From positions 2,903,293 to 2,967,292 of the forward strand of contig NZ_CP147020.1 of NCBI RefSeq assembly GCF_037126435.1: a stretch of 64,000 nt of DNA. Reading direction: 5' to 3'. Both the position numbers and the translations under genes were made by a program. The stretch comes from Bernardetia sp. ABR2-2B (GTDB taxonomy: Bacteria > Bacteroidota > Bacteroidia > Cytophagales > Bernardetiaceae). Shown in pieces: positions 1 through 64,000 of the stretch (the stretch's first letter is position 1; the number at the start of each line of letters is the position of its first letter). A model generated the notes under the pieces. It was not told the DNA's origin, did no database searches, and worked only from the letters and a program-made list of their open reading frames with translations.

Positions 1-1640
1 CTGTATATTGTTTCTATAAATTGATTTGTAAAAAATGGATTTCCTTTTGTTTTTTGATATATAATTTCTGCTAACTGTTTTACTTCTTCTTTTTGTTTGC
101 CAAAAGAGTCCATCAACATCGTATTAATAACTGATTTTGGAAGTTCTTTTAGCTCTATTACCTCTGTGGATGAATCAGAAACAATATCAGTTTTGCTTTT
201 ACCAAAGGGAGATAACACTTCTATTTCATTGCTTCTATACGCATTGATGAGTAATAAATAAGGTATTTTTGTTGTGTTGATGAGTAATAATAAATCTACT
301 GAAGAAAAATCTGCCCATTGCCAATCATCTAAAAAACAAACCAGTGGGTTTTCTTCTGTTGCGATAGTTGATAAAAAATTTATCATCAAAACATTAAACC
401 TATTTTGCGCTTCTTTTGCTCCCAGTTCTTCTATTGAAGGCTGTTCTCCAATAATAAGAGTGAGAGTAGGAATGACATCTGTGAGTAACTTTCCATTTTT
501 ATCTACTGCTTTGAGTATTTTTCTTTTCCAACTTGACACAACCTCATTATCTTCCATCAAAATATACTCACACCACTCTTCAAGAGCCTGTATCCATCCT
601 AAATAAGGATAATTTTGATTATTTTTATCAAATTTTCCATTTATGAAATAAGCTGATTTTTGGGTAATAGGTCTGTATATTTCACTAATAAGACTTGTTT
701 TGCCTACTCCTGAATAGCCTACTATATGTAGTGATTGGTATGCTCCCTCACTTACTTTGTCAAAAGTTTGTAGCAATGTTGTTTTTTCTGACTCTCTACC
801 ATATAATTTTTTGCTAAGGTTTAAGTTTTCAGAAAAATCATGCGCTCCCAAAGTCATTTCTCCTTCATGATTTTTTGATTTCTCAATATCTGATTTTAAA
901 CCAAAAGTAGATAAATAACGGTCTTCAGCATTTTTTTCTAACAGCTTCATGACAATATCTGATAAAGCAGTAGGAACAGTAGGACGAATTTGCTGGGGTG
1001 TTTGAGGTGTTTTGGCTAAATGAGAATGAACTATTTCCAAAGAAGAAGAAGCCTCAAAGGGCGTTCTACCTACAAGCATTTCATAAAAAGTAACTCCTAA
1101 AGAATACAAATCAGTTCTATAATCTACTACTCTACTCATTCTGCCTGTCTGTTCGGGCGAAATGTAAGCTAATGTACCTTCCAAATATTTAGGATTACCA
1201 AGATGTTTGATATAAGTATCTGTTTTGGAAGCCAGACCAAAATCAATAATTGTTAGTGTTTTGTCCGATTCATTGATTAAGATATTATTAGGGTTTATAT
1301 CTCGGTGTATAATCTCTTTCTTATGAACACGACCTAATATATCAACCATCAAAAGAGCATAATAATAAAACTCCTCTAACTCAAAACATCCTTTCTGTTT
1401 TATAAAATCTTTTACTGAAATACCTGCAAAAAAATCGCCTATTAGTGCATAACGCCCCTCTACTTTCGTTTCTTGATTTACATTTCGCACACCTTCGATA
1501 GACAAACCATCAAGTATGTCCAATTCATTCCTAAAAGAAGCTAATTGATTTAGTTCAGGAAAAGGATCTTTAAGTAGTTTGTATAACTTTTTATTTTGTC
1601 GATATACTAAAGTCTTAGAACTTTCATAGATAATATCCAT
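1..1640 (-). CDS. Ser/Thr protein kinase with AAA/STAND-type ATPase domain (3' end outside window)
   Basis: Minus-strand reading frame starting with ATG at 1640 and still open at base 1, so about 546 residues of a longer protein are visible. Residues about 60-270 form a Hanks-type kinase: catalytic loop HRDINPNNI at about 112-120, DFG at about 133-135, and an APE-like SPEQ in the activation segment. The glycine-rich loop is degenerate. From about residue 300 a P-loop ATPase follows, with Walker A GYSGVGKTS near 306 and a Walker B-like VCFLDDWQWAD near 440. This order is known from large signalling proteins (kinase, AAA_16/NACHT-like ATPase, then often GAF and histidine kinase domains); those later domains would lie outside the window. 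It stands alone, transcribed away from the amine oxidase gene. Fairly sure of both domains; overall role in signalling is inferred. Confidence 0.85.
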   Translation of the reverse strand, partial: MDIIYESSKTLVYRQNKKLYKLLKDPFPELNQLASFRNELDILDGLSIEGVRNVNQETKVEGRYALIGDFFAGISVKDFIKQKGCFELEEFYYYALLMVDILGRVHKKEIIHRDINPNNILINESDKTLTIIDFGLASKTDTYIKHLGNPKYLEGTLAYISPEQTGRMSRVVDYRTDLYSLGVTFYEMLVGRTPFEASSSLEIVHSHLAKTPQTPQQIRPTVPTALSDIVMKLLEKNAEDRYLSTFGLKSDIEKSKNHEGEMTLGAHDFSENLNLSKKLYGRESEKTTLLQTFDKVSEGAYQSLHIVGYSGVGKTSLISEIYRPITQKSAYFINGKFDKNNQNYPYLGWIQALEEWCEYILMEDNEVVSSWKRKILKAVDKNGKLLTDVIPTLTLIIGEQPSIEELGAKEAQNRFNVLMINFLSTIATEENPLVCFLDDWQWADFSSVDLLLLINTTKIPYLLLINAYRSNEIEVLSPFGKSKTDIVSDSSTEVIELKELPKSVINTMLMDSFGKQKEEVKQLAEIIYQKTKGNPFFTNQFIETIY

Positions 1641-1932
1641 ATATCAGAAATAATAATAAAATTAGCTAAAATCAGCTACAAAGTAAGACAAAGTGATTAT
1701 TTGTTACTAAAATAGAATAAAAATGTTTTAGTAAAAGCAGATGAATTGATTGAACAATTTTTATTAAAAATCTAATATAATCATTTTGATGTAATTAATA
1801 CAGCAATTTGCAATATTATTTTTTTAAACTAAAAAAAATAAGCCTTTATTTTTATAAGAATTAAAAAGTAGCTATTATTGAAAAGTCATAATTGGCTATC
1901 AATCAACTTTTTTACACAAAACTATATAATTT
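1641..1932. other. Divergent intergenic region
   Basis: About 290 AT-rich bases between the divergently transcribed kinase and amine oxidase genes. It must hold both promoters. I see no hairpin, repeat or clear short gene in it. Confidence 0.5.
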
Positions 1933-3936
1933 ATGGGCTTAAACAAATCCTTAGATTCTTTACATTCCTTTTCTAAAAAAGGAAATAAAAAAGAACAAGA
2001 GTCTAGCAATCCTTGGCTATTTGATTATCCAAATAATGCTGATTTTAATTTTAATTATTATAACCTACTCAATAATGCCAACCAAAATTCAATAGGAAAT
2101 AACACTAATCCTGCTGCTCGTATTGCCATCATTGGCGCTGGTATTTCGGGTATGGTAGCAGCAAGAGAACTTTTTAGAAGTGGTTATAAAAATATTGATA
2201 TTTATGAAGCCAGTGACAGAATTGGTGGAAGGACTTATTCTCAACCTGTAAATACGGCTCTTAATAAACATACTACATACGAGATGGGCGCAATGAGAAT
2301 GCCTTTTTTTACAGATGTAGGAAGCAAAAACTGTTTGTTAGATTATTACCGTCAGCTCTTCAGAATCCAAACAAAAGACTTTCCAGACCCTGGTTCTGCT
2401 GCTGTAAAAACGACAGGTGTTTATTTGAATGACGGACAGGGAACAAATCCAAAGTGGGGCAATGCTCCTAGCCTTATTCTTTGGGAAGGGGGACAAAACC
2501 CACCAGACCCAGCATTATTAGATGTATATGAAAAATGGAATCGATTTGCGACGATGGTTTCAACAGAGTTTCAAAGACTATATGCAACATCTAGCTGGGA
2601 AAGTTTTTGGCAATCTGTTGTTCAGACGTATTGGCAACTCAATTTTAGAGAACTTGCCTACCTTCCTACTATTGATTCTTATCAAGGAAATGGTAATTTT
2701 GGAGGACTAGGAATGACTGTGCAGGAAGCTCAATTATTTTATACGATTGGTGCTGGTGATGGAAGTTGGGGAGCTTTTTATGATATTTCTTGTTTGTATA
2801 TTTTCAGAACGCTTTTGAGTGGCTATGGAACAAACCATCAGCTTATTATTGGCAATGGAGCAGTTCTTGACGACAAAGATGCGATGCCTATTCCAGACGA
2901 GGCTACTCATAATGTAAGGGATAAAAATGGTAATTTATTGACTACACCTAGTTTTTTGGGAGTACAATCTTTTGCTGAATCTATGTTTTATCTTCCTGTA
3001 ACAAGCCAAAATGATTCAAATGGTGTGTCGTTGTATCAAGCATCTCGTATGTATCCAAATTTTGATATAAATTTGATGACTCAAACACCTGTTACCAATA
3101 TTATAAAAGACCAAGACAATGGTAAAATATATATTGCAACTCCATTGAATAACATATTGCCTTTAAGACAATTACCAGAATATGACCAAGTAATCATAAC
3201 ACCAACTACTTGGGCATTACAAACAAGCTCTTTGTTTACAGGTTTTAATTTTGATACACAATTACCTTTTGAAGTAGTAGATAGTATAAAATCTTCTCAT
3301 TGGATTACAAGTTGTAAAATATTTTATCCTCTTAGAAAAAAATACTGGGAAGATGGTGTATCTAAAATACCTCAAATTATCACAACAGATACATATCTTC
3401 AAGATATCTATGCTTACTCTGCAACAGATAGTGATGAGGGTGTTTTGTTGCTTAGTTATACGTGGGAAGATGATGCTAATAAACTCTTAGCATTAAGTGA
3501 TAATCAAACAGATAAAGAGTTTTTAGCACAACAATGCTTAGACTTTTTGGATGACATTTTGATGCGTTGTGAAAATATTCAAGAACGTGTTTCTAGGTAT
3601 GTAGATACTTCTCAACCTATTGTATTTCAATGGGCTTTACAACCTACTTACCGTGGTTGTGCAAAATTGTATCGTGAAACATCGTTCAATGAGAACTATT
3701 CTCTTCTGACCTATAATCAAGAATATGCAAAAGAATCAGGAATTTACTTTGCTGGTGAAGCCTATTCATTAGAAGGGGGATGGACAGAACCTGCTATCCG
3801 ATTAGGAGTGGATGCTGTATTGAATTTAATGAATAATACAGGAGCTACTTTTAATAATGGGTTTTCTATGGATTTATATCCAAAATATAGTGATTGGAAA
3901 CCAGAACTCAACATGGGTAATGTAGATTTGATGTAG
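1933..3936 (+). CDS. Flavin-containing amine oxidase (monoamine/L-amino-acid oxidase family)
   Basis: 667 residues. After a polar N-terminal extension of about 55 residues comes the FAD-binding Rossmann motif IGAGISGMVAARE, an acidic ribose-binding end (DIYEAS) and the GGRT motif typical of amine oxidases. Near the C-terminus, IYFAGEAYSLEGGWTEPA is the second FAD-contact motif of the family, in which a GWTEPA-like segment lines the flavin. There is no signal peptide, so it is probably cytoplasmic. The family oxidises amines or L-amino acids to imines with release of hydrogen peroxide; the substrate cannot be read from sequence. It is longer than typical 450-500 residue members because of extra segments in the substrate domain, as in L-amino-acid oxidase and tryptophan 2-monooxygenase relatives. 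Single-gene unit ending at a shared convergent terminator. Confidence 0.85.
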   Translation: MGLNKSLDSLHSFSKKGNKKEQESSNPWLFDYPNNADFNFNYYNLLNNANQNSIGNNTNPAARIAIIGAGISGMVAARELFRSGYKNIDIYEASDRIGGRTYSQPVNTALNKHTTYEMGAMRMPFFTDVGSKNCLLDYYRQLFRIQTKDFPDPGSAAVKTTGVYLNDGQGTNPKWGNAPSLILWEGGQNPPDPALLDVYEKWNRFATMVSTEFQRLYATSSWESFWQSVVQTYWQLNFRELAYLPTIDSYQGNGNFGGLGMTVQEAQLFYTIGAGDGSWGAFYDISCLYIFRTLLSGYGTNHQLIIGNGAVLDDKDAMPIPDEATHNVRDKNGNLLTTPSFLGVQSFAESMFYLPVTSQNDSNGVSLYQASRMYPNFDINLMTQTPVTNIIKDQDNGKIYIATPLNNILPLRQLPEYDQVIITPTTWALQTSSLFTGFNFDTQLPFEVVDSIKSSHWITSCKIFYPLRKKYWEDGVSKIPQIITTDTYLQDIYAYSATDSDEGVLLLSYTWEDDANKLLALSDNQTDKEFLAQQCLDFLDDILMRCENIQERVSRYVDTSQPIVFQWALQPTYRGCAKLYRETSFNENYSLLTYNQEYAKESGIYFAGEAYSLEGGWTEPAIRLGVDAVLNLMNNTGATFNNGFSMDLYPKYSDWKPELNMGNVDLM

Positions 3937-3949
3937 TCTTAGATAGTAG

Positions 3950-4002
3950 TGGACTGATACAATTATAATTCATTCATTTTAAGAAATAATAGTATCAGTC
4001 CA
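3950..4002. terminator. Convergent bidirectional hairpin
   Basis: An 11-bp perfect inverted repeat (TGGACTGATAC / GTATCAGTCCA) with a 31-nt AT-rich loop lies between the ends of the convergent amine oxidase and glmM genes, so it can serve both as a terminator. The loop is long and there is no clean T-run, so efficiency is uncertain. Confidence 0.5.
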
Positions 4003-4017
4003 TAATTTACCAAAAAA

Positions 4018-5448
4018 TCATTGCGTAATAATTTCTTTAATATCATGCATAATTTTTTGAGCTAAATGTTCAGCAGTTGCTTCCGATTGCGATTCAGAAT
4101 AAATACGAATGATTGGTTCTGTATTTGATTTTCTAAGATGAACCCACTCACTATCAAACTGAATTTTGACGCCATCAATTTTATTGACTGGATAATTTCT
4201 ATATTTATCAGAAATTTCTATTAAAACATTATCAACATCTATTTCAGGAGTAAGTTCTATCTTATTCTTCGAAATATGATAACTAGGATATTTCGAACGG
4301 AGCATTTTTGTAGTTCCTTTAAATTTGGCTAATTGAGTCAAAAATAAAGCAATTCCGACAAGGGCATCACGTCCATAATGAAGTTCTGGATAGATAATTC
4401 CTCCATTACCTTCTCCTCCAATAATGGCGTTACATTCTTTCATTTTTTCTACTACATTGACTTCTCCAACAGCAGCTGCGTGATACTCTCCACCTGCTTT
4501 TAAGGTTACGTCTTTTAGAGCTTGTGTAGAAGAAAGATTTGAAACCGTATTTTTGGTTTGTCCTTCTTCTTGATGTTGTAAAATATAATCAGAAATTGCA
4601 ACAAGCGTATATTCTTCGCCAAAAGGAGTTCCATCTTCACAAATGAGAGCTAATCTATCTACATCTGGGTCGACCACAATTCCTAAATTATAATTTCCAC
4701 TTTCGATAGTAGAACAAATATGAGTTAGATTTTCGGGAAGTGGCTCAGGATTATGTTGAAAAATTCCTGTTGGTTCACAGAAAAACTTATCTACTTGAGT
4801 TACACCTAATGCCTCTAAAAGCATCGGAATAGCAACCCCCCCACTAGAATTTACGCCATCGACAGCAATTTTGAAGTCTTTTGCTTTGATAGCTTCTACA
4901 TCCACTAAAGGCAATTCTAATATTTTCTCAATATGTTTTTGAAGATAACTATCATCAGTTGTATAACTTCCTAAGTCAGAAACTTTCACAAATTCGAAAT
5001 CATCATTTTCAGCAAATTTCAGAATTTCTTCACCTTCTTTTGCCGAAATAAACTCTCCTTTTCGGTTCAGAAGTTTGAGTGCATTCCAGTTAGCTGGGTT
5101 ATGACTAGCTGTAAGAATAATTCCACCACTAGCATTTTCCATTGGAACAGCCATTTCGACAGTCGGAGTAGTAGAAAGACCCAAATCTATCACATCAAAA
5201 CCCATTGCTTGTAAAGTAGAAGCGACAAGCTGTGAAACGAGTTGCCCAGAAACACGAGCATCACGTCCGATAATTATTTTTTGGTTTGGTGGAGTGTTTT
5301 CTTCTGCTGTCTGTGCTGTACTTGGGTTCGTACTGACCCATTTTCCATAAGCAGCAGCAAATTTGACTACATCAATCGGAGAAAGACCTTCGCCTACTTT
5401 TCCACCAATTGTTCCACGTATTCCAGATATTGATTTTATTAAACTCAA
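4018..5448 (-). CDS. glmM: Phosphoglucosamine mutase (phosphohexomutase family)
   Basis: 476 residues. The protein interconverts glucosamine-6-phosphate and glucosamine-1-phosphate on the way to UDP-GlcNAc for peptidoglycan and LPS. Visible family motifs: N-terminal SGIRGTIGG, the phosphoserine loop TASHNPANWN (Ser about 115), the metal-binding DPDVDR near 260, the sugar-binding GGEGNGG, and the phosphate-binding RKSNTEPIIRIY near the C-terminus. Bacteroidota enzymes of this type are annotated as GlmM, but the family also contains phosphomannomutase/phosphoglucomutase, so the sugar is not certain. The start is supported by the conserved MSLIKSISGIRG opening. A glycosyltransferase lies 135 bp upstream on the same strand, consistent with a cell-surface sugar role. 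Confidence 0.85.
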   Translation of the reverse strand: MSLIKSISGIRGTIGGKVGEGLSPIDVVKFAAAYGKWVSTNPSTAQTAEENTPPNQKIIIGRDARVSGQLVSQLVASTLQAMGFDVIDLGLSTTPTVEMAVPMENASGGIILTASHNPANWNALKLLNRKGEFISAKEGEEILKFAENDDFEFVKVSDLGSYTTDDSYLQKHIEKILELPLVDVEAIKAKDFKIAVDGVNSSGGVAIPMLLEALGVTQVDKFFCEPTGIFQHNPEPLPENLTHICSTIESGNYNLGIVVDPDVDRLALICEDGTPFGEEYTLVAISDYILQHQEEGQTKNTVSNLSSTQALKDVTLKAGGEYHAAAVGEVNVVEKMKECNAIIGGEGNGGIIYPELHYGRDALVGIALFLTQLAKFKGTTKMLRSKYPSYHISKNKIELTPEIDVDNVLIEISDKYRNYPVNKIDGVKIQFDSEWVHLRKSNTEPIIRIYSESQSEATAEHLAQKIMHDIKEIITQ

Positions 5449-5583
5449 AATTTCAGTATTTTATATTAGCTAGTTTTCAGACTTGCAAAAGTAGTGAGCA
5501 AAAAGCAATTTTCATAGTAAAAAAACATCTTTATTTTTTTAATAAACTTGTTTTTTGCAGATATATATTTCAAGAAATAAATT

Positions 5584-6840
5584 TTAGTCAAATAACTCTT
5601 TTATGTTCTTAAATTGAATTTCTTTATCAAAAGTATGTTGAGCTATTCTCCTTCCATTTTCTCCAAAGTTTTTTCTTTTAGCAAAACTTAGTTTTTTTAA
5701 GTTACGTATTTCTTGGCTAAGTAGTTCGTAATTTATGGAGAAGTTCTGTTGATTCTTTGTTGATTCTACTATACGACCTAAATTATAGTTGCGTATCAAA
5801 TCAGCACTTTCTCCACTTCCACAAAGTAAAATAGGTAATCCTGCTGCCATTGCTTCATATATTTTTGAAGGAACAGTTCCCAAAATTTGTTTTTTTTGAA
5901 GAATAATAGCTGCATCATAATCAGCTAGTTTTTGAGCAATTTGTTTTGGAGGAATAGCATCATAAAGAAATACTGTTTGTTTTTTGTTTGTTTTTAGAAA
6001 TTTATTTTCAATAAAGTTTTCTATTAACTCTCGTTCATTTCCATTTCCATACAAATGCAATTCGGCAGATTCTTTTTCAAAATCTATATTCTCTATTACC
6101 TCCAAGACTCCTTGTGCTACCCCTAAAAGACCTGCATAGACCAGTTTTATTGACTCTTTTTCTTTGATTTGATAGTTTTCTTTGATTTTGAAAGATTTGG
6201 AATCTATTCCATTTCTGTATAAAAAAATAGGGGTAGTAGAAACAATTTTTTGAACATAATTTACTATTTCATCAGACTGACCAATAATAAAATCCATTTT
6301 TTTATAGATAAATGCTTCAAAATTCAAAAGTAGATTGTATATTGTATGCCCTTTTATTTTGTCTAAGTCTAAAAGTACACGAGGATAAAGGTCGGAAAGA
6401 TTCAGAATAAGCGTAGGAATATAGTTTTTTTTGATAATCAATTTTGATAAAATCCAAACTGTAAAGACTGGCAAAAGAGGAGGACTTTGAACCAAAATAG
6501 TGTTAGGACGCTGTTTTTTGAGAGATGGAAAAGCAAAAAACCAACTCAAAGTCAAACTAATCATACTAAAAAGACGAACAAATGAAGAAGAAGAGTTAGA
6601 AGGATAAAAAGAAAAACGAATAATGTTTACTCCATTAATACTTTCTTTATGAATAATTTTTTTGAAAAGAAATTTTCTATACCTAGAAAAAACACTTCCT
6701 GTTGGATAATTAGGAAATGTTGTATAAACAGTTACTTTATTGCCTTCTTTTTGTAAGCGTTCTGCCAAATACTGAATACGGGAAGCACATGCTCCGAGTT
6801 CAGGGGAATAATTGGGCGAAAAGATAGCTATTTGCTTCAA
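5584..6840 (-). CDS. Glycosyltransferase family 4 (WcaI-like)
   Basis: 418 residues, GT-B fold. The N-terminal acceptor-side domain begins MKQIAIFSPNYSPELGACASRIQ, the pattern of WcaI/WbuB-type enzymes that act on polysaccharide or glycolipid acceptors. A hydrophobic stretch at about 85-110 may bind membrane. The C-terminal donor domain has LVYAGLLGVAQGV, then PSKIYEAMAAGLPILLCGSGESADLI, in which the glutamate contacts the nucleotide sugar. Known members build exopolysaccharide or O-antigen; donor and acceptor cannot be read here. It precedes glmM on the same strand with a 135-bp gap and may be cotranscribed. Confidence 0.8.
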   Translation of the reverse strand: MKQIAIFSPNYSPELGACASRIQYLAERLQKEGNKVTVYTTFPNYPTGSVFSRYRKFLFKKIIHKESINGVNIIRFSFYPSNSSSSFVRLFSMISLTLSWFFAFPSLKKQRPNTILVQSPPLLPVFTVWILSKLIIKKNYIPTLILNLSDLYPRVLLDLDKIKGHTIYNLLLNFEAFIYKKMDFIIGQSDEIVNYVQKIVSTTPIFLYRNGIDSKSFKIKENYQIKEKESIKLVYAGLLGVAQGVLEVIENIDFEKESAELHLYGNGNERELIENFIENKFLKTNKKQTVFLYDAIPPKQIAQKLADYDAAIILQKKQILGTVPSKIYEAMAAGLPILLCGSGESADLIRNYNLGRIVESTKNQQNFSINYELLSQEIRNLKKLSFAKRKNFGENGRRIAQHTFDKEIQFKNIKELFD

Positions 6841-6983
6841 AAAATAAATAATGATTAGTGTTTAGTGTTTAGTGATTAATTCTGTGAACAAAAAAAATTA
6901 CTCACTACGAACTACAAAAATAGCTAATTATTTATTTCAAAAAATCACTTTGTGATATAGAACTAAATTATCAAAATTTTATT

Positions 6984-7481
6984 ATGTCAAAAATACATCA
7001 ATTACAAATTCAGATTACTGTTTTCGAAACTGAAAATGAACTTTCTAAGAAAGATTTATCATTATTAAATGAAGCTAGAGCAGCTACAAAAAGAGCTTAC
7101 GCACCTTATTCAGAGTTTTCAGTAGGTGCAGCCATTCAATTACAAAATGGAGAGGTAGTTTTGGGAAGTAATCAAGAAAATGCAGCTTATCCCTCTGGAC
7201 TTTGTGCTGAACGAACAGCTATTTTTTCGGCTTCTACTCAATTTCCAAATGAAATAATAGAAACGATTGCCATTGCTGCCAAGCCTCAAAAAGCTACCGA
7301 TTTTATTGCTATTTCACCTTGTGGGAGTTGTCGTCAAGTAATGTCTGAATATGAAAATAAACAGGAAAAGCCAATCCGAATGATTATGGAAGGAAATAAT
7401 AAATCTATTTATGTTATACATTCTATTGCTGATTTATTACCACTGAAGTTCTCAAAAAATAGTTTGAAAAATATTACTTGA
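6984..7481 (+). CDS. cdd: Cytidine deaminase
   Basis: 165 residues, tetrameric-type size. It deaminates cytidine and deoxycytidine to uridine forms in pyrimidine salvage. Zinc site: C74-A-E76, with Glu76 as proton shuttle, and P112-CGSC, supplying Cys113 and Cys116. The substrate motif PYSEFSVGAAI is at 41-51 and N-E-N-A-A-Y at about 65-69. The gene is divergent from the glycosyltransferase and stands alone. Confidence 0.92.
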   Translation: MSKIHQLQIQITVFETENELSKKDLSLLNEARAATKRAYAPYSEFSVGAAIQLQNGEVVLGSNQENAAYPSGLCAERTAIFSASTQFPNEIIETIAIAAKPQKATDFIAISPCGSCRQVMSEYENKQEKPIRMIMEGNNKSIYVIHSIADLLPLKFSKNSLKNIT

Positions 7482-7697
7482 AGTGACTCAATGGTAGTTT
7501 GAAGGTCATCTATTTATTTCAATTACATAAAAAGTAAACTCCTTTTCACAAATAGGTCTATAAAAATAAAAAGCTTGTCGAAAACATTTTATGTTACTAT
7601 TGAAAGTAAGTTATTTAGCATTAAATTTGACTATTTGAATTAGGTCAACAATTACATTTACTTATGCACTTTACCTTTTGCTGAAATGACTAGATAC

Positions 7698-10600
7698 ATG
7701 AAAAATTTATACTTCATAACTTTTATCTTTTTGTTCTTTGCCCTGAAATCTACTAACGCTTTTTCTCAAATAGACACTCGTTTTTGGTTTGCAGCACCTG
7801 AGGTAACTAATGGGCATGGAGACAGAGATATATTTATGCGTGTTGCTGCTTTTGATCAACCTGCTACAGTAGTAATTAGTATGCCTGCTAATCCAGCTTT
7901 TACGCCCATAGTAGTTAATTTAGCTGCTTTTGGTTCAGCAAATACAAACCTTACTCCTTTTATAAATTTGATAGAAACTCCTAATATGACAAATTTAGCA
8001 GGAGCGGATAACGATGCGAATCGAAATTACTCTACCATTTTTCGCTCAGGATTACTGGTAGAATCAACAGCAAGAATTACAGCTTATTATGAAGTAAACA
8101 GAGGCAATAACCCTGATATTTTTGCATTGAAGGGAAAAAATGGACTAGGAACAGATTTTTATGTTCCCATGCAAACAGCTTGGAATCATCAGAATGGACA
8201 AAATCCAAATGGACACTCTGGTTTTGTGATTGTAGCTACAGAAAGTAACACTACAGTAACAGTTACTACTACAAGACCTACTCGCTCTTTCGGAACTGGC
8301 GCAACTGGAACTACTGCCCCTGCAGGTACTTATACAATAACTTTAAATAGAGGACAAACTTATACAGTTGCAGCTCAACAACCTTCTGCGGGAAATGCCC
8401 CTGCAGGTTCTCGTATTGTATCTGATAAGCCAGTAGCTGTTACTTTGTATCATGACTCTATTAGAACTGGTGCAGGAGGGTGTTATGATTTGGCAGGAGA
8501 TCAGCTTGTTCCTGTTGATATTGTTGGAGATGAATATATTATTATGCGTGGAACATTAGGAATACCTAGCTCAGCACAACCAGAAAAAGTATATATTTTG
8601 GCTACTCAACCTGGAACAACATTTACAGTAAATAGAAATGGAACTCCCATTGCAGGAACGCCTACTCTAGCAGCGGGGCAACAGTATATATTTGATATGG
8701 CTATAGGAACTGCTAAAGCGTATATTAAATCTAATAAACCTATTTACGTCCTTCACATGTCTGGTTATGGCTGTGAAACAGGAGCTGCTATTCTTCCTCC
8801 TATCGAATGTACAGGTTCTCGTTTGGTTCAATTTAATCGTTCTACAAATGAGAATTTTAGCTTGACTCTACTTGTGAAAGAAGGAGGACAAGGTGACTTT
8901 ACACTCAATGGTGTTGCAATTCCTGTATCTAACTTTTCTCCTGTACCTGGTTCGCCAGATGTAGATCCTGCTAATGGAACACCAGATTGGTATTCGGCTC
9001 GTATTGATTACAATACAACCTTAGTTCCTTTAGGAGGAAACAGAATCGAAAATAGTAGTACACTCTTTCATGCAGGTGTTACAAATGGTGGTGCTAGTTC
9101 AGGTTGTCGTTATGGATATTTTTCTTCTTTTAATTCACTTAATTTAGGTCCTGATATTGCTATTTTTTATGGTTCGAATGTAGTACTTGATGCAGAAACT
9201 TATGGTGCAGTTAGTTATACTTGGAATACCACACCTGTACAAACAACACCACAAATCACAGTAAATGTAAGACGTACAAGAGATTATATTGTTGCTGTAG
9301 ATTTAGGTCGTTGTATAGTCTATGATACTATCTGTGTAGGTACAGTAGAATATGTTTGGATTGGAGATACCGATGATGATTATGGAAAATTTTCCAATTG
9401 GAGTGCGCCTTGTGGAGAAGATGGAATACCTGACTGTGAACAAGATATTGTTGTTCCTGCTTTGGTAAATGGAATACCTCCTGTGAATTTTCCTAGAATA
9501 TATGATAATGAAACACAAGCGTGTCGGAATATCATTATTGAAAATGGTGCTAGTCTGACCATTAGTCCATTAGGTCGTCTTAATGTTTGTGGAGATATGG
9601 TTCATTCTGGTTTTTTGAATATGCCTACTGGTTCTCTATTAGAATTTAGAGGACTTCAACCACAAACCTATACACAAAACGCAACAGGCACAGGAGAGTT
9701 TGCCAGGTTACAAATCAATAACTTAACTCCCCTTCCAGATGTACCTCGTTTGAAGGTTTCAGATGCAGGAACACAGAATATGGTAGTAAGCCCAACAGGA
9801 ACACTTACTTTTATTAGAGGTGTCGTACGTACAGAAGGTTTGAAAGAAGTTGTTGTCCGTAACCCATCTCCTTCCTCCATATTAGGATATTCGTTTGCTA
9901 ATAGTACTAATGATAGATTTGTTGGTGGAAGACTTAGGCGTTCGACAAATCCAATAGGCACTTATGACTTACCTGTCGGTTTGGCTGTTGAAAATATTGG
10001 AGCTGCAAGTCCTGTAGCTACCAAAAGAGCTACTATTGTGAATACCGTAGCAGCAGATTGGATAAACGATGCAACTTTCTGTGCCTTAAATCCCTTTCCT
10101 AGTAATCGTGTTATAAACTTGACTGATAATAGAAGTGCTGTTGCAGATGCACCTCTTTACAAACATATCGCCTTTCCTGCATCCGTAGCTATTTTAGGTA
10201 ATGCTCCAAGAACTACCGAAGCTTGGGTAAGGATTAGTAGTAACCCTAGTAATGGAGCTATTTTCTATTTAGGCAGAGATGCTGCAAAAGAATTATTTGC
10301 CTTACGTAAAATAGGAACAGGTAATGGATATAGAATTGATTTAGGTGGAGGAATTATAAAAGACTTCAATTTAGCTGGAACAGTAGGAACTTGGCAACAT
10401 TTTGCTATGACTTACAATGGTATATCAGAAGTAAAAGTATATCTAAATGGTAATGAAGTAGAGTCTCTTAATATTGCAGATTTGAATACTACAGGAAACT
10501 TTTATGTCGGTAGATATAGAAACAGTACCAACCAAAATTGGTATCTAGCTGGTAGATATGATAATGTAAGAGTTTGGAATGTAGCAAGAGCGCAAGCAGA

Positions 10601-11690
10601 AATATTTGCTAACTTTTGTGTGCGTTACGAGTGTACAATACCACCAGAACTCATTGCCAATTATGATATGGAAGATGGGTTTGGTTTTGCTGATACCAAA
10701 ACTAGAAACTGTTCTATTTCTCCCCTACAATACGAAAGAGCAAGAGTACAGTTTCAAACACCAATGACAACAGCCAATAACTTACTGGCTTTCTTTAACC
10801 AATACCCAGGGGCAACACCAATATCGCCAAACGAATATCGTTGTCAAGCTACTTTTGGTACTTGTGAAGTATTGAACCATGGTTTTTGGACAGTTTCAGC
10901 ATTTAATAATACGACAAAGGTTACTGGAGACGCAAGTTATAGAATGACTCTTTATAATAATGCTTATACTAATGGAGGTGTTTGTGCAAGTCCAGAAGCA
11001 ACTATTATGAAACGTAATGTAAATACAGACCCTTGGACAATTCCAACTTTTCCAGCCTTATGTGCTGACAACTCACTTGGCTCTACATCTATGGAATGGA
11101 TGTCTGGTTTTTCTGATTTTGCAGTTCCACAGACTTTTGACCCAATTATTTTACCAGTAGATTTGCTTTCTCTGACAGCAAAGCCTCTTATAAATTCTAT
11201 TTTGGTAGAATGGAAAACTACTAATGAAATAAATAATGCAGGTTTTGAAGTAATGCGTTCAATAGATGGAGAAAATTTTGAACAGGTAGGTTGGGTAACT
11301 CAAAATAATACAGGAGTTTATTCTTTTGGAGATACAGAAGTCAATACAAATCAAATATATTATTATCGTTTAAATCAAGTAGATGAAAATGGTAGTAAAA
11401 AAACTAGTCCTATTGTAGATGCCAAAATTGATGGAAGCCTGTCAGGTGGAGTAACTGTATATCCAAACCCAACTAGTAATGAATTTACTATTGATTTGGG
11501 AGAAACTTATATAGCCAACACTACTTATCAAATAGAAGTTTATAACAGTATTGGAATGCTTTTACGAAACAGAACAGTTAGTAATTCTTCAAAAATAAAT
11601 ATGTCTTTAGAAGGATTAGCAAAAGGAATGTATCTAATAAAAATAGTTACACCCAGCCGTACAAAGCTTGTCAAGCTACAAAAAGAATAA
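7698..11690 (+). CDS. Large secreted adhesin-like protein with T9SS type A sorting domain
   Basis: About 1330 residues. ATG at 7698 is preferred over 7686 because it gives a clean signal peptide (MKNLYFITFIFLFFALKS...AFSQ). The first ~480 residues resemble the IgGFc-binding N-terminal domain (FYVPMQTAW, GFVIVATESNTTVTV, SDKPVAVTLYHDS). Around 810-940 is a LamG/concanavalin-like domain (TEAWVRISS, WQHFAMTYNG, VKVYLNGNEV, YDNVRVWN). The end has a fibronectin-like segment (VEWKTTNEINNAGFEVMRS) and then the type IX secretion sorting tail (VTVYPNPTSNEFTIDL ... LAKGMYLIKI ... KLVKLQKE). Family knowledge says such proteins are exported by T9SS and anchored or released at the cell surface, where they bind or degrade polymers. 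No catalytic domain is recognisable. Monocistronic, ending at a hairpin shared with the HAD gene. Confidence 0.85.
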   Translation: MKNLYFITFIFLFFALKSTNAFSQIDTRFWFAAPEVTNGHGDRDIFMRVAAFDQPATVVISMPANPAFTPIVVNLAAFGSANTNLTPFINLIETPNMTNLAGADNDANRNYSTIFRSGLLVESTARITAYYEVNRGNNPDIFALKGKNGLGTDFYVPMQTAWNHQNGQNPNGHSGFVIVATESNTTVTVTTTRPTRSFGTGATGTTAPAGTYTITLNRGQTYTVAAQQPSAGNAPAGSRIVSDKPVAVTLYHDSIRTGAGGCYDLAGDQLVPVDIVGDEYIIMRGTLGIPSSAQPEKVYILATQPGTTFTVNRNGTPIAGTPTLAAGQQYIFDMAIGTAKAYIKSNKPIYVLHMSGYGCETGAAILPPIECTGSRLVQFNRSTNENFSLTLLVKEGGQGDFTLNGVAIPVSNFSPVPGSPDVDPANGTPDWYSARIDYNTTLVPLGGNRIENSSTLFHAGVTNGGASSGCRYGYFSSFNSLNLGPDIAIFYGSNVVLDAETYGAVSYTWNTTPVQTTPQITVNVRRTRDYIVAVDLGRCIVYDTICVGTVEYVWIGDTDDDYGKFSNWSAPCGEDGIPDCEQDIVVPALVNGIPPVNFPRIYDNETQACRNIIIENGASLTISPLGRLNVCGDMVHSGFLNMPTGSLLEFRGLQPQTYTQNATGTGEFARLQINNLTPLPDVPRLKVSDAGTQNMVVSPTGTLTFIRGVVRTEGLKEVVVRNPSPSSILGYSFANSTNDRFVGGRLRRSTNPIGTYDLPVGLAVENIGAASPVATKRATIVNTVAADWINDATFCALNPFPSNRVINLTDNRSAVADAPLYKHIAFPASVAILGNAPRTTEAWVRISSNPSNGAIFYLGRDAAKELFALRKIGTGNGYRIDLGGGIIKDFNLAGTVGTWQHFAMTYNGISEVKVYLNGNEVESLNIADLNTTGNFYVGRYRNSTNQNWYLAGRYDNVRVWNVARAQAEIFANFCVRYECTIPPELIANYDMEDGFGFADTKTRNCSISPLQYERARVQFQTPMTTANNLLAFFNQYPGATPISPNEYRCQATFGTCEVLNHGFWTVSAFNNTTKVTGDASYRMTLYNNAYTNGGVCASPEATIMKRNVNTDPWTIPTFPALCADNSLGSTSMEWMSGFSDFAVPQTFDPIILPVDLLSLTAKPLINSILVEWKTTNEINNAGFEVMRSIDGENFEQVGWVTQNNTGVYSFGDTEVNTNQIYYYRLNQVDENGSKKTSPIVDAKIDGSLSGGVTVYPNPTSNEFTIDLGETYIANTTYQIEVYNSIGMLLRNRTVSNSSKINMSLEGLAKGMYLIKIVTPSRTKLVKLQKE

Positions 11691-11718
11691 TTGTTTCGGA
11701 CTTTTGAAAACAAAATAC

Positions 11719-11745
11719 CCTTTATCAAAACAAAATCGATAAAGG
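11719..11745. terminator. Convergent hairpin
   Basis: Stem CCTTTATC / GATAAAGG with an 11-nt loop between the convergent T9SS protein and HAD genes. It is probably a bidirectional terminator; the stem is short. Confidence 0.5.
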
Positions 11746-11753
11746 ATATTATT

Positions 11754-12398
11754 CTAAGTCAAATCTAAAATAGTATTTTTCTCTACCTCTAAATGATAGG
11801 CATTCAGACCTGTCAGAAGTGCGCCTTTTATATGCTGTGGACTATCGTCTATAAAAAGCGTTTTTTGAGGATTCAAGTTATTTTCTTTTATCACAAAATC
11901 AAAAATCTCTCTATTCGGCTTTCGCATTCTGACTAAATGAGAAAAATAAGCCTTTTCAAAAAGAGGCTCTAAACCTTTCATTTGATGAGATTCTAGTACA
12001 ATTTTATCAAAAGCTGTTTTATGAATTTCATTGGTATTACTCAATAAAAAAATATGTTTTTCTTTTCCTATTTTCTTCAAAAGCTCAATTCTTTCTTTAG
12101 GAATATCCAAAAGCATAGCATTCCAAGCATTGATAATTTCTTGATGCGAAACTGTTTTGCGAGATGATTTTTGCATAGCTTCTACAAACTGCTTTTCAGA
12201 AATATGCCCTGTTTCTAATTTATTAAAAATATCGGTCTGACTTTTTTTGGAATATAACTCTGAAAAATCAGTTCCAAAAAGCCTTTTAAACTCTTCTTCT
12301 GTCTTTTTATAATTCAAATTAATGATTACTCCTCCCAAATCAAAAATAATAGCTTCGTAGTCTTGTAGTTTTGGAAGGTTTGAGTTTTCTGTGGACAT
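11754..12398 (-). CDS. HAD family hydrolase (sugar/nucleotide phosphatase type)
   Basis: About 214 residues from the preferred ATG at 12398; an upstream ATG at 12425 would add nine residues with no homology. HAD motifs: I, YEAIIFDLGGVI, in which the second aspartate is replaced by Gly as in the epoxide-hydrolase-N-like subgroup; II, FLLSNT; III, RKPNREIFDFV; IV, TLFIDDSPQHI. The cap domain is the small helical type between motifs I and II. These proteins (YihX-like) dephosphorylate small sugar phosphates; the DxG form of motif I makes catalytic activity less certain. Located just downstream of the tRNA-Val pair. Confidence 0.8.
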   Translation of the reverse strand: MSTENSNLPKLQDYEAIIFDLGGVIINLNYKKTEEEFKRLFGTDFSELYSKKSQTDIFNKLETGHISEKQFVEAMQKSSRKTVSHQEIINAWNAMLLDIPKERIELLKKIGKEKHIFLLSNTNEIHKTAFDKIVLESHQMKGLEPLFEKAYFSHLVRMRKPNREIFDFVIKENNLNPQKTLFIDDSPQHIKGALLTGLNAYHLEVEKNTILDLT

Positions 12399-12429
12399 AA
12401 TTTTAGGAAAATAAAATTTAAACATAAAA

Positions 12430-12463
12430 AAAAGGTTTTAAAATATTAATTTTAAAACCTTTT
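12430..12463 (-). terminator. Terminator of the tRNA-Val pair
   Basis: A perfect 14-bp inverted repeat (AAAAGGTTTTAAAA / TTTTAAAACCTTTT, 6-nt loop) followed on the minus strand by a T-run lies just after the 3' end of the second tRNA-Val in transcription order. Confidence 0.75.
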
Positions 12464-12473
12464 ACTTAAAATG

Positions 12474-12548
12474 TGGGCCCAATAGGATTCGAACCTATGA
12501 CCCTCTGCGTGTAAGGCAGATGCTCTGAACCAGCTGAGCTATAGGCCC
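12474..12548 (-). tRNA. tRNA-Val (UAC), copy 2
   Basis: Complete cloverleaf on the minus strand: acceptor GGGCCTA/TGGGCCC with one G-U pair, D-arm GCTC...GAGC, anticodon stem TCTGC/GCAGA with loop CTTACAC (anticodon TAC, valine), T-arm ATAGG-TTCGAAT-CCTAT. CCA is not encoded. Sequence identical to the copy 44 bp upstream. Confidence 0.96.
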
Positions 12549-12592
12549 ATTTTAATTTTCTCAATTATAGTATAAAATAGCTTTAAAAAATG

Positions 12593-12667
12593 TGGGCCCA
12601 ATAGGATTCGAACCTATGACCCTCTGCGTGTAAGGCAGATGCTCTGAACCAGCTGAGCTATAGGCCC
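12593..12667 (-). tRNA. tRNA-Val (UAC), copy 1
   Basis: Identical to the 12474-12548 gene across the whole tRNA (anticodon TAC, no encoded CCA). The two form a tandem pair probably transcribed together and ended by the hairpin at 12430-12463. Confidence 0.96.
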
Positions 12668-12982
12668 ATTTTTTAGCTTTTTTATTTGGGTAAACTTGTC
12701 ATTTCTTTTATGACTATTTACCCGAATTGAGAATGCAAAGGTACGCACCAAACCAATACCAGTCAAGCCTTTTGATAAAAAAAATGATTTATTTTTACTG
12801 TTATTTTATAACTCTCTCATTATCAATTATAAAAAGTCAAAATTAGTTCACTCTTTATTTTGTTTTGGTTACCTTATCTATTTTTAATGGTCTTTAATTT
12901 TAAAAAATAATGTTCTTGCTAAACGAATTTAGTAATTTTGTAACAAGTATTTATTCCAAATTCATTTGTATAGCTTATTTCT
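12668..12982. other. Divergent promoter region
   Basis: About 315 AT-rich bases upstream of both the tRNA-Val pair (minus) and the Ig-like lipoprotein (plus). Apart from the candidate promoter at 12916-12940 I see no gene or repeat. Confidence 0.4.
12916..12940 (+). promoter_or_regulatory. Candidate Bacteroidota-type promoter
   Basis: TAATTTTG at 12933-12940 fits the -7 consensus TAnnTTTG, with a TTG at 12916-12918 as possible -33 element. The 14-nt gap is shorter than usual, so this is a weak call. It lies 42 bp before the ATG of the lipoprotein gene. Confidence 0.3.
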
Positions 12983-14656
12983 ATGAAAATAAATCATTTC
13001 GTTTATTTGTTGTCTTCTTTTGTATTCATTTTTTTCTTGGCAGCTTGTGCAAGTCAGAGTATGCCCACAGGAGGAGCTAAAGATATTACGCCCCCAAAAC
13101 TTATTTCTACTTATCCAAATGACCAATCAACAAACTTCAATGGTGATCTGATTATTTTGGAGTTTGATGAAGATATTACGACACAAAGACTACAAGAAGA
13201 ATTACAGATTTCGCCTTTTATTGAAGGCAATTACAAATCTACTGTAAAAAGAAATCGTCTGACTTTAAAGTTTGATAAACCCTTTGCTGAAAACACGACT
13301 TATACGTTTACTTTTGGAAAAGGAGTAGTTGATTTTAATGAAAAAAATGTTCCTAAAAATATAAAACTTGCCTTTAGTACAGGCGATAAAATAGATTCTT
13401 TACTCATTACAGGCACAGTTTCAAGTCTTATGAGAGGAAACAAATTAGAAAATGCAATGGTGGGTTTATATGCTTATAATGATGCGGAGGCTGATTCTTT
13501 CGATATTACAAATCGCCGTCCTTTGTATTTTTCTTTAACTGATTCGGTGGGAAGGTATGCTATCGAAAATATAAAAGCTGGTAAATACAAAGTCTATGCG
13601 TTGGTAGAGCCAAAAGATAAGAGAGATTATACCTACAATAAAAATACAGAATTGATTGGTTTTTATGAAGAACCTTTGCAGATAGGAACAAGCTATTCAG
13701 GAGTAGATTTTAGTGTAATACGCTATGATATTTTACCTTTTCGTTTGTCTGGGGCAAGACAAAGAGCGCAATATTTTGAAATAAAATTTAATAAAAATAT
13801 AGCTGACTATGCCATAAATTACCAAGATGAAGGAAAAGAAGTTGATTATGATACCTTATTTTATCCTGTTTTACAAGAGGAATATATCAATTTTTATAAT
13901 CGAAATATGAATATGGAAGATTCTATCTCTGCTAGTATGTCTTTTTCAGATTCTATTGGAAATACGATTGATACTACCCTTACTGTTAGGTTTGAAGAAG
14001 TTAGGAAACCTCGTGAATCTCCTTTTACTTTCCGAGAAAACCCTCCTTCAAACACTCCTATCATTCCCACAGAAGAACTTAATCTTAAATTTGTATTTAC
14101 TAAACCTGTCTTGGCTATGCAATATGACAGCGTTGTGATAGGTTTTAAGGGAGATAGTACAGGAAGCAGAACCGTGGCAACAGATTGGAAGTTTAACAAA
14201 AACAGAACAGAAATTTCGTTCATTAAGGAAATAGAACTTTCTACGAAAAAAGAAAATGCGTTTCAGTTACAAATCCGTCCTAATACTTTTGTTTCAATAG
14301 AAAATGATACTATAAGAGATGATAAAAACCTACAATATACTCAAGGAAAACCATCTGACTATGGCGTAATTAGTGGAGAGGTTTTAGGAAAATATGATAA
14401 CTTTATTATTGAAGTTCTTGATGCTAAAGGAAATGTAGAACAAACACTTCAGAATACAAAAGAGTATAGATTTGAAAATCTATCAGTAGGGAAAAAAACA
14501 ATGAGAGTGCTTGTTGATACAAATGGAAATGGAAAATGGGACAACGGAAGTTTTGAAGAGCGTATTCTTCCAGAGCCTGTTTTTAACTTGAAACGAGAGT
14601 TAGAAATAAAAGCAAATTGGGAATTTGAAGATGTAAATATAAATTTGGGTTATTAA
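12983..14656 (+). CDS. Lipoprotein with SbsA-type Ig-like domain
   Basis: 557 residues. Lipobox FFLAACASQ, so it is likely a lipoprotein with Cys about 22. Residues ~35-130 are the Big_5/SbsA Ig-like domain (PPKLISTYPNDQSTNF ... ILEFDEDI ... FGKGVVDFNEKNVP). The middle contains a carboxypeptidase-regulatory-like segment (DSVGRYAIENIKAGKYKVYAL). The C-terminus has DTNGNGKWDNG, a calcium-loop-like motif, inside another small beta domain. This layout is common to uncharacterised Bacteroidota envelope lipoproteins; no enzymatic activity is apparent. Convergent with ftsA. Confidence 0.8.
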   Translation: MKINHFVYLLSSFVFIFFLAACASQSMPTGGAKDITPPKLISTYPNDQSTNFNGDLIILEFDEDITTQRLQEELQISPFIEGNYKSTVKRNRLTLKFDKPFAENTTYTFTFGKGVVDFNEKNVPKNIKLAFSTGDKIDSLLITGTVSSLMRGNKLENAMVGLYAYNDAEADSFDITNRRPLYFSLTDSVGRYAIENIKAGKYKVYALVEPKDKRDYTYNKNTELIGFYEEPLQIGTSYSGVDFSVIRYDILPFRLSGARQRAQYFEIKFNKNIADYAINYQDEGKEVDYDTLFYPVLQEEYINFYNRNMNMEDSISASMSFSDSIGNTIDTTLTVRFEEVRKPRESPFTFRENPPSNTPIIPTEELNLKFVFTKPVLAMQYDSVVIGFKGDSTGSRTVATDWKFNKNRTEISFIKEIELSTKKENAFQLQIRPNTFVSIENDTIRDDKNLQYTQGKPSDYGVISGEVLGKYDNFIIEVLDAKGNVEQTLQNTKEYRFENLSVGKKTMRVLVDTNGNGKWDNGSFEERILPEPVFNLKRELEIKANWEFEDVNINLGY

Positions 14657-14730
14657 ACCTTATCATGATTATTTTTGTATGTTCAGGCAGGATGTCTAAA
14701 CTACACAGGACAAACTGCAACATCGTTTAG
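14651..14730. repeat. Intergenic repeat family A, copy 1
   Basis: Begins at the 3' end of the lipoprotein gene: TATTAAACCTTATCATG followed by ATTATTTTTGTATGT and TTCAGGCAGGATGTCTAAAC. The same string, with about 90% identity in the first 32 bases, occurs at 61282-61400, where the hairpin TTCAGGCA-gga-TGCCTGAA is intact; here it has decayed (TGTCTAA). A dispersed extragenic element of unknown role. Confidence 0.6.
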
Positions 14731-14755
14731 TTAATTGAGATTTGACAAAAAAAAT

Positions 14756-14780
14756 AGACTTAGAGTTTTATTCTAAGTCT
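14756..14780. terminator. Bidirectional terminator (lipoprotein / ftsA)
   Basis: Stem AGACTTAGA / TCTAAGTCT with a 7-nt loop, an A-run before it and GTTTTTTT after it. It can end both the plus-strand lipoprotein transcript and minus-strand ftsA. Confidence 0.75.
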
Positions 14781-14806
14781 GTTTTTTTCTGTTTTTGATT
14801 AAAAGA

Positions 14807-16144
14807 TTAGTAGGTACTTTTATCATCAAAATCATCAATCAAAAGTTCTTTTGTCTTTTTCAAGATATTAGCAAAAAAGCCTCCTGTTTGTTTTTCAGAT
14901 TGTTTTTTGACTTCTTGCCCTTGGCTATTTATCTCATATCCTGCTGTCTGACTTGTTTGGTCATAGTCTCTTTGATATACATCTCTATCATCTAAGGTTC
15001 TGAAACCTGCCAAAACTAAACCAACACCAGTTGCATACATTGGATTTTTGACTGAATCAGACTGACTTCTTCCTAAATATTCATTTGGATAACCAATACG
15101 AACATCTAAGCCTGTTTTATACTCAAAAAGCTCTTTCAAATATTGCATCAATGAACCTCCACCAGTAAGAACAATACCACCAGCCAAACGGTTTTTGTAG
15201 CCCGAACGAAGAATTTCACTATAAACAAGCTCTACAATTTCTTCCATTCTAGCCTCAATAATATAAGACAAGTTTTTGATAGAAATTTCTTTTGAAGAAC
15301 GATTGCGAAGCCCTGGGATAGAGACAACTTCATTATCAGGAGCATCTTTAGCCAAACAACGACCAAATTTTACTTTCAGAAGTTCAGCTTGGTTTTGCAT
15401 TACGGCACAACCTTGTTTTATGTCCGAAGTAATGATATTTCCACCAAAAGGAATAACGGAAGTATGACGAATAATTCCATCAATAAAAATAGCCAAATCA
15501 GTAGTTCCTCCTCCAATATCAACAATAGCAACACCAGCCTCTTTTTCCTCTTCACTCAAAACAGAAAGTGCAGAGGCTAATGGTTCAAGAATTAGATTTT
15601 CGATTTCTAAACCTGCACGTTGGACACATTTTTTGATATTACGAATAGCATTTGTTTGAGCAGTAATAATATGAAAGTCGGCATCTAATTTTACACCAGC
15701 CATTCCGATTGGGTCTTTTATGTTTGGCTCATAATCGACGGTGTAGTGTTGAGGCATTACGTGAATAATATCTGTTCCTGCTTCGGTTACGATACGATAC
15801 ATATCGTTTGTAAGACGATTTACATCAGAAGGCGTAATTTCTCCATCTTTTGAATTTCTTGTAATTCCTCCGTGATGTACAGAGCTTTTGATATGCTTTC
15901 CTGCAATACCTACATTTACGATACGCAAATTTACACCCGAATTGCGTTCTGCTTCCTCTACAGCTTGTGTAATAGCTGCAACTGTCTTATTGATATTACT
16001 AATAATTCCTTCTTTTACACCTTCAGAAACAGCTTGTCCTACTCCTAATACTTCTAGTTTATCGTATTCATTCATTCTTCCTACGATAACACAAATTTTT
16101 GTTGTTCCGATGTCTAATCCTGCTACTATTCTTTGATTTTGCAT
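14807..16144 (-). CDS. ftsA: Cell division protein FtsA
   Basis: 445 residues, actin-like ATPase that tethers FtsZ filaments to the membrane. Phosphate 1 motif AGLDIGTTKICVIVG at the N-terminus, the FtsA-specific 1C subdomain around 85-165, phosphate 2 VAIVDIGGGTTDLAIF at about 205-220, adenosine motif AGGIVLTGGGSLM near 335. The last residues before the stop (NILKKTKELLIDDF) suit the membrane-targeting amphipathic helix. ftsQ is 72 bp upstream on the same strand. Unusually for the dcw cluster, ftsZ does not follow: the next gene is a convergent lipoprotein. Confidence 0.95.
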   Translation of the reverse strand: MQNQRIVAGLDIGTTKICVIVGRMNEYDKLEVLGVGQAVSEGVKEGIISNINKTVAAITQAVEEAERNSGVNLRIVNVGIAGKHIKSSVHHGGITRNSKDGEITPSDVNRLTNDMYRIVTEAGTDIIHVMPQHYTVDYEPNIKDPIGMAGVKLDADFHIITAQTNAIRNIKKCVQRAGLEIENLILEPLASALSVLSEEEKEAGVAIVDIGGGTTDLAIFIDGIIRHTSVIPFGGNIITSDIKQGCAVMQNQAELLKVKFGRCLAKDAPDNEVVSIPGLRNRSSKEISIKNLSYIIEARMEEIVELVYSEILRSGYKNRLAGGIVLTGGGSLMQYLKELFEYKTGLDVRIGYPNEYLGRSQSDSVKNPMYATGVGLVLAGFRTLDDRDVYQRDYDQTSQTAGYEINSQGQEVKKQSEKQTGGFFANILKKTKELLIDDFDDKSTY

Positions 16145-16216
16145 ATGTCTTTATATGTACAACGTCTAACAAGATTTAATTACAAATCATTGCTACCGTT
16201 AAATTAGTTGTATAGT

Positions 16217-16987
16217 TTATTTACAGACAATTTGATTGTCATATCTAACACTTACCATTTGATAACTTCCCCAACCTTTGATTGGAATAACTTTATCATA
16301 AAAAGTCTTTAAGCGATTTAGCTTATTCTCCATATCTTTAGCAGAACCAAGTTCGATGAGCTGTTCGCCTACCTGTGGATAAGCTAGTATATTCCCTTCT
16401 GTATCTCTTTCTAACTGTGTAATTTGGGCTTTCCAAAATGGTTTTTTATCTATTTCTTTTAAAGCACTAATAAATAATTTTCCATCTGGAGTTTTCCAAA
16501 ATGCAGTATCTAAAAGCTCTGTATCATTCTTTTTCTGGCTAGAAAGCAATATTACTCGTGCCGTAAAATTAGTAGAAAGAGGAATTAGTTTTCCTGATTC
16601 AGTAATATAAGCTCCTTTTGCTGGATTTTTGTTCAAAATTCGTGCAAGAGGTTTGAGTTCTTCTACTTCTATATTCAAAATTCCTTTCGAATCTACTGCG
16701 ACTTGACAAGTAGCTACAAAGTTATTGGTTTTTATTGAGTTTTCAATTTTTTTGGTGTCTATCTCTTTAACTTTTAAGTTGTTTACGTCAATTTTGGCAT
16801 CTTGACGAACAAGCTTTAATATTTCTACCTCTGTCAAAAAATGAGAAGTGTCTTGAGGATTTTGTGCTGCATTTGTTACCAAAACACGAACACTTTTTAT
16901 CATTTGTCCACGCTGATACACCTCTGTTGCTGCAATAGTAACAAGAATAACTAAAACAAATAAGATTATTTTTATAGATATTTTCAT
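16217..16987 (-). CDS. ftsQ: Cell division protein FtsQ/DivIB
   Basis: 256 residues, bitopic. A single N-terminal membrane segment (IKIILFVLVILVTIAATEVY) is followed by a short extracytoplasmic POTRA-like region (SVRVLVTNAAQ ... FLTEVEILKLV) and a beta domain (CQVAVDSKGILNIEVEELKPLARIL). Bacteroidota FtsQ proteins are this short and diverged. FtsQ links the early Z-ring to FtsB/FtsL and septal synthases. Position directly before ftsA supports the call. The usual upstream murC/murG are absent: upstream is the ompH group with its own terminator. Confidence 0.85.
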   Translation of the reverse strand: MKISIKIILFVLVILVTIAATEVYQRGQMIKSVRVLVTNAAQNPQDTSHFLTEVEILKLVRQDAKIDVNNLKVKEIDTKKIENSIKTNNFVATCQVAVDSKGILNIEVEELKPLARILNKNPAKGAYITESGKLIPLSTNFTARVILLSSQKKNDTELLDTAFWKTPDGKLFISALKEIDKKPFWKAQITQLERDTEGNILAYPQVGEQLIELGSAKDMENKLNRLKTFYDKVIPIKGWGSYQMVSVRYDNQIVCK

Positions 16988-17071
16988 GACTTTAAATATA
17001 ACATAAATTTTTTATAAGTCCAGTTAAACCTGCTAAGGTTTTGAAAAATGATGTTGGTTTGTAAAAATACA

Positions 17072-17107
17072 AAAAAACCTTATTCTTTTGTCAGAATAAG
17101 GTTTTTT
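17072..17107. terminator. Terminator of the ompH group
   Basis: Perfect 14-bp stem AAAAAACCTTATTC / GAATAAGGTTTTTT, loop of 8. It lies after the stop of the last ompH gene (minus strand) and separates it from ftsQ. Confidence 0.8.
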
Positions 17108-17137
17108 ATCGGTCTGATTAAAAAAACAATTTTAATC

Positions 17138-17743
17138 TTAGTTTTGTGCGCCTTGTGCTTTTGCAGCAGCTTCTGCCTCAGCTTGTAATTTGGCATTTGC
17201 AGCAGCCAATTCTTCAACTGTCATATTTACACCTAATTTTTTCAAAACCATAAGTGTAATATCAATTTTTCCATTGGAGTACAAAAAGTTATCTTGTCCC
17301 ATTCCATCTTGACTACTCAAAACAAAAGTATATCCGTTTTCTTTTCCTACAGCTGCTACAGCTTCTTGAAACTTTATTTGAATAGGCTGAATTAAAGACA
17401 TTTGTAAATTTTGTAAAGTTTTATTGTAAGCCTCTTCATTTTGCAACAATTGTTGTTTAGCGGTTTCTAATGCTTTAGCACGATTTTGTAGAACTACCTG
17501 AGGAAAATCTCCTGTTTTACTATCTGCTAATAATTTTTCATACTTTTCATTAAGTTCGTTTTCATCATTTTGTAGCTGTGTATAAAAAGAGTTTTGGGTC
17601 TTTCTAATAGAATCTTGTGCCTTTTTGTACATAGGGAAATGAGGAAATACAGAGGATATACTTGTATAACCAATTTTGACATCTTGTGCTTGTGCAGAAA
17701 CTACAAATACAAATAAAGTGAATAAAAGGAATATCTTTTTCAT
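17138..17743 (-). CDS. OmpH/Skp family periplasmic chaperone (third copy)
   Basis: About 201 residues from ATG at 17743; the ATG at 17776 would spoil the signal peptide. Signal peptide MKKIFLLFTLFVFVVSAQAQ, then the Skp pattern: a beta strand (VKIGYTSISSVFPHFP), a long coiled-coil hairpin (about 45-130), and a C-terminal beta part (YTFVLSSQDG ... DITLMVLKKLG). The last ~25 residues are Ala/Gln-rich. Skp-type trimers carry unfolded outer-membrane proteins to BamA. It is the last of three related genes downstream of bamA. Confidence 0.88.
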   Translation of the reverse strand: MKKIFLLFTLFVFVVSAQAQDVKIGYTSISSVFPHFPMYKKAQDSIRKTQNSFYTQLQNDENELNEKYEKLLADSKTGDFPQVVLQNRAKALETAKQQLLQNEEAYNKTLQNLQMSLIQPIQIKFQEAVAAVGKENGYTFVLSSQDGMGQDNFLYSNGKIDITLMVLKKLGVNMTVEELAAANAKLQAEAEAAAKAQGAQN

Positions 17744-17896
17744 CGTTTGTTTTTTTCTTTTAATATAGAATTGCAAAAAATATTTTTTGATAAGTAGTTT
17801 TACTTCTTAAAATAATTCTGCAAAGGTAAGTAATTAATTAAATCTAATTGTTGAAGTTGTATTTTTATTTGATTATCCTAAAAAATTTAGGATAGA

Positions 17897-18418
17897 TTAG
17901 AGACCTAATTTTTTGATAACTAGACCAGTAACATCTGTTCCTTCTGCTGCATATAAAATATAGGCAGTATTTGTTCCATCCAACTCATTAAAAATTAAAA
18001 TATAATTGTTTTCTTTTCCTACTTCTTTAATAGCTTCACGAATTTTTGCGTAAATAGGAAATAGTAAATCTTGTTCTTTTTTCTGAAGACGTTCTTGATC
18101 TTGTTTTTCTTTTTCTTGAAGTGCAATATACAAGCTTTGAAGCTCTTGTTGAGCTTGTTCTTGTTGGGCTTGTGTTTTTGCTGTTTGTGATAATTCTGCT
18201 CGTCTAGCTTGAAACTTCTGACCTTCTCCTTCTAAATTTTTCTGAATTACTTTTTGTAATCCTTCTAATTCCGAAGTAGCTGCTTTATATTCAGGCATCA
18301 TACTGATTACTGAGTCTACTTGTGCATAACCAATTTTGAGGTTTTGAGCTGTTGCTTGGTTGTTCTGGAAAAGAACAAAGGCAAATAAAAGACTGAGAGA
18401 TAAAATTATTTTTCTCAT
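17897..18418 (-). CDS. OmpH/Skp family periplasmic chaperone (second copy)
   Basis: 173 residues. Signal peptide MRKIILSLSLLFAFVLFQNNQATAQ, then LKIGYAQVDSVISMMPEYKAA, a Gln/Glu/Lys-rich coiled coil (about 50-125), and the closing NNYILIFNELDG...VTGLVIKKLGL. The length is close to the family norm (about 160-175). Same strand as its two paralogues with 150 bp and 74 bp gaps. Expected role: holding unfolded beta-barrel proteins in the periplasm. Confidence 0.9.
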   Translation of the reverse strand: MRKIILSLSLLFAFVLFQNNQATAQNLKIGYAQVDSVISMMPEYKAATSELEGLQKVIQKNLEGEGQKFQARRAELSQTAKTQAQQEQAQQELQSLYIALQEKEKQDQERLQKKEQDLLFPIYAKIREAIKEVGKENNYILIFNELDGTNTAYILYAAEGTDVTGLVIKKLGL

Positions 18419-18492
18419 AATTTTGATATAATTTGTTTTAAGTGAGTTTGAAGGGAAATTTTAGTTTTATTGTTGGATTTTGAATTTAAGAA

Positions 18493-19074
18493 TTATCCTT
18501 TTTTATCAATAGAAATATTAGGGTCTTGTATTCCTAATTCTTCCAAGACAAAGTCAGTAAAATTATAAGTATCATCATAGAAAAGCATATGTAAATCACT
18601 TGCTTTATCAAACATAAAGTGAAGTTTCTTTTGCAAAGATACAATTCTGACAGCTTCCATTATTCTGTCTTGAATAGGACGAATGAGTTCACGTCTTTTC
18701 TTAAAAAGCATTCCATTAGCACCAAAGATACTTTCTCTGTATGTAATCAAATCGCTTTCTTTTTGCTGAACTTCTTTTTGCTTTTCGGCATACATTTCTT
18801 CTGTCAAGAGAACTCTTTCAGCTTCTAGCTTAGTACGACTATCCAAAATTTCTTGTTGTTTTTTGGCTAATTCGGCTTTCCATTGTTTGGTCATTTCCTC
18901 AAGTTCTGTATTGGCTTGTGAATATTCGGGCAAACGCTCCAATATTTTTTGAGAATCAATGAAACCAAAACGCTGTGCAGAAGCTGTATTAAAGCTACTC
19001 AAAGTAAATAATCCTACTAAAAAAAGAGTAGAAAAAATAAAAACGATATTTTTTTTAAAAGGGTTTTTCATCAT
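18493..19074 (-). CDS. OmpH/Skp family periplasmic chaperone (first copy)
   Basis: 193 residues. Signal segment FIFSTLFLVGLFTLSSFNTASAQ, then RFGFIDSQKILERLPEYSQAN (Skp-like opening strand and helix), a Lys/Glu-rich coiled coil (about 55-140), and the C-terminal LHFMFDKASDLHMLFYDD...DFVLEELG. In Bacteroidota this is the copy that normally sits next to bamA. Here the IVS-like cassette at 19111-19605 separates them. Confidence 0.9.
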   Translation of the reverse strand: MMKNPFKKNIVFIFSTLFLVGLFTLSSFNTASAQRFGFIDSQKILERLPEYSQANTELEEMTKQWKAELAKKQQEILDSRTKLEAERVLLTEEMYAEKQKEVQQKESDLITYRESIFGANGMLFKKRRELIRPIQDRIMEAVRIVSLQKKLHFMFDKASDLHMLFYDDTYNFTDFVLEELGIQDPNISIDKKG

Positions 19075-19110
19075 ATATAAGGATAAAATTCAAAATCATT
19101 GCCAAGTTTT

Positions 19111-19605
19111 TGCAGTTAGCAGTTAGTAGTTACCAGTTACCAGTTTTTAACATTTTTTGATGACTGATTACTGTTTATTGATTCTTGTTGTTTTTAAGAT
19201 AGCAAATAGCAGTTTAGATATTTCTTCAGCCTGTACGATTATGCTTTTAAATAAATTATTGTCTATATAACCTGTGTCTTTCAAAAGATTTAGCCAATAT
19301 TTTGCTTCTAAACATTCTTTATAAGCAATACTCATTTTTGATGAAAAATCATTCTCTGAAATTGCGCCATTTGCTTCTGCAATATTTGCACCTATGGAAG
19401 CTCCAGACTGAAGAAGTTGTTTAGATAAAATAAACTCTCGTTTATCATTTTGCAAAAACTGAAATGCTTTTACAATGCGAATAGCAAAAAGATATGCCTT
19501 ATCATAAACTAAACTCTTGGCTTTTTCCATAAGCTTTACTTTTGCAATAAACTAAGTATTTTTTATTAATTGAAATTAACTGGTTACTACTTACTGATAA
19601 CTGAC
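19111..19605. mobile_element. IVS-like cassette with terminal inverted repeats
   Basis: A 495-bp unit bounded by inverted repeats at 19111-19138 and 19578-19605 that match at 23 of 28 positions (for example TTAGTAGTTACCAGTT against TAAGTAGTAACCAGTT). It encloses a single gene of the four-helix-bundle/23S-rRNA-intervening-sequence family. The right repeat reaches the bamA stop codon. Transcribed through, it would fold as a long stem with the gene in the loop, as rRNA intervening sequences do. It interrupts the usual bamA-ompH contiguity. Mobility is inferred. Confidence 0.6.
19168..19530 (-). CDS. Four helix bundle protein (23S rRNA-intervening sequence family)
   Basis: 120 residues. Typical family pattern: AYLFAIRIVKAFQFLQ, then LSKQLLQSGASIGANIAEANGA, then SIAYKECLEAKYWLNLLKDTGYI, then AEEISKLLFAILKT; four amphipathic helices, with the conserved S-x-G-x-N-I-A-E-A core. 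Known relatives are encoded inside bacterial 23S rRNA intervening sequences and in scattered genomic loci, and share the fold of the Avd accessory protein of diversity-generating retroelements; the family forms a pentameric, basic bundle. Its function is not established. It lies in the bamA-ompH gap on the operon strand. Confidence 0.88.
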   Translation of the reverse strand: MEKAKSLVYDKAYLFAIRIVKAFQFLQNDKREFILSKQLLQSGASIGANIAEANGAISENDFSSKMSIAYKECLEAKYWLNLLKDTGYIDNNLFKSIIVQAEEISKLLFAILKTTRINKQ

Positions 19606-22196
19606 TATCGTATCTGCTGCCCAATAGTAAAGTGGAACTGAGGACCATTTGCACCAGGGCTTCCAGGAATATCATCAAAGCCATATGCCCAATCAATTCC
19701 TAAGAGACCAAAAGCAGGCATAAAGATACGTGCGCCAACCCCAGCAGAGCGTCTTAAATCAAAAGGTTGAAAGTTTTTGAAACTACCCCAGTTATTACCT
19801 CCTTCTGCAAAAGCAAGAACAAAAATAGAAGCTGCTTGATTGAGTGTAACAGGGTAACGAAGTTCCATTACAAATTTATTATAAGCTATACCACCTTCCT
19901 GTCTAGCATCACTTGGTACAACTTTATTGTCTTCATATCCTCTAAGTCCGATAATATCAGAACCTAAAAGTATGTTTCCGAAACCTAAACCTGCTCCACC
20001 CAAAATAAAACGTTCGAACGGACTTGTTGGTGTGGAAGGATTATAAGAACCAATGAATCCCATATGTGCTCTTGCACTAAATACAAGGTCGCCAACAATA
20101 GGTGTGTACCAAGAGTTATCAAACATCCATTTATGATATTCCACAAACTTGAATATTTCTGCATCTTCTGCTGTTTCATAGTTTATATCTCTAAATGAAG
20201 AATAAGGTGGAGTCAGTCCCAAACTAAGTGAAACACTTGCACCATTACGAGGATAAATCGGACTATCTACACTAGAACGGGAAAGGGTTGTATTGAAGAC
20301 AATATTATTAAACACTCCGTCAGTAATACCTCTAAAACCAGCTCTTGTATAATTATTAAGGCTATAACGCAAATAGGCTAAAGAATTACTAAGCGTAAAA
20401 TAATTATCAGGAACTCTCAAACGGCGTCCTAAAGCAAGTGTAATTCCTGAAACTTGAAAATTACCTGATATTTCTCTAAATATATTAAATTCACTTTGTT
20501 TTGAATGTTGTAAGCTAACAGAGAATGAATTTGGCTTTTTGCCCCCCAACCAAGGTTCTGTAAACGAGAAAGAATACGTCTGAAACTGACGACCACTAGC
20601 CTGAAAGCGCAGAGAAACTTGTTGTCCGTCTCCTTGTGGAAGTGGCGACCACGAACTAAAATCAAATAGACGACTTGAAGAAAAGTTATTAAAGGTCAGT
20701 CCTAGCGTTCCGATGAAGCCACCTACTGCTTGACCACCCCAACCACCAGAGAGTTCAATTTGGTCATTTGGTTTTTCTTCTACTGAATAATGAATATCTA
20801 CTGTTCCGTCAGCTACATTTGGTATTGGATTTATTCCAATATTTTCAGCATCAAAGTATCCTAATTGTGAAAGCTGTTGTTGTGTACGAAGAAGCGCAGA
20901 ACGACTAAATTTTTGTCCTGGTAGTGTATAAACTTCTCTCAAAATAACGTGGTCTCTCGTACGAGTATTTCCCGTTACAATTACTTTACTGATGGTTGCT
21001 TGGTCACCTTCATAGATTCTCATTTCTATATCAATCGAATCATTGTCTACTCTAATTTCGACAGGCTGAACGTTAAAGAATAAATAACCATCATCCATAT
21101 AAAGTGAGGTAATATCTAACCCTGTTGGATTGTAAGACATACGTTTCTGTAAATCTTCTGGATTATAAACATCTCCTTTTCTAACTCCCAAAACGGAACT
21201 CAAAACCGTATCAGAATGAATATAATTACCAGACCAAGTAATATTTCGGTAATGATATTTATTTCCTTCATTTACAATCATTTTTATTTTCACACCATCT
21301 TCTACTGTCTTTACTGTATCTGAAATGATGTAGGCATCTCTATATCCTTCCTTATTATAAAAAGCAATTAAGCTCTTTTTGTCATTATTAAATTCACTTG
21401 GAATAAATTTGGAAGACCTAAATACATTCCAAGGAGCAAACTCTTTTGTTTTTTTGAGTTTACGCTTCAATTTTTTGTCTGCAATCGCTTCATTTCCTTC
21501 TATCTCAATTTCTTGTATTCTTACTTTTTTTCCTTTATCTACATCAATTTCTAATCGAATACTGTTTGCTAAGGTTGTGTCTTTTTTCTGAACAATATTC
21601 ACTTTTACGTTTCTAAATCCTTTTTTGATATAATGTTGTTTGATGGCAACTTCGGTATTTTTGAGAATAACATCATTCACAATACGCCCACGAACAAGCG
21701 TTACTTTATCTTTTAATGTACTTTTTTGTCCTTTAGGTATTCCTGTAAACTCAAAACGAGATAGTCTTGGTCTTTCTGTTAAGATAAGTTTGAGAAATAC
21801 TTTTTCAGCTTCAAATTTATCTACTTCGATGCTTACATCTCCTAAAAGTCCTTGTTTCCAAAGCTTACGAATAGCCAGACCAATGTCTTCACCCGGAATT
21901 GTTATTTTATCTCCAATACGCAGTCCTGTAAGCGAAATAAGCGCATTTGGGTCAAGATAACTTGCGCCTTCTACACTAATACCTCCCACTGTATATTCTT
22001 TTGGGTTGGCATAATCAAAATCTTTCGCAGAGTAAGTAGAGTTTGTTCCAAATCCTCCTAAGCCTTTAAAAGGAGTTGTTTGAGCAAAAACAGATATAGA
22101 ACTACTGTTTAAGAATAAGGAAAATAGAAGAAGAAAAAAAATAATACTGGTTGAGTATTTATTTTTTATAAAATGTAATGAATTATATGAGTACAT
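19605..22196 (-). CDS. bamA: Outer membrane protein assembly factor BamA
   Basis: 863 residues. Signal peptide (FFLLLFSLFLNSSSISVFAQ) after a short basic start, five POTRA domains to about residue 460 (YTVGGISVEGASYLDP, LSRFEFTGIPKG, VRIQEIEIEGNEAI, YHYRNITWSGNYIHS, ISKVIVTGNTRTRDHVI), and a 16-strand barrel with the lid-lock motif region (LRGYEDN) and terminal strand ending FHFTIGQQIR. It inserts beta-barrel proteins in the outer membrane, receiving clients from the OmpH/Skp proteins encoded downstream. uppS lies 229 bp upstream. The stop codon touches the right inverted repeat of the IVS-like cassette. Confidence 0.95.
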   Translation of the reverse strand: MYSYNSLHFIKNKYSTSIIFFLLLFSLFLNSSSISVFAQTTPFKGLGGFGTNSTYSAKDFDYANPKEYTVGGISVEGASYLDPNALISLTGLRIGDKITIPGEDIGLAIRKLWKQGLLGDVSIEVDKFEAEKVFLKLILTERPRLSRFEFTGIPKGQKSTLKDKVTLVRGRIVNDVILKNTEVAIKQHYIKKGFRNVKVNIVQKKDTTLANSIRLEIDVDKGKKVRIQEIEIEGNEAIADKKLKRKLKKTKEFAPWNVFRSSKFIPSEFNNDKKSLIAFYNKEGYRDAYIISDTVKTVEDGVKIKMIVNEGNKYHYRNITWSGNYIHSDTVLSSVLGVRKGDVYNPEDLQKRMSYNPTGLDITSLYMDDGYLFFNVQPVEIRVDNDSIDIEMRIYEGDQATISKVIVTGNTRTRDHVILREVYTLPGQKFSRSALLRTQQQLSQLGYFDAENIGINPIPNVADGTVDIHYSVEEKPNDQIELSGGWGGQAVGGFIGTLGLTFNNFSSSRLFDFSSWSPLPQGDGQQVSLRFQASGRQFQTYSFSFTEPWLGGKKPNSFSVSLQHSKQSEFNIFREISGNFQVSGITLALGRRLRVPDNYFTLSNSLAYLRYSLNNYTRAGFRGITDGVFNNIVFNTTLSRSSVDSPIYPRNGASVSLSLGLTPPYSSFRDINYETAEDAEIFKFVEYHKWMFDNSWYTPIVGDLVFSARAHMGFIGSYNPSTPTSPFERFILGGAGLGFGNILLGSDIIGLRGYEDNKVVPSDARQEGGIAYNKFVMELRYPVTLNQAASIFVLAFAEGGNNWGSFKNFQPFDLRRSAGVGARIFMPAFGLLGIDWAYGFDDIPGSPGANGPQFHFTIGQQIR

Positions 22197-22425
22197 AAAA
22201 TCGTATAAAGATATTGAATGAGTAAAATAGCTTAGTATTTTTATAAAGATACTACAAGCTTTTTATTTTTAGAGCTAATCTGATAGTTTGACTATTAGGA
22301 AAAATTACGAATTAAAGATTACGAATTACGAATTTAATATACTGATATTCAGTATTTTGTTATTTCGAAATGAGTATGTTATTTAATTTCAATTCCTTAT
22401 TATTTAGTTATGTTATTTTTTTAAT
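22197..22425. repeat. Intergenic short tandem ACGAATT motif
   Basis: Between uppS and bamA, 22304-22336 contains three spaced copies of ATTACGAATT-like units. Similar strings (ATTACGAATTGAAAATTACTG) occur before the 35.5-kb gene. Low-complexity repeats of this sort appear in several gaps of this window; role unknown. Confidence 0.4.
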
Positions 22426-23262
22426 TTATGTCTTTGAGTTGTCTTCGAATTGTTCGCTAGTCTTTCCAAAACGCCTTTCTCTATTTTGATAGTTAAGAAG
22501 AGTTTCGAATAAATGTATTTTTCTGAAATCAGGCCAAAGAACATCTAAAAAAGCAAGTTCGGAATACGCAAGTTGCCAAAGCAAGAAATTACTGATTCTC
22601 ATTTCTCCACTCGTACGAATAAGAAGTTCTGGGTCAGGAATAGAAGCTGTATAAAGATGCTTAGCAATCAAATTTTCATCTATTTGAGTTGACTTAATTT
22701 CTCCTTTTTCTATTTTTTGCGCAATGTTTTGAATAGCCGTTTTCATTTCTGTACGTCCACTATAACTCAAAGCAAGTGTTAGAATAAGTCTATCATTATG
22801 TGCTGTTTTGGCAATAGATTCATCAAGTTGATTTTGACATTTGTTAGGAAGAGATTCCAATTCTCCTATTGCTCCTAATCGTACACCTTTCTCGCTTAAC
22901 TCTTTTACCTCACTACGCAATGTTGAAACTAAAAGCTGCATCAATCCGTTTACTTCGTCTTCAGGACGTTGCCAGTTTTCAGTAGAAAATGTATAGAGCG
23001 TTAGGTATTTTACACCCATTTCTACACACCCTTCTATTGCTTCTCTGACTGCTTTTACAGCATTTTTGTGTCCAAATATTCTAGAAAAACCTCTTTGTTT
23101 TGCCCACCTTCCATTGCCGTCCATGATTAGAGCAACGTGAGAAGGCATACGATTTTTGTCCAATAACTCTTGTACTTCTTCTTTTGTACGAGATGATAAT
23201 GGAACAAATGCCGTAAAGTTTTCTATCTTTTTTGAAGTATTTCCTTTTTTAGCTGATTTCAT
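22426..23262 (-). CDS. uppS: Isoprenyl transferase (undecaprenyl diphosphate synthase)
   Basis: 278 residues. Cis-prenyltransferase making the C55 lipid carrier for wall and surface polymers from FPP and IPP. Motif I HVALIMDGNGRWAKQRG (Asp48 binds the diphosphate through Mg), LTLYTFSTENWQRP, LALSYSGRTE, and the C-terminal PDPELLIRTSGEMRISNFLLWQLAYSE. About 35 extra N-terminal residues precede the core; a shorter start at Met39 is possible. The first gene of the uppS-bamA-ompH block, an order typical for Bacteroidota. Confidence 0.95.
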   Translation of the reverse strand: MKSAKKGNTSKKIENFTAFVPLSSRTKEEVQELLDKNRMPSHVALIMDGNGRWAKQRGFSRIFGHKNAVKAVREAIEGCVEMGVKYLTLYTFSTENWQRPEDEVNGLMQLLVSTLRSEVKELSEKGVRLGAIGELESLPNKCQNQLDESIAKTAHNDRLILTLALSYSGRTEMKTAIQNIAQKIEKGEIKSTQIDENLIAKHLYTASIPDPELLIRTSGEMRISNFLLWQLAYSELAFLDVLWPDFRKIHLFETLLNYQNRERRFGKTSEQFEDNSKT

Positions 23263-23617
23263 AGTTTAACTCCCCTTTTACTTTCTTTTTGGTCATTAGA
23301 ACCAACTTTCAAATGCCTAACTAAAAATTACTTTAGAACAAAAATATCCTAATTGTAGTTTGATTAGATTTAAGACATTATAATTTGGGGCGCAAGTTAC
23401 GAAAAGATTAACCAAATTCAGTTTTCTAGCTAGTTAAAACCTTCAAAAATATTAGATTACTTAGTAAAATCATCAAAGTTCTTATTCATAGAACAAAAAA
23501 AGTAAGTAATTGCTAGAAAGACGAGAGCAAATAAAGAAGTGTGGCAAAAATAATAAAATTGCTCTCTTAAAAAATGCAAAAGGCTGAATTAGAGTAACGT
23601 TAGGATACTTTGAAGAA
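23263..23617. other. Intergenic region without recognisable content
   Basis: About 355 AT-rich bases between the PP2C phosphatase stop and the uppS start. No gene, strong hairpin or repeat found; the uppS promoter is presumably here. Confidence 0.4.
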
Positions 23618-24784
23618 TTACTTCATTTTAATTCCGACTACTACTACATCATCAGTTTGTGGGGTTTGATATTTCCAATTATCAAAAGTAGATTTGATTT
23701 CAGTGTGCATTTGGCTCATAGAGTTGGATAAATTTTGATTGAGAAGTTGGCGAAAACGTTTACTTCCAAACTTTTTATCATTTTCACCTCCAAATTGGTC
23801 AGGGTAGCCATCAGAAAATAAATAAAACTCGCTTTCCTTTTCATACTTTAAAGTATGAGACACAAATACTTTCTCTTTTTTCCTTTTTTCGCCTCCTAAT
23901 GCAGCCCTACTTCCTTTTATAATTTGTATCGTTTGATTATCAAAATTTCTGTAATACAAAGGACGATTTGCACCTCCATAAATTATTTCTTTATCAGTTT
24001 CATTAAATACCAAAATAGAAGCGTCCATTCCCTCTCTAACTTTTATGCTTCTATCTGATGATAATGATGAGCTAAATGCTTCTGTAATTCCTTCATTGAG
24101 ATTCTCCAAAATTTCTTTAGGATTTACAATTTTTTCTTTTTCTACGATTCTTTCTAACAAAAAATAACCTACAATTGTCATGATTGCACCTGGTACTCCG
24201 TGTCCTGTACAATCTGCTACAATTATGATTTTATATTCTTTACCTTCTACAATGATGTTTCTGAACCAATAAAAATCGCCACTAATAATATCTTTTGCTT
24301 TATAGAAAACAAAGACTTCATCAAAGGCATCTTTCAAACTAGAAAGGTCTGGAAGAAGTGCAAGTTGTAATCTTTCGGCAGTACGAACACTTGCTTGTAT
24401 ATCTGAAAAAAGTTTTTCTACTTGTACACGCTGTTCTTTTATTTTATCACTTTGTGCTTGTAACTCATGCGAATACTGTGTAACAATTTGATTTTGTTGT
24501 AAAAGCTCTTCATTATACGTCTCAACATCTTGTCTTACTTCTGTTGCCTCATCCAAATTACGACCAGCAAAACCAAAGGCAATACCTAAAAAAATCGGTG
24601 CGCTATCAATTATAAAATGGAGAGGGTTTAGGTAATGAACATTTATGAAACTCTCCACACTAAAAGACATCTCCTTTAGGAAAATTCCGTCAAAGAGAAA
24701 AGAAAATATAGGAAAACAAAACCCAAATGCTATACCAAATAAAGAGTATTTGAAAGTATGAGATTTGCGATAAAATAAAGACAT
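23618..24784 (-). CDS. Membrane-anchored SpoIIE/PP2C family Ser/Thr phosphatase
   Basis: 388 residues. Two membrane segments (YSLFGIAFGFCFPIFSFLF at about 14-32 and IIDSAPIFLGIAFGFAG at about 58-74) are followed by a coiled coil (about 85-135) and a SpoIIE-type phosphatase domain. Metal-binding motifs: AKDIISGDFYW, IIVADCTGHGVPGAIMT, and YLFSDGYPDQFGG. Such proteins dephosphorylate anti-anti-sigma or other regulatory partners; in Cytophagales they often have TPR or 7TMR N-termini. The partner is unknown and no anti-sigma gene is adjacent. Confidence 0.88.
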   Translation of the reverse strand: MSLFYRKSHTFKYSLFGIAFGFCFPIFSFLFDGIFLKEMSFSVESFINVHYLNPLHFIIDSAPIFLGIAFGFAGRNLDEATEVRQDVETYNEELLQQNQIVTQYSHELQAQSDKIKEQRVQVEKLFSDIQASVRTAERLQLALLPDLSSLKDAFDEVFVFYKAKDIISGDFYWFRNIIVEGKEYKIIIVADCTGHGVPGAIMTIVGYFLLERIVEKEKIVNPKEILENLNEGITEAFSSSLSSDRSIKVREGMDASILVFNETDKEIIYGGANRPLYYRNFDNQTIQIIKGSRAALGGEKRKKEKVFVSHTLKYEKESEFYLFSDGYPDQFGGENDKKFGSKRFRQLLNQNLSNSMSQMHTEIKSTFDNWKYQTPQTDDVVVVGIKMK

Positions 24785-24934
24785 TTAAGAGTAAAAGGGA
24801 TAAATTAACTGAAATAGATAAGTTTGTATAGTATTTATAGTTTGATAGGACTTATCAATATACGAATATTTATCAATAAATGTTCAAATTAAAAGTTAGA
24901 CTGCTTTAACAACTCAAACCATTTTATAGAATAA

Positions 24935-26734
24935 CTATTCTACGACCCTCAATACAGGATATTTCAAATGTGTTTTTTCGTAATGAATTGAATGTTGATA
25001 GACAAATTCTAATTGTAAATAAGCATTTTTTGCAAATTTTTCATCATCTACTTTTTTGTCTTCTAGTTTTTTTCTCAACTCTGGGTTTTCTTCTAATATT
25101 TGAGCAGCTACGTCTTCAAAAACATAAGGGGAGAAATGCTCTTTTTGCTGTAAAATCCCATCAAAGAAATTCCAAGCAAAAAATGAATCTTTTGCTTGTG
25201 GTTCTAACATTTCAATAATATATCTGTTTGATTTTTGATTTAATTTTACCAAAATATATTTCTGTTCTGGATAGCGCAAAGCATCTTCAAAACTCATTTT
25301 TTCTTTAGAAACCTCAACTTCATAATGTAAATAATGACTTTCGTAAGCCGACGGCGAAGTTTTATAATTTTCAATAGAATAGACCTCTACATTATGGTCT
25401 TTGTGTTCTTCATTAATTAAAGTATCCATTTTTACTCCATTCCATTTCAAACGTTCTAAAACTTTTGTGTAAGCAAGTGGAATCAAATATGCTTTTGGTG
25501 CATCAATTTTGAAAGATGGTTTGAAGGCATCATAATACTTCACTTCTTTTTGATATGGTTTCGAACGGTCATATTTCATTCTATCTAGTCCAGAAACTTT
25601 GCTTTTCTCTAATGAAGATTCATATCCTTTGAAATTGAGAGTTCTGAATCTTTCTTTGTCTAACTCCCAATCTAAAACAAATTCTTTTTTTATCTTGACT
25701 TCTTTTTGGTCTTGATTTTTGATTTTTTGAAGCTCTAATCCATTTTCTTGAACATACTTTAAAAGTTCTTCCATAAAAATAGAGGTTGCTTTTACTCGTT
25801 TGTCGTAAGGCTTGAGCATATGCGTTTCGGTAAGCATAGAAAAAGTTTGAAAAAGAGCAGCATAACCTGTTGAATAACGAGGCGAATCCATAAAACCTTC
25901 CCAACCATTGAGAGGGTCATAACCAAAAACATTGACATACGGTGTCATTTCCTCATCACGACTTATCATCGCTTTTTCTAAGGCAGGAGTAAACTTTTCA
26001 TTCAAAAAACTTCCCATTTTCCCACCTAATTTATCAGCTTGTGTAGCCAAATGTGTCATCGTATATTGATAATCTGCACCATTCGAAACGTGGTTTTCAA
26101 GATAGACTAAAGGCTGCCATTTTTGAAATAACTTATTAAAACTCTCTCCGTTTTTCGAATCACATTTTACAAAATCACGATTTAAGTCTAAATTTTTGAC
26201 ATTTCCACGAAAACCGTACTCTTCTGCTCCATTCTGATTTGCTCTTGTTGTTGAGTTTCTCGTTAGTGTTCCACTTATGTTATAAAAAGGAATGACTACC
26301 AAAACAATGTTTTTATATTGATTTCTGACTTCTTCTTTTGTACACAAATCACGCAGCAGCATAAAAGTTGCATCTACTCCATCTGATTCTCCAGGGTGGA
26401 TTCCGTTGTTTATAAAGACAACAAACTTATTTTCTTTTTCTGTTTCAAAAAGTGTATTAAATTTTCCATTTATTTCAAAAATAATTTCGTGCAGTGGTTC
26501 ACCACTATCTGTCATTCCAAATTCATTGACTTTCAGAAATTGAGGATAAGCAGTCTCTAATTTATTCAAAAATTTGATTCCCTCTTGGTAAGTAACTGTC
26601 TGATTTGTGTTGGTATCAAAAGGAATAGAAAAATTAGTTGCAGAGGAAGAAGTATTTTGTTGCGCCATAGAACAAGATAAGAAAGCAAATTGAGAGAAGA
26701 GGAAAACAGAAAGAAGGAGAGATATTTTTTTCAT
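24935..26734 (-). CDS. Secreted M14-family zinc carboxypeptidase
   Basis: 599 residues. Lipoprotein-like signal (LFSQFAFLSCSMAQ; Cys about 21). The catalytic domain begins at about residue 45 (QTVTYQEGIKFLNKLETAYP). Zinc ligands: H-P-G-E in NNGIHPGESDG at about 109-119 and the later His in YLENHVSNGADYQYTMTH. TRANQNG...DLNRDFVK provides the Asn-Arg substrate-carboxylate site. The catalytic glutamate is probably in MLTETHMLKPYDKRV. The C-terminal ~250 residues are a companion domain of unknown role. It likely trims peptides in the periplasm or at the surface. Confidence 0.85.
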   Translation of the reverse strand: MKKISLLLSVFLFSQFAFLSCSMAQQNTSSSATNFSIPFDTNTNQTVTYQEGIKFLNKLETAYPQFLKVNEFGMTDSGEPLHEIIFEINGKFNTLFETEKENKFVVFINNGIHPGESDGVDATFMLLRDLCTKEEVRNQYKNIVLVVIPFYNISGTLTRNSTTRANQNGAEEYGFRGNVKNLDLNRDFVKCDSKNGESFNKLFQKWQPLVYLENHVSNGADYQYTMTHLATQADKLGGKMGSFLNEKFTPALEKAMISRDEEMTPYVNVFGYDPLNGWEGFMDSPRYSTGYAALFQTFSMLTETHMLKPYDKRVKATSIFMEELLKYVQENGLELQKIKNQDQKEVKIKKEFVLDWELDKERFRTLNFKGYESSLEKSKVSGLDRMKYDRSKPYQKEVKYYDAFKPSFKIDAPKAYLIPLAYTKVLERLKWNGVKMDTLINEEHKDHNVEVYSIENYKTSPSAYESHYLHYEVEVSKEKMSFEDALRYPEQKYILVKLNQKSNRYIIEMLEPQAKDSFFAWNFFDGILQQKEHFSPYVFEDVAAQILEENPELRKKLEDKKVDDEKFAKNAYLQLEFVYQHSIHYEKTHLKYPVLRVVE

Positions 26735-27213
26735 AAAAAAGGAAAGGAAAAATAAATGCTGATTTTAAAGATTCAAATTACATTTTTTTGTAGAACGAAG
26801 TCAGTTTTTAATAATTTTTCACTCTAATTATAAGCTTTTTCATAGTAAATAGCTTAGTCCCAAAGAGTAAAGTATCTACTCAAACTAGAAATAACTCAAT
26901 TATCAACTTGTGAAATAGCTCTGAACAAGCAAAAAATTAAGCTTTGATTTAATAGGTTTTGAAACCACTTCACTTATCGAAGCTGCTACCTATTTAATTT
27001 AAGTAACTGACATTACGCAATAAACGAAACTCACAACGGCTTTAGCCCTCAGCAAAGCTAATTTTAATCGTGGTAAAACAGCATGTTTTATTTTCCCATA
27101 AAAAAAGTTATGGGTTTTACTTTCTAGCTGCGTAACGTCAAGCACTAAATAAAAACCCCACTCCAATAAATAAAATTGAAGGGGGGAGTCTTTTTTGCTA
27201 AAAATCAGTTTTT
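26735..27213. other. Intergenic region holding MITE-like element 1
   Basis: About 480 bases between the SET and M14 genes. The only structure seen is the 145-bp inverted-repeat element at 27002-27146 (listed separately). The remainder is AT-rich without a plausible gene. Confidence 0.5.
27002..27146. mobile_element. MITE-like inverted-repeat element, copy 1
   Basis: A 145-bp unit whose ends are inverted repeats: TGACATTACGCA (27008-27019) and TGCGTAACGTCA (27129-27140), matching at 11 of 12 positions, with weaker similarity out to 18. The inside has further hairpins (GGCTTTAGCC, CCCATaaaaaaagttATGGG) and no gene. The tip sequence TGAYRTTACGCAA also occurs at the left end of the larger element at 58074-58337, so these look like members of one non-autonomous family. 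No transposase is in the window. Confidence 0.55.
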
Positions 27214-27831
27214 TTACGCTTTGTGTAAAGCTCCGTTACTTTCATGTTTTTTCAAACGAAGAGAATAAACAGATTTATAATTTTTTCCTGTTTCTAAATA
27301 TCCTTTGAGTGTTTGAAACAAAATTTCATTGATATAGGGTTCTAAAGCCTGTTCAGAATTATGATAAACATGTAACGCATCTTTTATTTCTTTATCCCAT
27401 TTTCCAAATAATATATCAAAATCAACTGGACTGATATGTTTTCTGCAATTTTTTGAGCTACAACCACATTCAAAGTTCTGTTCTAAGTTAAAGATGGCAT
27501 ATTCGTCGGTTACTTCTTCGTTGGGCTGAATATCACGAATAGCGATTTCGAAACCATATCCTGTACTTATTGTATTTCTGTTGCAAGAATGATTGACATA
27601 TTTTGCAAAATCCCAGCTTATAATTCTATAACCTCGTTCATCACGATAAGAATATTTATCAACTACACCACGAGCATACTCGTCTAATTTTTCGTACTTT
27701 TTGGGAGTTACCTCAATTTCTAAACTGTCTTTTACATAGACAACTGTTCCTTTAGGTATAAATTCTTTTGCAAAAACGCCATAGCCAATTTCAGGACTTA
27801 TAAAGCGTAATTCGGTAGAGGGATGAATCAT
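27214..27831 (-). CDS. SET domain protein (putative lysine methyltransferase)
   Basis: 205 residues. The SET core is readable: opening STELRFISPEIGYGVFAKEFIPKGTVVY, AdoMet/substrate motif FAKYVNHSCNRN (Asn80-His81-Ser82-Cys83), and EEVTDEYA at about 105-112. A post-SET-like cysteine cluster follows (C122-x-C124-x4-C129), which in eukaryotic enzymes binds zinc with the SET cysteine. The final ~70 residues are helical and unassigned. Bacterial SET proteins methylate lysines in host or self proteins, but most are uncharacterised. Monocistronic. Confidence 0.85.
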   Translation of the reverse strand: MIHPSTELRFISPEIGYGVFAKEFIPKGTVVYVKDSLEIEVTPKKYEKLDEYARGVVDKYSYRDERGYRIISWDFAKYVNHSCNRNTISTGYGFEIAIRDIQPNEEVTDEYAIFNLEQNFECGCSSKNCRKHISPVDFDILFGKWDKEIKDALHVYHNSEQALEPYINEILFQTLKGYLETGKNYKSVYSLRLKKHESNGALHKA

Positions 27832-28240
27832 TTGTTATAAAAAAATAATGAATGATAGAAAGAATTTTGAATAAGATAGAACTAATATACTAATTTTATG
27901 AATTAATAGTATTTTAAGGTCTTGAAAACCTTAATTTAAAATTTAATCTACTAATAATTAAATTAATACCGAATAAGAACGTAAAGATGATGAATAAGTT
28001 GCTAAAAAGAGAGGTTTTGAAAAGGATTTTGAAAAAATAGATTTTTGACAAAAAAATAATTCTTTTGATACTAAAAATTCAAAATAAGAGATATAAATGA
28101 TTCTATTTTTATTAAAAATTTAAAGTCTCTGTCAATCTTTATCCATAAAAAAAGCCAACAAGATTATTTTAATCTTGTTGGCTTTATAGAATTTGAAAAT
28201 AGTTTCGAAAAACTTAGCCCAAACTCTAAATAAAGAGTTT
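27832..28240. other. Intergenic region with yceI terminator
   Basis: About 410 AT-rich bases between the SET gene and yceI. It contains the strong hairpin at 28151-28185 and nothing else that I can support. Confidence 0.5.
28151..28185 (-). terminator. Terminator of yceI
   Basis: Perfect 15-bp stem AAAGCCAACAAGATT / AATCTTGTTGGCTTT with a 5-nt loop, followed on the minus strand by a run of seven T. Lies 55 bp after the yceI stop. Confidence 0.9.
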
Positions 28241-28957
28241 TTACATAGCTGCTTTTGCAGTAATATCAAATCCTACATTTACAGTATTATTGATAAACTT
28301 GTCTTTTACAGCATCCACACCTTCTGCCATATGGCTTACGTTGAACTCTGTACGGTCAATATTAAATTTTGCACTTGCCTTTACTTCTCCTTCTGATGGC
28401 GTTTCTACGTTAGCATAAAAAGTAATTGCTTTCTCTACGTCCATCATTTTCAAGTTACCTGTAATTTTGTGAGTAGGATTTTCAGTTGTATATGCACCCT
28501 CTTCCATTTCAACAGTAGAAGGATCAATAGCCTCTACATTAGTAATAGTAAAAGTAGAAGTTGGGTAGGTTTCAACAGCAAAGAAATCATCACTTTGAAG
28601 GTGTCCTACTAATTTTGCATTATCTTCTGCAGCTTCAATATCCAATACTGTAAGCTCTGTCATGTTGATAGTAATTGTTCCACCCATAAGTGTTCCATTT
28701 TCTACCATTAGCTTAGAGTCAGGAGCAATACCTATTGTTCCGTTGTGCTGACCACCTGGTTTTGAACCAATCCAAGTAACTGCACTAGCTGAAGGATCAA
28801 TCATAAGCTCCATAGCAGATTGAGTTTCTTCAGGAACAACAGCAACTGTGTCAGCTACTTCAGCCTCTTGGCTTTTAGGAGCATTATTACAGCTTGAAAG
28901 GAATGATAATGAACCTGCTACTAAAATAGCATTAGCGAATAAAAAAATACGTTTCAT
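28241..28957 (-). CDS. YceI family lipoprotein
   Basis: 238 residues. Lipobox GSLSFLSSCNNA (Cys about 23), then an acidic linker, then the YceI lipocalin-like barrel (SAVTWIGSKPGGQHNGTIGI, GGTITINMTELTVLDI, HLQSDDFFAVETYPTSTFTI, KITGNLKMMDVEKAITF, AKFNIDRTEFNV). YceI barrels bind isoprenoid or other hydrophobic ligands in the periplasm. Here it would be anchored to a membrane. Monocistronic with a strong terminator. Confidence 0.9.
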   Translation of the reverse strand: MKRIFLFANAILVAGSLSFLSSCNNAPKSQEAEVADTVAVVPEETQSAMELMIDPSASAVTWIGSKPGGQHNGTIGIAPDSKLMVENGTLMGGTITINMTELTVLDIEAAEDNAKLVGHLQSDDFFAVETYPTSTFTITNVEAIDPSTVEMEEGAYTTENPTHKITGNLKMMDVEKAITFYANVETPSEGEVKASAKFNIDRTEFNVSHMAEGVDAVKDKFINNTVNVGFDITAKAAM

Positions 28958-29093
28958 ATAAAAAGGAGGTTAAGTTTTGAAAATACAAATTTAATCAAAA
29001 TAATTGTAGGTACAATTATTTTTATCATTTTTTTTTAAATTAAAATCAAAGAATTTATTTTTATTTTTTAGATTTAGAGAGCATAACAATTAG

Positions 29094-29119
29094 TTGCTAT
29101 TATTGTTTTTGTAGTTTTG
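29094..29119 (+). promoter_or_regulatory. Candidate promoter for murF
   Basis: TAGTTTTG at 29112-29119 fits the Bacteroidota -7 consensus TAnnTTTG; a TTG at 29094-29096 is 15 nt upstream, a little close for the -33 element. The ATG of murF follows 55 bp downstream. Confidence 0.35.
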
Positions 29120-29174
29120 TACTTCTGTTTTACTAAAAAAATCTTGATTTATCACCATCAATCTTATTCCACGA

Positions 29175-30542
29175 ATGACTACTCTTCCTATCTTATACGA
29201 AATTTTTTTAGAATCTTCTGGTATTTCAACAGATACTCGGCACGTAGAAGAGAATGAACTTTTCTTTGCTCTAAAGGGAGATAATTTTGATGGAAATAAA
29301 TTTGCTTATCAAGCCTTAGAAAAAGGAGCTTCTCATGTGGTTATTGATGATGCAAGTGTCATTCCTACCTTTGACCAACATGACCAAAAGAAATTGGCTC
29401 ATAAAAATAAATATTTGTTAGTAGAAAACGTATTAGAATCACTTCAAAAATTAGCTAACTTTCATAGAAAACAATTTACGATTCCTTTTATTGGAATAAC
29501 AGGAAGTAATGGCAAAACAACAACAAAAGAGCTTTTGCGTTCTGTTCTTTCTCAAAAATTCAGAACTTACGCCACCGAAGGCAATTTGAATAATCATATT
29601 GGTGTTCCTCTTACTATTTTGAGAATGCCGACCAATACAGAAATTGCTATTATCGAAATGGGAGCAAATAAAATTGGCGATATAGAAGAGCTTTGCGCAA
29701 TTACAGAACCTAATTATGGAATGATTACCAATATTGGAAATGCACATTTGGAAGGTTTTGGGGGATATGAAGGAGTTTTGAGAGGAAAAACAGAGTTATA
29801 TCAATCACTTATCAAAAATAATGGAACTGTTTTTATAAATAGTGATGATAGCGTTTTGATGAATATGGAAAAACGTTTCGGAAACAGAAAAGTAATAAAA
29901 TACGGAGCTGCCGAATCCAATAATACAGATAATTATTACTCAGCTTCGCTCTCTGCATCTGTTCCTGTTGTTAGTTATAAAGATGAAGAAGGAAAAAGCA
30001 TAAAAACTCAAATTTCGGGAGCATATAATTTTCATAATATTTTAGCAGCCCTTGCTTTTGGGAAATTTTTTGGTCTTTCGAATGCTCAAATAAATAAAGG
30101 GGTTTCAGAATATCTTCCTAAAAATAATCGCTCACAAATTGAAGAGCGTAAAGAAACAAAAAACACGCTTCTTCTTGATGCTTATAATGCAAACCCTGAT
30201 AGTATGAAAGCTGCACTTTTACATTTGGAAACAATGCCTACACATGGAAAACAAAAAATTGCTATTTTGGGAGATATGTTTGAGCTTGGGAGAGAGTCAT
30301 TTATCAAACATAAGGAGGTTCTAGGACTAGCCTTACAACTCAAAATAGATAAAATAATTGTTTGTGGAAAAGATTTTTCGAAAGCTAAAACTGCTGGAAA
30401 TATTGTCTCTAGCTTAATTTTGAGTTTTATAGACAAGCAAGAGTTAGCTGATTATTTACAAAAAAATCCTCTTCAAGACAGCATCGTTTTACTGAAAGGC
30501 TCTAGAGGAATAGGTTTAGAAACAGTTACAGAGTTTCTTTAA
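29175..30542 (+). CDS. murF: UDP-N-acetylmuramoyl-tripeptide--D-alanyl-D-alanine ligase
   Basis: 455 residues. Adds D-Ala-D-Ala to the UDP-MurNAc tripeptide in the cytoplasm, the last soluble peptide step of peptidoglycan synthesis. N-terminal substrate domain (GISTDTRHVEENELFFALKGDNFDGNKFA in two conserved pieces), ATP loop GITGSNGKTTTKE (108-119), TEGNLNNHIGVPLTIL, EMGANKIGDIEEL, and the C-terminal domain DAYNANPDSMKAAL and AILGDMFELG. The stop codon overlaps the stop of the convergent porin gene (TTAA at 30539-30542), so there is no intergenic space. Confidence 0.95.
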   Translation: MTTLPILYEIFLESSGISTDTRHVEENELFFALKGDNFDGNKFAYQALEKGASHVVIDDASVIPTFDQHDQKKLAHKNKYLLVENVLESLQKLANFHRKQFTIPFIGITGSNGKTTTKELLRSVLSQKFRTYATEGNLNNHIGVPLTILRMPTNTEIAIIEMGANKIGDIEELCAITEPNYGMITNIGNAHLEGFGGYEGVLRGKTELYQSLIKNNGTVFINSDDSVLMNMEKRFGNRKVIKYGAAESNNTDNYYSASLSASVPVVSYKDEEGKSIKTQISGAYNFHNILAALAFGKFFGLSNAQINKGVSEYLPKNNRSQIEERKETKNTLLLDAYNANPDSMKAALLHLETMPTHGKQKIAILGDMFELGRESFIKHKEVLGLALQLKIDKIIVCGKDFSKAKTAGNIVSSLILSFIDKQELADYLQKNPLQDSIVLLKGSRGIGLETVTEFL

Positions 30543-32941
30543 TTAAAAAATAACCAATTAATCACTACTTCTACTGCACGAGGTTGAGCAATATAGAGAG
30601 GAGTATCATAATAACCTTGCCCTGCTGCATCTAGTAGTACATTATTTACTTTTAATGTAATTTTGGCTCTACTGACTTTAAAATTGAAAAATAAATCCAT
30701 TTGAGGAAAACCACCCACATTATATTTTTCTTGTAAATGAAACTGCTGAATAAGTGGATTGTAGGCATCTGCCTTATATTTGCTATGATAATGAATATCT
30801 GTTCCTATTTCGGCTTCCATTGCATTATCGAATAATTTGTTTTTATAAAAGAACATAAAATTGACAAAAACAGGAGGCATTCTGATTAAGTCTTCTCCCA
30901 AATTTTGATTGTAACGAAAATCTAAAAGTGCATGTAGTTTTTTATATGAACCATTAATAGCTAATCCTGCTGAAATAGGTTGCGTTGCTTTTAAGGTTTG
31001 TTGAGCTACTGAATTAGAATCATTATAAACCAAATTCTGAATATTACTTGCCGAAACATAAGGACGAATAGAAATTTTGTAGTTAGAATCTACTTTATTT
31101 AGAAAAGGAAGTTTTAATGGATTAAACTCAATAGAAGCATACACTTTATCACTTGTTGTTCTTTCAAAATTATCATTTTGCCAACGAAGTTGTGGTTGAA
31201 AAGAATATTGCTGAATCAGAGATGGAGAATAAACAGTTCTGCTTAGTCCCACCGTCAAATTATTTCGAATCCACTCTGCTGATACTCTATAATCTCCCAC
31301 TAGCTCCGATACAAGTTGATATTCTGCCGAAGCATCGATATAAGATACGACAGAAATTGTATTATCTTTTATTGAAATGGAAGGCGCAAAGTTGATGTCA
31401 GTAGAATCTTTTTTAGATAGTGAATCCATAGCCTGACGTTCTTTTTCATAATCATTTAACTCATCTATTTCTTCTTCTATCTTATCATTCATTTTAGATT
31501 TGAGAAAATAACGCAACCCTCCACCCACAAAAAGCTCGGGTTCGATATCTATCTCTTGACTAGTCTGAATTTCTCCTTGTGCAAAAGGAAAGTCATAACG
31601 CACTTGATAGTTTCGGAGTTTGGCAAAAGTACGATATTGAAAATTATTTATTCGTCCTTTTACTCCTGCTTTGTTTTCTAGTTGAGCAAAAGCTGTTCGA
31701 TAGGTAAATCCATTGGCAGACAAAACAGAAGGAAAATCTGAATACTGACTATAAAAATCTGCATTTGCTGCATAAGCTGTCGCATCATTACTATATCTAT
31801 TTGTGTTTTGAGAATAATCTGTTAATTGAAAAATCTCAAACTGCCCTCCTTTTGTAATGCTATATTGTTGATAAACATGAAAAGTACGACCATACTGCAC
31901 TACATTGCCAAAACTAGATAGGTTATAGTCAAGTTGTGAATTATCTAACTGAAAAAGCGTATCAATAGCATTTTGATTGCTAAAATCGTCTAAAGAAATT
32001 GTAGATTGTACTCCTCCAGTTTCTAGCATATTATGGTCATACCACGAGAAATGAGCCAACATTTTGTAACGATGATTCTTAGAAAAGAAGCGATTCGTAA
32101 AACTAAATGTTTGATGCTCCATTTGTTCATCATTTCTTCTAAAGGCACGATTAATAACCTTATTTGCACTCAAACGCCTATAAAAAATACTTACATTCCA
32201 ATCTGGATTTACATTTCTACTCAAATCTACATCTAGCCACGACTTTCCTTGTCCTCCTTGTACTAAATAAATATCTACATAAGGTGCAAGTGTATTGAAG
32301 TAGGGAACTTCAGAAGGTCTGCGAATATAAGGTTCATAAGCTGTAATTCCCCATCTTGAACCAATTTGATGAGGTTCTTGATAAAAAATAGATTGTGATG
32401 CTGTACCCAAATTTCCCAAATCTTGATAATCATAATTATTCCTTTGAATGATACCATATCTATGAAGATTATGAACTGACGTGTCTGGATGGACTTCTCT
32501 TTTTGTATTGAGGTATAAATCTTCTTCGTAGAGCTTCCAAACCGAGTTGGCTGCATACTCTATACTATCTGTATTTATTTTGGGTTCTGTTTCTTTCTTT
32601 AATAAGGCTGTTGTTGTGGCTGTGGTATCTGTTTTGGTAGTATCTGATTGATTTTCTATTTTCTTTTGAGTAGAATCTACTTGAGTGGAATCGGTAGGAA
32701 AAGGAGCTATCATAACTGTCGAATCACTCGTTTTTTGCATAAGTGAGTCAGCTAAAGGCAATTCATTCGCAGGAATAGAATCATTTTGAGCAAAACTAGA
32801 TTGAGCAAAAAAGATACAAAACAAAAAAAGTAGTGTCGTTATTTGAGACACTAACAACGATAATTTTCCAATTCGAAAAATCAAAAATGATTTTTTCTTA
32901 TTATAATTTTCCAAAACAATTGATTTAGCTGATTCTTTCAA
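30539..32941 (-). CDS. Putative outer membrane porin (Porin_10-like)
   Basis: 800 residues. Signal region LLVSQITTLLFLFCIFFAQSSFAQ after a basic N-terminal stretch, then a Ser/Thr/Asp-rich linker (about 55-125) and a long region of alternating beta strands ending in ...VVINWLFFN with terminal aromatic residue, as for outer-membrane barrels. The opening of the mature part (NLHRYGIIQRNNYDYQDLGN and YDPYIRRP-like sites) fits the Bacteroidota putative-porin family. Cargo unknown. It starts 6 bp after the stop of the HlyC-like gene and is probably cotranscribed with it and lptC. Confidence 0.75.
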   Translation of the reverse strand: MKESAKSIVLENYNKKKSFLIFRIGKLSLLVSQITTLLFLFCIFFAQSSFAQNDSIPANELPLADSLMQKTSDSTVMIAPFPTDSTQVDSTQKKIENQSDTTKTDTTATTTALLKKETEPKINTDSIEYAANSVWKLYEEDLYLNTKREVHPDTSVHNLHRYGIIQRNNYDYQDLGNLGTASQSIFYQEPHQIGSRWGITAYEPYIRRPSEVPYFNTLAPYVDIYLVQGGQGKSWLDVDLSRNVNPDWNVSIFYRRLSANKVINRAFRRNDEQMEHQTFSFTNRFFSKNHRYKMLAHFSWYDHNMLETGGVQSTISLDDFSNQNAIDTLFQLDNSQLDYNLSSFGNVVQYGRTFHVYQQYSITKGGQFEIFQLTDYSQNTNRYSNDATAYAANADFYSQYSDFPSVLSANGFTYRTAFAQLENKAGVKGRINNFQYRTFAKLRNYQVRYDFPFAQGEIQTSQEIDIEPELFVGGGLRYFLKSKMNDKIEEEIDELNDYEKERQAMDSLSKKDSTDINFAPSISIKDNTISVVSYIDASAEYQLVSELVGDYRVSAEWIRNNLTVGLSRTVYSPSLIQQYSFQPQLRWQNDNFERTTSDKVYASIEFNPLKLPFLNKVDSNYKISIRPYVSASNIQNLVYNDSNSVAQQTLKATQPISAGLAINGSYKKLHALLDFRYNQNLGEDLIRMPPVFVNFMFFYKNKLFDNAMEAEIGTDIHYHSKYKADAYNPLIQQFHLQEKYNVGGFPQMDLFFNFKVSRAKITLKVNNVLLDAAGQGYYDTPLYIAQPRAVEVVINWLFFN

Positions 32942-32947
32942 GTAAAA

Positions 32948-34252
32948 TTAATCTGTACCTTCTATTTCATCTGAAGAAGGAGTTTCATAAAAACGAATTT
33001 CTATAATTTCGATACGTGCGCCCTGCATTTCTTTTACAAGGATTGTAAAATATTCATCTTTTATTTCTGTTCCTGCTTTTGGCATTGTGCCCAATTTCTC
33101 CAAAATATACCCTCCTAGTGTGTCATAATCTCCTTCTGGAATATTCCAGTTATGTTTTTCATTGAGTTCTTGAATGTCATAACGTGCATGAAGCAAGAAA
33201 TTTTTATCATCAATTTTCTCAAAAAACAAACCTTCCTCATCGTGTTCGTCTTCTATCTCACCTAAAATTTCTTCTACAATATCTTCAATCGTAACTATTC
33301 CTGCCGTTCCTCCAAACTCATCTGTAACGAGTGCCATACTCTTACGAGTAGCAATAAAACGCATCATCAGCTCGTTGGTATGCATTGTTTCGGGAACAAA
33401 GAAAATGCTATCCGTTACGCTTTTTATCATTGTAGGATTATCAAAAAGACGCAGGGCATGGCTATAACCAATTACATTATCGATAGTATCTTTGTAAATA
33501 ATAATTTTGGAATGCCCACTTTCTACAAACAGTTGTTGCAACTTTTCGATGCCTTCTTCGATAGAAATAGAAACTATATCAGTGCGAGGAATCATACAAT
33601 CTCTTACTTTTAGCGTTCTAAACTCTACTGCATTCTGAAACAAATCAGCATCTACATTTGACTTATCGCCCTGCAAACCACTTAGTTTTTGAATATAATG
33701 ATTGAGGTCAGAAATTCCCAAAAGTGGAAGTTCTCTATCTTCTTCTATCTTAAAGACTTTTCTAGTAACCCATTTAGCAGACTTTATAATTACCCAAACA
33801 AAAGGATAAAAAAGAAAGTAAACAGCCCTCATAAAATGCACCAAGACTTCAATAATCTTGTTCGGACTTGCAAGGGCAATGCTTTTTGGTAAAAATTCGG
33901 CAACTGCCAAAACAAGCATCGTCGATAAAATAGTTTGGCTTCCTAAAACTGCCGTTTCGATAAGAGCTTCATTGTTTGGAAGTAGATTAGCAAAAAGCTC
34001 TTTCAGAGGTGGGTCTAAAACTTGTGCCATAAAAATTCCATATAAGACGAGCGAAATTGTATTTCCTGTAAGTGTCGTACAGATAAAGTAATCTTCTAGT
34101 TTATAAAATCGGTATAAAAGTTTTGCTGTTCGTCCTCCCTCATTTTGTTTTAAGGCAAGTTGCAGACGGTCAGCCGAAATAAAAGCAATTTCGATAGCCG
34201 AGAAAAAAGCCGAAAATAAAAGTGATATAAATATGGGAATCCAAGGGTTCAT
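32948..34252 (-). CDS. CNNM/CBS/CorC_HlyC family membrane protein (hemolysin C-like)
   Basis: 434 residues. N-terminal CNNM (DUF21) domain with about four membrane segments (IPIFISLLFSAFFSAIEIAFISA; TLTGNTISLVLYGIFMAQVL; ILSTMLVLAVAEFLPKSIAL; YFLFYPFVWVIIKSA), then two CBS domains (VRDCMIPRTDIVSI ... GYSHALRLF ... MALVTDEFGGTAGIVTIEDIVEEILGEI) and a C-terminal CorC_HlyC FAD-like transporter domain. Related proteins move Mg/Co or influence gliding (GldE in Flavobacterium), but the exact role is not readable. Sits between a small membrane protein and the porin. Confidence 0.9.
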   Translation of the reverse strand: MNPWIPIFISLLFSAFFSAIEIAFISADRLQLALKQNEGGRTAKLLYRFYKLEDYFICTTLTGNTISLVLYGIFMAQVLDPPLKELFANLLPNNEALIETAVLGSQTILSTMLVLAVAEFLPKSIALASPNKIIEVLVHFMRAVYFLFYPFVWVIIKSAKWVTRKVFKIEEDRELPLLGISDLNHYIQKLSGLQGDKSNVDADLFQNAVEFRTLKVRDCMIPRTDIVSISIEEGIEKLQQLFVESGHSKIIIYKDTIDNVIGYSHALRLFDNPTMIKSVTDSIFFVPETMHTNELMMRFIATRKSMALVTDEFGGTAGIVTIEDIVEEILGEIEDEHDEEGLFFEKIDDKNFLLHARYDIQELNEKHNWNIPEGDYDTLGGYILEKLGTMPKAGTEIKDEYFTILVKEMQGARIEIIEIRFYETPSSDEIEGTD

Positions 34253-34308
34253 TATAGGAATTGGAAATTGGGAATTAGTGATTGGGTAATGAAAGAACTA
34301 CTGAATTA

Positions 34309-34596
34309 TTAGTTTCTTTTTTTACGTTTCTTTTTTGGTGGTGTAAAATTAGAATTTTCTTTATCTACATATTGTTTTTTGGTATTCTTTTTATTTTGTT
34401 GTTTTTCAGTTGCTTTGTCTTCAACTTTTTCTTTTTCAGCAATTTTTGAATTTACCCATTTATAAATCAAGAAGAGCAAAACAGAAAGGCTCAAAATCCA
34501 ATATACTTCCTGTACTTCGTAATAATAAAGTTGATGTATGCCAATTGCTAAAGAAGCGACACAAAAAGCTAATAAAATAGTTGAAAGTAATTTCAT
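34309..34596 (-). CDS. Small membrane protein with basic tail
   Basis: 95 residues, not recognised. Two predicted membrane segments (LLSTILLAFCVASLAIGIHQLYY split at about 3-22, and VYWILSLSVLLFLIYKWV at about 31-48) are followed by a 45-residue cytoplasmic tail extremely rich in Lys/Glu/Asn, ending KKKRKKRN. It lies between lptC (96 bp upstream) and the HlyC-like gene (56 bp downstream) on the same strand, so it is probably part of that operon. The tail could bind nucleic acid or anionic lipid; this is a guess. Confidence 0.65.
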   Translation of the reverse strand: MKLLSTILLAFCVASLAIGIHQLYYYEVQEVYWILSLSVLLFLIYKWVNSKIAEKEKVEDKATEKQQNKKNTKKQYVDKENSNFTPPKKKRKKRN

Positions 34597-34692
34597 TGAA
34601 TAGATTTATAAAATAAAAATTTGGGTAAAGTTACTGTTAATTTTATATTTTTCCGTATTCTAAAGTATATTGTGATACAGGTTATTTTATGA

Positions 34693-35304
34693 TTAGAGTT
34701 TATTATTATTCTTTTGCATATCTGTACTATCAGGTTTTTCAAAACCTTGAGTTCTTTCTTTATAAATAAAACTTCCCGTCGGTTGCCATACTTTATACTT
34801 ACTAAACTCTTCATTTGAAGTCATTCCAACTCCATAAAGTGTTTCAGTTGGTGTTTTGATAGCGATTTCTTTTTCTGTATAAATTTCTTTTTTAAACTGA
34901 CTCCAATGTAATTCTGGAGTATTTACTTTCTGCTCTTGTTCATAATTTATGACTTCTACATGACCGTAAGCGTGGTATAATTTACCTATTTTTTCAAAAC
35001 GCCCAGAATCTGCCGTCAATACAGTTGTAATTTTTCCATTATTATCATACATACTAGCCCTAAAGTTATTGGGATAATACATATCTCCATTTTGATAAAT
35101 ATGTTCTAGAGGAGCTTCCACTTTTATTTTGAGAAACCCTTCTTCACTATAAATACGTCGAATATTCTCAAAGGTAGCAATAAGTGTGTTTTTTGCTTTT
35201 TCTTCTTCACTTATTTCATCTTCTCCACAGCTTTGAAAAACAAATGCACATACTAGTAGGCTCAAAACTGCAAAAAACGGATAGTGATATAACTTATATT
35301 TCAT
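34693..35304 (-). CDS. lptC: LPS export ABC transporter periplasmic protein LptC
   Basis: 203 residues. Lipoprotein-like N-terminus (FFAVLSLLVCAFVFQSCGED; Cys about 26), then an OstA/LptC-like beta-jellyroll (EGFLKIKVEAPLEHIYQNGDMYYPN, GKITTVLTADSGRFEKIGKLYHAYGHVEV, TPELHWSQFKKEIYTEKEIAI, TLYGVGMTSNEEFSKYKVWQPTGSF). LptC links the inner-membrane LptFGB pump to the LptA bridge. Bacteroidota versions are often lipoproteins rather than bitopic as in E. coli. First gene of a probable operon with the small membrane protein, HlyC-like protein and porin. Confidence 0.88.
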   Translation of the reverse strand: MKYKLYHYPFFAVLSLLVCAFVFQSCGEDEISEEEKAKNTLIATFENIRRIYSEEGFLKIKVEAPLEHIYQNGDMYYPNNFRASMYDNNGKITTVLTADSGRFEKIGKLYHAYGHVEVINYEQEQKVNTPELHWSQFKKEIYTEKEIAIKTPTETLYGVGMTSNEEFSKYKVWQPTGSFIYKERTQGFEKPDSTDMQKNNNKL

Positions 35305-35478
35305 TATTACTAAATATCTATTTAATCCTATTAAACTTAGAAGTTACAAAATTACGACTTTCTACAAACAGTCTCTACTTTTAGCTTCTTAATTTTTGGC
35401 AAAATTGATTATTGTTTTATAAAACTAGAGAACAATTACGAATTGAAAATTACTGACTATCACTTTTTTAAAATTAAA

Positions 35479-35516
35479 AAACCACCATAAACTAGACTTC
35501 TAATTTATGGTGGTTT
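35479..35516 (-). terminator. Terminator of the 35.5-kb gene
   Basis: Perfect 13-bp stem AAACCACCATAAA / TTTATGGTGGTTT, 12-nt loop, A/T-rich flank, 24 bp after the stop of the gene at 35540-35935. Confidence 0.8.
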
Positions 35517-35539
35517 GTATCATACAATCTAAAAAAAAA

Positions 35540-35935
35540 TTATCTCCACTTATTATTTTCTTTACAAACTTCTTCTAAGGTTCTTTTATGTACCGTCAAG
35601 AGTTCATCTGGATGTTTTATATCTAAAAAATCTATTCGTAAGTCATCTTCATTTTTTTCCAAAAACTTAAATCCTTTACGACATACCTTTCTAAGAACTT
35701 TCTGTACATTTTTGGCACTTGGAAGCGTAATGAGAGCTGAGTAGTAGAGTTCATCTACACGAATATAAAAGCGAATTTGTGTTCCATACTCTCCATTTCC
35801 CATAATACTGGGCTGCATATAGCTAATTTCACCTCCTGCATCATCTATTTTCATAAAATGAGCTAGTTTTGCCTCATGAGAACGTAATGTTTTGAGCTGA
35901 GCTTTTATTGATTCTAATTCATTGATTTTTGCCAT
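35540..35935 (-). CDS. Hypothetical protein, 131 aa
   Basis: Not recognised. 131 residues, no signal or membrane segment. An N-terminal helix (KINELESIKAQLKTLRSHEAKLAHFM) leads into a beta-rich middle (GGEISYMQPSIMGNGEYGTQIRFYIRVDELYYSALITL) and a helical C-terminus (KRTLEEVCKENNKWR). The gene has its own strong terminator and typical codon use, so it is probably real. Stands alone, divergent from dtd. Confidence 0.7.
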   Translation of the reverse strand: MAKINELESIKAQLKTLRSHEAKLAHFMKIDDAGGEISYMQPSIMGNGEYGTQIRFYIRVDELYYSALITLPSAKNVQKVLRKVCRKGFKFLEKNEDDLRIDFLDIKHPDELLTVHKRTLEEVCKENNKWR

Positions 35936-36160
35936 GATAATTATTGTTTTTTGATAATAGTGGGTAATAGTTTATTAAAAATGTTCATAAGTTATTGATT
36001 AATTGGTATGTTTTTCTGATGTGTATTTGAGTGGATTATTATTCTACTATCATAATTACTATTTAAAATTACTACTGAATTATTGTTTTTACAAAAAAAA
36101 TTATATTTATAGTAGCCCAAAAACAAACAACTTTAGTTTAGAACCAAAATATTTACATAT

Positions 36161-36616
36161 ATGATAGCACTTATTCAGCGAGTTACACGAGCTTCTGTTA
36201 CAGTAGAAGATAAAATAATCGGAGAGATAAAAGATGGTTTACTTATTTTTTTAGGCATTTCAGCTACTGATAATTCAAAAACTATTGAATGGCTCAGTAG
36301 AAAAATAGCTGGACTGCGTATTTTTTCAGACCAAGACGATAAAATGAATTTTTCAGTTAAAGATGTAGATGCAGATATTTTATTAGTTAGTCAGTTTACT
36401 TTATATGCTAATGTAAAAAAAGGTAATCGTCCTTCTTTTACTGATTCTGCCTCTCCTTCTTTAGCAATTCCACTTTATGAACAGATGATAAAAGCATTAG
36501 AAGAGAAACTAGACAAACCCATACAAACGGGAGAGTTTGGAGCAGATATGAAAATAGACCTACTGAATGATGGTCCTGTAACTATTTGTATAGATACTCA
36601 TAAATATGGATTATAA
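36161..36616 (+). CDS. dtd: D-aminoacyl-tRNA deacylase
   Basis: 151 residues, full length. Hydrolyses D-aminoacyl-tRNAs (and Gly-tRNA-Ala), protecting translation from misacylated D-amino acids. Opening MIALIQRVTRASVTVEDKII; catalytic motif LLVSQFTLYA (Ser77-Gln78-Phe79-Thr80); C-terminal GADMKIDLLNDGPVTICID with the GP motif at about 138-139 that excludes L-amino acids. Monocistronic. Confidence 0.95.
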   Translation: MIALIQRVTRASVTVEDKIIGEIKDGLLIFLGISATDNSKTIEWLSRKIAGLRIFSDQDDKMNFSVKDVDADILLVSQFTLYANVKKGNRPSFTDSASPSLAIPLYEQMIKALEEKLDKPIQTGEFGADMKIDLLNDGPVTICIDTHKYGL

Positions 36617-36943
36617 ATTTTAAACCTTAACAGAGAAAATACAGTTCAGTTCTTTTTTGTTTAACAAAAGTAGTTAAAATATTACGTTTTAATGATTCGT
36701 AAGCATTTTTTTATAGACTCCTATTCAACAAACATGCTATTTTTTTATCAAAATGAAAATATTTTTTTCCATTTTGAAAAAAAGAGAGGTGGTTTTTACT
36801 CTTACTTTTTTTATAAAATATATTTAAAGCCATTAAAGCTACTATATTCGTTGTTTTTAGTTAAAACACTACTTTCGGCATAAGAAATGATTTAATATAA
36901 TTATTTAGTAGAACTATATTACCATTTTTTAAACTATTTTTTT
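36617..36943. other. Intergenic region, no supported gene
   Basis: About 325 bases between dtd and the HAMP sensor. A 63-codon frame at 36692-36883 rich in Phe/Tyr/Lys has no recognisable feature and I take it as chance. The sensor promoter is presumably here. Confidence 0.4.
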
Positions 36944-38311
36944 ATGCGTTTGCGTACCAAACTTTTTACAGGACTAATGATATTGTTTGTAGTGATTTCA
37001 CTATTGACAGTTGTTGGTGGGTATGCTGTGTATAAATTAGATAAAAGTTCGGAAGCAATCTTAGCAGATAATTTTGCATCTATTGACTATACTGTTGAAA
37101 TGCTAAACTCTCTTGATGAAATCAGACAGGCACAACAGACTATGTTGCACAATCCTAACTATTCTAATCAGATAGCAACTAATTACGAAAAAGCAAAAGA
37201 AAATTTTGAAAAGAGTTTTGAGCTACAAGCCACAAACATTACTGAGCATAATGAAGCTGAAATAGTAGCAGAGCTTCATGAACAGTACAATATGTACGTA
37301 TCTATTTTTGAGGCAGCACAGACTAATAAAAACTTAAAAATTGACTTTTATAATAAAAAAACAGAACCTGCTTATCAAAAAATCAAGAATCAAATTTTAG
37401 TTATTTATACCCTTAATAAAAATGCAGTTTTGGCTCGTAATGAGTATGCACGAGAAATAGCAGATAATAACTCTGTTTTTATAATGACTCTTGGCGTACT
37501 TAGTATTGGACTTACTTTTGTGTTTATTCTATATTTCCCAATCTATATTACAAGACCTCTTGTTCGTCTGAAAGAGAAGTTACAAGCAGTTTCTAATTAT
37601 GATTATTCTCAACAACTACAAATAAAATCAAACGATGAAATTGGTTTGCTTGCCTCCACCTTCAATACAATGACAAATCGTTTGAAGGAGTACGAAGAAT
37701 CTTCAGTAGCAAAATTAATGTACAGAAATCGACATACACAGGCTGTGATGAATCAGTTACAGGAAGGTGTTTTGATATTAGATGAAAATTTGAAAGTAGT
37801 GGCTATTAATGATTTGTTGGTTAATTTGATGAAGTTAGGACAGCCAAAAAACTGGAAAGGGAAATACGCTCCAGATATGGCTCTGAAAAGTAATTTAATG
37901 AGAAAATTAATTGCACCTGTTTTGAAACCTCGCTCTGTTGATAATCGTATCTTACAATCTTCTGAGACAAATTTAGTCAATGAAGATGACAATGAGTTTT
38001 CACGTATTTTGCGTATAGAAGACCATGGAAAAGAGTATGTATATCAAGTAACTCAACAAAGATTTTATACAAAGACAAAGAACAACAAACAATTTGCTGG
38101 TTATATTATTACTGTAAAGGAAGTTGTTGAAGACCAGCCTCAAATTAGTCAGATGCAAACAAATTCATTTCTCAATCAATTAGAACTTAATCTAATAGAA
38201 TTGAAAAATAATGAAGAGAACCAAAAATCTCTTCAACGCATAAATAACCTTATAGATACTACTCAAAAATTTAATAGCACTTTGAATGGAAGGCTCAATA
38301 TTACTCATTGA
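36944..38311 (+). CDS. HAMP/PAS-domain membrane sensor lacking a visible kinase domain
   Basis: 455 residues. N-terminal membrane segment (LFTGLMILFVVISLLTVVGGYAV at about 6-28), a periplasmic helical sensor region (about 30-175), a second membrane segment (VFIMTLGVLSIGLTFVFILYF), a HAMP domain (PIYITRPLVRLKEKLQAVSNYDYSQQL..., about 198-250), then a PAS-like fold (QAVMNQLQEGVLILDENLKVVAIND...). The last ~60 residues are helical, but I see no H-box, N-box or G-boxes of a histidine kinase. The gene overlaps the next one by 26 bp, so it surely acts with that sigma-54 regulator. Either phosphate comes from elsewhere or the C-terminal helices contact the regulator directly. Confidence 0.8.
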   Translation: MRLRTKLFTGLMILFVVISLLTVVGGYAVYKLDKSSEAILADNFASIDYTVEMLNSLDEIRQAQQTMLHNPNYSNQIATNYEKAKENFEKSFELQATNITEHNEAEIVAELHEQYNMYVSIFEAAQTNKNLKIDFYNKKTEPAYQKIKNQILVIYTLNKNAVLARNEYAREIADNNSVFIMTLGVLSIGLTFVFILYFPIYITRPLVRLKEKLQAVSNYDYSQQLQIKSNDEIGLLASTFNTMTNRLKEYEESSVAKLMYRNRHTQAVMNQLQEGVLILDENLKVVAINDLLVNLMKLGQPKNWKGKYAPDMALKSNLMRKLIAPVLKPRSVDNRILQSSETNLVNEDDNEFSRILRIEDHGKEYVYQVTQQRFYTKTKNNKQFAGYIITVKEVVEDQPQISQMQTNSFLNQLELNLIELKNNEENQKSLQRINNLIDTTQKFNSTLNGRLNITH

Positions 38312-39626
38312 TGATGAAGAACAATTATTAAAACTCTTCACAAGGACACTAAAGTTAGAAGGATATGATATTACACAGGCAAAAAACATTGCAGAAGCAT
38401 TCAAAGCATTAGAAAAAAATGACTTTGACCTTATTCTGACTGATGTAAAGTTACCTGATGGTGATGGTGTAGAAGCAACCAAAACCTATAAAGAAAAATA
38501 TCCAAATACTGAAATAATAGTTATTACGGCTTACGGAACTATAAAAGATGGTGTAAAAGCTATCCAAAACGGGGCGTTCAATTATCTCACAAAAGGTGAC
38601 GATAATGATCGCCTTTTGCCGTTGGTTGCTAATGCAATAGAAAAAGCAAGGCTACAACAACGCTTAAACCGAATCACAGATAAAGCGCAAAGCAATATGG
38701 GTTTTGATTCTGTAATTGGAGAATCAGATAGCCTCAAAAAGGCTATTGCACTTGCCAAAAGAGTTGCTCCAACACCTACAACTGTACTTCTAACGGGAGA
38801 GACAGGAACAGGAAAAGAAGTTTTTGCTCAAGCAATTCACTATGAAAGTGATAGAGCTAAAGAACCTTTTGTTGCGCTAAATTGTAGTGCTTTTGCTCCT
38901 CATCTACTAGAGTCCGAACTTTTTGGGTACAAATCAGGTGCTTTTACAGGAGCTACAAAAGATAAGCGTGGGCTTTTGGAAGAAGGACACCGAGGAACAG
39001 TTTTCTTAGATGAGATTGGAGAAATGCCTTTAGAACTTCAAGCTAAAATTTTGCGTTTCCTTGAAACAGGAGAGTTTATAAAAGTAGGAGATACAAAAGT
39101 TACTAAGATTCAAACACGTATTTTGGCTGCAACAAATAGAGAATTATTAAAAGAAGCAGAAGAAAATAAATTTCGTTTGGATTTATATTATCGTTTGGCT
39201 GTTTTTCAAATACATTTACCTCCATTAATAGAACGTGGACGAGATATTGAATTATTAGCTCGTTTTTTTGTAAAATACTTTTCGGCAAAAATGGGAAAGA
39301 AAAGCCTTGCAATTGAACAAGACTTTATCGAAAAACTACAAACTTATAGTTGGAAGGGAAATGTAAGAGAGCTTAAAAACGTAATAGAAAGAGCTGTTAT
39401 TATGTCTGATGATACACTTACTTCAGATGTTTTATTATTCGGACAAACAGGAGCAACCAATGGAGCTATAATTACACCACTAACGAGCCTTGCAGAAGTA
39501 GAAAAGCATCATATGAAACGTGTTTTGGCGCATACAGAAAACAATAAATCTGAAACAGCTAAAATATTGGGCATCGGACTCACTACACTTTATAGAAAAA
39601 TGCAAGAATATGAGTTAGAGAAGTAG
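38286..39626 (+). CDS. Sigma-54-dependent NtrC-family response regulator
   Basis: 446 residues. Receiver domain (SILLIDDEEQL; phospho-acceptor Asp53 in LTDVKLPDGDG; Lys103 in YLTKGDD), AAA+ activator domain with Walker A GETGTGKE (171-178), the sigma-54 contact loop GAFTGA (218-223), Walker B VFLDEIGEM, and a Fis-type HTH at the C-terminus (NKSETAKILGIGLTTLYRKMQEYEL). It activates sigma-54 promoters after phosphorylation. The 26-bp overlap with the HAMP/PAS sensor indicates translational coupling. Targets are unknown. Confidence 0.95.
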   Translation: MEGSILLIDDEEQLLKLFTRTLKLEGYDITQAKNIAEAFKALEKNDFDLILTDVKLPDGDGVEATKTYKEKYPNTEIIVITAYGTIKDGVKAIQNGAFNYLTKGDDNDRLLPLVANAIEKARLQQRLNRITDKAQSNMGFDSVIGESDSLKKAIALAKRVAPTPTTVLLTGETGTGKEVFAQAIHYESDRAKEPFVALNCSAFAPHLLESELFGYKSGAFTGATKDKRGLLEEGHRGTVFLDEIGEMPLELQAKILRFLETGEFIKVGDTKVTKIQTRILAATNRELLKEAEENKFRLDLYYRLAVFQIHLPPLIERGRDIELLARFFVKYFSAKMGKKSLAIEQDFIEKLQTYSWKGNVRELKNVIERAVIMSDDTLTSDVLLFGQTGATNGAIITPLTSLAEVEKHHMKRVLAHTENNKSETAKILGIGLTTLYRKMQEYELEK

Positions 39627-39641
39627 AAAGATAAAATATTT

Positions 39642-39683
39642 TGAAATAAAAAATGGACAGACACCTAACCTATGTGCCTGTCC
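39642..39683 (-). terminator. Terminator of RNA module 1
   Basis: On the minus strand, directly after the tRNA-Leu discriminator: 10-bp stem GGACAGGCAC / GTGTCTGTCC (one G-U), 9-nt loop, then ATTTTTTATTTC. Almost identical to the terminator at 40175-40214, differing mainly in the loop (CACATAGGTTAGGTGT against CACATAGGTGAGGTGT). Confidence 0.9.
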
Positions 39684-39684
39684 G

Positions 39685-39768
39685 TAACAATAGTGGGAAT
39701 CGAACCCACACGCCTATTAAGGCACTTGATCCTGAGTCAAAAGCGTCTACCAGTTTCGCCATATTGTT
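39685..39768 (-). tRNA. tRNA-Leu (CAG), atypical A1-U72 acceptor
   Basis: Class II tRNA on the minus strand: acceptor AACAATA/TATTGTT (perfect, but starting with A-U rather than the usual G-C), D-arm GCG-AAACTGGTAGA-CGC, anticodon stem TTTGA/TCAAG with loop CTCAGGA (anticodon CAG), long variable arm (TGCCTTAATAGGCGT), T-arm GTGGG-TTCGATT-CCCAC, discriminator A. CCA is not encoded. It follows permuted RNA copy 1 and is followed at once by a terminator. The fold looks fully functional. Confidence 0.9.
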
Positions 39769-39795
39769 GGTTGTAATGCTCTTTAGACATTACGC

Positions 39796-40089
39796 ATTCC
39801 TGTATACTTCTAGTTACCTATTTACAACAGATGACCTTTGCTCTGCCACTGAGCTACGCCCCCAATTGTGATTCAGTTTTTGTGGAGGCGAGAAGATTCG
39901 AACTTCTGCACTAAGTCATACAATCAGTAACCGAAACGGTATAGAAATACATTTAAGCTTACACTATGAGCAAAAAACTTAAACTAAAGAAGCAAATAAA
40001 CCATCTCTGACCAATCAGAGTATCAGCTTATGAGGCTGACAGATTTATCTACTTTTTAAAACTAAAGCGAAGTCTTAGGCTATACTCAT
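39796..40089 (-). ncRNA. Structured RNA with circularly permuted tRNA-like domain, copy 1
   Basis: Minus-strand order: an upstream structured domain (40089 to ~39950), the 3' half of a tRNA (T-arm 39891-39907, acceptor 3' strand CGCCTCC at 39884-39890, discriminator A at 39883), a 19-nt linker, then the 5' half (acceptor GGGGGCG at 39857-39863, D-arm GCTCAGTGGCAGAGC). The acceptor strands pair in all seven positions, with G3-U70, the alanine identity pair. Outside the tRNA part, AAG(G)TCAT (39831-39838) pairs with ATGACTT (39913-39919), GGTAAC (39813-39818) with GTTACT (39926-39931), and GTATA/TATAC and GGAAT/ATTTC continue the helix. ATGAGTA (40083-40089) pairs with TGCTCAT (39966-39972). 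Not a known tmRNA: the D-stem is canonical and no tag is evident. Function unknown. Confidence 0.75.
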
Positions 40090-40174
40090 TTTCTTTTCTT
40101 GATTTTTGTCTAAAACAAATAATCAAATATATCTTTACTATTTTTCACTATGAAGTGAAATATAAATCTCAATT

Positions 40175-40214
40175 TACAAAAAAATGGACAGACACCTCAC
40201 CTATGTGCCTGTCC
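40175..40214 (-). terminator. Terminator of RNA module 2
   Basis: Minus strand: stem GGACAGGCAC / GTGTCTGTCC (one G-U) with a 9-nt loop, then CATTTTTTTGT. It directly follows the 8-nt-loop tRNA. Near-identical to the module 1 terminator, showing that whole modules were duplicated. Confidence 0.9.
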
Positions 40215-40215
40215 G

Positions 40216-40289
40216 TAACAAACACAGGAATCGAACCTGCGCCCCTCGGACTGGAAATTCCGATGCTCTACCGACTGAGCTAATTCGTC
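40216..40289 (-). tRNA. tRNA with 8-nt anticodon loop, identity uncertain (Gly- or Glu-like)
   Basis: Minus strand cloverleaf: acceptor GACGAAT/GTTTGTT (three G-U pairs, including G1-U72), D-arm GCTC-AGTCGGTA-GAGC, T-arm GCAGG-TTCGATT-CCTGT, discriminator A, no CCA. The anticodon stem TCGGA/TCCGA (40259-40263 and 40246-40250) is perfect but encloses eight bases, ATTTCCAG, instead of seven. Depending on how the loop stacks, the anticodon reads UCC (Gly) or UUC (Glu), or a four-base UUCC/UUUC. Expanded loops are the hallmark of +1 frameshift-suppressor tRNAs. It could also be a decoy or decaying gene. Confidence 0.75.
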
Positions 40290-40322
40290 AATCTGTGATA
40301 CTTATTAGTTATCACTCATTAT

Positions 40323-40603
40323 CATAATTTACTAAAAAATTACCTACTTACGTCCAATGACTCTTGCTCTGCCACTGAGCTACGTTCGCATTTTGTTTTT
40401 TTTCTTTGTGCGAACGAGGAGATTCGAACTCCTGCACTAAGCCATAAAATATCAGTAATTTAGAAATTATGAAAATGCTTTGAAGCTTACACTATGAACA
40501 AGACGCTTACACTAAAGAGCAAACCTATTAAGTCATACCAACGAGTTTGTGGCTGGGGCTGTCTGCTTTTTCATACTAAAGCTGAGTCTTAGGCTGTGTT
40601 CAT
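40323..40603 (-). ncRNA. Structured RNA with circularly permuted tRNA-like domain, copy 2
   Basis: Same order as copy 1. T-arm AGGAG-TTCGAAT-CTCCT (40417-40433), acceptor 3' strand CGTTCGC (40410-40416), A at 40409, 19-nt linker, acceptor 5' strand GCGAACG (40383-40389), D-arm identical to copy 1. The acceptor differs from copy 1 at several positions, yet all seven pairs are kept. AAG(AG)TCAT (40357-40365) pairs with ATGGCTT (40439-40445); GGTAA (40340-40344) with TTACT (40454-40458); AAATTATG (40323-40330) with CATAATTT (40464-40471); ATGAACA (40597-40603) with TGTTCAT (40494-40500). Highly conserved single-stranded strings shared with copy 1 include AGCCTAAGACT, CATAGTGTAAGCTT and CTTAGTGCAG. 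Followed by a hairpin (GTGATA/TATCAC) and the 8-nt-loop tRNA. Confidence 0.75.
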
Positions 40604-40743
40604 TTCTTGTTGCTTAAAAAAAAATTCAAACAGTTTTTTGAAAGTATGTACTCACATCATCAAAAAATAATTTCTTTTATAAATAACTCAACGAACTCTT
40701 TTATAGAAAAGTTCAAGAGTATGAAATAAAACTTCCTCTAAAT

Positions 40744-41346
40744 TTAATAATTTCCGTCTCGTTTTCTTATTCCGATAACACATTCTTTTAACACCTTTAA
40801 AGTTCTGTGTATAGCAACACCAACAGCATTTGCAGAAGAATAGTTTTGTTCTTTAGCTATTTGAGAATACGATTTACTTTCCATAAATCCTTCTACAATA
40901 AGTGCATAACTTTTACTGGAAAGGCTACTAAGTCCTTCATCAAGCTGTTGCATTTCTAACTCTGTCAGCCAATAATCATCATTATCTTCTTCTCGTCTTG
41001 AGACCTCTTCATAGTTATTGTCTAAAGAGGAATGTAAAGAATTATATTTTAGTTGTTCCCTTCCTTGCTCTGAAAGCATATTTTTTGCTATGGCAAAAAT
41101 GAGTGTTTCAGCAGAGGCACTCATTTGTTTGTAGGTAAGTTGTTTGGTTTCTATTTTTTCATAGAGCAAAATACAAGCATCATCAAAAGCAGCTTGAATT
41201 TGATGCTCACTAAGAAGCTTTAGTTGGTCTCGTTTTTTACAAAAAAAATAAAAACGTTTTGAAAAGCTAGAAAAAAAAGTCAAAACAGGTTGATGATTTT
41301 GATTTTCTATATAATAAAATATTTGTTTGTTTGTTAGGTTGTTCAT
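40744..41346 (-). CDS. ECF-like RNA polymerase sigma factor
   Basis: 200 residues from ATG at 41346; the longer frame to 41550 adds 68 hydrophobic residues that look like translated leader. Region 2 is at about 60-115 (AAFDDACILLYEKIETKQLTYKQMS...TLIFAIAKNMLSEQ). Region 4 is near the C-terminus (LSSLSSKSYALIVEGFMESKSYSQIAKEQNYSSANAVGVAIHRTLKVLKE), a helix-turn-helix for -35 recognition. The two are joined by an acidic linker (SRREEDNDDYW). No anti-sigma gene is adjacent. It is the gene next to the permuted-RNA locus, but there is no direct evidence that it controls it. Confidence 0.82.
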   Translation of the reverse strand: MNNLTNKQIFYYIENQNHQPVLTFFSSFSKRFYFFCKKRDQLKLLSEHQIQAAFDDACILLYEKIETKQLTYKQMSASAETLIFAIAKNMLSEQGREQLKYNSLHSSLDNNYEEVSRREEDNDDYWLTELEMQQLDEGLSSLSSKSYALIVEGFMESKSYSQIAKEQNYSSANAVGVAIHRTLKVLKECVIGIRKRDGNY

Positions 41347-41764
41347 CAGCGAGGGGAAGATGGAAAGATAAGGGAATTGTTTGTATTTAGTAAGCAAGAC
41401 GAAGGAAAACCTACTTTTAATAGTAAGGTAACGAATTTGAATGTTTAATGATACATTTAAGCAAAAATCAAAAAGGCATAAATTTTCTATTATCAAAGAA
41501 AACAGATACAGATATTCTATTATTTTAATAAAATTGTTTGATAAGTACAATTTTTTAAAGTCATTATTTTAAATAAAATTTATTTTTTTAGTATAAATGG
41601 TATTTAAAAATGATTTTTTTGAACTAAAAATAAAAAATAGTTTAACTTTATTTTTAGTAGTTTTATGTAGTGTTAAGTATTATTTAATATAAAATACAAA
41701 AACAGATAATTCAATTTTATGTAGAACTATCTGTTTTAGAGTGATTTATGTACGTTTGCTTATT
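41347..41764. other. Intergenic region upstream of the sigma factor
   Basis: About 418 very AT-rich bases holding the leader of the sigma factor gene and, at 41700-41735, the moxR terminator hairpin. No other feature seen. Confidence 0.4.
41700..41735 (-). terminator. Terminator of moxR
   Basis: Stem AACAGATA / TATCTGTT with a 19-nt AT-rich loop, 30 bp after the moxR stop. Moderate quality. Confidence 0.5.
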
Positions 41765-42730
41765 TTACCAAAGTCTTTGAATTAAATCTTCTACTGTAAT
41801 ATTTTCAGCTTCTGCTTTAAAGTTTCTAACAATTCTATGTCTCAAAACAGCAATGGCAATCGCTTTTACATCTTCAATATCTGGTGAGTATTTTCCATTC
41901 AGAAGGGCATGACATTTTGCTCCCAAAACTAAATACTGAGAAGCTCTTGGTCCTGCTCCCCATTCCAAATAGTTATCTGTATCAGAAGTGGAACGTTCTG
42001 TTCTTGGACGAGTTTTGTGAACTAAATCTACGGCGTATTCAATTACATTTTGAGCTACTGGCGCACGACGAATAAGCTGCTGAAACTCAATAATCTGTTC
42101 TGCCGAAATGATTTTATTTAAGGTTGGTTTTTCACTGGTCGTCGTACTGGTTACTACTTTTACTTCTTCTTCAAACGACGGATAACCTAAATAAACACTA
42201 CACATAAAACGGTCTAACTGCGCTTCTGGAAGTGGATATGTTCCTTCTTGTTCGATAGGGTTTTGAGTAGCCAATACAAAAAATGGACGTGGCAAGTCGT
42301 GTTTTACACCTGCAATCGTAACCGAATATTCTTGCATAGATTCCAAAAGTGCTGCCTGCGTTTTGGGAGGAGTACGGTTTATCTCATCAGCTAAGACAAT
42401 ATTTGCAAAGATAGCACCTTTCACAAATTTCAAGTTTCGGTCTTTATCTAGCGTTTCTGCGCCCACAATATCAGAAGGCATAAGGTCTGGCGTAAACTGA
42501 ATACGATTAAAATCTAAATCCAACACCTGTGAAAGCGTACTTATCAAAAGCGTTTTGGCAAGCCCTGGTACACCAATCAGAAGACAATGTCCTTGTGAAA
42601 AAATACTTGTCAGAAGTAGTTCTACGGTTTGTTCTTGTCCAACAATTACTTTCGAAATTTCTTGTTTTAGCTCTTTGTAATACTGGCTTAGTGCATCGGC
42701 TGCTTCTTTGTCGGAATTGTATAAAGACAT
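41765..42730 (-). CDS. MoxR family AAA+ ATPase
   Basis: 321 residues. Walker A GVPGLAKT (53-60), Walker B LADEINRTPPKTQAALLE, sensor 1 VLATQNPIEQEG, followed by TYPLPEAQLDRFM; C-terminal AAA_lid (RAPVAQNVIEYAVDLVHKTRP). MoxR ATPases act as chaperones for metal-cofactor or VWA-domain partners. In Bacteroidota the gene commonly begins a bat (aerotolerance) or DUF58-VWA operon; no such partner is downstream here, where the next gene is the sigma factor. Confidence 0.92.
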   Translation of the reverse strand: MSLYNSDKEAADALSQYYKELKQEISKVIVGQEQTVELLLTSIFSQGHCLLIGVPGLAKTLLISTLSQVLDLDFNRIQFTPDLMPSDIVGAETLDKDRNLKFVKGAIFANIVLADEINRTPPKTQAALLESMQEYSVTIAGVKHDLPRPFFVLATQNPIEQEGTYPLPEAQLDRFMCSVYLGYPSFEEEVKVVTSTTTSEKPTLNKIISAEQIIEFQQLIRRAPVAQNVIEYAVDLVHKTRPRTERSTSDTDNYLEWGAGPRASQYLVLGAKCHALLNGKYSPDIEDVKAIAIAVLRHRIVRNFKAEAENITVEDLIQRLW

Positions 42731-42769
42731 TTTTTATTGAATTGTGAATGATGATAAAACTGATTTTAC

Positions 42770-42803
42770 AAACCCTAAGGGTCTCCGAAAACCCTTAGGG
42801 TTT
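42770..42803. repeat. Palindromic repeat family B, copy 1
   Basis: Perfect 13-bp inverted repeat AAACCCTAAGGGT / ACCCTTAGGGTTT with an 8-nt loop (CTCCGAAA). Related to the copy at 43150-43183. Without a T-run on either side, so more likely a dispersed palindromic repeat than a terminator. Confidence 0.7.
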
Positions 42804-42960
42804 AGATAAGACTACTAACATACAAACTTACTACGAAAAATACATCTCTGCAATCGTAAAGTTTGTGAAATGTTTGAATAAAAGTTTATAGTGAGTATTT
42901 CTGTCTATTTCTTCAAGTAAGGGTTTTTACTATTTTTTTTAAATTAAGGTTTATATTGTT

Positions 42961-43110
42961 GTGTTTGTGCGAAAGGTTTTTCCTAATAAAAAAGATGAAT
43001 TTGTAGATAATATATTTCCAGTTTTTGTAGAGTTTATTAATTTTACTGACCTAAATGTTTTGACTACTTATTACGAAAAAGTAAAAAAAGAACTTCAAGA
43101 AAAAATTTAA
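42961..43110 (+). pseudogene. Short coding remnant (~50 residues)
   Basis: The frame opens after a TAA at 42940-42942, has a possible GTG start at 42961 and ends TAA at 43108-43110. The predicted peptide (VRKVFPNKKDEFVDN ... FINFTDLNVLTTYYEKVKKEL) has ordinary protein-like composition and a helical C-terminus, unlike random AT-rich translation, but no ATG start and no family that I recognise. I read it as the tail of a truncated gene flanked by two palindromic repeats. Low confidence. Confidence 0.35.
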
Positions 43111-43149
43111 AATCAGATTACTGGTTTGGGGATTAACTAAATAAAATTT

Positions 43150-43183
43150 AAACCCTAAGATTCTTTGAAGATTCTTAGGGTTT
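43150..43183 (+). terminator. Palindromic repeat family B, copy 2, with T-run
   Basis: AAACCCTAAGA / TCTTAGGGTTT with inner TTC/GAA pairs, followed by TTTTTT on the plus strand. It resembles the 42770 hairpin but here forms a good terminator shape just after the gene remnant. Confidence 0.65.
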
Positions 43184-43243
43184 TTTGAATAAAATTTTAA
43201 CAACATACAGACGTAAAATAAAAAATTGTATTTATCTTTGTTG

Positions 43244-43825
43244 ATGAATAAAATTATTTATCGTCGCAGAAAACTAATTACCTTTCTTAGTCTATTTATC
43301 TTTTCAGTTGTGTTTAGTTCTACTGTTTATAGCCAAGGTAATTTTTCTTATCAAGACTATTTTCCAAAACAAAAAGTAGATTCTATTGAGTGGTATTATG
43401 GAAATATTCCAAGTAAAAAAGATTCTACATTGAATCTACAACTAGACAAAGAAATTTATTATAGAGATGAAATATTTCCTTTTCAGAACCTTAAAATACT
43501 GAAAGCATCTTATTTCGAAAAAAGGGCTACACTTACAGATAATTCTGATATTGAGAAATTGGTAGAAGTTCTTCCAATAGATAGTTGTGAGAGTTATCCT
43601 ATTTGGCGTTGTTCTCGTACGTATAGGGACATTTTAGTTTTTTATAAGGATGGAAAACCTATTTCTGTTTTGAAGATTTGCTTTTCCTGTCAAACTACTT
43701 GTTTTGTAAGTAGTGATGGAAAAGAAGACAAAAACGCAAAATGTCTTTCAAATCCTGTACCTTTCAAAGCAATTGCTAAAGAATGGATAAGAAGAGGTTG
43801 GATTGATTTGAGAAAATCACGATAA
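43244..43825 (+). CDS. Hypothetical exported protein
   Basis: 193 residues from ATG at 43244, not recognised. Signal peptide with basic start MNKIIYRRRKLITFLSLFIF...SSTVYSQG. The mature part is a small mixed alpha/beta protein with a cysteine-rich second half (DSCESYPIWRCSRTYRD; KICFSCQTTCFVSSDG), six cysteines in all, suggesting periplasmic disulfides. The motif VFYKDGKPISVLKICFSCQ occurs in Bacteroidota proteins of unknown function. Convergent with the metallophosphoesterase gene, 11 bp apart. Confidence 0.65.
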   Translation: MNKIIYRRRKLITFLSLFIFSVVFSSTVYSQGNFSYQDYFPKQKVDSIEWYYGNIPSKKDSTLNLQLDKEIYYRDEIFPFQNLKILKASYFEKRATLTDNSDIEKLVEVLPIDSCESYPIWRCSRTYRDILVFYKDGKPISVLKICFSCQTTCFVSSDGKEDKNAKCLSNPVPFKAIAKEWIRRGWIDLRKSR

Positions 43826-43836
43826 AGTCTGTAAAA

Positions 43837-44355
43837 TCACACATTATCTTCGTCTGTAATTGTTCCTCGTTTGCCTAATTCTATTACTTCTACATTCTCA
43901 ATTTTGGCATTATTTATTTCTAGTCGTATGAGCGTTCTCATATGATGAAAGCCGTGTTTTCCTGCTGCTCCAGAATTGAAATGAATAAGGTTTCGCTTTT
44001 TATCTGGCATTATCTTCAAAATATGTGAATGTCCACACACAAAAATTCTAGGTTTTATTTCATCTAACTGTTTTCTAAGTTCTGGTTTATAGTTGGGTGG
44101 ATAACCTCCAATATGTGTCATAAAAACTTTCAATCCTTCACATTCAAAAATCTGGTTTCTAGGGTAACGAATCCTCATCTTTTGGTCATCAATGTTTCCA
44201 TAGACAAAAATAGTGGGTTTGAAGGCTTCCAACTCATCGGCAACTGCTACATTTCCAATATCTCCTGCGTGCCAAAGCTGGTCGCAATCTTTGAAGTATT
44301 TTCTTACTTGTGGGTCTAGGTAAGAATGGGTATCTGAAATAATGCCTATTTTCAT
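43837..44355 (-). CDS. YfcE-type metallophosphoesterase
   Basis: 172 residues from ATG at 44355; the upstream Met at 44391 gives a non-homologous leader. Di-metal motifs: MKIGIISDTHSYLD (D-x-H), LWHAGDIGNVA (GD), VYGNIDDQ (GN-D), FMTHIGGYPP (H) and VCGHSHILKI (GHxH). The family hydrolyses phosphodiesters such as cyclic nucleotides or phosphate esters; substrate unknown. Confidence 0.92.
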   Translation of the reverse strand: MKIGIISDTHSYLDPQVRKYFKDCDQLWHAGDIGNVAVADELEAFKPTIFVYGNIDDQKMRIRYPRNQIFECEGLKVFMTHIGGYPPNYKPELRKQLDEIKPRIFVCGHSHILKIMPDKKRNLIHFNSGAAGKHGFHHMRTLIRLEINNAKIENVEVIELGKRGTITDEDNV

Positions 44356-44400
44356 TTTATAATCAATTCTGTTTCTATAAATAATGACCAATTTACAAAC

Positions 44401-44437
44401 AAAAATCCTTCTCTGAATAAATTAGAAAAGGATTTTT
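44401..44437. terminator. Terminator of the ene-reductase gene
   Basis: AAAAATCCTTCT / AGAAAAGGATTTTT (one bulge) with an 11-nt loop, 58 bp after the ene-reductase stop on the minus strand. Confidence 0.75.
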
Positions 44438-44494
44438 ATTTGTATAAACTTTACTTGCCGTTGCTTGGGTCTTCACAAGCGACATAGTAAACTA

Positions 44495-45583
44495 CTACGC
44501 TTCTTGTTTTTCTTCTTCTAAAGTCGGATAATCTGTATAGCCTTCTGCCCCTGGTGTATAGAATGTATCTGGATTTGGCTCATTAAGATGTGCATCTTTT
44601 TTCATTCTTTCTACCAAATCAGGGTTTGAAATAAATGGACGACCAAAAGCCACCAAATGCCCCAAACCATCTTTCAAATCTTTCTCAGCTCTTTCTTTAT
44701 CATAGCCACCACTAATAATGATTGTTCCACCAAAAGTGTCTCTAATTTTTTCTTTCAAAGAACGAGGAACTTCTGGCGCACCCATAGGCGAATGGTCGAC
44801 GATATGAATGTAAGCAAGATTAAGTTTACCCAATTCTTTAGCTAAATACTCATAAAATTCTTCAATGCCTTCGAAAGAACCTGTGTCATTAAAAACACCG
44901 TGTGGAGAAATGCGAATCCCTGTGCGTTCTGCTCCTATTTCTGCAACTGTTTTCTTTGCTATCTCTAAAGCAAATTTTGCTCTAGCTTCATTGCTTCCGT
45001 TATAATCGTTTTGCAATCCATTTACAACAGGATTTAAAAACTGCTCTATCAAATAACCATTGGCTGCATGTATTTCTACACCATCAAAATCTGCCTTAAT
45101 TGCATTTTTTGCGCTATCTACATATTCTTGAATTGTATTTTTGATGGTATCTTCGCTCATTAATTTGGCTGCTGGATAAGGTTTTGCACCTTCTTGGTCG
45201 GTGTACATTTCGCCACTTACTGGAGTTGTTGTGGTACTCAAAACCTGTGTTCCTTCTGCCATATTCAAAGGATGAGAAACTCTACCTGTGTGCATAAGTT
45301 GCATAAAAATTTTTGCTCCTCCTTTGTGTACTTCTTCTGCCACTTTCTTCCAACCTTTTGTTTGAGCCTCTGAAAAAGCCCCTGGAATACGTGGATAACC
45401 CAAGCCATTTGGAGATGGGCTTGTTCCTTCTGTAATAATAAGACCTGCACCCGAACGCTGTGCATAATACTTTGCCATTAAGTCGTTTGGAATATTGTCT
45501 GTGGCTCTTGAACGAGTAAGAGGTGCCATCACGACACGATTTTGTAATGTTGTATTTCCTAGTTTGAATGAATCAAAAAGCAT
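44495..45583 (-). CDS. Old yellow enzyme-family alkene reductase
   Basis: 362 residues, TIM barrel with FMN. MLFDSFKLGNTTLQNRVVMAPLTRSRA is the OYE/NemA opening; IFMQLMHTGRVSH binds FMN; DFDGVEIHAANGYLIEQFLNP contains the His-x-x-Asn substrate pair; IRISPHGVF and VAFGRPFISNPDLVER bind FMN phosphate. It reduces activated C=C bonds or nitroesters with NADPH. Physiological substrate unknown. Monocistronic. Confidence 0.93.
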   Translation of the reverse strand: MLFDSFKLGNTTLQNRVVMAPLTRSRATDNIPNDLMAKYYAQRSGAGLIITEGTSPSPNGLGYPRIPGAFSEAQTKGWKKVAEEVHKGGAKIFMQLMHTGRVSHPLNMAEGTQVLSTTTTPVSGEMYTDQEGAKPYPAAKLMSEDTIKNTIQEYVDSAKNAIKADFDGVEIHAANGYLIEQFLNPVVNGLQNDYNGSNEARAKFALEIAKKTVAEIGAERTGIRISPHGVFNDTGSFEGIEEFYEYLAKELGKLNLAYIHIVDHSPMGAPEVPRSLKEKIRDTFGGTIIISGGYDKERAEKDLKDGLGHLVAFGRPFISNPDLVERMKKDAHLNEPNPDTFYTPGAEGYTDYPTLEEEKQEA

Positions 45584-45703
45584 AACTTCTTTGTTATTTT
45601 AAAATAAAAAAATCAATGAATAAAAAATTAGAACGTTTGTTCCAAATCCTTAACGCATTGATTTCTTTAAAAGTTATGTTAAAGTATCTTTAACAAATCT
45701 TAC

Positions 45704-47008
45704 TTAATTTCTAATTCTATTCAGTTCTGCTTCTAATTCATTTTTTGCTGTATTTTCTTCATTAGATAAAGAAGATGAAAGCAAATTTATATTTTCATAA
45801 GGGTCATTTTGTAAGTCATACATTTCTTCACTTCCAGATGCACTTGCAATAATTTTGTACTTCTGATTTCTGATTGTCCAAATATCATCTCTATCACTAT
45901 TCATTTCTGAATAAACATAATCTCTATGTGTTCCAACAGTAGTAAGTAATGATTTAAAACTTTTACTGTCGTGTATTTCAGAGGTTGATGAGCCTGCTAG
46001 TTGTGCAATGGTAGCAAATAAGTCACTTGTACTTATCAAATTATCATCTGTTCCTGTTCTTGAAACTCCATTTCCTGATACAAACATAGGGCAATTTATT
46101 CCTCCTTGATGTAATGTTCCTTTGGCTGTTCTTGAGGAATAAGGAGCTTGAGCTACTTGATTTGGAGTTCCATTATCTCCTATAAAAATAATAATTGTAT
46201 TTGCTCGTTCTTCTGCTGGAAGCTCATTTAAAAGTCTTCCTATTTGATAATCCATTGCTTCGATGGCTGCCATGTAGTAAGGTATATCATCCATTCCTTC
46301 TGTATATTCTGGCAATGCTCCTTGAGAGTGCATTTCTGTTGGTGGTGCATGAAAAGGAGTATGAGGAGCAGTATAAGCAAGCCACAAGAACCACGGTTTG
46401 TCTTGTTGTCCCACCCAATCAATCGCTAAATCCGTGAATTTTTCGGTAATGTAGGTGGTTTCTCTATTAGAAACTCCATCTTCTGTCAAATTCCAATTAA
46501 AATAACTTCTTGCTGTTCCTGTAACCATTCCTGCATAATAATCTATACCAAAATTTTCAGGATTAAATGTTTCGTCAGAACCTGCTAAATGCCATTTTCC
46601 TACTACTGCTGTTGCATACTTATTATTTGTCTGTTGATTGATATAACTTTGTAAAACAGTTTCAGAGTTTGAAAGAACATCTCCTGCCCATTTCACACCT
46701 GTTCGATAGCCATACTTTCCTGTAATGGTAGCTGCACGAGTGGGCGAACAAGTAGGAGCAACCCAAAAATTAGTAAAACTAAGACCTGTATTTTTGATAT
46801 TATCAATATTGGGTGTAGTTGGCTTTATACTTCCTTCTGAAAATCCGTTTGTAGCATCTTTCCCCATATCATCAGCAATGATGAAGAGAATATTTGGAGA
46901 GTTCGAAGTAGTTGGATTGGGAGTATCTGTTGTATCTTTTTCCTTACAAGAGCCAAAAAATAGACAAATAGAAAAAAAGACAACGAATAAAATAGCAGAA
47001 TTTTTCAT
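45704..47008 (-). CDS. Sulfatase family lipoprotein
   Basis: 434 residues. Lipobox SICLFFGSCKEK (Cys21). Sulfatase signature: metal-binding NILFIIADDMG, the formylglycine site CSPTR at 87-91 (C-x-P-x-R, modified by FGE), TGKYGYRTGV, VVGKWHLAG, and IFIGDNGTPNQ for the second metal half-site. Arylsulfatase-like; it probably removes sulfate from algal or host polysaccharides at the cell surface, a common role in marine Bacteroidota. No carbohydrate-binding SusC/D pair is nearby. Confidence 0.92.
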   Translation of the reverse strand: MKNSAILFVVFFSICLFFGSCKEKDTTDTPNPTTSNSPNILFIIADDMGKDATNGFSEGSIKPTTPNIDNIKNTGLSFTNFWVAPTCSPTRAATITGKYGYRTGVKWAGDVLSNSETVLQSYINQQTNNKYATAVVGKWHLAGSDETFNPENFGIDYYAGMVTGTARSYFNWNLTEDGVSNRETTYITEKFTDLAIDWVGQQDKPWFLWLAYTAPHTPFHAPPTEMHSQGALPEYTEGMDDIPYYMAAIEAMDYQIGRLLNELPAEERANTIIIFIGDNGTPNQVAQAPYSSRTAKGTLHQGGINCPMFVSGNGVSRTGTDDNLISTSDLFATIAQLAGSSTSEIHDSKSFKSLLTTVGTHRDYVYSEMNSDRDDIWTIRNQKYKIIASASGSEEMYDLQNDPYENINLLSSSLSNEENTAKNELEAELNRIRN

Positions 47009-47096
47009 AAAGAATAATGATTTGGTGTGTCAAGAATTGTTTGAATACAATTTAGACCTGAAAAATCAAAAAAGGTTTAACCTTCAACTCAGAATT

Positions 47097-48188
47097 TTAT
47101 TTCCTCTCTATCCAAAACTTAATTTTTTCATATACTTCATTCATTGTCAAGAGTTTGAAATGATGAGTTTTTGCAAATTGAACGGAGTTATTACTTTCAG
47201 AGTCAATTTCTTTAGATTCTATAAAATGAGCATTTGCACTTTTCTTACTAACCAAAATATCCCCAAAAAAGCAATTTATCCAATGGGTTTCTTCTTCTGT
47301 CAGTCTTCCTGAAATAATAAAATACTCAACACCTTCTAGCTTCGGAACTTCGTTTTTTGTGTTTTCTAAAAATGAATCTGGATTTTTTCCTTTCCAGTCT
47401 TCTTCCCTCAAATAGCCATAACGCAAATCTTTTATTCCTGCACTTCTAAGATTGATTACCTTTCCTACCAAGCGAGTATGCCAGTTAGGTACACGCTGCA
47501 AAATATTGGTAGTAACATTTGCAAAACGCTCAAAGAAAGACCCCAAATGAGGTGTTCCTAATAAAAAGACTTTCTTTGTTTTCTTTACCCAATCAAAACC
47601 TTCTTCTTGTGCATAATAAGCTGCACTGTGCATCAGCAATCCTCCCATACTATGACAAACAAAGTAAACTTCTTCAATTCTTGTAGGATAATTTTGATAT
47701 AATTCTTCCAAAAGAATAGCTAATTCTTGTCCGTTATCTGAAATATGCAAACCTGTATTATAACGAAGATAAAAAGGAGTAAAACCAAAATCATCTTCTA
47801 GTTTTTTGCCATAATCACTTCTATCTTTAAATTGCCAACAGGTTTCGTTATAGACAAGTCCGTGAATAAGAATACAAATTTTATTCGAAACTGGTTTATC
47901 ATTATAAGAATAATTCGAACGCTTTTTTAAGCTGTCTTTATGTAATTTGATAGGACTTTGACGATGATAAAAATTCATCTTAATATCTAAAGGCTTCAAA
48001 ATAGAATGTTCTTGAAACTTATCTCCTACCGAACCATTGATAATGCTGTTCGCTTGTGCAGTTACTTTTTTTGCTTTACGAAAAACTTTCCAAACTGTTT
48101 TGGTTATGCTTTTTGATTTTTTAGGAACATAATCTTGACTATTATCTTGAATGGAATCTTCTTTTTGATTTTTTTTCGGATTTGACAT
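47097..48188 (-). CDS. Alpha/beta-hydrolase (PGAP1/lipase-like)
   Basis: 363 residues. After ~75 basic, low-complexity residues (KKNQKEDSIQDNSQDYVPKKSKS) comes KICILIHGLVYNETCW (oxyanion HG), FVCHSMGGLLMHSAAYY (nucleophile Ser in the C-H-S-M-G elbow), VFLLGTPHLGSFFER (LGTPH, lipase/PGAP1 type), and a late KTHHFKLL that can supply the catalytic His. No signal peptide. Probably an esterase acting on lipids or acyl groups; substrate unknown. Confidence 0.85.
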   Translation of the reverse strand: MSNPKKNQKEDSIQDNSQDYVPKKSKSITKTVWKVFRKAKKVTAQANSIINGSVGDKFQEHSILKPLDIKMNFYHRQSPIKLHKDSLKKRSNYSYNDKPVSNKICILIHGLVYNETCWQFKDRSDYGKKLEDDFGFTPFYLRYNTGLHISDNGQELAILLEELYQNYPTRIEEVYFVCHSMGGLLMHSAAYYAQEEGFDWVKKTKKVFLLGTPHLGSFFERFANVTTNILQRVPNWHTRLVGKVINLRSAGIKDLRYGYLREEDWKGKNPDSFLENTKNEVPKLEGVEYFIISGRLTEEETHWINCFFGDILVSKKSANAHFIESKEIDSESNNSVQFAKTHHFKLLTMNEVYEKIKFWIERK

Positions 48189-48315
48189 AAAAACAAAGGG
48201 TTAGAAGTGGTTAAGAAGGAAAGAAAAAAGGAAAGTGATTTAAGTGGCTTTGTCCTTATGTGTAGTTGTGTGGATAACGTTAGAAAGAATCAGAAAGTTT
48301 ATTTGAACACAAAAA

Positions 48316-48345
48316 ACTGCATCTTATTTATAAATAAAATGCAGT
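48316..48345 (-). terminator. Hairpin after the rfbB-like gene
   Basis: ACTGCAT / ATGCAGT outer stem with an inner TTATTT/AAATAA palindrome, 40 bp after the stop of the dehydratase fusion gene. Confidence 0.6.
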
Positions 48346-48386
48346 TAATTAAGAGTGTAAACTATTGATTTTGAGATAGATAATTT

Positions 48387-50168
48387 TTATTTCTTGTCCA
48401 TTCCTAATTTACTTTTAAGAGCATTTAAGGCATCTTTTTCTGGGTCAATGCCAAGAGCCTTATTTACTTTTTCGTTCAAAATAGGGTCATTTTTGGCTGT
48501 ATCCTTTCCAAAATCCTCATACAAATCTCCCAAAACCTCATCTTTCTGAATTTTGGCTTTCATTCGTTCTATCATCGAAATTGTTTCTGAAGAATCAGGC
48601 ATCTTGACACGCTGTTTCTCTTTGATAGTCTTTACAGTTTGGGCGTGATTTTGAATTTTGTCTTGAAGTTTGCCTAATTCTGCCAGTTGATTCAAAGCAC
48701 CATCAGCCATTTGTTTTGAGCGTTCTTGTTCCTTCAAAAGTTCCATAGCTAGACTGTTTGCTTCATTCCACTCCAAACTGCCATCTTGTGCTTTTGCTAT
48801 AATTCTTTTAGCTTTATTTTCTGCATCCTTTTCCTTTTCTTGATAAAACTCATAATCTTTTCTAGTGCGAATAACAGCAGCTTTTACTTCTGCTAGTGCT
48901 TCCAAAGATTCATTCAAATTAGCAGTATCAAAAATTTTCTCGTAGCTAGTTGAAGAAAACGTAGATTTATAGATAGGCTTTTCTTGAGACACACGACTGT
49001 GCGTCTTTACTGGCTCAACAGGTTTAGTTTTTAGTTCTATTACAGGCTCTTCTTTAGATGCACGACTAGACTCTTTTTGAGATGCACGACTGTGCATCTT
49101 TACAGGTTCATCTTTTTTTTCAGAGTCAGAAGTGGTAGAATTTGTTTGGAATTTTTCAGAATTATACAAATCAATATACCAATTAATTGTTTTGGTAAGA
49201 GCTGTATCAAAATCTGTATCTGCTTTCCAATCTAGCTCATTTTCTATCTTTGAAGAATCAATGGCATAACGCAAATCGTGTCCTGGACGGTCTTTTACAA
49301 AGGTCATTAAATCTTCATACTTACCTGTTTCTTTTGGCTTAATGGTATCTAACAACGAACAGATTTTTTTAGCTAAATCTAGGTTGTTCCACTCATTATT
49401 TGAGCCAATATTATACGATTCTCCTTTTTCTCCTTTATGAAATGCTTTATCAATTCCTTTTGCATGGTCAAGAACATAGAGCCAATCTCTAATATTTTGT
49501 CCATTTCCATAAATTGGAATAGGCTGATTAGAAAGAGCTTTTCTGATAATGGTAGGAATTAGTTTTTCGTGATGCTGTTTTTCACCAAAGTTATTTGAAC
49601 AGTTTGTAATCACAACATCAAATCCGTAGGTATGAAAATAACTTCTAACAATCAAATCACTTCCTGCCTTTGAGGCACTATATGGGCTATTGGGTGCATA
49701 CGGCGTAGTTTCTGTAAAAAAGCCAGTTTCTCCTAAAGTTCCATATACCTCATCTGTCGAAACGTGCAAGAAACGAGTATCTTCATAGCCTTTTTTATAA
49801 GAAAATGGTGCATCTTGCCAGTGCTTACGAGCTACATCGATGAGCGTAAAAGTTCCATGGACATTTGTTCTGACAAAAGCCTCTGGGTCTGTGATAGAAT
49901 TATCGACGTGTGATTCGGCAGCAAAATGAATAACTCCCTTGATATCGTGCTTGGTAAACAGATGTTCTACTAACTGACGATTGACAATATCTCCTTTTAC
50001 AAATTCGTAACGAGGATTCTCTTCCACCTCACTCAAGTTTTCTAAATTGCCAGCGTAGGTCAGCAAATCCAAATTAATGACTTTGTAATCTTTGTGCGTA
50101 TCTAAAAAATAAGGAATAAAATTAGAACCAATAAAACCAGCTCCACCAGTTACCAAAATTGCTTTCAT
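48387..50168 (-). CDS. dTDP-glucose 4,6-dehydratase with PspA-like coiled-coil extension
   Basis: 593 residues in one uninterrupted frame. Residues 1-340 are a normal RfbB short-chain dehydratase: TGGAGFIGSN (7-16), HFAAESHVDNSI (81-92), catalytic STDEVYG (137-143) and Y163-SAS-K167. Family enzymes end at about 350. Here ~250 residues follow: a linker (341-405) with three imperfect (H)SRAS/HSRVS repeats, then a helical region (about 415-525) whose pattern (LAEVKAAVIRTRKDYEFYQ, NEANSLAMELLKEQERSKQ) resembles PspA/IM30 membrane-stress proteins, then a charged tail ending LKSKLGMDKK. No rfbA, rfbC or rfbD is adjacent. The dehydratase role in deoxysugar synthesis is well supported; the PspA similarity is by eye. 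Confidence 0.88.
   Translation of the reverse strand: MKAILVTGGAGFIGSNFIPYFLDTHKDYKVINLDLLTYAGNLENLSEVEENPRYEFVKGDIVNRQLVEHLFTKHDIKGVIHFAAESHVDNSITDPEAFVRTNVHGTFTLIDVARKHWQDAPFSYKKGYEDTRFLHVSTDEVYGTLGETGFFTETTPYAPNSPYSASKAGSDLIVRSYFHTYGFDVVITNCSNNFGEKQHHEKLIPTIIRKALSNQPIPIYGNGQNIRDWLYVLDHAKGIDKAFHKGEKGESYNIGSNNEWNNLDLAKKICSLLDTIKPKETGKYEDLMTFVKDRPGHDLRYAIDSSKIENELDWKADTDFDTALTKTINWYIDLYNSEKFQTNSTTSDSEKKDEPVKMHSRASQKESSRASKEEPVIELKTKPVEPVKTHSRVSQEKPIYKSTFSSTSYEKIFDTANLNESLEALAEVKAAVIRTRKDYEFYQEKEKDAENKAKRIIAKAQDGSLEWNEANSLAMELLKEQERSKQMADGALNQLAELGKLQDKIQNHAQTVKTIKEKQRVKMPDSSETISMIERMKAKIQKDEVLGDLYEDFGKDTAKNDPILNEKVNKALGIDPEKDALNALKSKLGMDKK
48988..49098. repeat. In-frame palindromic repeats inside the rfbB-like gene
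   Basis: The linker of the dehydratase fusion contains GATGCAC-GACT-GTGCATC (49081-49098, perfect 7-bp palindrome), GACACAC-GACT-GTGCGTC (48988-49005) and a half copy GATGCACGACT (49057-49067). Each encodes the HSR(A/V)S peptide on the minus strand. They look like small palindromic units that multiplied within a coding region. Confidence 0.6.
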
Positions 50169-50795
50169 AGAATGTATAGTTTGAATTTTTGATTTGTGAA
50201 AGCTAAGATAAGGAAGTTTTTAGAACTCTATATTGCAGCCATCAAATTATTTTTTAATAAAGATGATTGGGAAGGTAAAATAGATTAGGAACTACTTCTT
50301 TTTTCGGGCAGTTTTTATCCTCAACGACGCTGAAAAGCTCGTTGAGAGTTACAAAAAATGACAAAACTAACCGTCGTTGAGGCTCAAATGCAGCCGTCAA
50401 CGAGGATTTCGCAAATAGTAGGGTAGAGTAACTGATTTGTGCAAGTTCTGCCAAATGAGGTTGTGTAATACCAAACTGTTGCCTTCTGTTTTTTTATCTT
50501 TTACCAAACTCTTCAACTAACATTGTAATGTGATTTTTTGTATAAAAAAAGCGTTTATTTTCTAGTTTATCAAGTGAAATCATATTATAGTGTGGTTTTT
50601 ATTTTTTTCTTTGAGGGTTCTTTGGCTTTTTGGAGCATGTTTTTTGGGTTGGGAAAATATGCGCCAAAAGATATACTATTGTTTTTAGAGCATATCAAAA
50701 AAATGAAAATAAATGATACGTGGATGTAAGCTGAAATTACTAAAAAATCACAGACCATAAATAGACATGTTACGTACATAACAGGAAGTTACGGT
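50169..50795. other. Intergenic region with CTCAACGA repeats
   Basis: About 630 bases upstream of the dehydratase gene and downstream of the PPR-like gene. A cluster of inverted repeats lies at 50319-50405. Short frames here (for example 50254-50454) have no protein character. No terminator with a T-run was found for the PPR-like gene. Confidence 0.5.
50319..50405. repeat. CTCAACGA inverted-repeat cluster
   Basis: Four related units: CCTCAACGACG at 50319-50329, TCGTTGAG at 50339-50346, CGTCGTTGAGG at 50372-50382 and GTCAACGAGG near 50396-50405. The first and second form a perfect 8-bp hairpin with an 11-nt loop; the first and third are perfect 11-nt inverted repeats. GC-richer than its surroundings. 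Could be a binding-site array, a structured RNA, or the relic of an inserted element. Confidence 0.55.
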
Positions 50796-52223
50796 TTAAC
50801 CTTTCATATTTTTCAGTTTTTGTAAAAAGCTTTCTAATGCATCGTTATTCTCTTCTCCTTTAGATTTATCAAGTGTGATTCCTCTTTCCTTCATCATTCT
50901 TTTTAGTTTCATTTTTTCTTTAAACGTTGGTTTTTTAGATAACATAGTTTCAAATGTAGGTGCATCTGCTTGAAAACCTGCTTTTTCCAAATCTTTAAAG
51001 TACTTTTTTGCTTCTATGTAATTTGGGGCATGACGTATCATAAACTGATACGTCCCTATTATTGAAGTTTTTTGATACTCTTGCAATAATAAACTATAAT
51101 ACTTTTTAGCTGTTGAATAACGATATTTTTTATCTTGTATATGAATACAATTTGCTATCATGTTATGATAAATGTGTATTGAAGATTTTAGTTTCTTTTC
51201 TTGATTTTCTTTAAACCAACGGAGAGCAGTTTTATAATCTGGACTTTTACCAATTAAGTTGTTGTAAGTATCTATGTCTGACTTTAAGTTTTTCTTTTGA
51301 CTTTCTTCGAGCCAATTTAAAGCAGTTCTATAATCTGGACTTTTACCAATTAGGTTGTTGTAAGTCGTCATTGTTAGCTCTAAGTCTTTTTCTTGACTTT
51401 CTCTGAACCAATTTAAAACAGTTCTATAATCTGTACTTTTGGTGATTAGTATATTATACATCTCTACTATTGGTTCTAACTTTTTTTCTTGACTTTCATC
51501 GAACCAATTTAAAGCAGTTCTATAATCTGGAGTTTTACTAATTAGGTTGTTGTAAGTCGTTATTGTTGGCTCTAAGCCTTTTTCTTGACTTTCTTTGAAC
51601 CAATGGAGAGCAGTTTTGTAATCTAAACTTTGAGAAATTAAGTTGTTGTAAATATCTATGTCTATCTCTAAGTTTTTCTCTTGACTTTCTTTAAACCAAT
51701 GAAGGGCAGTTTCATAATCTGGACTTTTACCAGCTAAGTTGTTATAAACAATTTCGTTAGGATGTATTTTAAGTTCTAGTAAAGATTTATAAAAATCATA
51801 GGCAACCTTATAGTTGGGAGATAAACCTATGAGAATAGCAAATACATCTGCTTGTGCTATATTTTCATCGTCAAGGTGTGTAATAACACCATTTTTATAT
51901 TTTTTAGTGTTTTCATCTTCAATGTAAAACAAATCAAAAGCCTCAATATACTTTTTGAAAGTTATCAGAGCTAAAATGGCTTCTACCGAAACCTCTTGTC
52001 TTTCTTTGGCTTTCCCCCCTATTTCTTGTGCTTGCGTAATTAGTTGTTGGGCTAATTTTTTATCATAAGCACAGGTAGTAGCAGTTTGAGCTGCTAAAAA
52101 AATATTATGTTCACTAATTTTTAAAATGAAATCATATCTTTCTTCACTTTCTAATAAATGTGCAAAGTAACGAATTGAGTTATGATATTTGGGGTTTTCT
52201 ATCTTTTGAGCTAAGTTTTTCAT
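50796..52223 (-). CDS. PPR-like repeat protein coupled to a NACHT NTPase
   Basis: 475 residues. Residues ~1-155 are helical repeats of another kind. From 158 there are seven tandem repeats with exact 32-residue spacing (Tyr160, 192, 224, 256, 288, 320, 352), each of the form (T)YNNLI.KSPDY.TALNWF.ESQEK.LE. This resembles pentatricopeptide repeats (consensus TYNTLI...ALELFEEM...G), although the canonical length is 35. More degenerate repeats follow to about 440; the tail is basic. In PPR proteins such arrays bind single-stranded RNA, one base per repeat. The position-5-equivalent residue is Asn in almost all repeats, which in the organelle code favours pyrimidines. The start ATGA overlaps the stop of the upstream NACHT gene by 4 bp. 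Confidence 0.75.
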   Translation of the reverse strand: MKNLAQKIENPKYHNSIRYFAHLLESEERYDFILKISEHNIFLAAQTATTCAYDKKLAQQLITQAQEIGGKAKERQEVSVEAILALITFKKYIEAFDLFYIEDENTKKYKNGVITHLDDENIAQADVFAILIGLSPNYKVAYDFYKSLLELKIHPNEIVYNNLAGKSPDYETALHWFKESQEKNLEIDIDIYNNLISQSLDYKTALHWFKESQEKGLEPTITTYNNLISKTPDYRTALNWFDESQEKKLEPIVEMYNILITKSTDYRTVLNWFRESQEKDLELTMTTYNNLIGKSPDYRTALNWLEESQKKNLKSDIDTYNNLIGKSPDYKTALRWFKENQEKKLKSSIHIYHNMIANCIHIQDKKYRYSTAKKYYSLLLQEYQKTSIIGTYQFMIRHAPNYIEAKKYFKDLEKAGFQADAPTFETMLSKKPTFKEKMKLKRMMKERGITLDKSKGEENNDALESFLQKLKNMKG

Positions 52224-53992
52224 AAATCTAAAATGATACGTTCTTGTAGTGTGTAAAAGAACCCAATGTAAATACTGTGAGAAAAACGATACTTTTCTTC
52301 TATCTTCTCTAAAATATCTAATTGATTACAAATATCTAGTACGTAGGGTAAATCTAAGGAAAAACCATATTTATTTTTTACTTCTGCAAATTGATTGAGT
52401 GCTTTGTTTTTTGTGAAAACTGGATTTTTTTCACTACTCCCTTCTATCATCTCCTCTAGAATATGATAAGCCAAATTTGCCAATACTCTGTCTATGTTCT
52501 CACGATTACGCTCATTAAAATTATCATCTTTCTTTTCCATGTACTCACGGTCATATAAAGACTGTATGAAAGCATAGACAATTGCACCTTCTCCATCTGG
52601 TACTTTGCCTGTATCTTTAACTATTTCAATCAGTTTACTAAACATAAAATATTGCCTCAAAATACTTTTTAGATTTTGGTCATTATTCATTGCTTCTTTG
52701 ATTTTTCCTGCTACTTCTGGTAAGCCTTTAGTGTTTTTAAGTAAAAACTCATCCAATTCATCATCGTTCATTCTTTGAAGTATAAAAACAGGCATATTGC
52801 GAAAAGGGTTATCACTACTCCTTGAAGAGAGGATAAAGAAGTTTTCTGGGTATTGCTCTAGGAGTTCTTCAATCTCTTTCATTCTTTTGCTTTTGACGTA
52901 TTCTGGAGTTTCGTTCAAAGCGTCTATAAAAAGATTAATTTTGCCTTCTTTGAGTTCATTTTCTAAATATTCTTCTCCTACCAATACTTGCTTTTCAATT
53001 TCTTTGAGCATATACTGCTTGAGACTTTTTTCTGTATTAGTGAGTAATCCCATTTGTAAGAAAATAGGTAGATTGATAGAGTTATCTCTTAATTTACGTT
53101 TAGCATCTGTATAAGCTAAGTATTCTAGAGTGGTACTTTTACCCATTCCTGCATCTGCCCAAATTAACATTTTCCCTTCTGTTACTTCTCCATTTTTGCG
53201 TAATTCTTCAATCGTACCCTTCCTTTTTTCTACTTCTTCCTCATGTATGGCAATATTTCTTTCTTTTATGTTGCGAGAAAGTTTCAAATCTTCTTCTGAA
53301 CGAATCTGCACATACTTTTTAAAACGTGTGATAAAGTTTTCTTTTACAGCTTTCAAGTAAGGAGATAAATCTAAAGCATTTTGTTCTTTGATTTTATCTT
53401 GTAAATCATTGAGATAGTGTTCTGTAATGGCTAAATAGGCTATCACAACACTTTTTATGTCTTCATAAGAACTACCAATATCATTAAGTTTTTTGACAAA
53501 GGTTGGATAAGTAATTTCTTCTTTTTTGTGTGAAAAAGCATTTCTTAAATCATAAATAGTTTTGAGTTCTTTACCATAAGAAATACGATTTACAAAATAT
53601 GTGGGCTTTTGTTTAGGATTAGGATGCTTAGGGTCTGTAAAGAAATTGTTTCGAACTTCTCTTGAATTTAGAGGTATATCATCAAAAAAACGATTGAATA
53701 AATAACCTAATGTACCTGTGGGAATATTATTAGGAGTAAGTAATTCATAAAGGTTTCTAAAAAAACCTTCAATATCTCCTACAATATCTTTGAGAGCTTC
53801 TGGAAATTTTCCGAATTTTTCCTCAATATAGCGAGTTTCTAAACCTCTACGTATTCCTGCAAGATTATTACTCTTATTTCCCCTATCACTAATTTTGAGA
53901 ACTTCTAAAAAGGTATCAATTACATTATCATCAAAGAGATTATCAATATCCTTTCTTATGCCTTCTTTTATATCCTGCCAATTTGTTTTCAT
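52220..53992 (-). CDS. NACHT/STAND NTPase with N-terminal HEPN-like motif
   Basis: 590 residues. Residues 1-205 are helical and contain IYDLRNAFSHKKEE, with R150-N-A-F-S-H155 matching the R-x4-6-H catalytic motif of HEPN RNases. The NACHT core starts near 273: Walker A ADAGMGKST (279-287), INLPIFLQMGLL, Walker B INLFIDALNE (352-361) with the acidic residue at the position used by NACHT proteins, and FFILSSRS sensor. A winged-helix-like part follows to the end (AFIQSLYDREYMEK, LANLAYHILEEMIE, YRFSHSIYIGFFY). There is no C-terminal repeat sensor in this protein; the PPR-like protein, translated from an overlapping start, probably supplies it. The layout fits bacterial NLR-like defence systems. 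Activity is inferred. Confidence 0.8.
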   Translation of the reverse strand: MKTNWQDIKEGIRKDIDNLFDDNVIDTFLEVLKISDRGNKSNNLAGIRRGLETRYIEEKFGKFPEALKDIVGDIEGFFRNLYELLTPNNIPTGTLGYLFNRFFDDIPLNSREVRNNFFTDPKHPNPKQKPTYFVNRISYGKELKTIYDLRNAFSHKKEEITYPTFVKKLNDIGSSYEDIKSVVIAYLAITEHYLNDLQDKIKEQNALDLSPYLKAVKENFITRFKKYVQIRSEEDLKLSRNIKERNIAIHEEEVEKRKGTIEELRKNGEVTEGKMLIWADAGMGKSTTLEYLAYTDAKRKLRDNSINLPIFLQMGLLTNTEKSLKQYMLKEIEKQVLVGEEYLENELKEGKINLFIDALNETPEYVKSKRMKEIEELLEQYPENFFILSSRSSDNPFRNMPVFILQRMNDDELDEFLLKNTKGLPEVAGKIKEAMNNDQNLKSILRQYFMFSKLIEIVKDTGKVPDGEGAIVYAFIQSLYDREYMEKKDDNFNERNRENIDRVLANLAYHILEEMIEGSSEKNPVFTKNKALNQFAEVKNKYGFSLDLPYVLDICNQLDILEKIEEKYRFSHSIYIGFFYTLQERIILDL

Positions 53993-54305
53993 AGGTTTTT
54001 GAAGTTAAGAACCACATAGTTTTTTTTGCAGCACAGTGTAATTTACGTAAGTTCATAATAAGGTACAAAAAAACATTGATTGTTTATTACAAATGCGAAT
54101 AAGGAATTAAATTAAAAATTCTTTTCTTTTTACTCTTTGATTTTTTCGGCATAAGTAATTTACTTGAAACATGAATATATAATTTTAGCACTCTAAATAT
54201 AATAAATATTTATGAAATATTAATAAAAAAACCAAACCACCTCAAAAAAAGAGATAGTTTGGTTTCATTATTTCTAAAAAGAAGAAAAACTAAATATTAA
54301 GCACC
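53993..54305. other. Intergenic region with aceA terminator
   Basis: About 313 AT-rich bases; holds the promoter of the NACHT-PPR unit and the aceA terminator at 54229-54265. Nothing else seen. Confidence 0.5.
54229..54265 (-). terminator. Terminator of aceA
   Basis: AAACCAAAC / GTTTGGTTT, 19-nt loop, followed by TTTTTA on the minus strand; 41 bp after the aceA stop. Confidence 0.75.
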
Positions 54306-55622
54306 TTATTTTGCATCGTGAAATTGCTCTTCTTCCGTCGAACCTTTCAAGGCAGCAGTAGATAAGCCTTCGCCTACGATAGCTTGTGCTACTTGGTCAA
54401 AATAACCTGCACCTACAAAACGTTGGTGTTTAGTTCCTGTGTAGCCTTTTTCTTCGTAATCAAACTCCATATCTTGAAGACGAGAGTAAGCAGCCATTCC
54501 TTCTGCTTTATACTTCAATGCTAAATCATACATTCCCATATTTAAGCTATGGAAACCTGCAAGCGTTACGAATTGGAATTTGTAACCCATCTCGCCAAGT
54601 TGTTTTTGGAAAGTAGCGATAGTGTCTTTGTCTAGGTTAGCCGTCCAGTTGAATGAAGGCGAACAGTTATACGCTAATAATTTACCTGGGAATTTTTCGT
54701 GTATTTTTTCTGCAAAATAACGAGCTTCTTCTACATCTGGCTTTCCTGTTTCACACCAAACTACATCAGCATACGGAGCATACGCCAAACCACGAGCTAC
54801 GGCAGCTTCAATTCCACCTTTCAAAACAAAAAATCCTTCTGCTGTACGAGGCTCATCAGCAATAAATTCTCTATCTACTTCGTCAATATCACTTGTAATC
54901 AAGAACGAACCGTTTGCATCTGTACGAGCAATCAAAACAGTAGGAACATCCAAAACGTCAGCAGCCAAACGAGCAGCTTTTAGTTTTTGTACAGCTTCTT
55001 TAGTAGGAACTAGTACTTTTCCTCCCATGTGTCCACATTTTTTGGCAGAAGAAAGTTGGTCTTCAAAGTGTACACCTGCTGCACCTGCTTCAATCATTCC
55101 TTTCATAAGCTCAAAAGCATTCAAAACACCACCAAAACCAGCTTCTGCATCAGCTACGATTGGAGCTAACCAGTGTACAGAGTTTGCGTCTTCTGCCTGT
55201 TCGATTTGGTCAGCACGCAAAAGTGCATTGTTTACACGAGTTACCATTTTTGGAACGCTATCAGCAGGGTACAAACTTTGGTCTGGGTACATTTGACCAG
55301 CATTGTTTCCGTCTGCTGCTACTTGCCATCCACTCATATAAATTGCTTTCAAACCAGCTTTTACTTGTTGTACGGCTTGGTTTCCAGAAATTGCTCCTAA
55401 TGAATTTACGTAAGGCTCATTATTGATAAGATCCCACAAACGCTCTGAACCCATACGTCCTAGTGTATGCTCTACTTTTACAGAACCACGTAATTTAGCT
55501 ACATCTTCTCCTGTATAATCTCTAGTAACACCTTTCCAACGTGGCGAGTTTGCCCATTCGTTTTCTAATTCTGCTGCACTTCTGTGAGCGTATTTGTTCG
55601 ACGTTCCGTTTTGCTTAGACAT
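54306..55622 (-). CDS. aceA: Isocitrate lyase
   Basis: 438 residues. Splits isocitrate to succinate and glyoxylate, bypassing the decarboxylating steps of the TCA cycle. Opening [32 protein letters not shown], the catalytic signature [14 protein letters not shown] (essential Cys in K-K-C-G-H), [12 protein letters not shown], and [13 protein letters not shown] binding the substrate carboxylates. aceB is 182 bp upstream on the same strand, forming an aceB-aceA unit, with a 28-bp palindrome in the gap. Supports growth on acetate or fatty acids. Confidence 0.97.
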
Positions 55623-55766
55623 AGTTTTTCAGTTTTATAGTTACCAGTAAATAGTTTCTAGTAACCTGTTTTTGAATTGTTTTTTATTAATTATTTATAG
55701 AAAGGTGTGTGTTTGTGCTTTTCGATTTATTGTGTGTCCAGTTAAGGATTTTGGTTTTTCTTTATA

Positions 55767-55794
55767 GTAGGGACAATGCATGCATTGTCCCTAC
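55767..55794. repeat. Perfect 28-bp palindrome between aceB and aceA
   Basis: GTAGGGACAATGCA joined directly to TGCATTGTCCCTAC, no loop. In the aceB-aceA gap it could be a dispersed palindromic repeat, an operator, or an attenuator that sets the aceA:aceB ratio. There is no T-run. The type GTAGGGACA...TGTCCCTAC is common among extragenic palindromes, which favours the first reading. Confidence 0.75.
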
Positions 55795-55804
55795 GCATAC
55801 ATTT

Positions 55805-57436
55805 TTATATCAAATGATAGGCTTCTGTTGTCAAAAAGTCTTTGTATTCTTTAGTGAAAACTAATCCTTCCATAAGCTCTTTTGCTTTTGGAAATTTTGA
55901 GTTTTCGAAGTCAAAGTTTGGATACTGAGCAGCCTCATTTTTGATAGACTGATACTCTTCTTCCATACATTTTCTTAAATATTCTTCTGTAATTTCTGTT
56001 CCATCTGCTAGTTTTGCATTTGGATTATTGAGCCATTGCCAAAGCTGCGTTCTTGAAATTTCGGCAGTTGCTGCATCTTCCATCAAATTAAAAATTGCTG
56101 CTGCACCTACTCCATCAAGCCAAGAAGCAATGTAACGAATACCTACATTGAAGTTCATTCTGACACCTGCATCAGTAATTTTTCCTCCTTCAATATCAAA
56201 ATTGGTAAGCTCTTTTACCATTTCTTCAACATCTACATCTTCTCTCAAACGGTCTTTTTGGTTGGGCTTGTCGCCAAATTTAGCATCAAAAACATCTTTT
56301 GCTACTTTTACCAAATCTGGGTGTGCTACCCATGAGCCATCAAAACCATCGTTTGCCTCACGTTCTTTGTCTTTTCTTACTTTTTCGAAGGCTTGTTTGT
56401 TAATTTCTTCATCGTGGCGTGTTGGAATAAAAGCAGACATTCCACCGATAGCGTGTGCGCCTCGTGTATGACAACCTCTTACCAAAAGCTCTGTGTAAGC
56501 CTTCATAAACGGAACAGTCATCGTAATTTCTCCACGGTCAGGCAAAGGGTTTTTGACTACATTTCTAAATTTTTTGATAGCAGAGAAAATATAATCCCAA
56601 CGCCCTGCATTGATTCCTGCCATGTGGTCTTTGAGTTCATATAGAATTTCTTCAATCTCAAAAGAAGCCATAATGGTTTCTAAAAGAACTGTTGCTTTGA
56701 TCGTTCCTTGAGGAATGTCCAAATAATTTTGAGCAAAAACAAAAGCTTCATTCCATAAACGAGCTTCTAAGTGAGATTCTATTTTTGGAAGATAAAAATA
56801 AGGTCCTGAACCACGCTTGACAAGTTCTTTTGCATTATGAAACATATACAATCCAAAATCAAAAAGACCTCCAGAGATTGGTTTTCCATCGATGAGCAAA
56901 TTCTTTTCGTTCAAATGCCAACCACGAGGACGAACCAATAAAACAGCCGTTTCTTCATTTAGCTTGTAGTCTTTGTTCTTTTTTGCATCGTGAAATGTAA
57001 TCGTTTTACGAATAGCGTCATAAGAATTTATCTGACCCTGTACAGCATTTTCCCACGTTGGAGAATTAGAGTCTTCAAAATCTGCCATAAAGATATTTGC
57101 ACCAGAATTAAGTGCATTTATCATCATTTTTCTTTCTACAGGACCTGTAATTTCTACTCTACGGTCTTGTAAATCTTTTGGAATTGGAGCAACTTTCCAG
57201 TTTTTATCTTCTCTAATATGCTTTGTTTCTTCTAAGAAAGTAGGCATATTTCCTTTGTCTATTTCTGCTTGTCTTTGATTTCTTTTTTCTAATAATTCGT
57301 GACGACGAGCATCAAATTTTTTGTGTAATTCGGCTAGAAAAACAAATGCTTCTGGCGTTAATATGTTTTCAAATTCGGGCGTAATGTTCCCTTTCACTTC
57401 CAAGTTTGCTTGGAGGTCAGACTTTGTATTTGACAT
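55805..57436 (-). CDS. aceB: Malate synthase A
   Basis: 543 residues from ATG at 57436; the frame opens further upstream but residues before it look like leader. Condenses glyoxylate with acetyl-CoA to malate. Motifs: LVRPRGWHLNEKNLLIDGKPISGGLFDFGLY in pieces (Arg, catalytic base region), FYLPKIESHLEARLW, VLLETIMASFEIEEILYEL, MTVPFMKAYTELLVRGCHTRGAHAIGGM (A-form signature), DGSWVAHPDLV. It lacks the extra domain of the G form, matching the ~540-residue length of A-type enzymes. Works directly with AceA encoded downstream. Confidence 0.96.
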   Translation of the reverse strand: MSNTKSDLQANLEVKGNITPEFENILTPEAFVFLAELHKKFDARRHELLEKRNQRQAEIDKGNMPTFLEETKHIREDKNWKVAPIPKDLQDRRVEITGPVERKMMINALNSGANIFMADFEDSNSPTWENAVQGQINSYDAIRKTITFHDAKKNKDYKLNEETAVLLVRPRGWHLNEKNLLIDGKPISGGLFDFGLYMFHNAKELVKRGSGPYFYLPKIESHLEARLWNEAFVFAQNYLDIPQGTIKATVLLETIMASFEIEEILYELKDHMAGINAGRWDYIFSAIKKFRNVVKNPLPDRGEITMTVPFMKAYTELLVRGCHTRGAHAIGGMSAFIPTRHDEEINKQAFEKVRKDKEREANDGFDGSWVAHPDLVKVAKDVFDAKFGDKPNQKDRLREDVDVEEMVKELTNFDIEGGKITDAGVRMNFNVGIRYIASWLDGVGAAAIFNLMEDAATAEISRTQLWQWLNNPNAKLADGTEITEEYLRKCMEEEYQSIKNEAAQYPNFDFENSKFPKAKELMEGLVFTKEYKDFLTTEAYHLI

Positions 57437-58073
57437 AATTGAATGTGTTGATAATTTTTTGAATGAAATATATATATTTCTGTAATAAAAGCTCTTGTAG
57501 TAAGAAGTTGAGTGAGGGCAGTCTTTACAAATAAAGCGACAAAAAAGTAGCGTAGTTTGGAAATCAAACCACAAAGTAGCTTATGTACTAATTTAATAAA
57601 AGAATTTGCGTCTAAGTAAATAACGTTTTTCTTTATAAGTTTTGAATCTGCAACCTGTATCACAAAACGGTGTGTTAGTGAGTTATTATAAGTAAATCAG
57701 AATTGATATGAAAATAATTCTGAAAATTAAAATTAAAACAGAACACTAAAAACCCTTAATTTAACTTTATTCTTAAATAAAAAAAATAAAGCGATTTTAT
57801 TTATAGTAAAGATAATTTAGAAAAGGATTAACTTTGTTAAGAATAGATTACTAACAAGTCAATAAACAATTTCGTTTTTCTAAATTTGTTATGCGTGCAG
57901 CGTATTTATTGGTATTTTGCTCAAATAACGTCAATTATTTGTATAAAAGCAAATAATGCTTATAAAAAATTGGGTGTTTTTTTGTATTTACAAGTTTTTT
58001 TTCATTGATATTATAAATTTAGTTTTAACCAAATTTTAATACAAAGACTTTGAAGGAAAGTGATTAACTCAAA

Positions 58074-58337
58074 TAGCTTACTGATGTTACGCAACAATGC
58101 TCTATTAAGCTGGGAAATTCTGTTCCGTAGGAACTACATATTGGTAAAAATAAAAATGTAATCTTTCTCCTGTTTCGTTAGGAACTTCATAGGTAGCAAA
58201 TCTATATAACTCCTACGGAGTATAATGGAAACAAAACTCTATTTTCTACCAATATGAAACTCCTACGGAGTGAATAAAGTTAGCTAAGTTGCACAATAGC
58301 ATTGTATTCAGACGTTTTGTGTAACATCAGTAGCTTA
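58074..58337. mobile_element. MITE-like inverted-repeat element, copy 2
   Basis: 264 bp. Ends are inverted repeats centred on TACTGATGTTAC (58079-58090 and its complement at 58321-58332). Inside is a second inverted pair, CCGTAGGAACTACATATTGGTA against TACCAATATGAAACTCCTACGG, plus the frequent unit CTCCTACGGAGT. No coding capacity. The left tip TGATGTTACGCAA matches TGACATTACGCAA of the 27.0-kb element, which suggests one non-autonomous family. Confidence 0.6.
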
Positions 58338-58349
58338 ACTATCACATAA

Positions 58350-58384
58350 AAAAACTCCTTATCTTTTAAAAATAAGGAGTTTTT
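58350..58384 (-). terminator. Terminator of the outer-membrane barrel gene
   Basis: Perfect stem AAAAACTCCTTAT / ATAAGGAGTTTTT, 9-nt loop, 22 bp after the stop of the gene at 58407; T-rich on the minus strand. Confidence 0.85.
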
Positions 58385-58406
58385 AGTGTTTAAGAAAAAT
58401 AGAAAA

Positions 58407-59726
58407 TTAATCAAATCTTGAACGAACAAACCATCTATCACTAATAGAAATCCCTAAACCAAACTTAACATATCTTTCTTGAATATTATCTAAACTTCCA
58501 CGCTGACCAATTGCACCATATAAATTGAGAGAAGAAAAATTATTTTTGACAGGAAGAGACAAACCAATACTCAAACTCATATCTTCAATAGGCTCACCAT
58601 TTACTACCAATGGCGTTTGAGAATATGAAAAACCAGCTCGGTAAGTTGTTCGTGCTAAATAATTTGAGTTACGAACATTTGGCGTGATTTCTCCACCCAC
58701 ACTAATTTTATAACTGCTTTGAAGGCTATTATTTCCTACAATAGTAGAGTTATTTGAGACACTCCAATCTTGCATACTATAATCTATTCCAAAGCTATAT
58801 GCTGTATTTTGAGTACCTGATGCAGCTTCTAAGTAACCACGCTGTAAGCTAATACCGAATGTAAAAGCATCTGGGATTTGAATAGATTCTTTCTTTTCTG
58901 AAAAAAGAGTATCTCCATCAACAACTAAATCTGTAAAAGTTTTGCGTTCGAAAGCTCTAAAATGAGTAGCATTAAAATCAGCAGCACCATCATAACTTAC
59001 GCCTACATTAATCTGTGAATTATCGAAAACAGAAACAAAATAGTGTAACCCCAAACGGTATGTAAAATCGCCATAATTATAACGATCGTTGAGTTGAGCA
59101 AGAAATCCTCCTCTAAAATCGTCTAATGTTGCAGTAGAAGTATTACTGATTGCTCCAAAATTATAATTGACTTGTGCGCCTATTGAAAGATTTTGATAAA
59201 TTTTGTGTCCTGTACTTAGGAAAACCTGCGATACACCTCCTGTTCCTGCATAATCATATTTTACAAAAGTGGGAGTGTTTTCTAAAAGTTGGTAGCTAAC
59301 AGCGTTATAGTTTACAGAAGAAAAAGGCTGAAAACCAACATTGACAGCCATATTTTTATAAACTGGAAAAATAAGGGATAAATAACCCAAATTTCCCCCA
59401 AAATCATTTGTTTGGATAGCGTTTGTTTTCAAATCTTTATACTCTCCTACTCCAGCAGCCTCAAAAACAGTAAGTTTGTGATAACTCAAAAGGGCAGGAT
59501 TTTGAAGGTTTGAAGATTTTACTGTTGGAAGGCTTACTCCCATTCCTCCCATTCCAAGATTGGAAATAGAACGTTGAGAAGAAATATCTCCTAATCCAAT
59601 TCTTGAAAAAGGATTATTTGCCGTTTGAGCAAAAACAGAAAAAGAGGTAAATAAGATAAAAACAACTGCCAAAACAGAAGTAAATAATCTTGAACTAGAA
59701 CGGAGATATAAATTAGTTGTCTTCAT
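58407..59726 (-). CDS. Outer membrane beta-barrel protein (FadL/OmpP1-like)
   Basis: 439 residues. Signal peptide (LFTSVLAVVFILFTSFSVFAQ) then NPFSRIGLGDISSQRSISNLGMGGMGVSLP and NLQNPALLSYHKLTVFEAA, the N-terminal NPA-type pattern of FadL-like barrels in Bacteroidota. The rest alternates beta strands and loops, ending in an amphipathic strand ...ISDRWFVRSRFD. Possible roles are hydrophobic-compound uptake or T9SS-associated barrel; not decidable. Its start overlaps coaX by 14 bp, a linkage often seen in this phylum. Confidence 0.75.
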   Translation of the reverse strand: MKTTNLYLRSSSRLFTSVLAVVFILFTSFSVFAQTANNPFSRIGLGDISSQRSISNLGMGGMGVSLPTVKSSNLQNPALLSYHKLTVFEAAGVGEYKDLKTNAIQTNDFGGNLGYLSLIFPVYKNMAVNVGFQPFSSVNYNAVSYQLLENTPTFVKYDYAGTGGVSQVFLSTGHKIYQNLSIGAQVNYNFGAISNTSTATLDDFRGGFLAQLNDRYNYGDFTYRLGLHYFVSVFDNSQINVGVSYDGAADFNATHFRAFERKTFTDLVVDGDTLFSEKKESIQIPDAFTFGISLQRGYLEAASGTQNTAYSFGIDYSMQDWSVSNNSTIVGNNSLQSSYKISVGGEITPNVRNSNYLARTTYRAGFSYSQTPLVVNGEPIEDMSLSIGLSLPVKNNFSSLNLYGAIGQRGSLDNIQERYVKFGLGISISDRWFVRSRFD

Positions 59727-60606
59727 TATTTTTTATAAACTGGAAAATTCGTTGTAATCCTATCAAAACCAAATTTGATTCGATAGTCCATTTTGAATAT
59801 AAGTGAGAGTTATTTGTAAAATTAATTAGATATTCTTCCCACCATTTTTTTAAAATTTTGGCATCGCCACCACAGATAACAATGTTTAATTTTGAATATA
59901 ATTCTTTATTTATTTGATTCTGATAAAAATCAATAATTCCTTTTATTTCAGAAAGAAGTCCAAACTGAACACCACTTTGCATTGCTTCCTGCGTAGATGT
60001 TCCGATAGGAGTGGGCAGACTTTCACTTGGTTTAAACAAAGGTAGTTTTGCCGTAAAATGATTCAGTGCCTTAAAACGCATCTGCAAACCTAGTGAAATA
60101 CTTCCTCCTTCATAAATTCCTTTTGATTGTTTCGTGTCGATAAAATCAAAGGTAATACAAGTTCCTGCATCAATTACTAAAGTAGGCTCTTTGATTGCTT
60201 CATTTTCTAAAAAAAAAGCTCCAATCACGGCAGCCAAACGGTCTTTTCCTAGTGTTTTAGGCGTTTTGTAATTATTTTGAATAGGCAAAGGCGTATTTTC
60301 GTCTAAAACTACTACGTCAATTCCTTTATTATCTGTTGCAATTTTTTCTGAATCTGAATTTGATTTTATGATTAATTTCAATTTCTGTTTCAAGTTTTCT
60401 ACAAAAGAAAGTTCAATGTCTTCATTTTTTCTGACCGAACTAATAATAATTCCCTTTAGAGAACCTTTAAAGCTAGTTTTAATTTCGTTTATCCAATCTT
60501 CCAAATCATTGGTAGAAAGAGAATAACGCACTTCTAATAGCTCTTCATTTTCGAAGAGTGCAGCTTTGAGCGACGTATTTCCAAAATCTACTGCCAAAAG
60601 AAGCAT
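59713..60606 (-). CDS. coaX: Type III pantothenate kinase
   Basis: 297 residues, slightly longer than the usual 250-260. First step of CoA synthesis: phosphorylates pantothenate. ASKHA-fold motifs: LLLAVDFGNTSLKAALF (phosphate 1), TLGKDRLAAVIGA (pantothenate site G-x-D-R), VIDAGTCITFDFID (phosphate 2), GGSISLGLQMRFKAL, and VICGGDA near the end. Type III enzymes are insensitive to CoA feedback. Overlaps the downstream barrel gene by 14 bp. Confidence 0.95.
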   Translation of the reverse strand: MLLLAVDFGNTSLKAALFENEELLEVRYSLSTNDLEDWINEIKTSFKGSLKGIIISSVRKNEDIELSFVENLKQKLKLIIKSNSDSEKIATDNKGIDVVVLDENTPLPIQNNYKTPKTLGKDRLAAVIGAFFLENEAIKEPTLVIDAGTCITFDFIDTKQSKGIYEGGSISLGLQMRFKALNHFTAKLPLFKPSESLPTPIGTSTQEAMQSGVQFGLLSEIKGIIDFYQNQINKELYSKLNIVICGGDAKILKKWWEEYLINFTNNSHLYSKWTIESNLVLIGLQRIFQFIKNNEDN

Positions 60607-60627
60607 AAAACCATTTTGTATAAAAAA

Positions 60628-60652
60628 ACCTCATTTGTAAATCAAATAAGGT
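60628..60652 (-). terminator. Terminator of the 60.7-kb lipoprotein gene
   Basis: ACCTCATTTG / CAAATAAGGT (one mismatch) with 5-nt loop and a following T-run on the minus strand, between the lipoprotein stop and coaX start. Confidence 0.6.
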
Positions 60653-60744
60653 CGCAAATTTCGCTTTTTTGTAGCGAAATAGAAAATATATAGAGAAATT
60701 TAAGTAATAAATCAATTTTTTCTTCTCTTGAGCCTAAGTTTAGA

Positions 60745-61173
60745 TTACTTTATCGCTCTGTATTTTCTACGTACAATTCCGTGTCTTCCTTGATACTCCA
60801 TAATCAAAATAGTTTCTGTAAGCTCTCCTATTCTAGTTTCGATAGGGTGTGTTTGGCAATTAACATCTAGTAAAACTGTATCAGGCTTTGATTGAGAATA
60901 ATTGCCAGAGCAATATGTTTTTCTATCCTCAAAACCTCTTTTTATATAAGAATTATCGTCTGAAAACTCTAATTCTTCTGTACATTTTAAAGATACTTTG
61001 CTCCATTTTTCATTGTAACTATCGTATGGGTCATAATTTCCAATATTTATCCACTTTCCTACTATTCCATTGTTTTGTGTTAAATCATAAGGAAGACTAT
61101 CTTCTTTTTTACAAGACAAAAAAAGAAAAGACATAATAAAAATAAGAGAAAGAGATTTTAAGTTTAGTTTCAT
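60745..61173 (-). CDS. Small lipoprotein, lipocalin-like
   Basis: 142 residues. Lipobox FIMSFLFLSCKKED (Cys21). Mature part is beta-rich: GKWINIGNYDPYDSYNEKW, KCTEELEFSDDNSYIKRGF, YCSGNYSQSKPDTVLLDV, ILIMEYQGRHGIVRRKYRAI. The GxW near its start and the strand pattern resemble the lipocalin-like domains of Bacteroidota lipoproteins, but the similarity is weak. No function can be given. Confidence 0.65.
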   Translation of the reverse strand: MKLNLKSLSLIFIMSFLFLSCKKEDSLPYDLTQNNGIVGKWINIGNYDPYDSYNEKWSKVSLKCTEELEFSDDNSYIKRGFEDRKTYCSGNYSQSKPDTVLLDVNCQTHPIETRIGELTETILIMEYQGRHGIVRRKYRAIK

Positions 61174-61281
61174 TGCTTTTTTATGTATTATAGGATTTAA
61201 TAAAAAGTTTTACTCTTACTTGAAAGAGCCTCAAACCAATCAAAAAGGTTGCATAGTAGAAAGTTAAATTATAAATTTATT

Positions 61282-61400
61282 TATTAAATCTTATCACGGT
61301 TATTTTTGTATGTCAGTCTTCTAGACTGACCGTTAAGAATAAAAACTGTTTTTTGTGTTCAGGCAGGATGCCTGAACTACGTAAAATAAACTGAGATAAT
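61282..61400. repeat. Intergenic repeat family A, copy 2
   Basis: Starts TATTAAATCTTATCACGG then TTATTTTTGTATGT, matching the 14651 copy. Two palindromes follow: GTCAGTCTTCTAGACTGAC (61313-61331) and TTCAGGCAggaTGCCTGAA. The 14.6-kb copy lacks the first palindrome, so this one has either gained or kept an extra hairpin unit. Confidence 0.6.
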
Positions 61401-61471
61401 GTTTATTTCTTATACTGCTCTGTAATTGGATTTCTAAAATCACTTTGATTGAAAATAAGTAAATCATAAAA

Positions 61472-61508
61472 AAAGCATTCCATCAAAACGAATTTGATAA
61501 AATGCTTT
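61472..61508 (-). terminator. Terminator of the malic enzyme gene
   Basis: AAAGCATT / AATGCTTT outer stem with inner ATCAAA/TTTGAT; 24 bp after the stop; T-rich on the minus strand. Confidence 0.8.
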
Positions 61509-61531
61509 CCTATTAATTCAAAAATAACTTT

Positions 61532-63835
61532 CTACATAAATTTCTCTTTAGCATCTTGCACAGCATATTTACGTTTGAGTTGAGCATCTACAACAGAAAT
61601 AGTTACCATATTTACAATTTCACGAACCGAACTTCCAAGCTGTAAAATATGAACTGATTTTTTCATTCCCGTCAAGATAGGACCAATAGCTTCTGCACCG
61701 CTAATTTCTTGAATGAGCTTATAGGCAATATTTGCAGAGGCAAGGTTTGGAAAAATCAGAATATTAGGTTCTCCATCAGCAAGGTCAGAGAATGGATAAT
61801 TTTCTTTCAAAATATCATTATTGAAAGCAATATTTGCCTGTATTTCTCCATCAGCAATAATATGAGGATATTGTTCTTTCATCATCTCTACTGCTTTTCT
61901 TACTTTTCTTGGCTCTTCATCATCTGATGAACCAAAATTAGAATACGATAAAAATGCTACTCGTGGTTCTAAGCCAAATTCTTTTACTGTATTGGAAGTC
62001 ATGGCTGCAATTCCTACCAAATCTTCTGCTGTTGGGTTCGGAATCATTGTTGTATCTGCAAAGAAAATAGGACCTTTACGAGTAATCATCAAATAAATAC
62101 CTGCTACTTTTCTATGGCTTTTATATGTTCCAACAACCTCCAAAGCAGGACGAATCGTATCTGAATATTTCCTAGAGAGACCTGAAATAAGTGCATCTGC
62201 ATCTCCTTCTTCAAGCATCATTGCACCAAAGTAATTGCGTTCACGCATCGCTTTTTGAGCTTCATAATTATTAAAACCTCTACGCTTACGTTTTTGGAAA
62301 AATGTATTTGCATATCTTTCTATCAACTCATTCGAATCTTCACTTCGTGGGTCAATGATAGTAACATCATCTAGTTCTAAATTATTCTCTTCTATCAATC
62401 TTTTAATTCTACGTTTGTCTCCTAAAAGAATAGGCTCTGCAATTCCGTCATCTTTTACAATCTGTGCAGCCATCAAAATTTTGGCATTATCAGCTTCTGC
62501 AAAAACAACACGTTGAGGGTCTTGTTTTGCCATACTTACCAACCTGCGAATGATGCTTTGGTCTCTTCCCATTCTCTCCACAAGCTCACTTTCATATTTT
62601 TCCCAATTCTTAATCGGATTTTTGGCTACTCCACTTTCCATAGCTGCACGAGCTACGGCAGGAGCAACTGTTGTGAGAAGGCGAGGGTCTAATGGTTTAG
62701 GGATAATATAATCTCTACTAAATGAAATTGTCTGTTGATTATAAGCAATCTTGACAATATCAGGAACAGGTTCTTTGGCAAGTTGTGCTAACGCTTTTAC
62801 GGCTGCTAGTTTCATTTGCTCATTGATTTCCGTAGCACGAACATCTAACGCACCTCTAAAAATAAACGGAAAACCAAGGACGTTATTTACTTGATTATTG
62901 TAATCTGAACGCCCAGTCGCCATAATAATATCCTGACGAGTTTTCATGGCAAGTTCGTAATTAATCTCTGGGTCTGGGTTGGCAAGAGCAAAAACAATCG
63001 CATCTTTAGCCATTGACAAGAGCATTTCGGCACTCATTACATCTGCTGTTGAAAGTCCCATAAAAACATCAGCACCTTTGAGAGCATCTTCTAATGTATG
63101 TGCATCTGTATTTGTTGCAAATATTTTTTTACTCTCGCTTAGGTTTTCTCTGTCTGTACGAATTACTCCTTTACTATCACAAACGATAATATTCTCACGA
63201 GTTACGCCCAAATCAACAAATATTTTCAGACATGAAATAGCTGAAGCACCTGCACCCGAAACGACTACTTTTATTTTATCAATATCTTTTTGAACCAGTT
63301 CTAATGAGTTTAATAGAGCAGCACCTGTTATAATTGCTGTTCCATGTTGGTCATCATGCATAATCGGAATATTGAGTTCTTCCTTCAAACGCTGTTCGAT
63401 TTCGAAACACTCTGGAGCTTTAATATCTTCTAGATTTATTCCTCCAAAAGTAGGTTCTAATGCCTTGACGACGGTAATAAATTCTTCTACATTTTTTGTG
63501 TTTACTTCCAAATCAAAAACATCTATTCCTGCAAAAATTTTGAAGAGAACGCCTTTTCCTTCCATTACAGGTTTTGAGGCTTCGGGTCCTAGATTTCCCA
63601 AACCCAAAACGGCTGTTCCGTCCGAAATAACGGCAACTAAATTTCCTTTTGCTGTATATTTATAAACATTTTCAATATCTTTTGCAATTTCTTTACATGG
63701 TTCTGCAACCCCTGGAGAATAGGCTAACGCCAAATCTCGTTGTGTTTTTGTGGCAGTTGTTGGTATTACTTCTATTTTCCCTGGTTTGCCTTCGAAGTGG
63801 TAATCTAAGGCTTCCTGTTTTCTTATTTTGCTCAT
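61532..63835 (-). CDS. maeB: NADP-dependent malic enzyme with phosphotransacetylase-like domain
   Basis: 767 residues, the normal length for MaeB-type fusion enzymes. N-terminal malic enzyme (1-~430): TQRDLALAYSPGVAEPCKEI, GLGNLGPEASKPVMEGKGVLF, FGGINLEDIKAPECFEIE (metal), MHDDQHGTAIITGAALLN, NAD(P) site VVSGAGASAISCLKI. C-terminal ~330 residues are the PTA_PTB-like domain (VFAEADNAKILMAAQIV, ADALISGLSRKYSDTIRPAL, GPILTGMKKSVHIL), regulatory in known members and binding acetyl-CoA. It turns malate into pyruvate with NADPH, a natural partner of the glyoxylate shunt encoded 4 kb away. Confidence 0.96.
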   Translation of the reverse strand: MSKIRKQEALDYHFEGKPGKIEVIPTTATKTQRDLALAYSPGVAEPCKEIAKDIENVYKYTAKGNLVAVISDGTAVLGLGNLGPEASKPVMEGKGVLFKIFAGIDVFDLEVNTKNVEEFITVVKALEPTFGGINLEDIKAPECFEIEQRLKEELNIPIMHDDQHGTAIITGAALLNSLELVQKDIDKIKVVVSGAGASAISCLKIFVDLGVTRENIIVCDSKGVIRTDRENLSESKKIFATNTDAHTLEDALKGADVFMGLSTADVMSAEMLLSMAKDAIVFALANPDPEINYELAMKTRQDIIMATGRSDYNNQVNNVLGFPFIFRGALDVRATEINEQMKLAAVKALAQLAKEPVPDIVKIAYNQQTISFSRDYIIPKPLDPRLLTTVAPAVARAAMESGVAKNPIKNWEKYESELVERMGRDQSIIRRLVSMAKQDPQRVVFAEADNAKILMAAQIVKDDGIAEPILLGDKRRIKRLIEENNLELDDVTIIDPRSEDSNELIERYANTFFQKRKRRGFNNYEAQKAMRERNYFGAMMLEEGDADALISGLSRKYSDTIRPALEVVGTYKSHRKVAGIYLMITRKGPIFFADTTMIPNPTAEDLVGIAAMTSNTVKEFGLEPRVAFLSYSNFGSSDDEEPRKVRKAVEMMKEQYPHIIADGEIQANIAFNNDILKENYPFSDLADGEPNILIFPNLASANIAYKLIQEISGAEAIGPILTGMKKSVHILQLGSSVREIVNMVTISVVDAQLKRKYAVQDAKEKFM

Positions 63836-63944
63836 AAAAAATGTGTTTGTATGTGTAAGTTTGTAAATTCTGGTTTTATAACTGAAAGTTAATCAATTTA
63901 TATCAATCTACTAAAAATGGTTTAGAAATAGAATATAAACGGAT

Positions 63945-63952
63945 TAAGTTTG
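63945..63952 (+). promoter_or_regulatory. Candidate -7 element for the next plus-strand gene
   Basis: TAAGTTTG fits TAnnTTTG and lies 30 bp before an ATG at 63983 whose first codons (M-D-K-R-Q-R) run to the window edge. Too little is visible to confirm either promoter or gene. Confidence 0.25.
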
Positions 63953-64000
63953 TTAGAATATACTTTTAATTTTTTTAGAGTTATGGACAAGAGACAACGA

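What the first reader, a model, noticed from the sequence alone, without database searches (positions are those of the whole stretch)
39796..40603. Two paralogous RNAs with a circularly permuted tRNA-like domain
On the minus strand, a tRNA 3' half (T-arm, 3' acceptor strand, discriminator A) precedes its own 5' half (5' acceptor strand, D-arm), joined by a linker of exactly 19 nt in both copies. The acceptor strands pair 7/7 within each copy: GGGGGCG/CGCCTCC in copy 1, GCGAACG/CGTTCGC in copy 2. Pairing 5' of one copy with 3' of the other fails. So the permutation is real and under selection for pairing. RNase P and RNase Z acting on the linker would leave a two-piece tRNA-like RNA, as in permuted tmRNA, but the D-stem is canonical and no tag frame is evident. 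I know of no described bacterial RNA of this kind.
Basis: partly seen in the sequence, partly recalled or inferred. Interest (0 to 1): 0.93.

Follow-up and report, generated by a model that had tools for sequence, protein, structure and literature searches.

The report
Permuted tRNA mimic with protein partner
Two RNA genes in a marine bacterium carry a tRNA look-alike whose two halves are in swapped order; the same kind of RNA sits beside an uncharacterised protein gene in other bacteria and large phages, so it is probably half of an undescribed RNA-protein particle that imitates tRNA.

Summary
Each copy is one domain of a roughly 470-nt unit: P1 domain with AGNNUNAG repeats, permuted tRNA-like structure (pTLS), a linear tRNA (37 of 40 units) and a hairpin terminator. 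A circularly permuted tRNA mimic is not itself new: Ro60's YrlA RNA has one (PMC11472068). But these RNAs lack the Ro60-type motif (0 of 40), occur without Ro60 (13 of 25 genomes) and track DUF7873 (PF25283): 24 of 25 genomes with the RNA have it, 7 of 365 without. Beside viral DUF7873 genes a pTLS lies 3' in 68 of 78 loci, 0 of 78 upstream. Function is inferred: a DUF7873 RNP that engages tRNA-handling or tRNA-cleaving enzymes.

The parts
40124..40131 (-). promoter-like TATATTTG box of unit 1 (TAnnTTTG, the Bacteroidota -7 consensus, recalled)
   Evidence: read from sequence; by eye, no expression data
39966..40089 (-). unit 1: 5' domain closed by helix P1 (ATGAG 40089-40085 / CTCAT 39970-39966), holding AGNNUNAG period-6 repeats
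   Evidence: P1 pairing; repeat enrichment
39831..39919 (-). unit 1: permuted tRNA-like structure (pTLS) with its anticodon-like closing helix (39919-39913 / 39837-39831)
   Evidence: R1 106.2 bits over 39824-39923 (a member of the model's own training set); Rfam YrlA 28.3 bits over 39807-39934, cut-off 69
39891..39907 (-). unit 1: T-arm
39884..39890 (-). unit 1: 3' acceptor strand CGCCTCC, followed by A at 39883
   Evidence: covariation
39864..39882 (-). unit 1: 19-nt linker, proposed to be cut out
   Evidence: excision is inference from encoded CCA in homologues
39857..39863 (-). unit 1: 5' acceptor strand GGGGGCG (G3-U70 pair)
   Evidence: covariation
39840..39854 (-). unit 1: D-arm
39684..39768 (-). 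unit 1: linear tRNA-Leu(CAG)
   Evidence: ARAGORN; Rfam tRNA 53.9 bits
39655..39683 (-). unit 1: hairpin with AUAGGUUAG loop then T tract, directly 3' of the tRNA
40494..40603 (-). unit 2: 5' domain closed by P1 (ATGAA 40603-40599 / TTCAT 40498-40494)
40357..40445 (-). unit 2: pTLS (T-arm 40433-40417, 3' acceptor 40416-40410, linker 40408-40390, 5' acceptor 40389-40383, D-arm 40380-40366, closing helix 40445-40439 / 40363-40357)
   Evidence: R1 108.3 bits over 40350-40449 (also in the training set)
40215..40289 (-). unit 2: linear tRNA with 8-nt anticodon loop AUUUCCAG
   Evidence: ARAGORN tRNA-???; Rfam 52.6 bits; the same loop in 6 of the 7 genomes of the genus searched (not G003)
40186..40214 (-). 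unit 2: hairpin terminator with AUAGGUGAG loop

Best explanation
Each copy belongs to an undescribed family of non-coding RNA encoded beside, or in the same genome as, the uncharacterised protein DUF7873. Shown by comparison: the RNA folds a 5' domain (helix P1, AGNNUNAG repeats) and then a circularly permuted tRNA-like structure with acceptor, T-arm, D-arm and an anticodon-like helix; in this order of bacteria a linear tRNA and a hairpin terminator follow in the same unit. Inferred: tRNA-processing enzymes cut out the linker between the two acceptor strands, leaving a two-piece tRNA mimic with a 3'-CCA end held together by base pairs; DUF7873 binds this RNA as an RNP. Most likely role (inference, about 0.35): the RNP uses generic tRNA mimicry to bind enzymes that handle or cleave tRNA, protecting or monitoring the tRNA pool, which fits its place in or near phage tRNA arrays.
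For: Covariation incl. acceptor and anticodon-like helix. Co-occurrence: DUF7873 in 24 of 25 genomes with the RNA, 7 of 365 without, p=5e-31, not corrected for phylogeny; without two genomes that I had admitted partly for their synteny, 22 of 23 against 9 of 367, p=9e-28. Adjacency: R1 match 3' of DUF7873 on its strand in 11 of 30 order loci and 17 of 34 titled-genome loci. Model-free scan: 23 of 42 genome and phage loci against 0 of 41 upstream and 0 of 840 shuffles; viral contigs 68 of 78 against 0 of 78 and 0 of 390; every locus with a hit has at least one that overlaps no predicted tRNA, 71 of 71 and 23 of 23. Encoded CCA at the permuted 3' end: 54 of 68, 45 of 60 distinct, 9 of 11 unambiguous pTLS in nine phage loci, against 1 of 8 Ro60-adjacent phage Y RNAs, whose linkers are shorter, median 6 against 23 nt. 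Same AGNNUNAG motif in viral leaders: 87 against 15.3 in shuffles.
Against: No transcript, cleavage or binding data. In the window and most Bacteroidota units CCA is not encoded (ACAA), though only 1 of 56 distinct tRNA genes typed in this genome encodes it. DUF7873 lies about 150 kb from these copies here, and 19 of 30 order loci showed no pTLS beside the gene (the RNA is elsewhere in many of those genomes), so an operon is not the rule. 10 of 78 viral loci and 19 of 42 genome and phage loci gave no pTLS. Only 16 of 68 viral pTLS have a tRNA within 250 nt 3', so the tRNA is not a universal part. G169 has the RNA without DUF7873 (79% complete). Some Ro60-adjacent phage Y RNAs carry CCA too: one and two more Y-motif candidates in the looser list. 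The DUF7873 model matched no solved fold, so nothing here shows that it binds RNA.
Confidence: 0.72

Rival explanations
1. It is an ordinary bacterial Y RNA (YrlA family) that binds Ro60 or a diverged Ro60; DUF7873 is incidental.
For: Same permuted order; the highest-scoring Rfam match to the window's pTLS is YrlA, 28.3 bits. YrlA's 69-bit cut-off does not separate the two groups: Ro60-adjacent Y RNAs also fall below it (35.3 bits at L056; at most 42.3 bits in phages). Some co-occurrence with TROVE: 12 of 25 against 80 of 365, p=0.006.
Against: A motif read off 11 Ro60-adjacent Y RNAs is in 0 of 40 of these units and 0 of 59 viral ones; phage Y RNAs next to Ro60 show the like. TROVE is absent by Pfam from 13 of 25 carrier genomes incl. 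this one. Linker length and CCA differ.
Confidence: 0.12
2. The upstream RNA is a cis-acting leader that controls maturation or expression of the tRNA encoded 3' of it.
For: 37 of 40 units in the order have a tRNA 37-80 nt 3' of the pTLS model end, before a terminator.
Against: Only 16 of 68 viral pTLS have a tRNA within 250 nt. The tRNA changes anticodon between close relatives and in some loci lacks a normal anticodon loop (L091, L257, by eye).
Confidence: 0.12
3. The tRNA part and the mimic are decoys or sensors for tRNA-cleaving effectors (anticodon nucleases) in phage-host conflict.
For: Large phages carry it, several inside tRNA arrays. Anticodons vary while tRNA bodies stay. A competitive-inhibitor role for YrlA's tRNA-like domain was suggested in PMC7790460 (passages).
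Against: The pTLS has no anticodon, so it would not fool an anticodon nuclease by itself (PMC7790460 reports that YrlA is not cut by one); no effector is linked to it here.
Confidence: 0.3
4. It is a two-piece tmRNA-like trans-translation RNA.
For: Rfam permuted tmRNA matches the acceptor part, 26.9 bits, cut-off 47; beta tmRNA matches at the lowest E-value of the pTLS matches, 0.0013, with 20.8 bits, cut-off 84. G3-U70 in 11 of 20 homologues.
Against: A canonical tmRNA is present; a 4-bp D-stem is kept in 20 of 20; G3-U70 in 1 of 60 distinct viral pTLS. A tag frame was not searched for.
Confidence: 0.03
5. tRNA fragments or tandem tRNA genes left by recombination, without function.
For: Tandem identical tRNAs do give weaker R1 matches, and one of two hits in a Klebsiella phage overlaps a predicted tRNA.
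Against: Compensatory changes, conserved 3' position beside DUF7873 with 0 upstream controls, a non-overlapping hit in every positive locus.
Confidence: 0.02

Closest known systems
YrlA, bacterial Y RNA of Ro60/Rsr (RF02553; PDB 6CU1)
   Same: Circularly permuted tRNA-like domain, T-arm, acceptor, D-arm, closed by a helix made of the flanking strands; found in bacteria and phages
   Different: Ro60-adjacent Y RNAs have a sequence motif in the outer stem, mostly short acceptor loops and lie by Ro60; these RNAs lack the motif, have longer linkers, often an encoded CCA, a repeat-bearing 5' domain, and track DUF7873
Permuted two-piece tmRNA (RF04321)
   Same: 3' half encoded before 5' half with a linker between; CCA end in many members
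   Different: No tmRNA match over the cut-off in the window, canonical D-stem, no general G3-U70, separate tmRNA in the genome
Permuted tRNA genes of algae (recalled)
   Same: 3' half precedes 5' half
   Different: No anticodon arm able to decode; the helix in its place is longer and joined to a 5' domain
Phage tRNA arrays and RNA-repair genes (PMC7824862, passages)
   Same: Genomic setting in large phages
   Different: Apparently non-decoding RNA with its own neighbouring protein family

Membership tests
YrlA / bacterial Y RNA | Circularly permuted tRNA-like domain | tested here: met
   structure of YrlA from PMC11472068 (passages)
YrlA / bacterial Y RNA | Reaches the Rfam gathering score (69 bits) | tested here: not met
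   28.3 bits in the window; at most 38.3 among related units. Weak test: Ro60-adjacent Y RNAs fail it too (35.3 bits at L056; 42.3 bits at most in phages)
YrlA / bacterial Y RNA | Sequence motif of the stem that holds Ro60 (here: the motif shared by Ro60-adjacent Y RNAs; that it binds Ro60 is assumed) | tested here: not met
   0 of 40 units and 0 of 59 viral ones. The pattern was read off the 11 Ro60-adjacent RNAs, so their 11 of 11 is by construction; phage Y RNAs next to Ro60 show it independently
YrlA / bacterial Y RNA | Ro60 (TROVE) encoded nearby or at least in the genome | tested here: not met
   no PF05731 match in this genome; 13 of 25 carriers lack a match at E 1e-10; a very diverged Ro60 is not excluded
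YrlA / bacterial Y RNA | Binds Ro60 | not testable with these tools
   needs protein and RNA
tmRNA, permuted | Rfam tmRNA models over cut-off | tested here: not met
   26.9 bits of 47 for RF04321, 20.8 of 84 for RF01850
tmRNA, permuted | D-arm without a stem (recalled feature) | tested here: not met
   4-bp D-stem in 20 of 20
tmRNA, permuted | Tag reading frame | not tested
   no dedicated search made
Permuted tRNA gene | Anticodon arm able to decode | tested here: not met
   the helix continues into the flanking strands; no anticodon loop in the alignment
DUF7873-associated RNA (proposed here) | pTLS preceded by P1 domain with AGNNUNAG repeats | tested here: met
   same motif in 39 of 52 distinct viral leaders
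DUF7873-associated RNA (proposed here) | DUF7873 in the genome | tested here: met
   G000:C1:2791526-2792257, E 1.3e-80
DUF7873-associated RNA (proposed here) | Frequent but not defining: pTLS directly 3' of DUF7873 | tested here: not met
   in this genome the RNA is about 150 kb away; adjacent in G008 of the same family and others

The most novel reading that the evidence does not exclude
A third class of bacterial and phage tRNA-mimic RNA beside tmRNA and YrlA: a circularly permuted tRNA-like RNA that is matured by excision of its acceptor linker into a two-piece, CCA-ended molecule and works as an RNP with DUF7873, a protein without a recognised relative of known structure, to guard or manipulate tRNA during phage-host conflict or stress.
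Probability: 0.5. Interest if true: 0.93.

Novelty: new variant of a known kind. Interest (0 to 1): 0.85.

Why it matters
A review names tmRNA and Y RNA as the bacterial RNAs that mimic tRNA (PMC8394870, passages). This would be a further one, with its own conserved protein of unknown function, in Bacteroidota, in records labelled Proteobacteria and in phages of very different hosts. It gives DUF7873 a first testable role, suggests that circular permutation is a recurrent way to embed a tRNA shape in a larger RNA, and points to unannotated RNA genes beside DUF7873 in known phages such as Arthrobacter phage Racecar.

Tried and rejected
Cell's own tmRNA: rejected, a canonical tmRNA exists elsewhere. 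Ro60 Y RNA: see membership tests. Intron or other Rfam family over the upstream domain: nothing convincing up to E 5 (a snoR77 match at E 0.59 overlaps it and I take it for chance). Recombination debris: rejected by covariation. Alanine charging through G3-U70: in 11 of 20 but 1 of 60 distinct viral ones, so not general. A pairing between the terminator loop and the 5' repeats was tried by eye; members with a GGATAG loop lack the complement, so I dropped it. Consensus folding of the 5' domain in the genus gave P1 and two short helices only; single-sequence folds of the units were little better than shuffles (z -1.67 and -0.57). Fold search with the DUF7873 model (pLDDT 87.8, pTM 0.75) gave no PDB match at E 0.001 and a best Z of 4.9; that shows nothing about novelty of the fold. 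DUF7873 was matched by Pfam as a family of unknown function and by no NCBIfam or PHROGs model worth the name. The class-wide R1 search used E 1e-13: 3 of 395 genomes, own included; the other two (52-54 bits) were not examined. DUF7873 in the control genome Deinobacterium chartae was not followed up.

Choices that touch the counts. The 25 carrier genomes are those with an R1 match of 58 bits or more minus G106, G153 and G191 (59-61 bits), dropped because their matches lie by Ro60 and read as Y RNAs, plus G032 and G047 (56-57 bits), admitted on reading their loci incl. the shared upstream gene; without those two the association stands at 22 of 23 against 9 of 367. Weaker true members exist (G058, G085, G136). 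The P1 script failed in 3 of 40 units and was not perfect in 7 of the 22 other-genus units it read. The viral set is the best 80 of 163 relatives, 2 of them too short to test. The Y RNA comparison kept only 8 phage RNAs; none of the five Cytophagales Ro60 loci passed its stricter pattern, two of the eight (linkers of 34 and 52 nt) are odd, and looser criteria would add two CCA-bearing Y-motif candidates.

Full report
WHAT IS THERE. ARAGORN finds no tRNA in them but finds a linear tRNA 3' of each: tRNA-Leu(CAG) at 39768-39684 and a tRNA with an 8-nt anticodon loop at 40289-40215. Over copy 1 Rfam gives YrlA 28.3 bits (cut-off 69, E 0.0046), permuted tmRNA 26.9 bits (cut-off 47) and beta tmRNA 20.8 bits (cut-off 84, E 0.0013). 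A search with copy 1 finds 1-4 homologous units in each of the six other genomes of the genus in the sample. DUF7873 records titled Bernardetia and Flexibacter are very like this genome's DUF7873 by eye, so the genus is probably Bernardetia; that is an inference.

UNIT. Aligning units shows the order: P1-closed 5' domain, permuted tRNA-like structure (pTLS), linear tRNA, hairpin with a loop such as AUAGGUUAG or AAGGUUAGA, T tract. P1 is perfect in 15 of 15 genus units and 15 of 22 others that the script read, with 11 pair types; swapped partners match in 24 of 426. The 5' domain carries AGNNUNAG motifs with period 6: 66 observed against 7.7 in shuffles in 15 genus units, 88 against 10.2 in 25 others.

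THE tRNA. Of 40 units, 37 have an ARAGORN tRNA 37-80 nt after the pTLS model; the three without are one contig end (L085) and two whose tRNA-like sequence has, by eye, a paired anticodon loop (L091, L093). Anticodons: CAG 10, the UUCC 8-nt loop 6 (one of them read by me from the sequence, ARAGORN gives 'tc'), GAG 3, GUC 3, GCC 3, CAA 2, GAU 2, CAU 2, and one each of six others. Six of the ten CAG tRNAs are at most 75 nt, too short for the long variable arm of a bacterial leucine tRNA (that rule is recalled). Among the tRNAs typed in this genome, which is not a full list, no other CAG anticodon appeared.

NOT Y RNA, NOT tmRNA. Model R1 built from the 20 pTLS was searched in 390 genomes of the order. 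Matches fall into the window's type (about 56 to 112 bits), Ro60-adjacent Y RNAs (from 61 bits down), and tandem identical tRNA junctions; I told these apart by reading loci, not by score alone. TROVE (Ro60) is in 92 of 390 genomes and not in this one. I read a motif (GYCGUAR, then UUACUUC) off 11 Ro60-adjacent RNAs, which hold it in 11 and 10 cases by construction; the window's type holds it in 0 of 40, and Ro60-adjacent phage RNAs show a like motif. YrlA's 69-bit cut-off is no help: Ro60-adjacent RNAs fail it too. Canonical tmRNA is elsewhere in the genome. Chen et al. 2014 on YrlA was not held and is only recalled.

THE PROTEIN LINK. In the loci of four families that I read, the gene just 5' of the RNA is DUF7873 (PF25283; E 3e-33 to 9e-82). 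DUF7873 occurs in 31 of 390 genomes: 24 of 25 genomes with the RNA and 7 of 365 without; Fisher p 5e-31, uncorrected for kinship; TROVE gives 12 of 25 and 80 of 365, p 0.006. Leaving out two genomes admitted partly for their upstream gene gives 22 of 23 and 9 of 367. Three of the seven exceptions have a weaker pTLS beside DUF7873 (L217, L221, L222). In 11 of 30 order loci the R1 match is directly 3' of the gene; in this genome it is not, the gene lying about 150 kb away. Scanning titled genomes with DUF7873 gave 34 loci, among them records labelled Saprospiraceae, Aureispira, Bacteroides, Cycloclasticus, Proteobacteria and Planctomycetota; 17 of 34 have an R1 match 3' of the gene on its strand. 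In phages DUF7873 is in 73 of 50,697 records.

MODEL-FREE TEST. A script asking for a 5-bp T-stem with a T-loop pattern, a 7/7 permuted acceptor and a D-arm within 700 nt 3' of DUF7873 found one in 23 of 42 genome and phage loci, 9 of the 10 phage loci among them (two of the 44 fetched were left out because the gene ends at the contig end), in 0 of 41 upstream controls and 0 of 840 shuffles. Of 80 viral-contig loci, the best 80 of 163 relatives, 78 had enough sequence: 68 hits, 0 of 78 upstream, 0 of 390 shuffles. Every positive locus has at least one hit that overlaps no ARAGORN tRNA: 71 of 71 viral and 23 of 23 others, under the slightly wider window used there. The AGNNUNAG motif is enriched between gene and pTLS in 52 distinct viral leaders, 87 against 15.3, and present in 39 of 52.

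PROCESSING. Nine phage loci hold 11 unambiguous pTLS; 9 of 11 have CCA right after the discriminator position: L259, L260 (first), L261, L263 (both), L264 (by eye), L265 (first), L266, L267. L260's second and L262 have none. A twelfth, L265's second, also has CCA but overlaps a tRNA that ARAGORN predicts, so it is not counted. In viral contigs 54 of 68 first hits have CCA, 45 of 60 distinct ones in a rerun with slightly different bounds; a UGG that could pair with it lies near the linker end in 4 of 45. There are 54 different 5' acceptor strands and all four discriminator bases, so no single amino-acid identity is kept. Eight Ro60-adjacent phage RNAs found by a like script had CCA in 1 of 8 and a median linker of 6 nt, against 44 of 59 and 23 nt (p 0.001 and 0.013); that set is small, two of the eight look odd, and looser criteria would add two CCA-bearing candidates. 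The simplest reading is that in the DUF7873 group the linker is removed and the 3' half ends in CCA. In the window CCA is not encoded, as in 55 of 56 distinct tRNA genes typed in this genome, so it would be added after cleavage. This is inference without RNA data.

MECHANISM AND LIMITS. I commit to a DUF7873 RNP whose RNA part is a two-piece, generic tRNA mimic (0.72 for family, protein link and processing taken together; about 0.35 for action on tRNA-handling or tRNA-cleaving enzymes). The setting in phage tRNA arrays and the published suggestion that YrlA's tRNA-like domain could inhibit an anticodon nuclease (PMC7790460, passages) make protection or sensing of tRNA damage plausible. The DUF7873 model matched no solved structure. 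No paper in the held library contains DUF7873, SCO0854 or MXAN_6230, and searches for permuted or tRNA-like RNAs (listings seen) listed no description of this RNA; most subscription papers are missing from that library, so it may be in print elsewhere.

Noticed in passing
L179:740-1930 (own genome C1 4796.2-4797.4 kb) and L194:41-2437: An array of tRNA-like units just upstream of a 798-aa protein related to the MXAN_6230/SCO0854 RING family (NF041916, 139.6 bits, cut-off 600). Two units look by eye like linear tRNAs of 109-114 nt with a Y-RNA-like stem (AGGTCAA..TTACTTC / GATTACC) in place of the anticodon arm; others look permuted, so both circular orders of one shape may coexist.
   Followed up: partly
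L192:2000-3500 (G003 C1): A run of Ro60-type Y RNAs with permuted tRNA-like domains 3' of a TROVE gene, in a genome that also has four units of the window's type.
   Followed up: partly
L265:2864-3180 (Klebsiella phage FBKp24): 3' of DUF7873 a pTLS with encoded CCA is followed by a predicted tRNA(UUA) whose 3' half could also pair, as a second permuted domain, with a tRNA 5' half further on; which reading is right is open.
   Followed up: partly
window 40215-40289 and L044, L048 homologues: Linear tRNAs of these units with 8-nt anticodon loops (UUCC, GCAG, CGUA); the UUCC loop is kept in six genomes of the genus. They could read four-base codons or be non-decoding.
   Followed up: no
window 39655-39683 and homologues, incl. 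Rhizobium phage L266: Terminator-like hairpin loop close to AAGGNUAG, seen from Cytophagales to a Rhizobium phage, more than termination should need.
   Followed up: partly
own genome C1 3438.2-3438.9 kb and 3879.4-3880.7 kb: Two dense tRNA clusters that duplicate many anticodons, like those of phages.
   Followed up: no
L045, 3' of the unit on G003 C15: An open frame that looks by eye like a tyrosine recombinase follows this copy, perhaps a mobile element using the tRNA as target.
   Followed up: no
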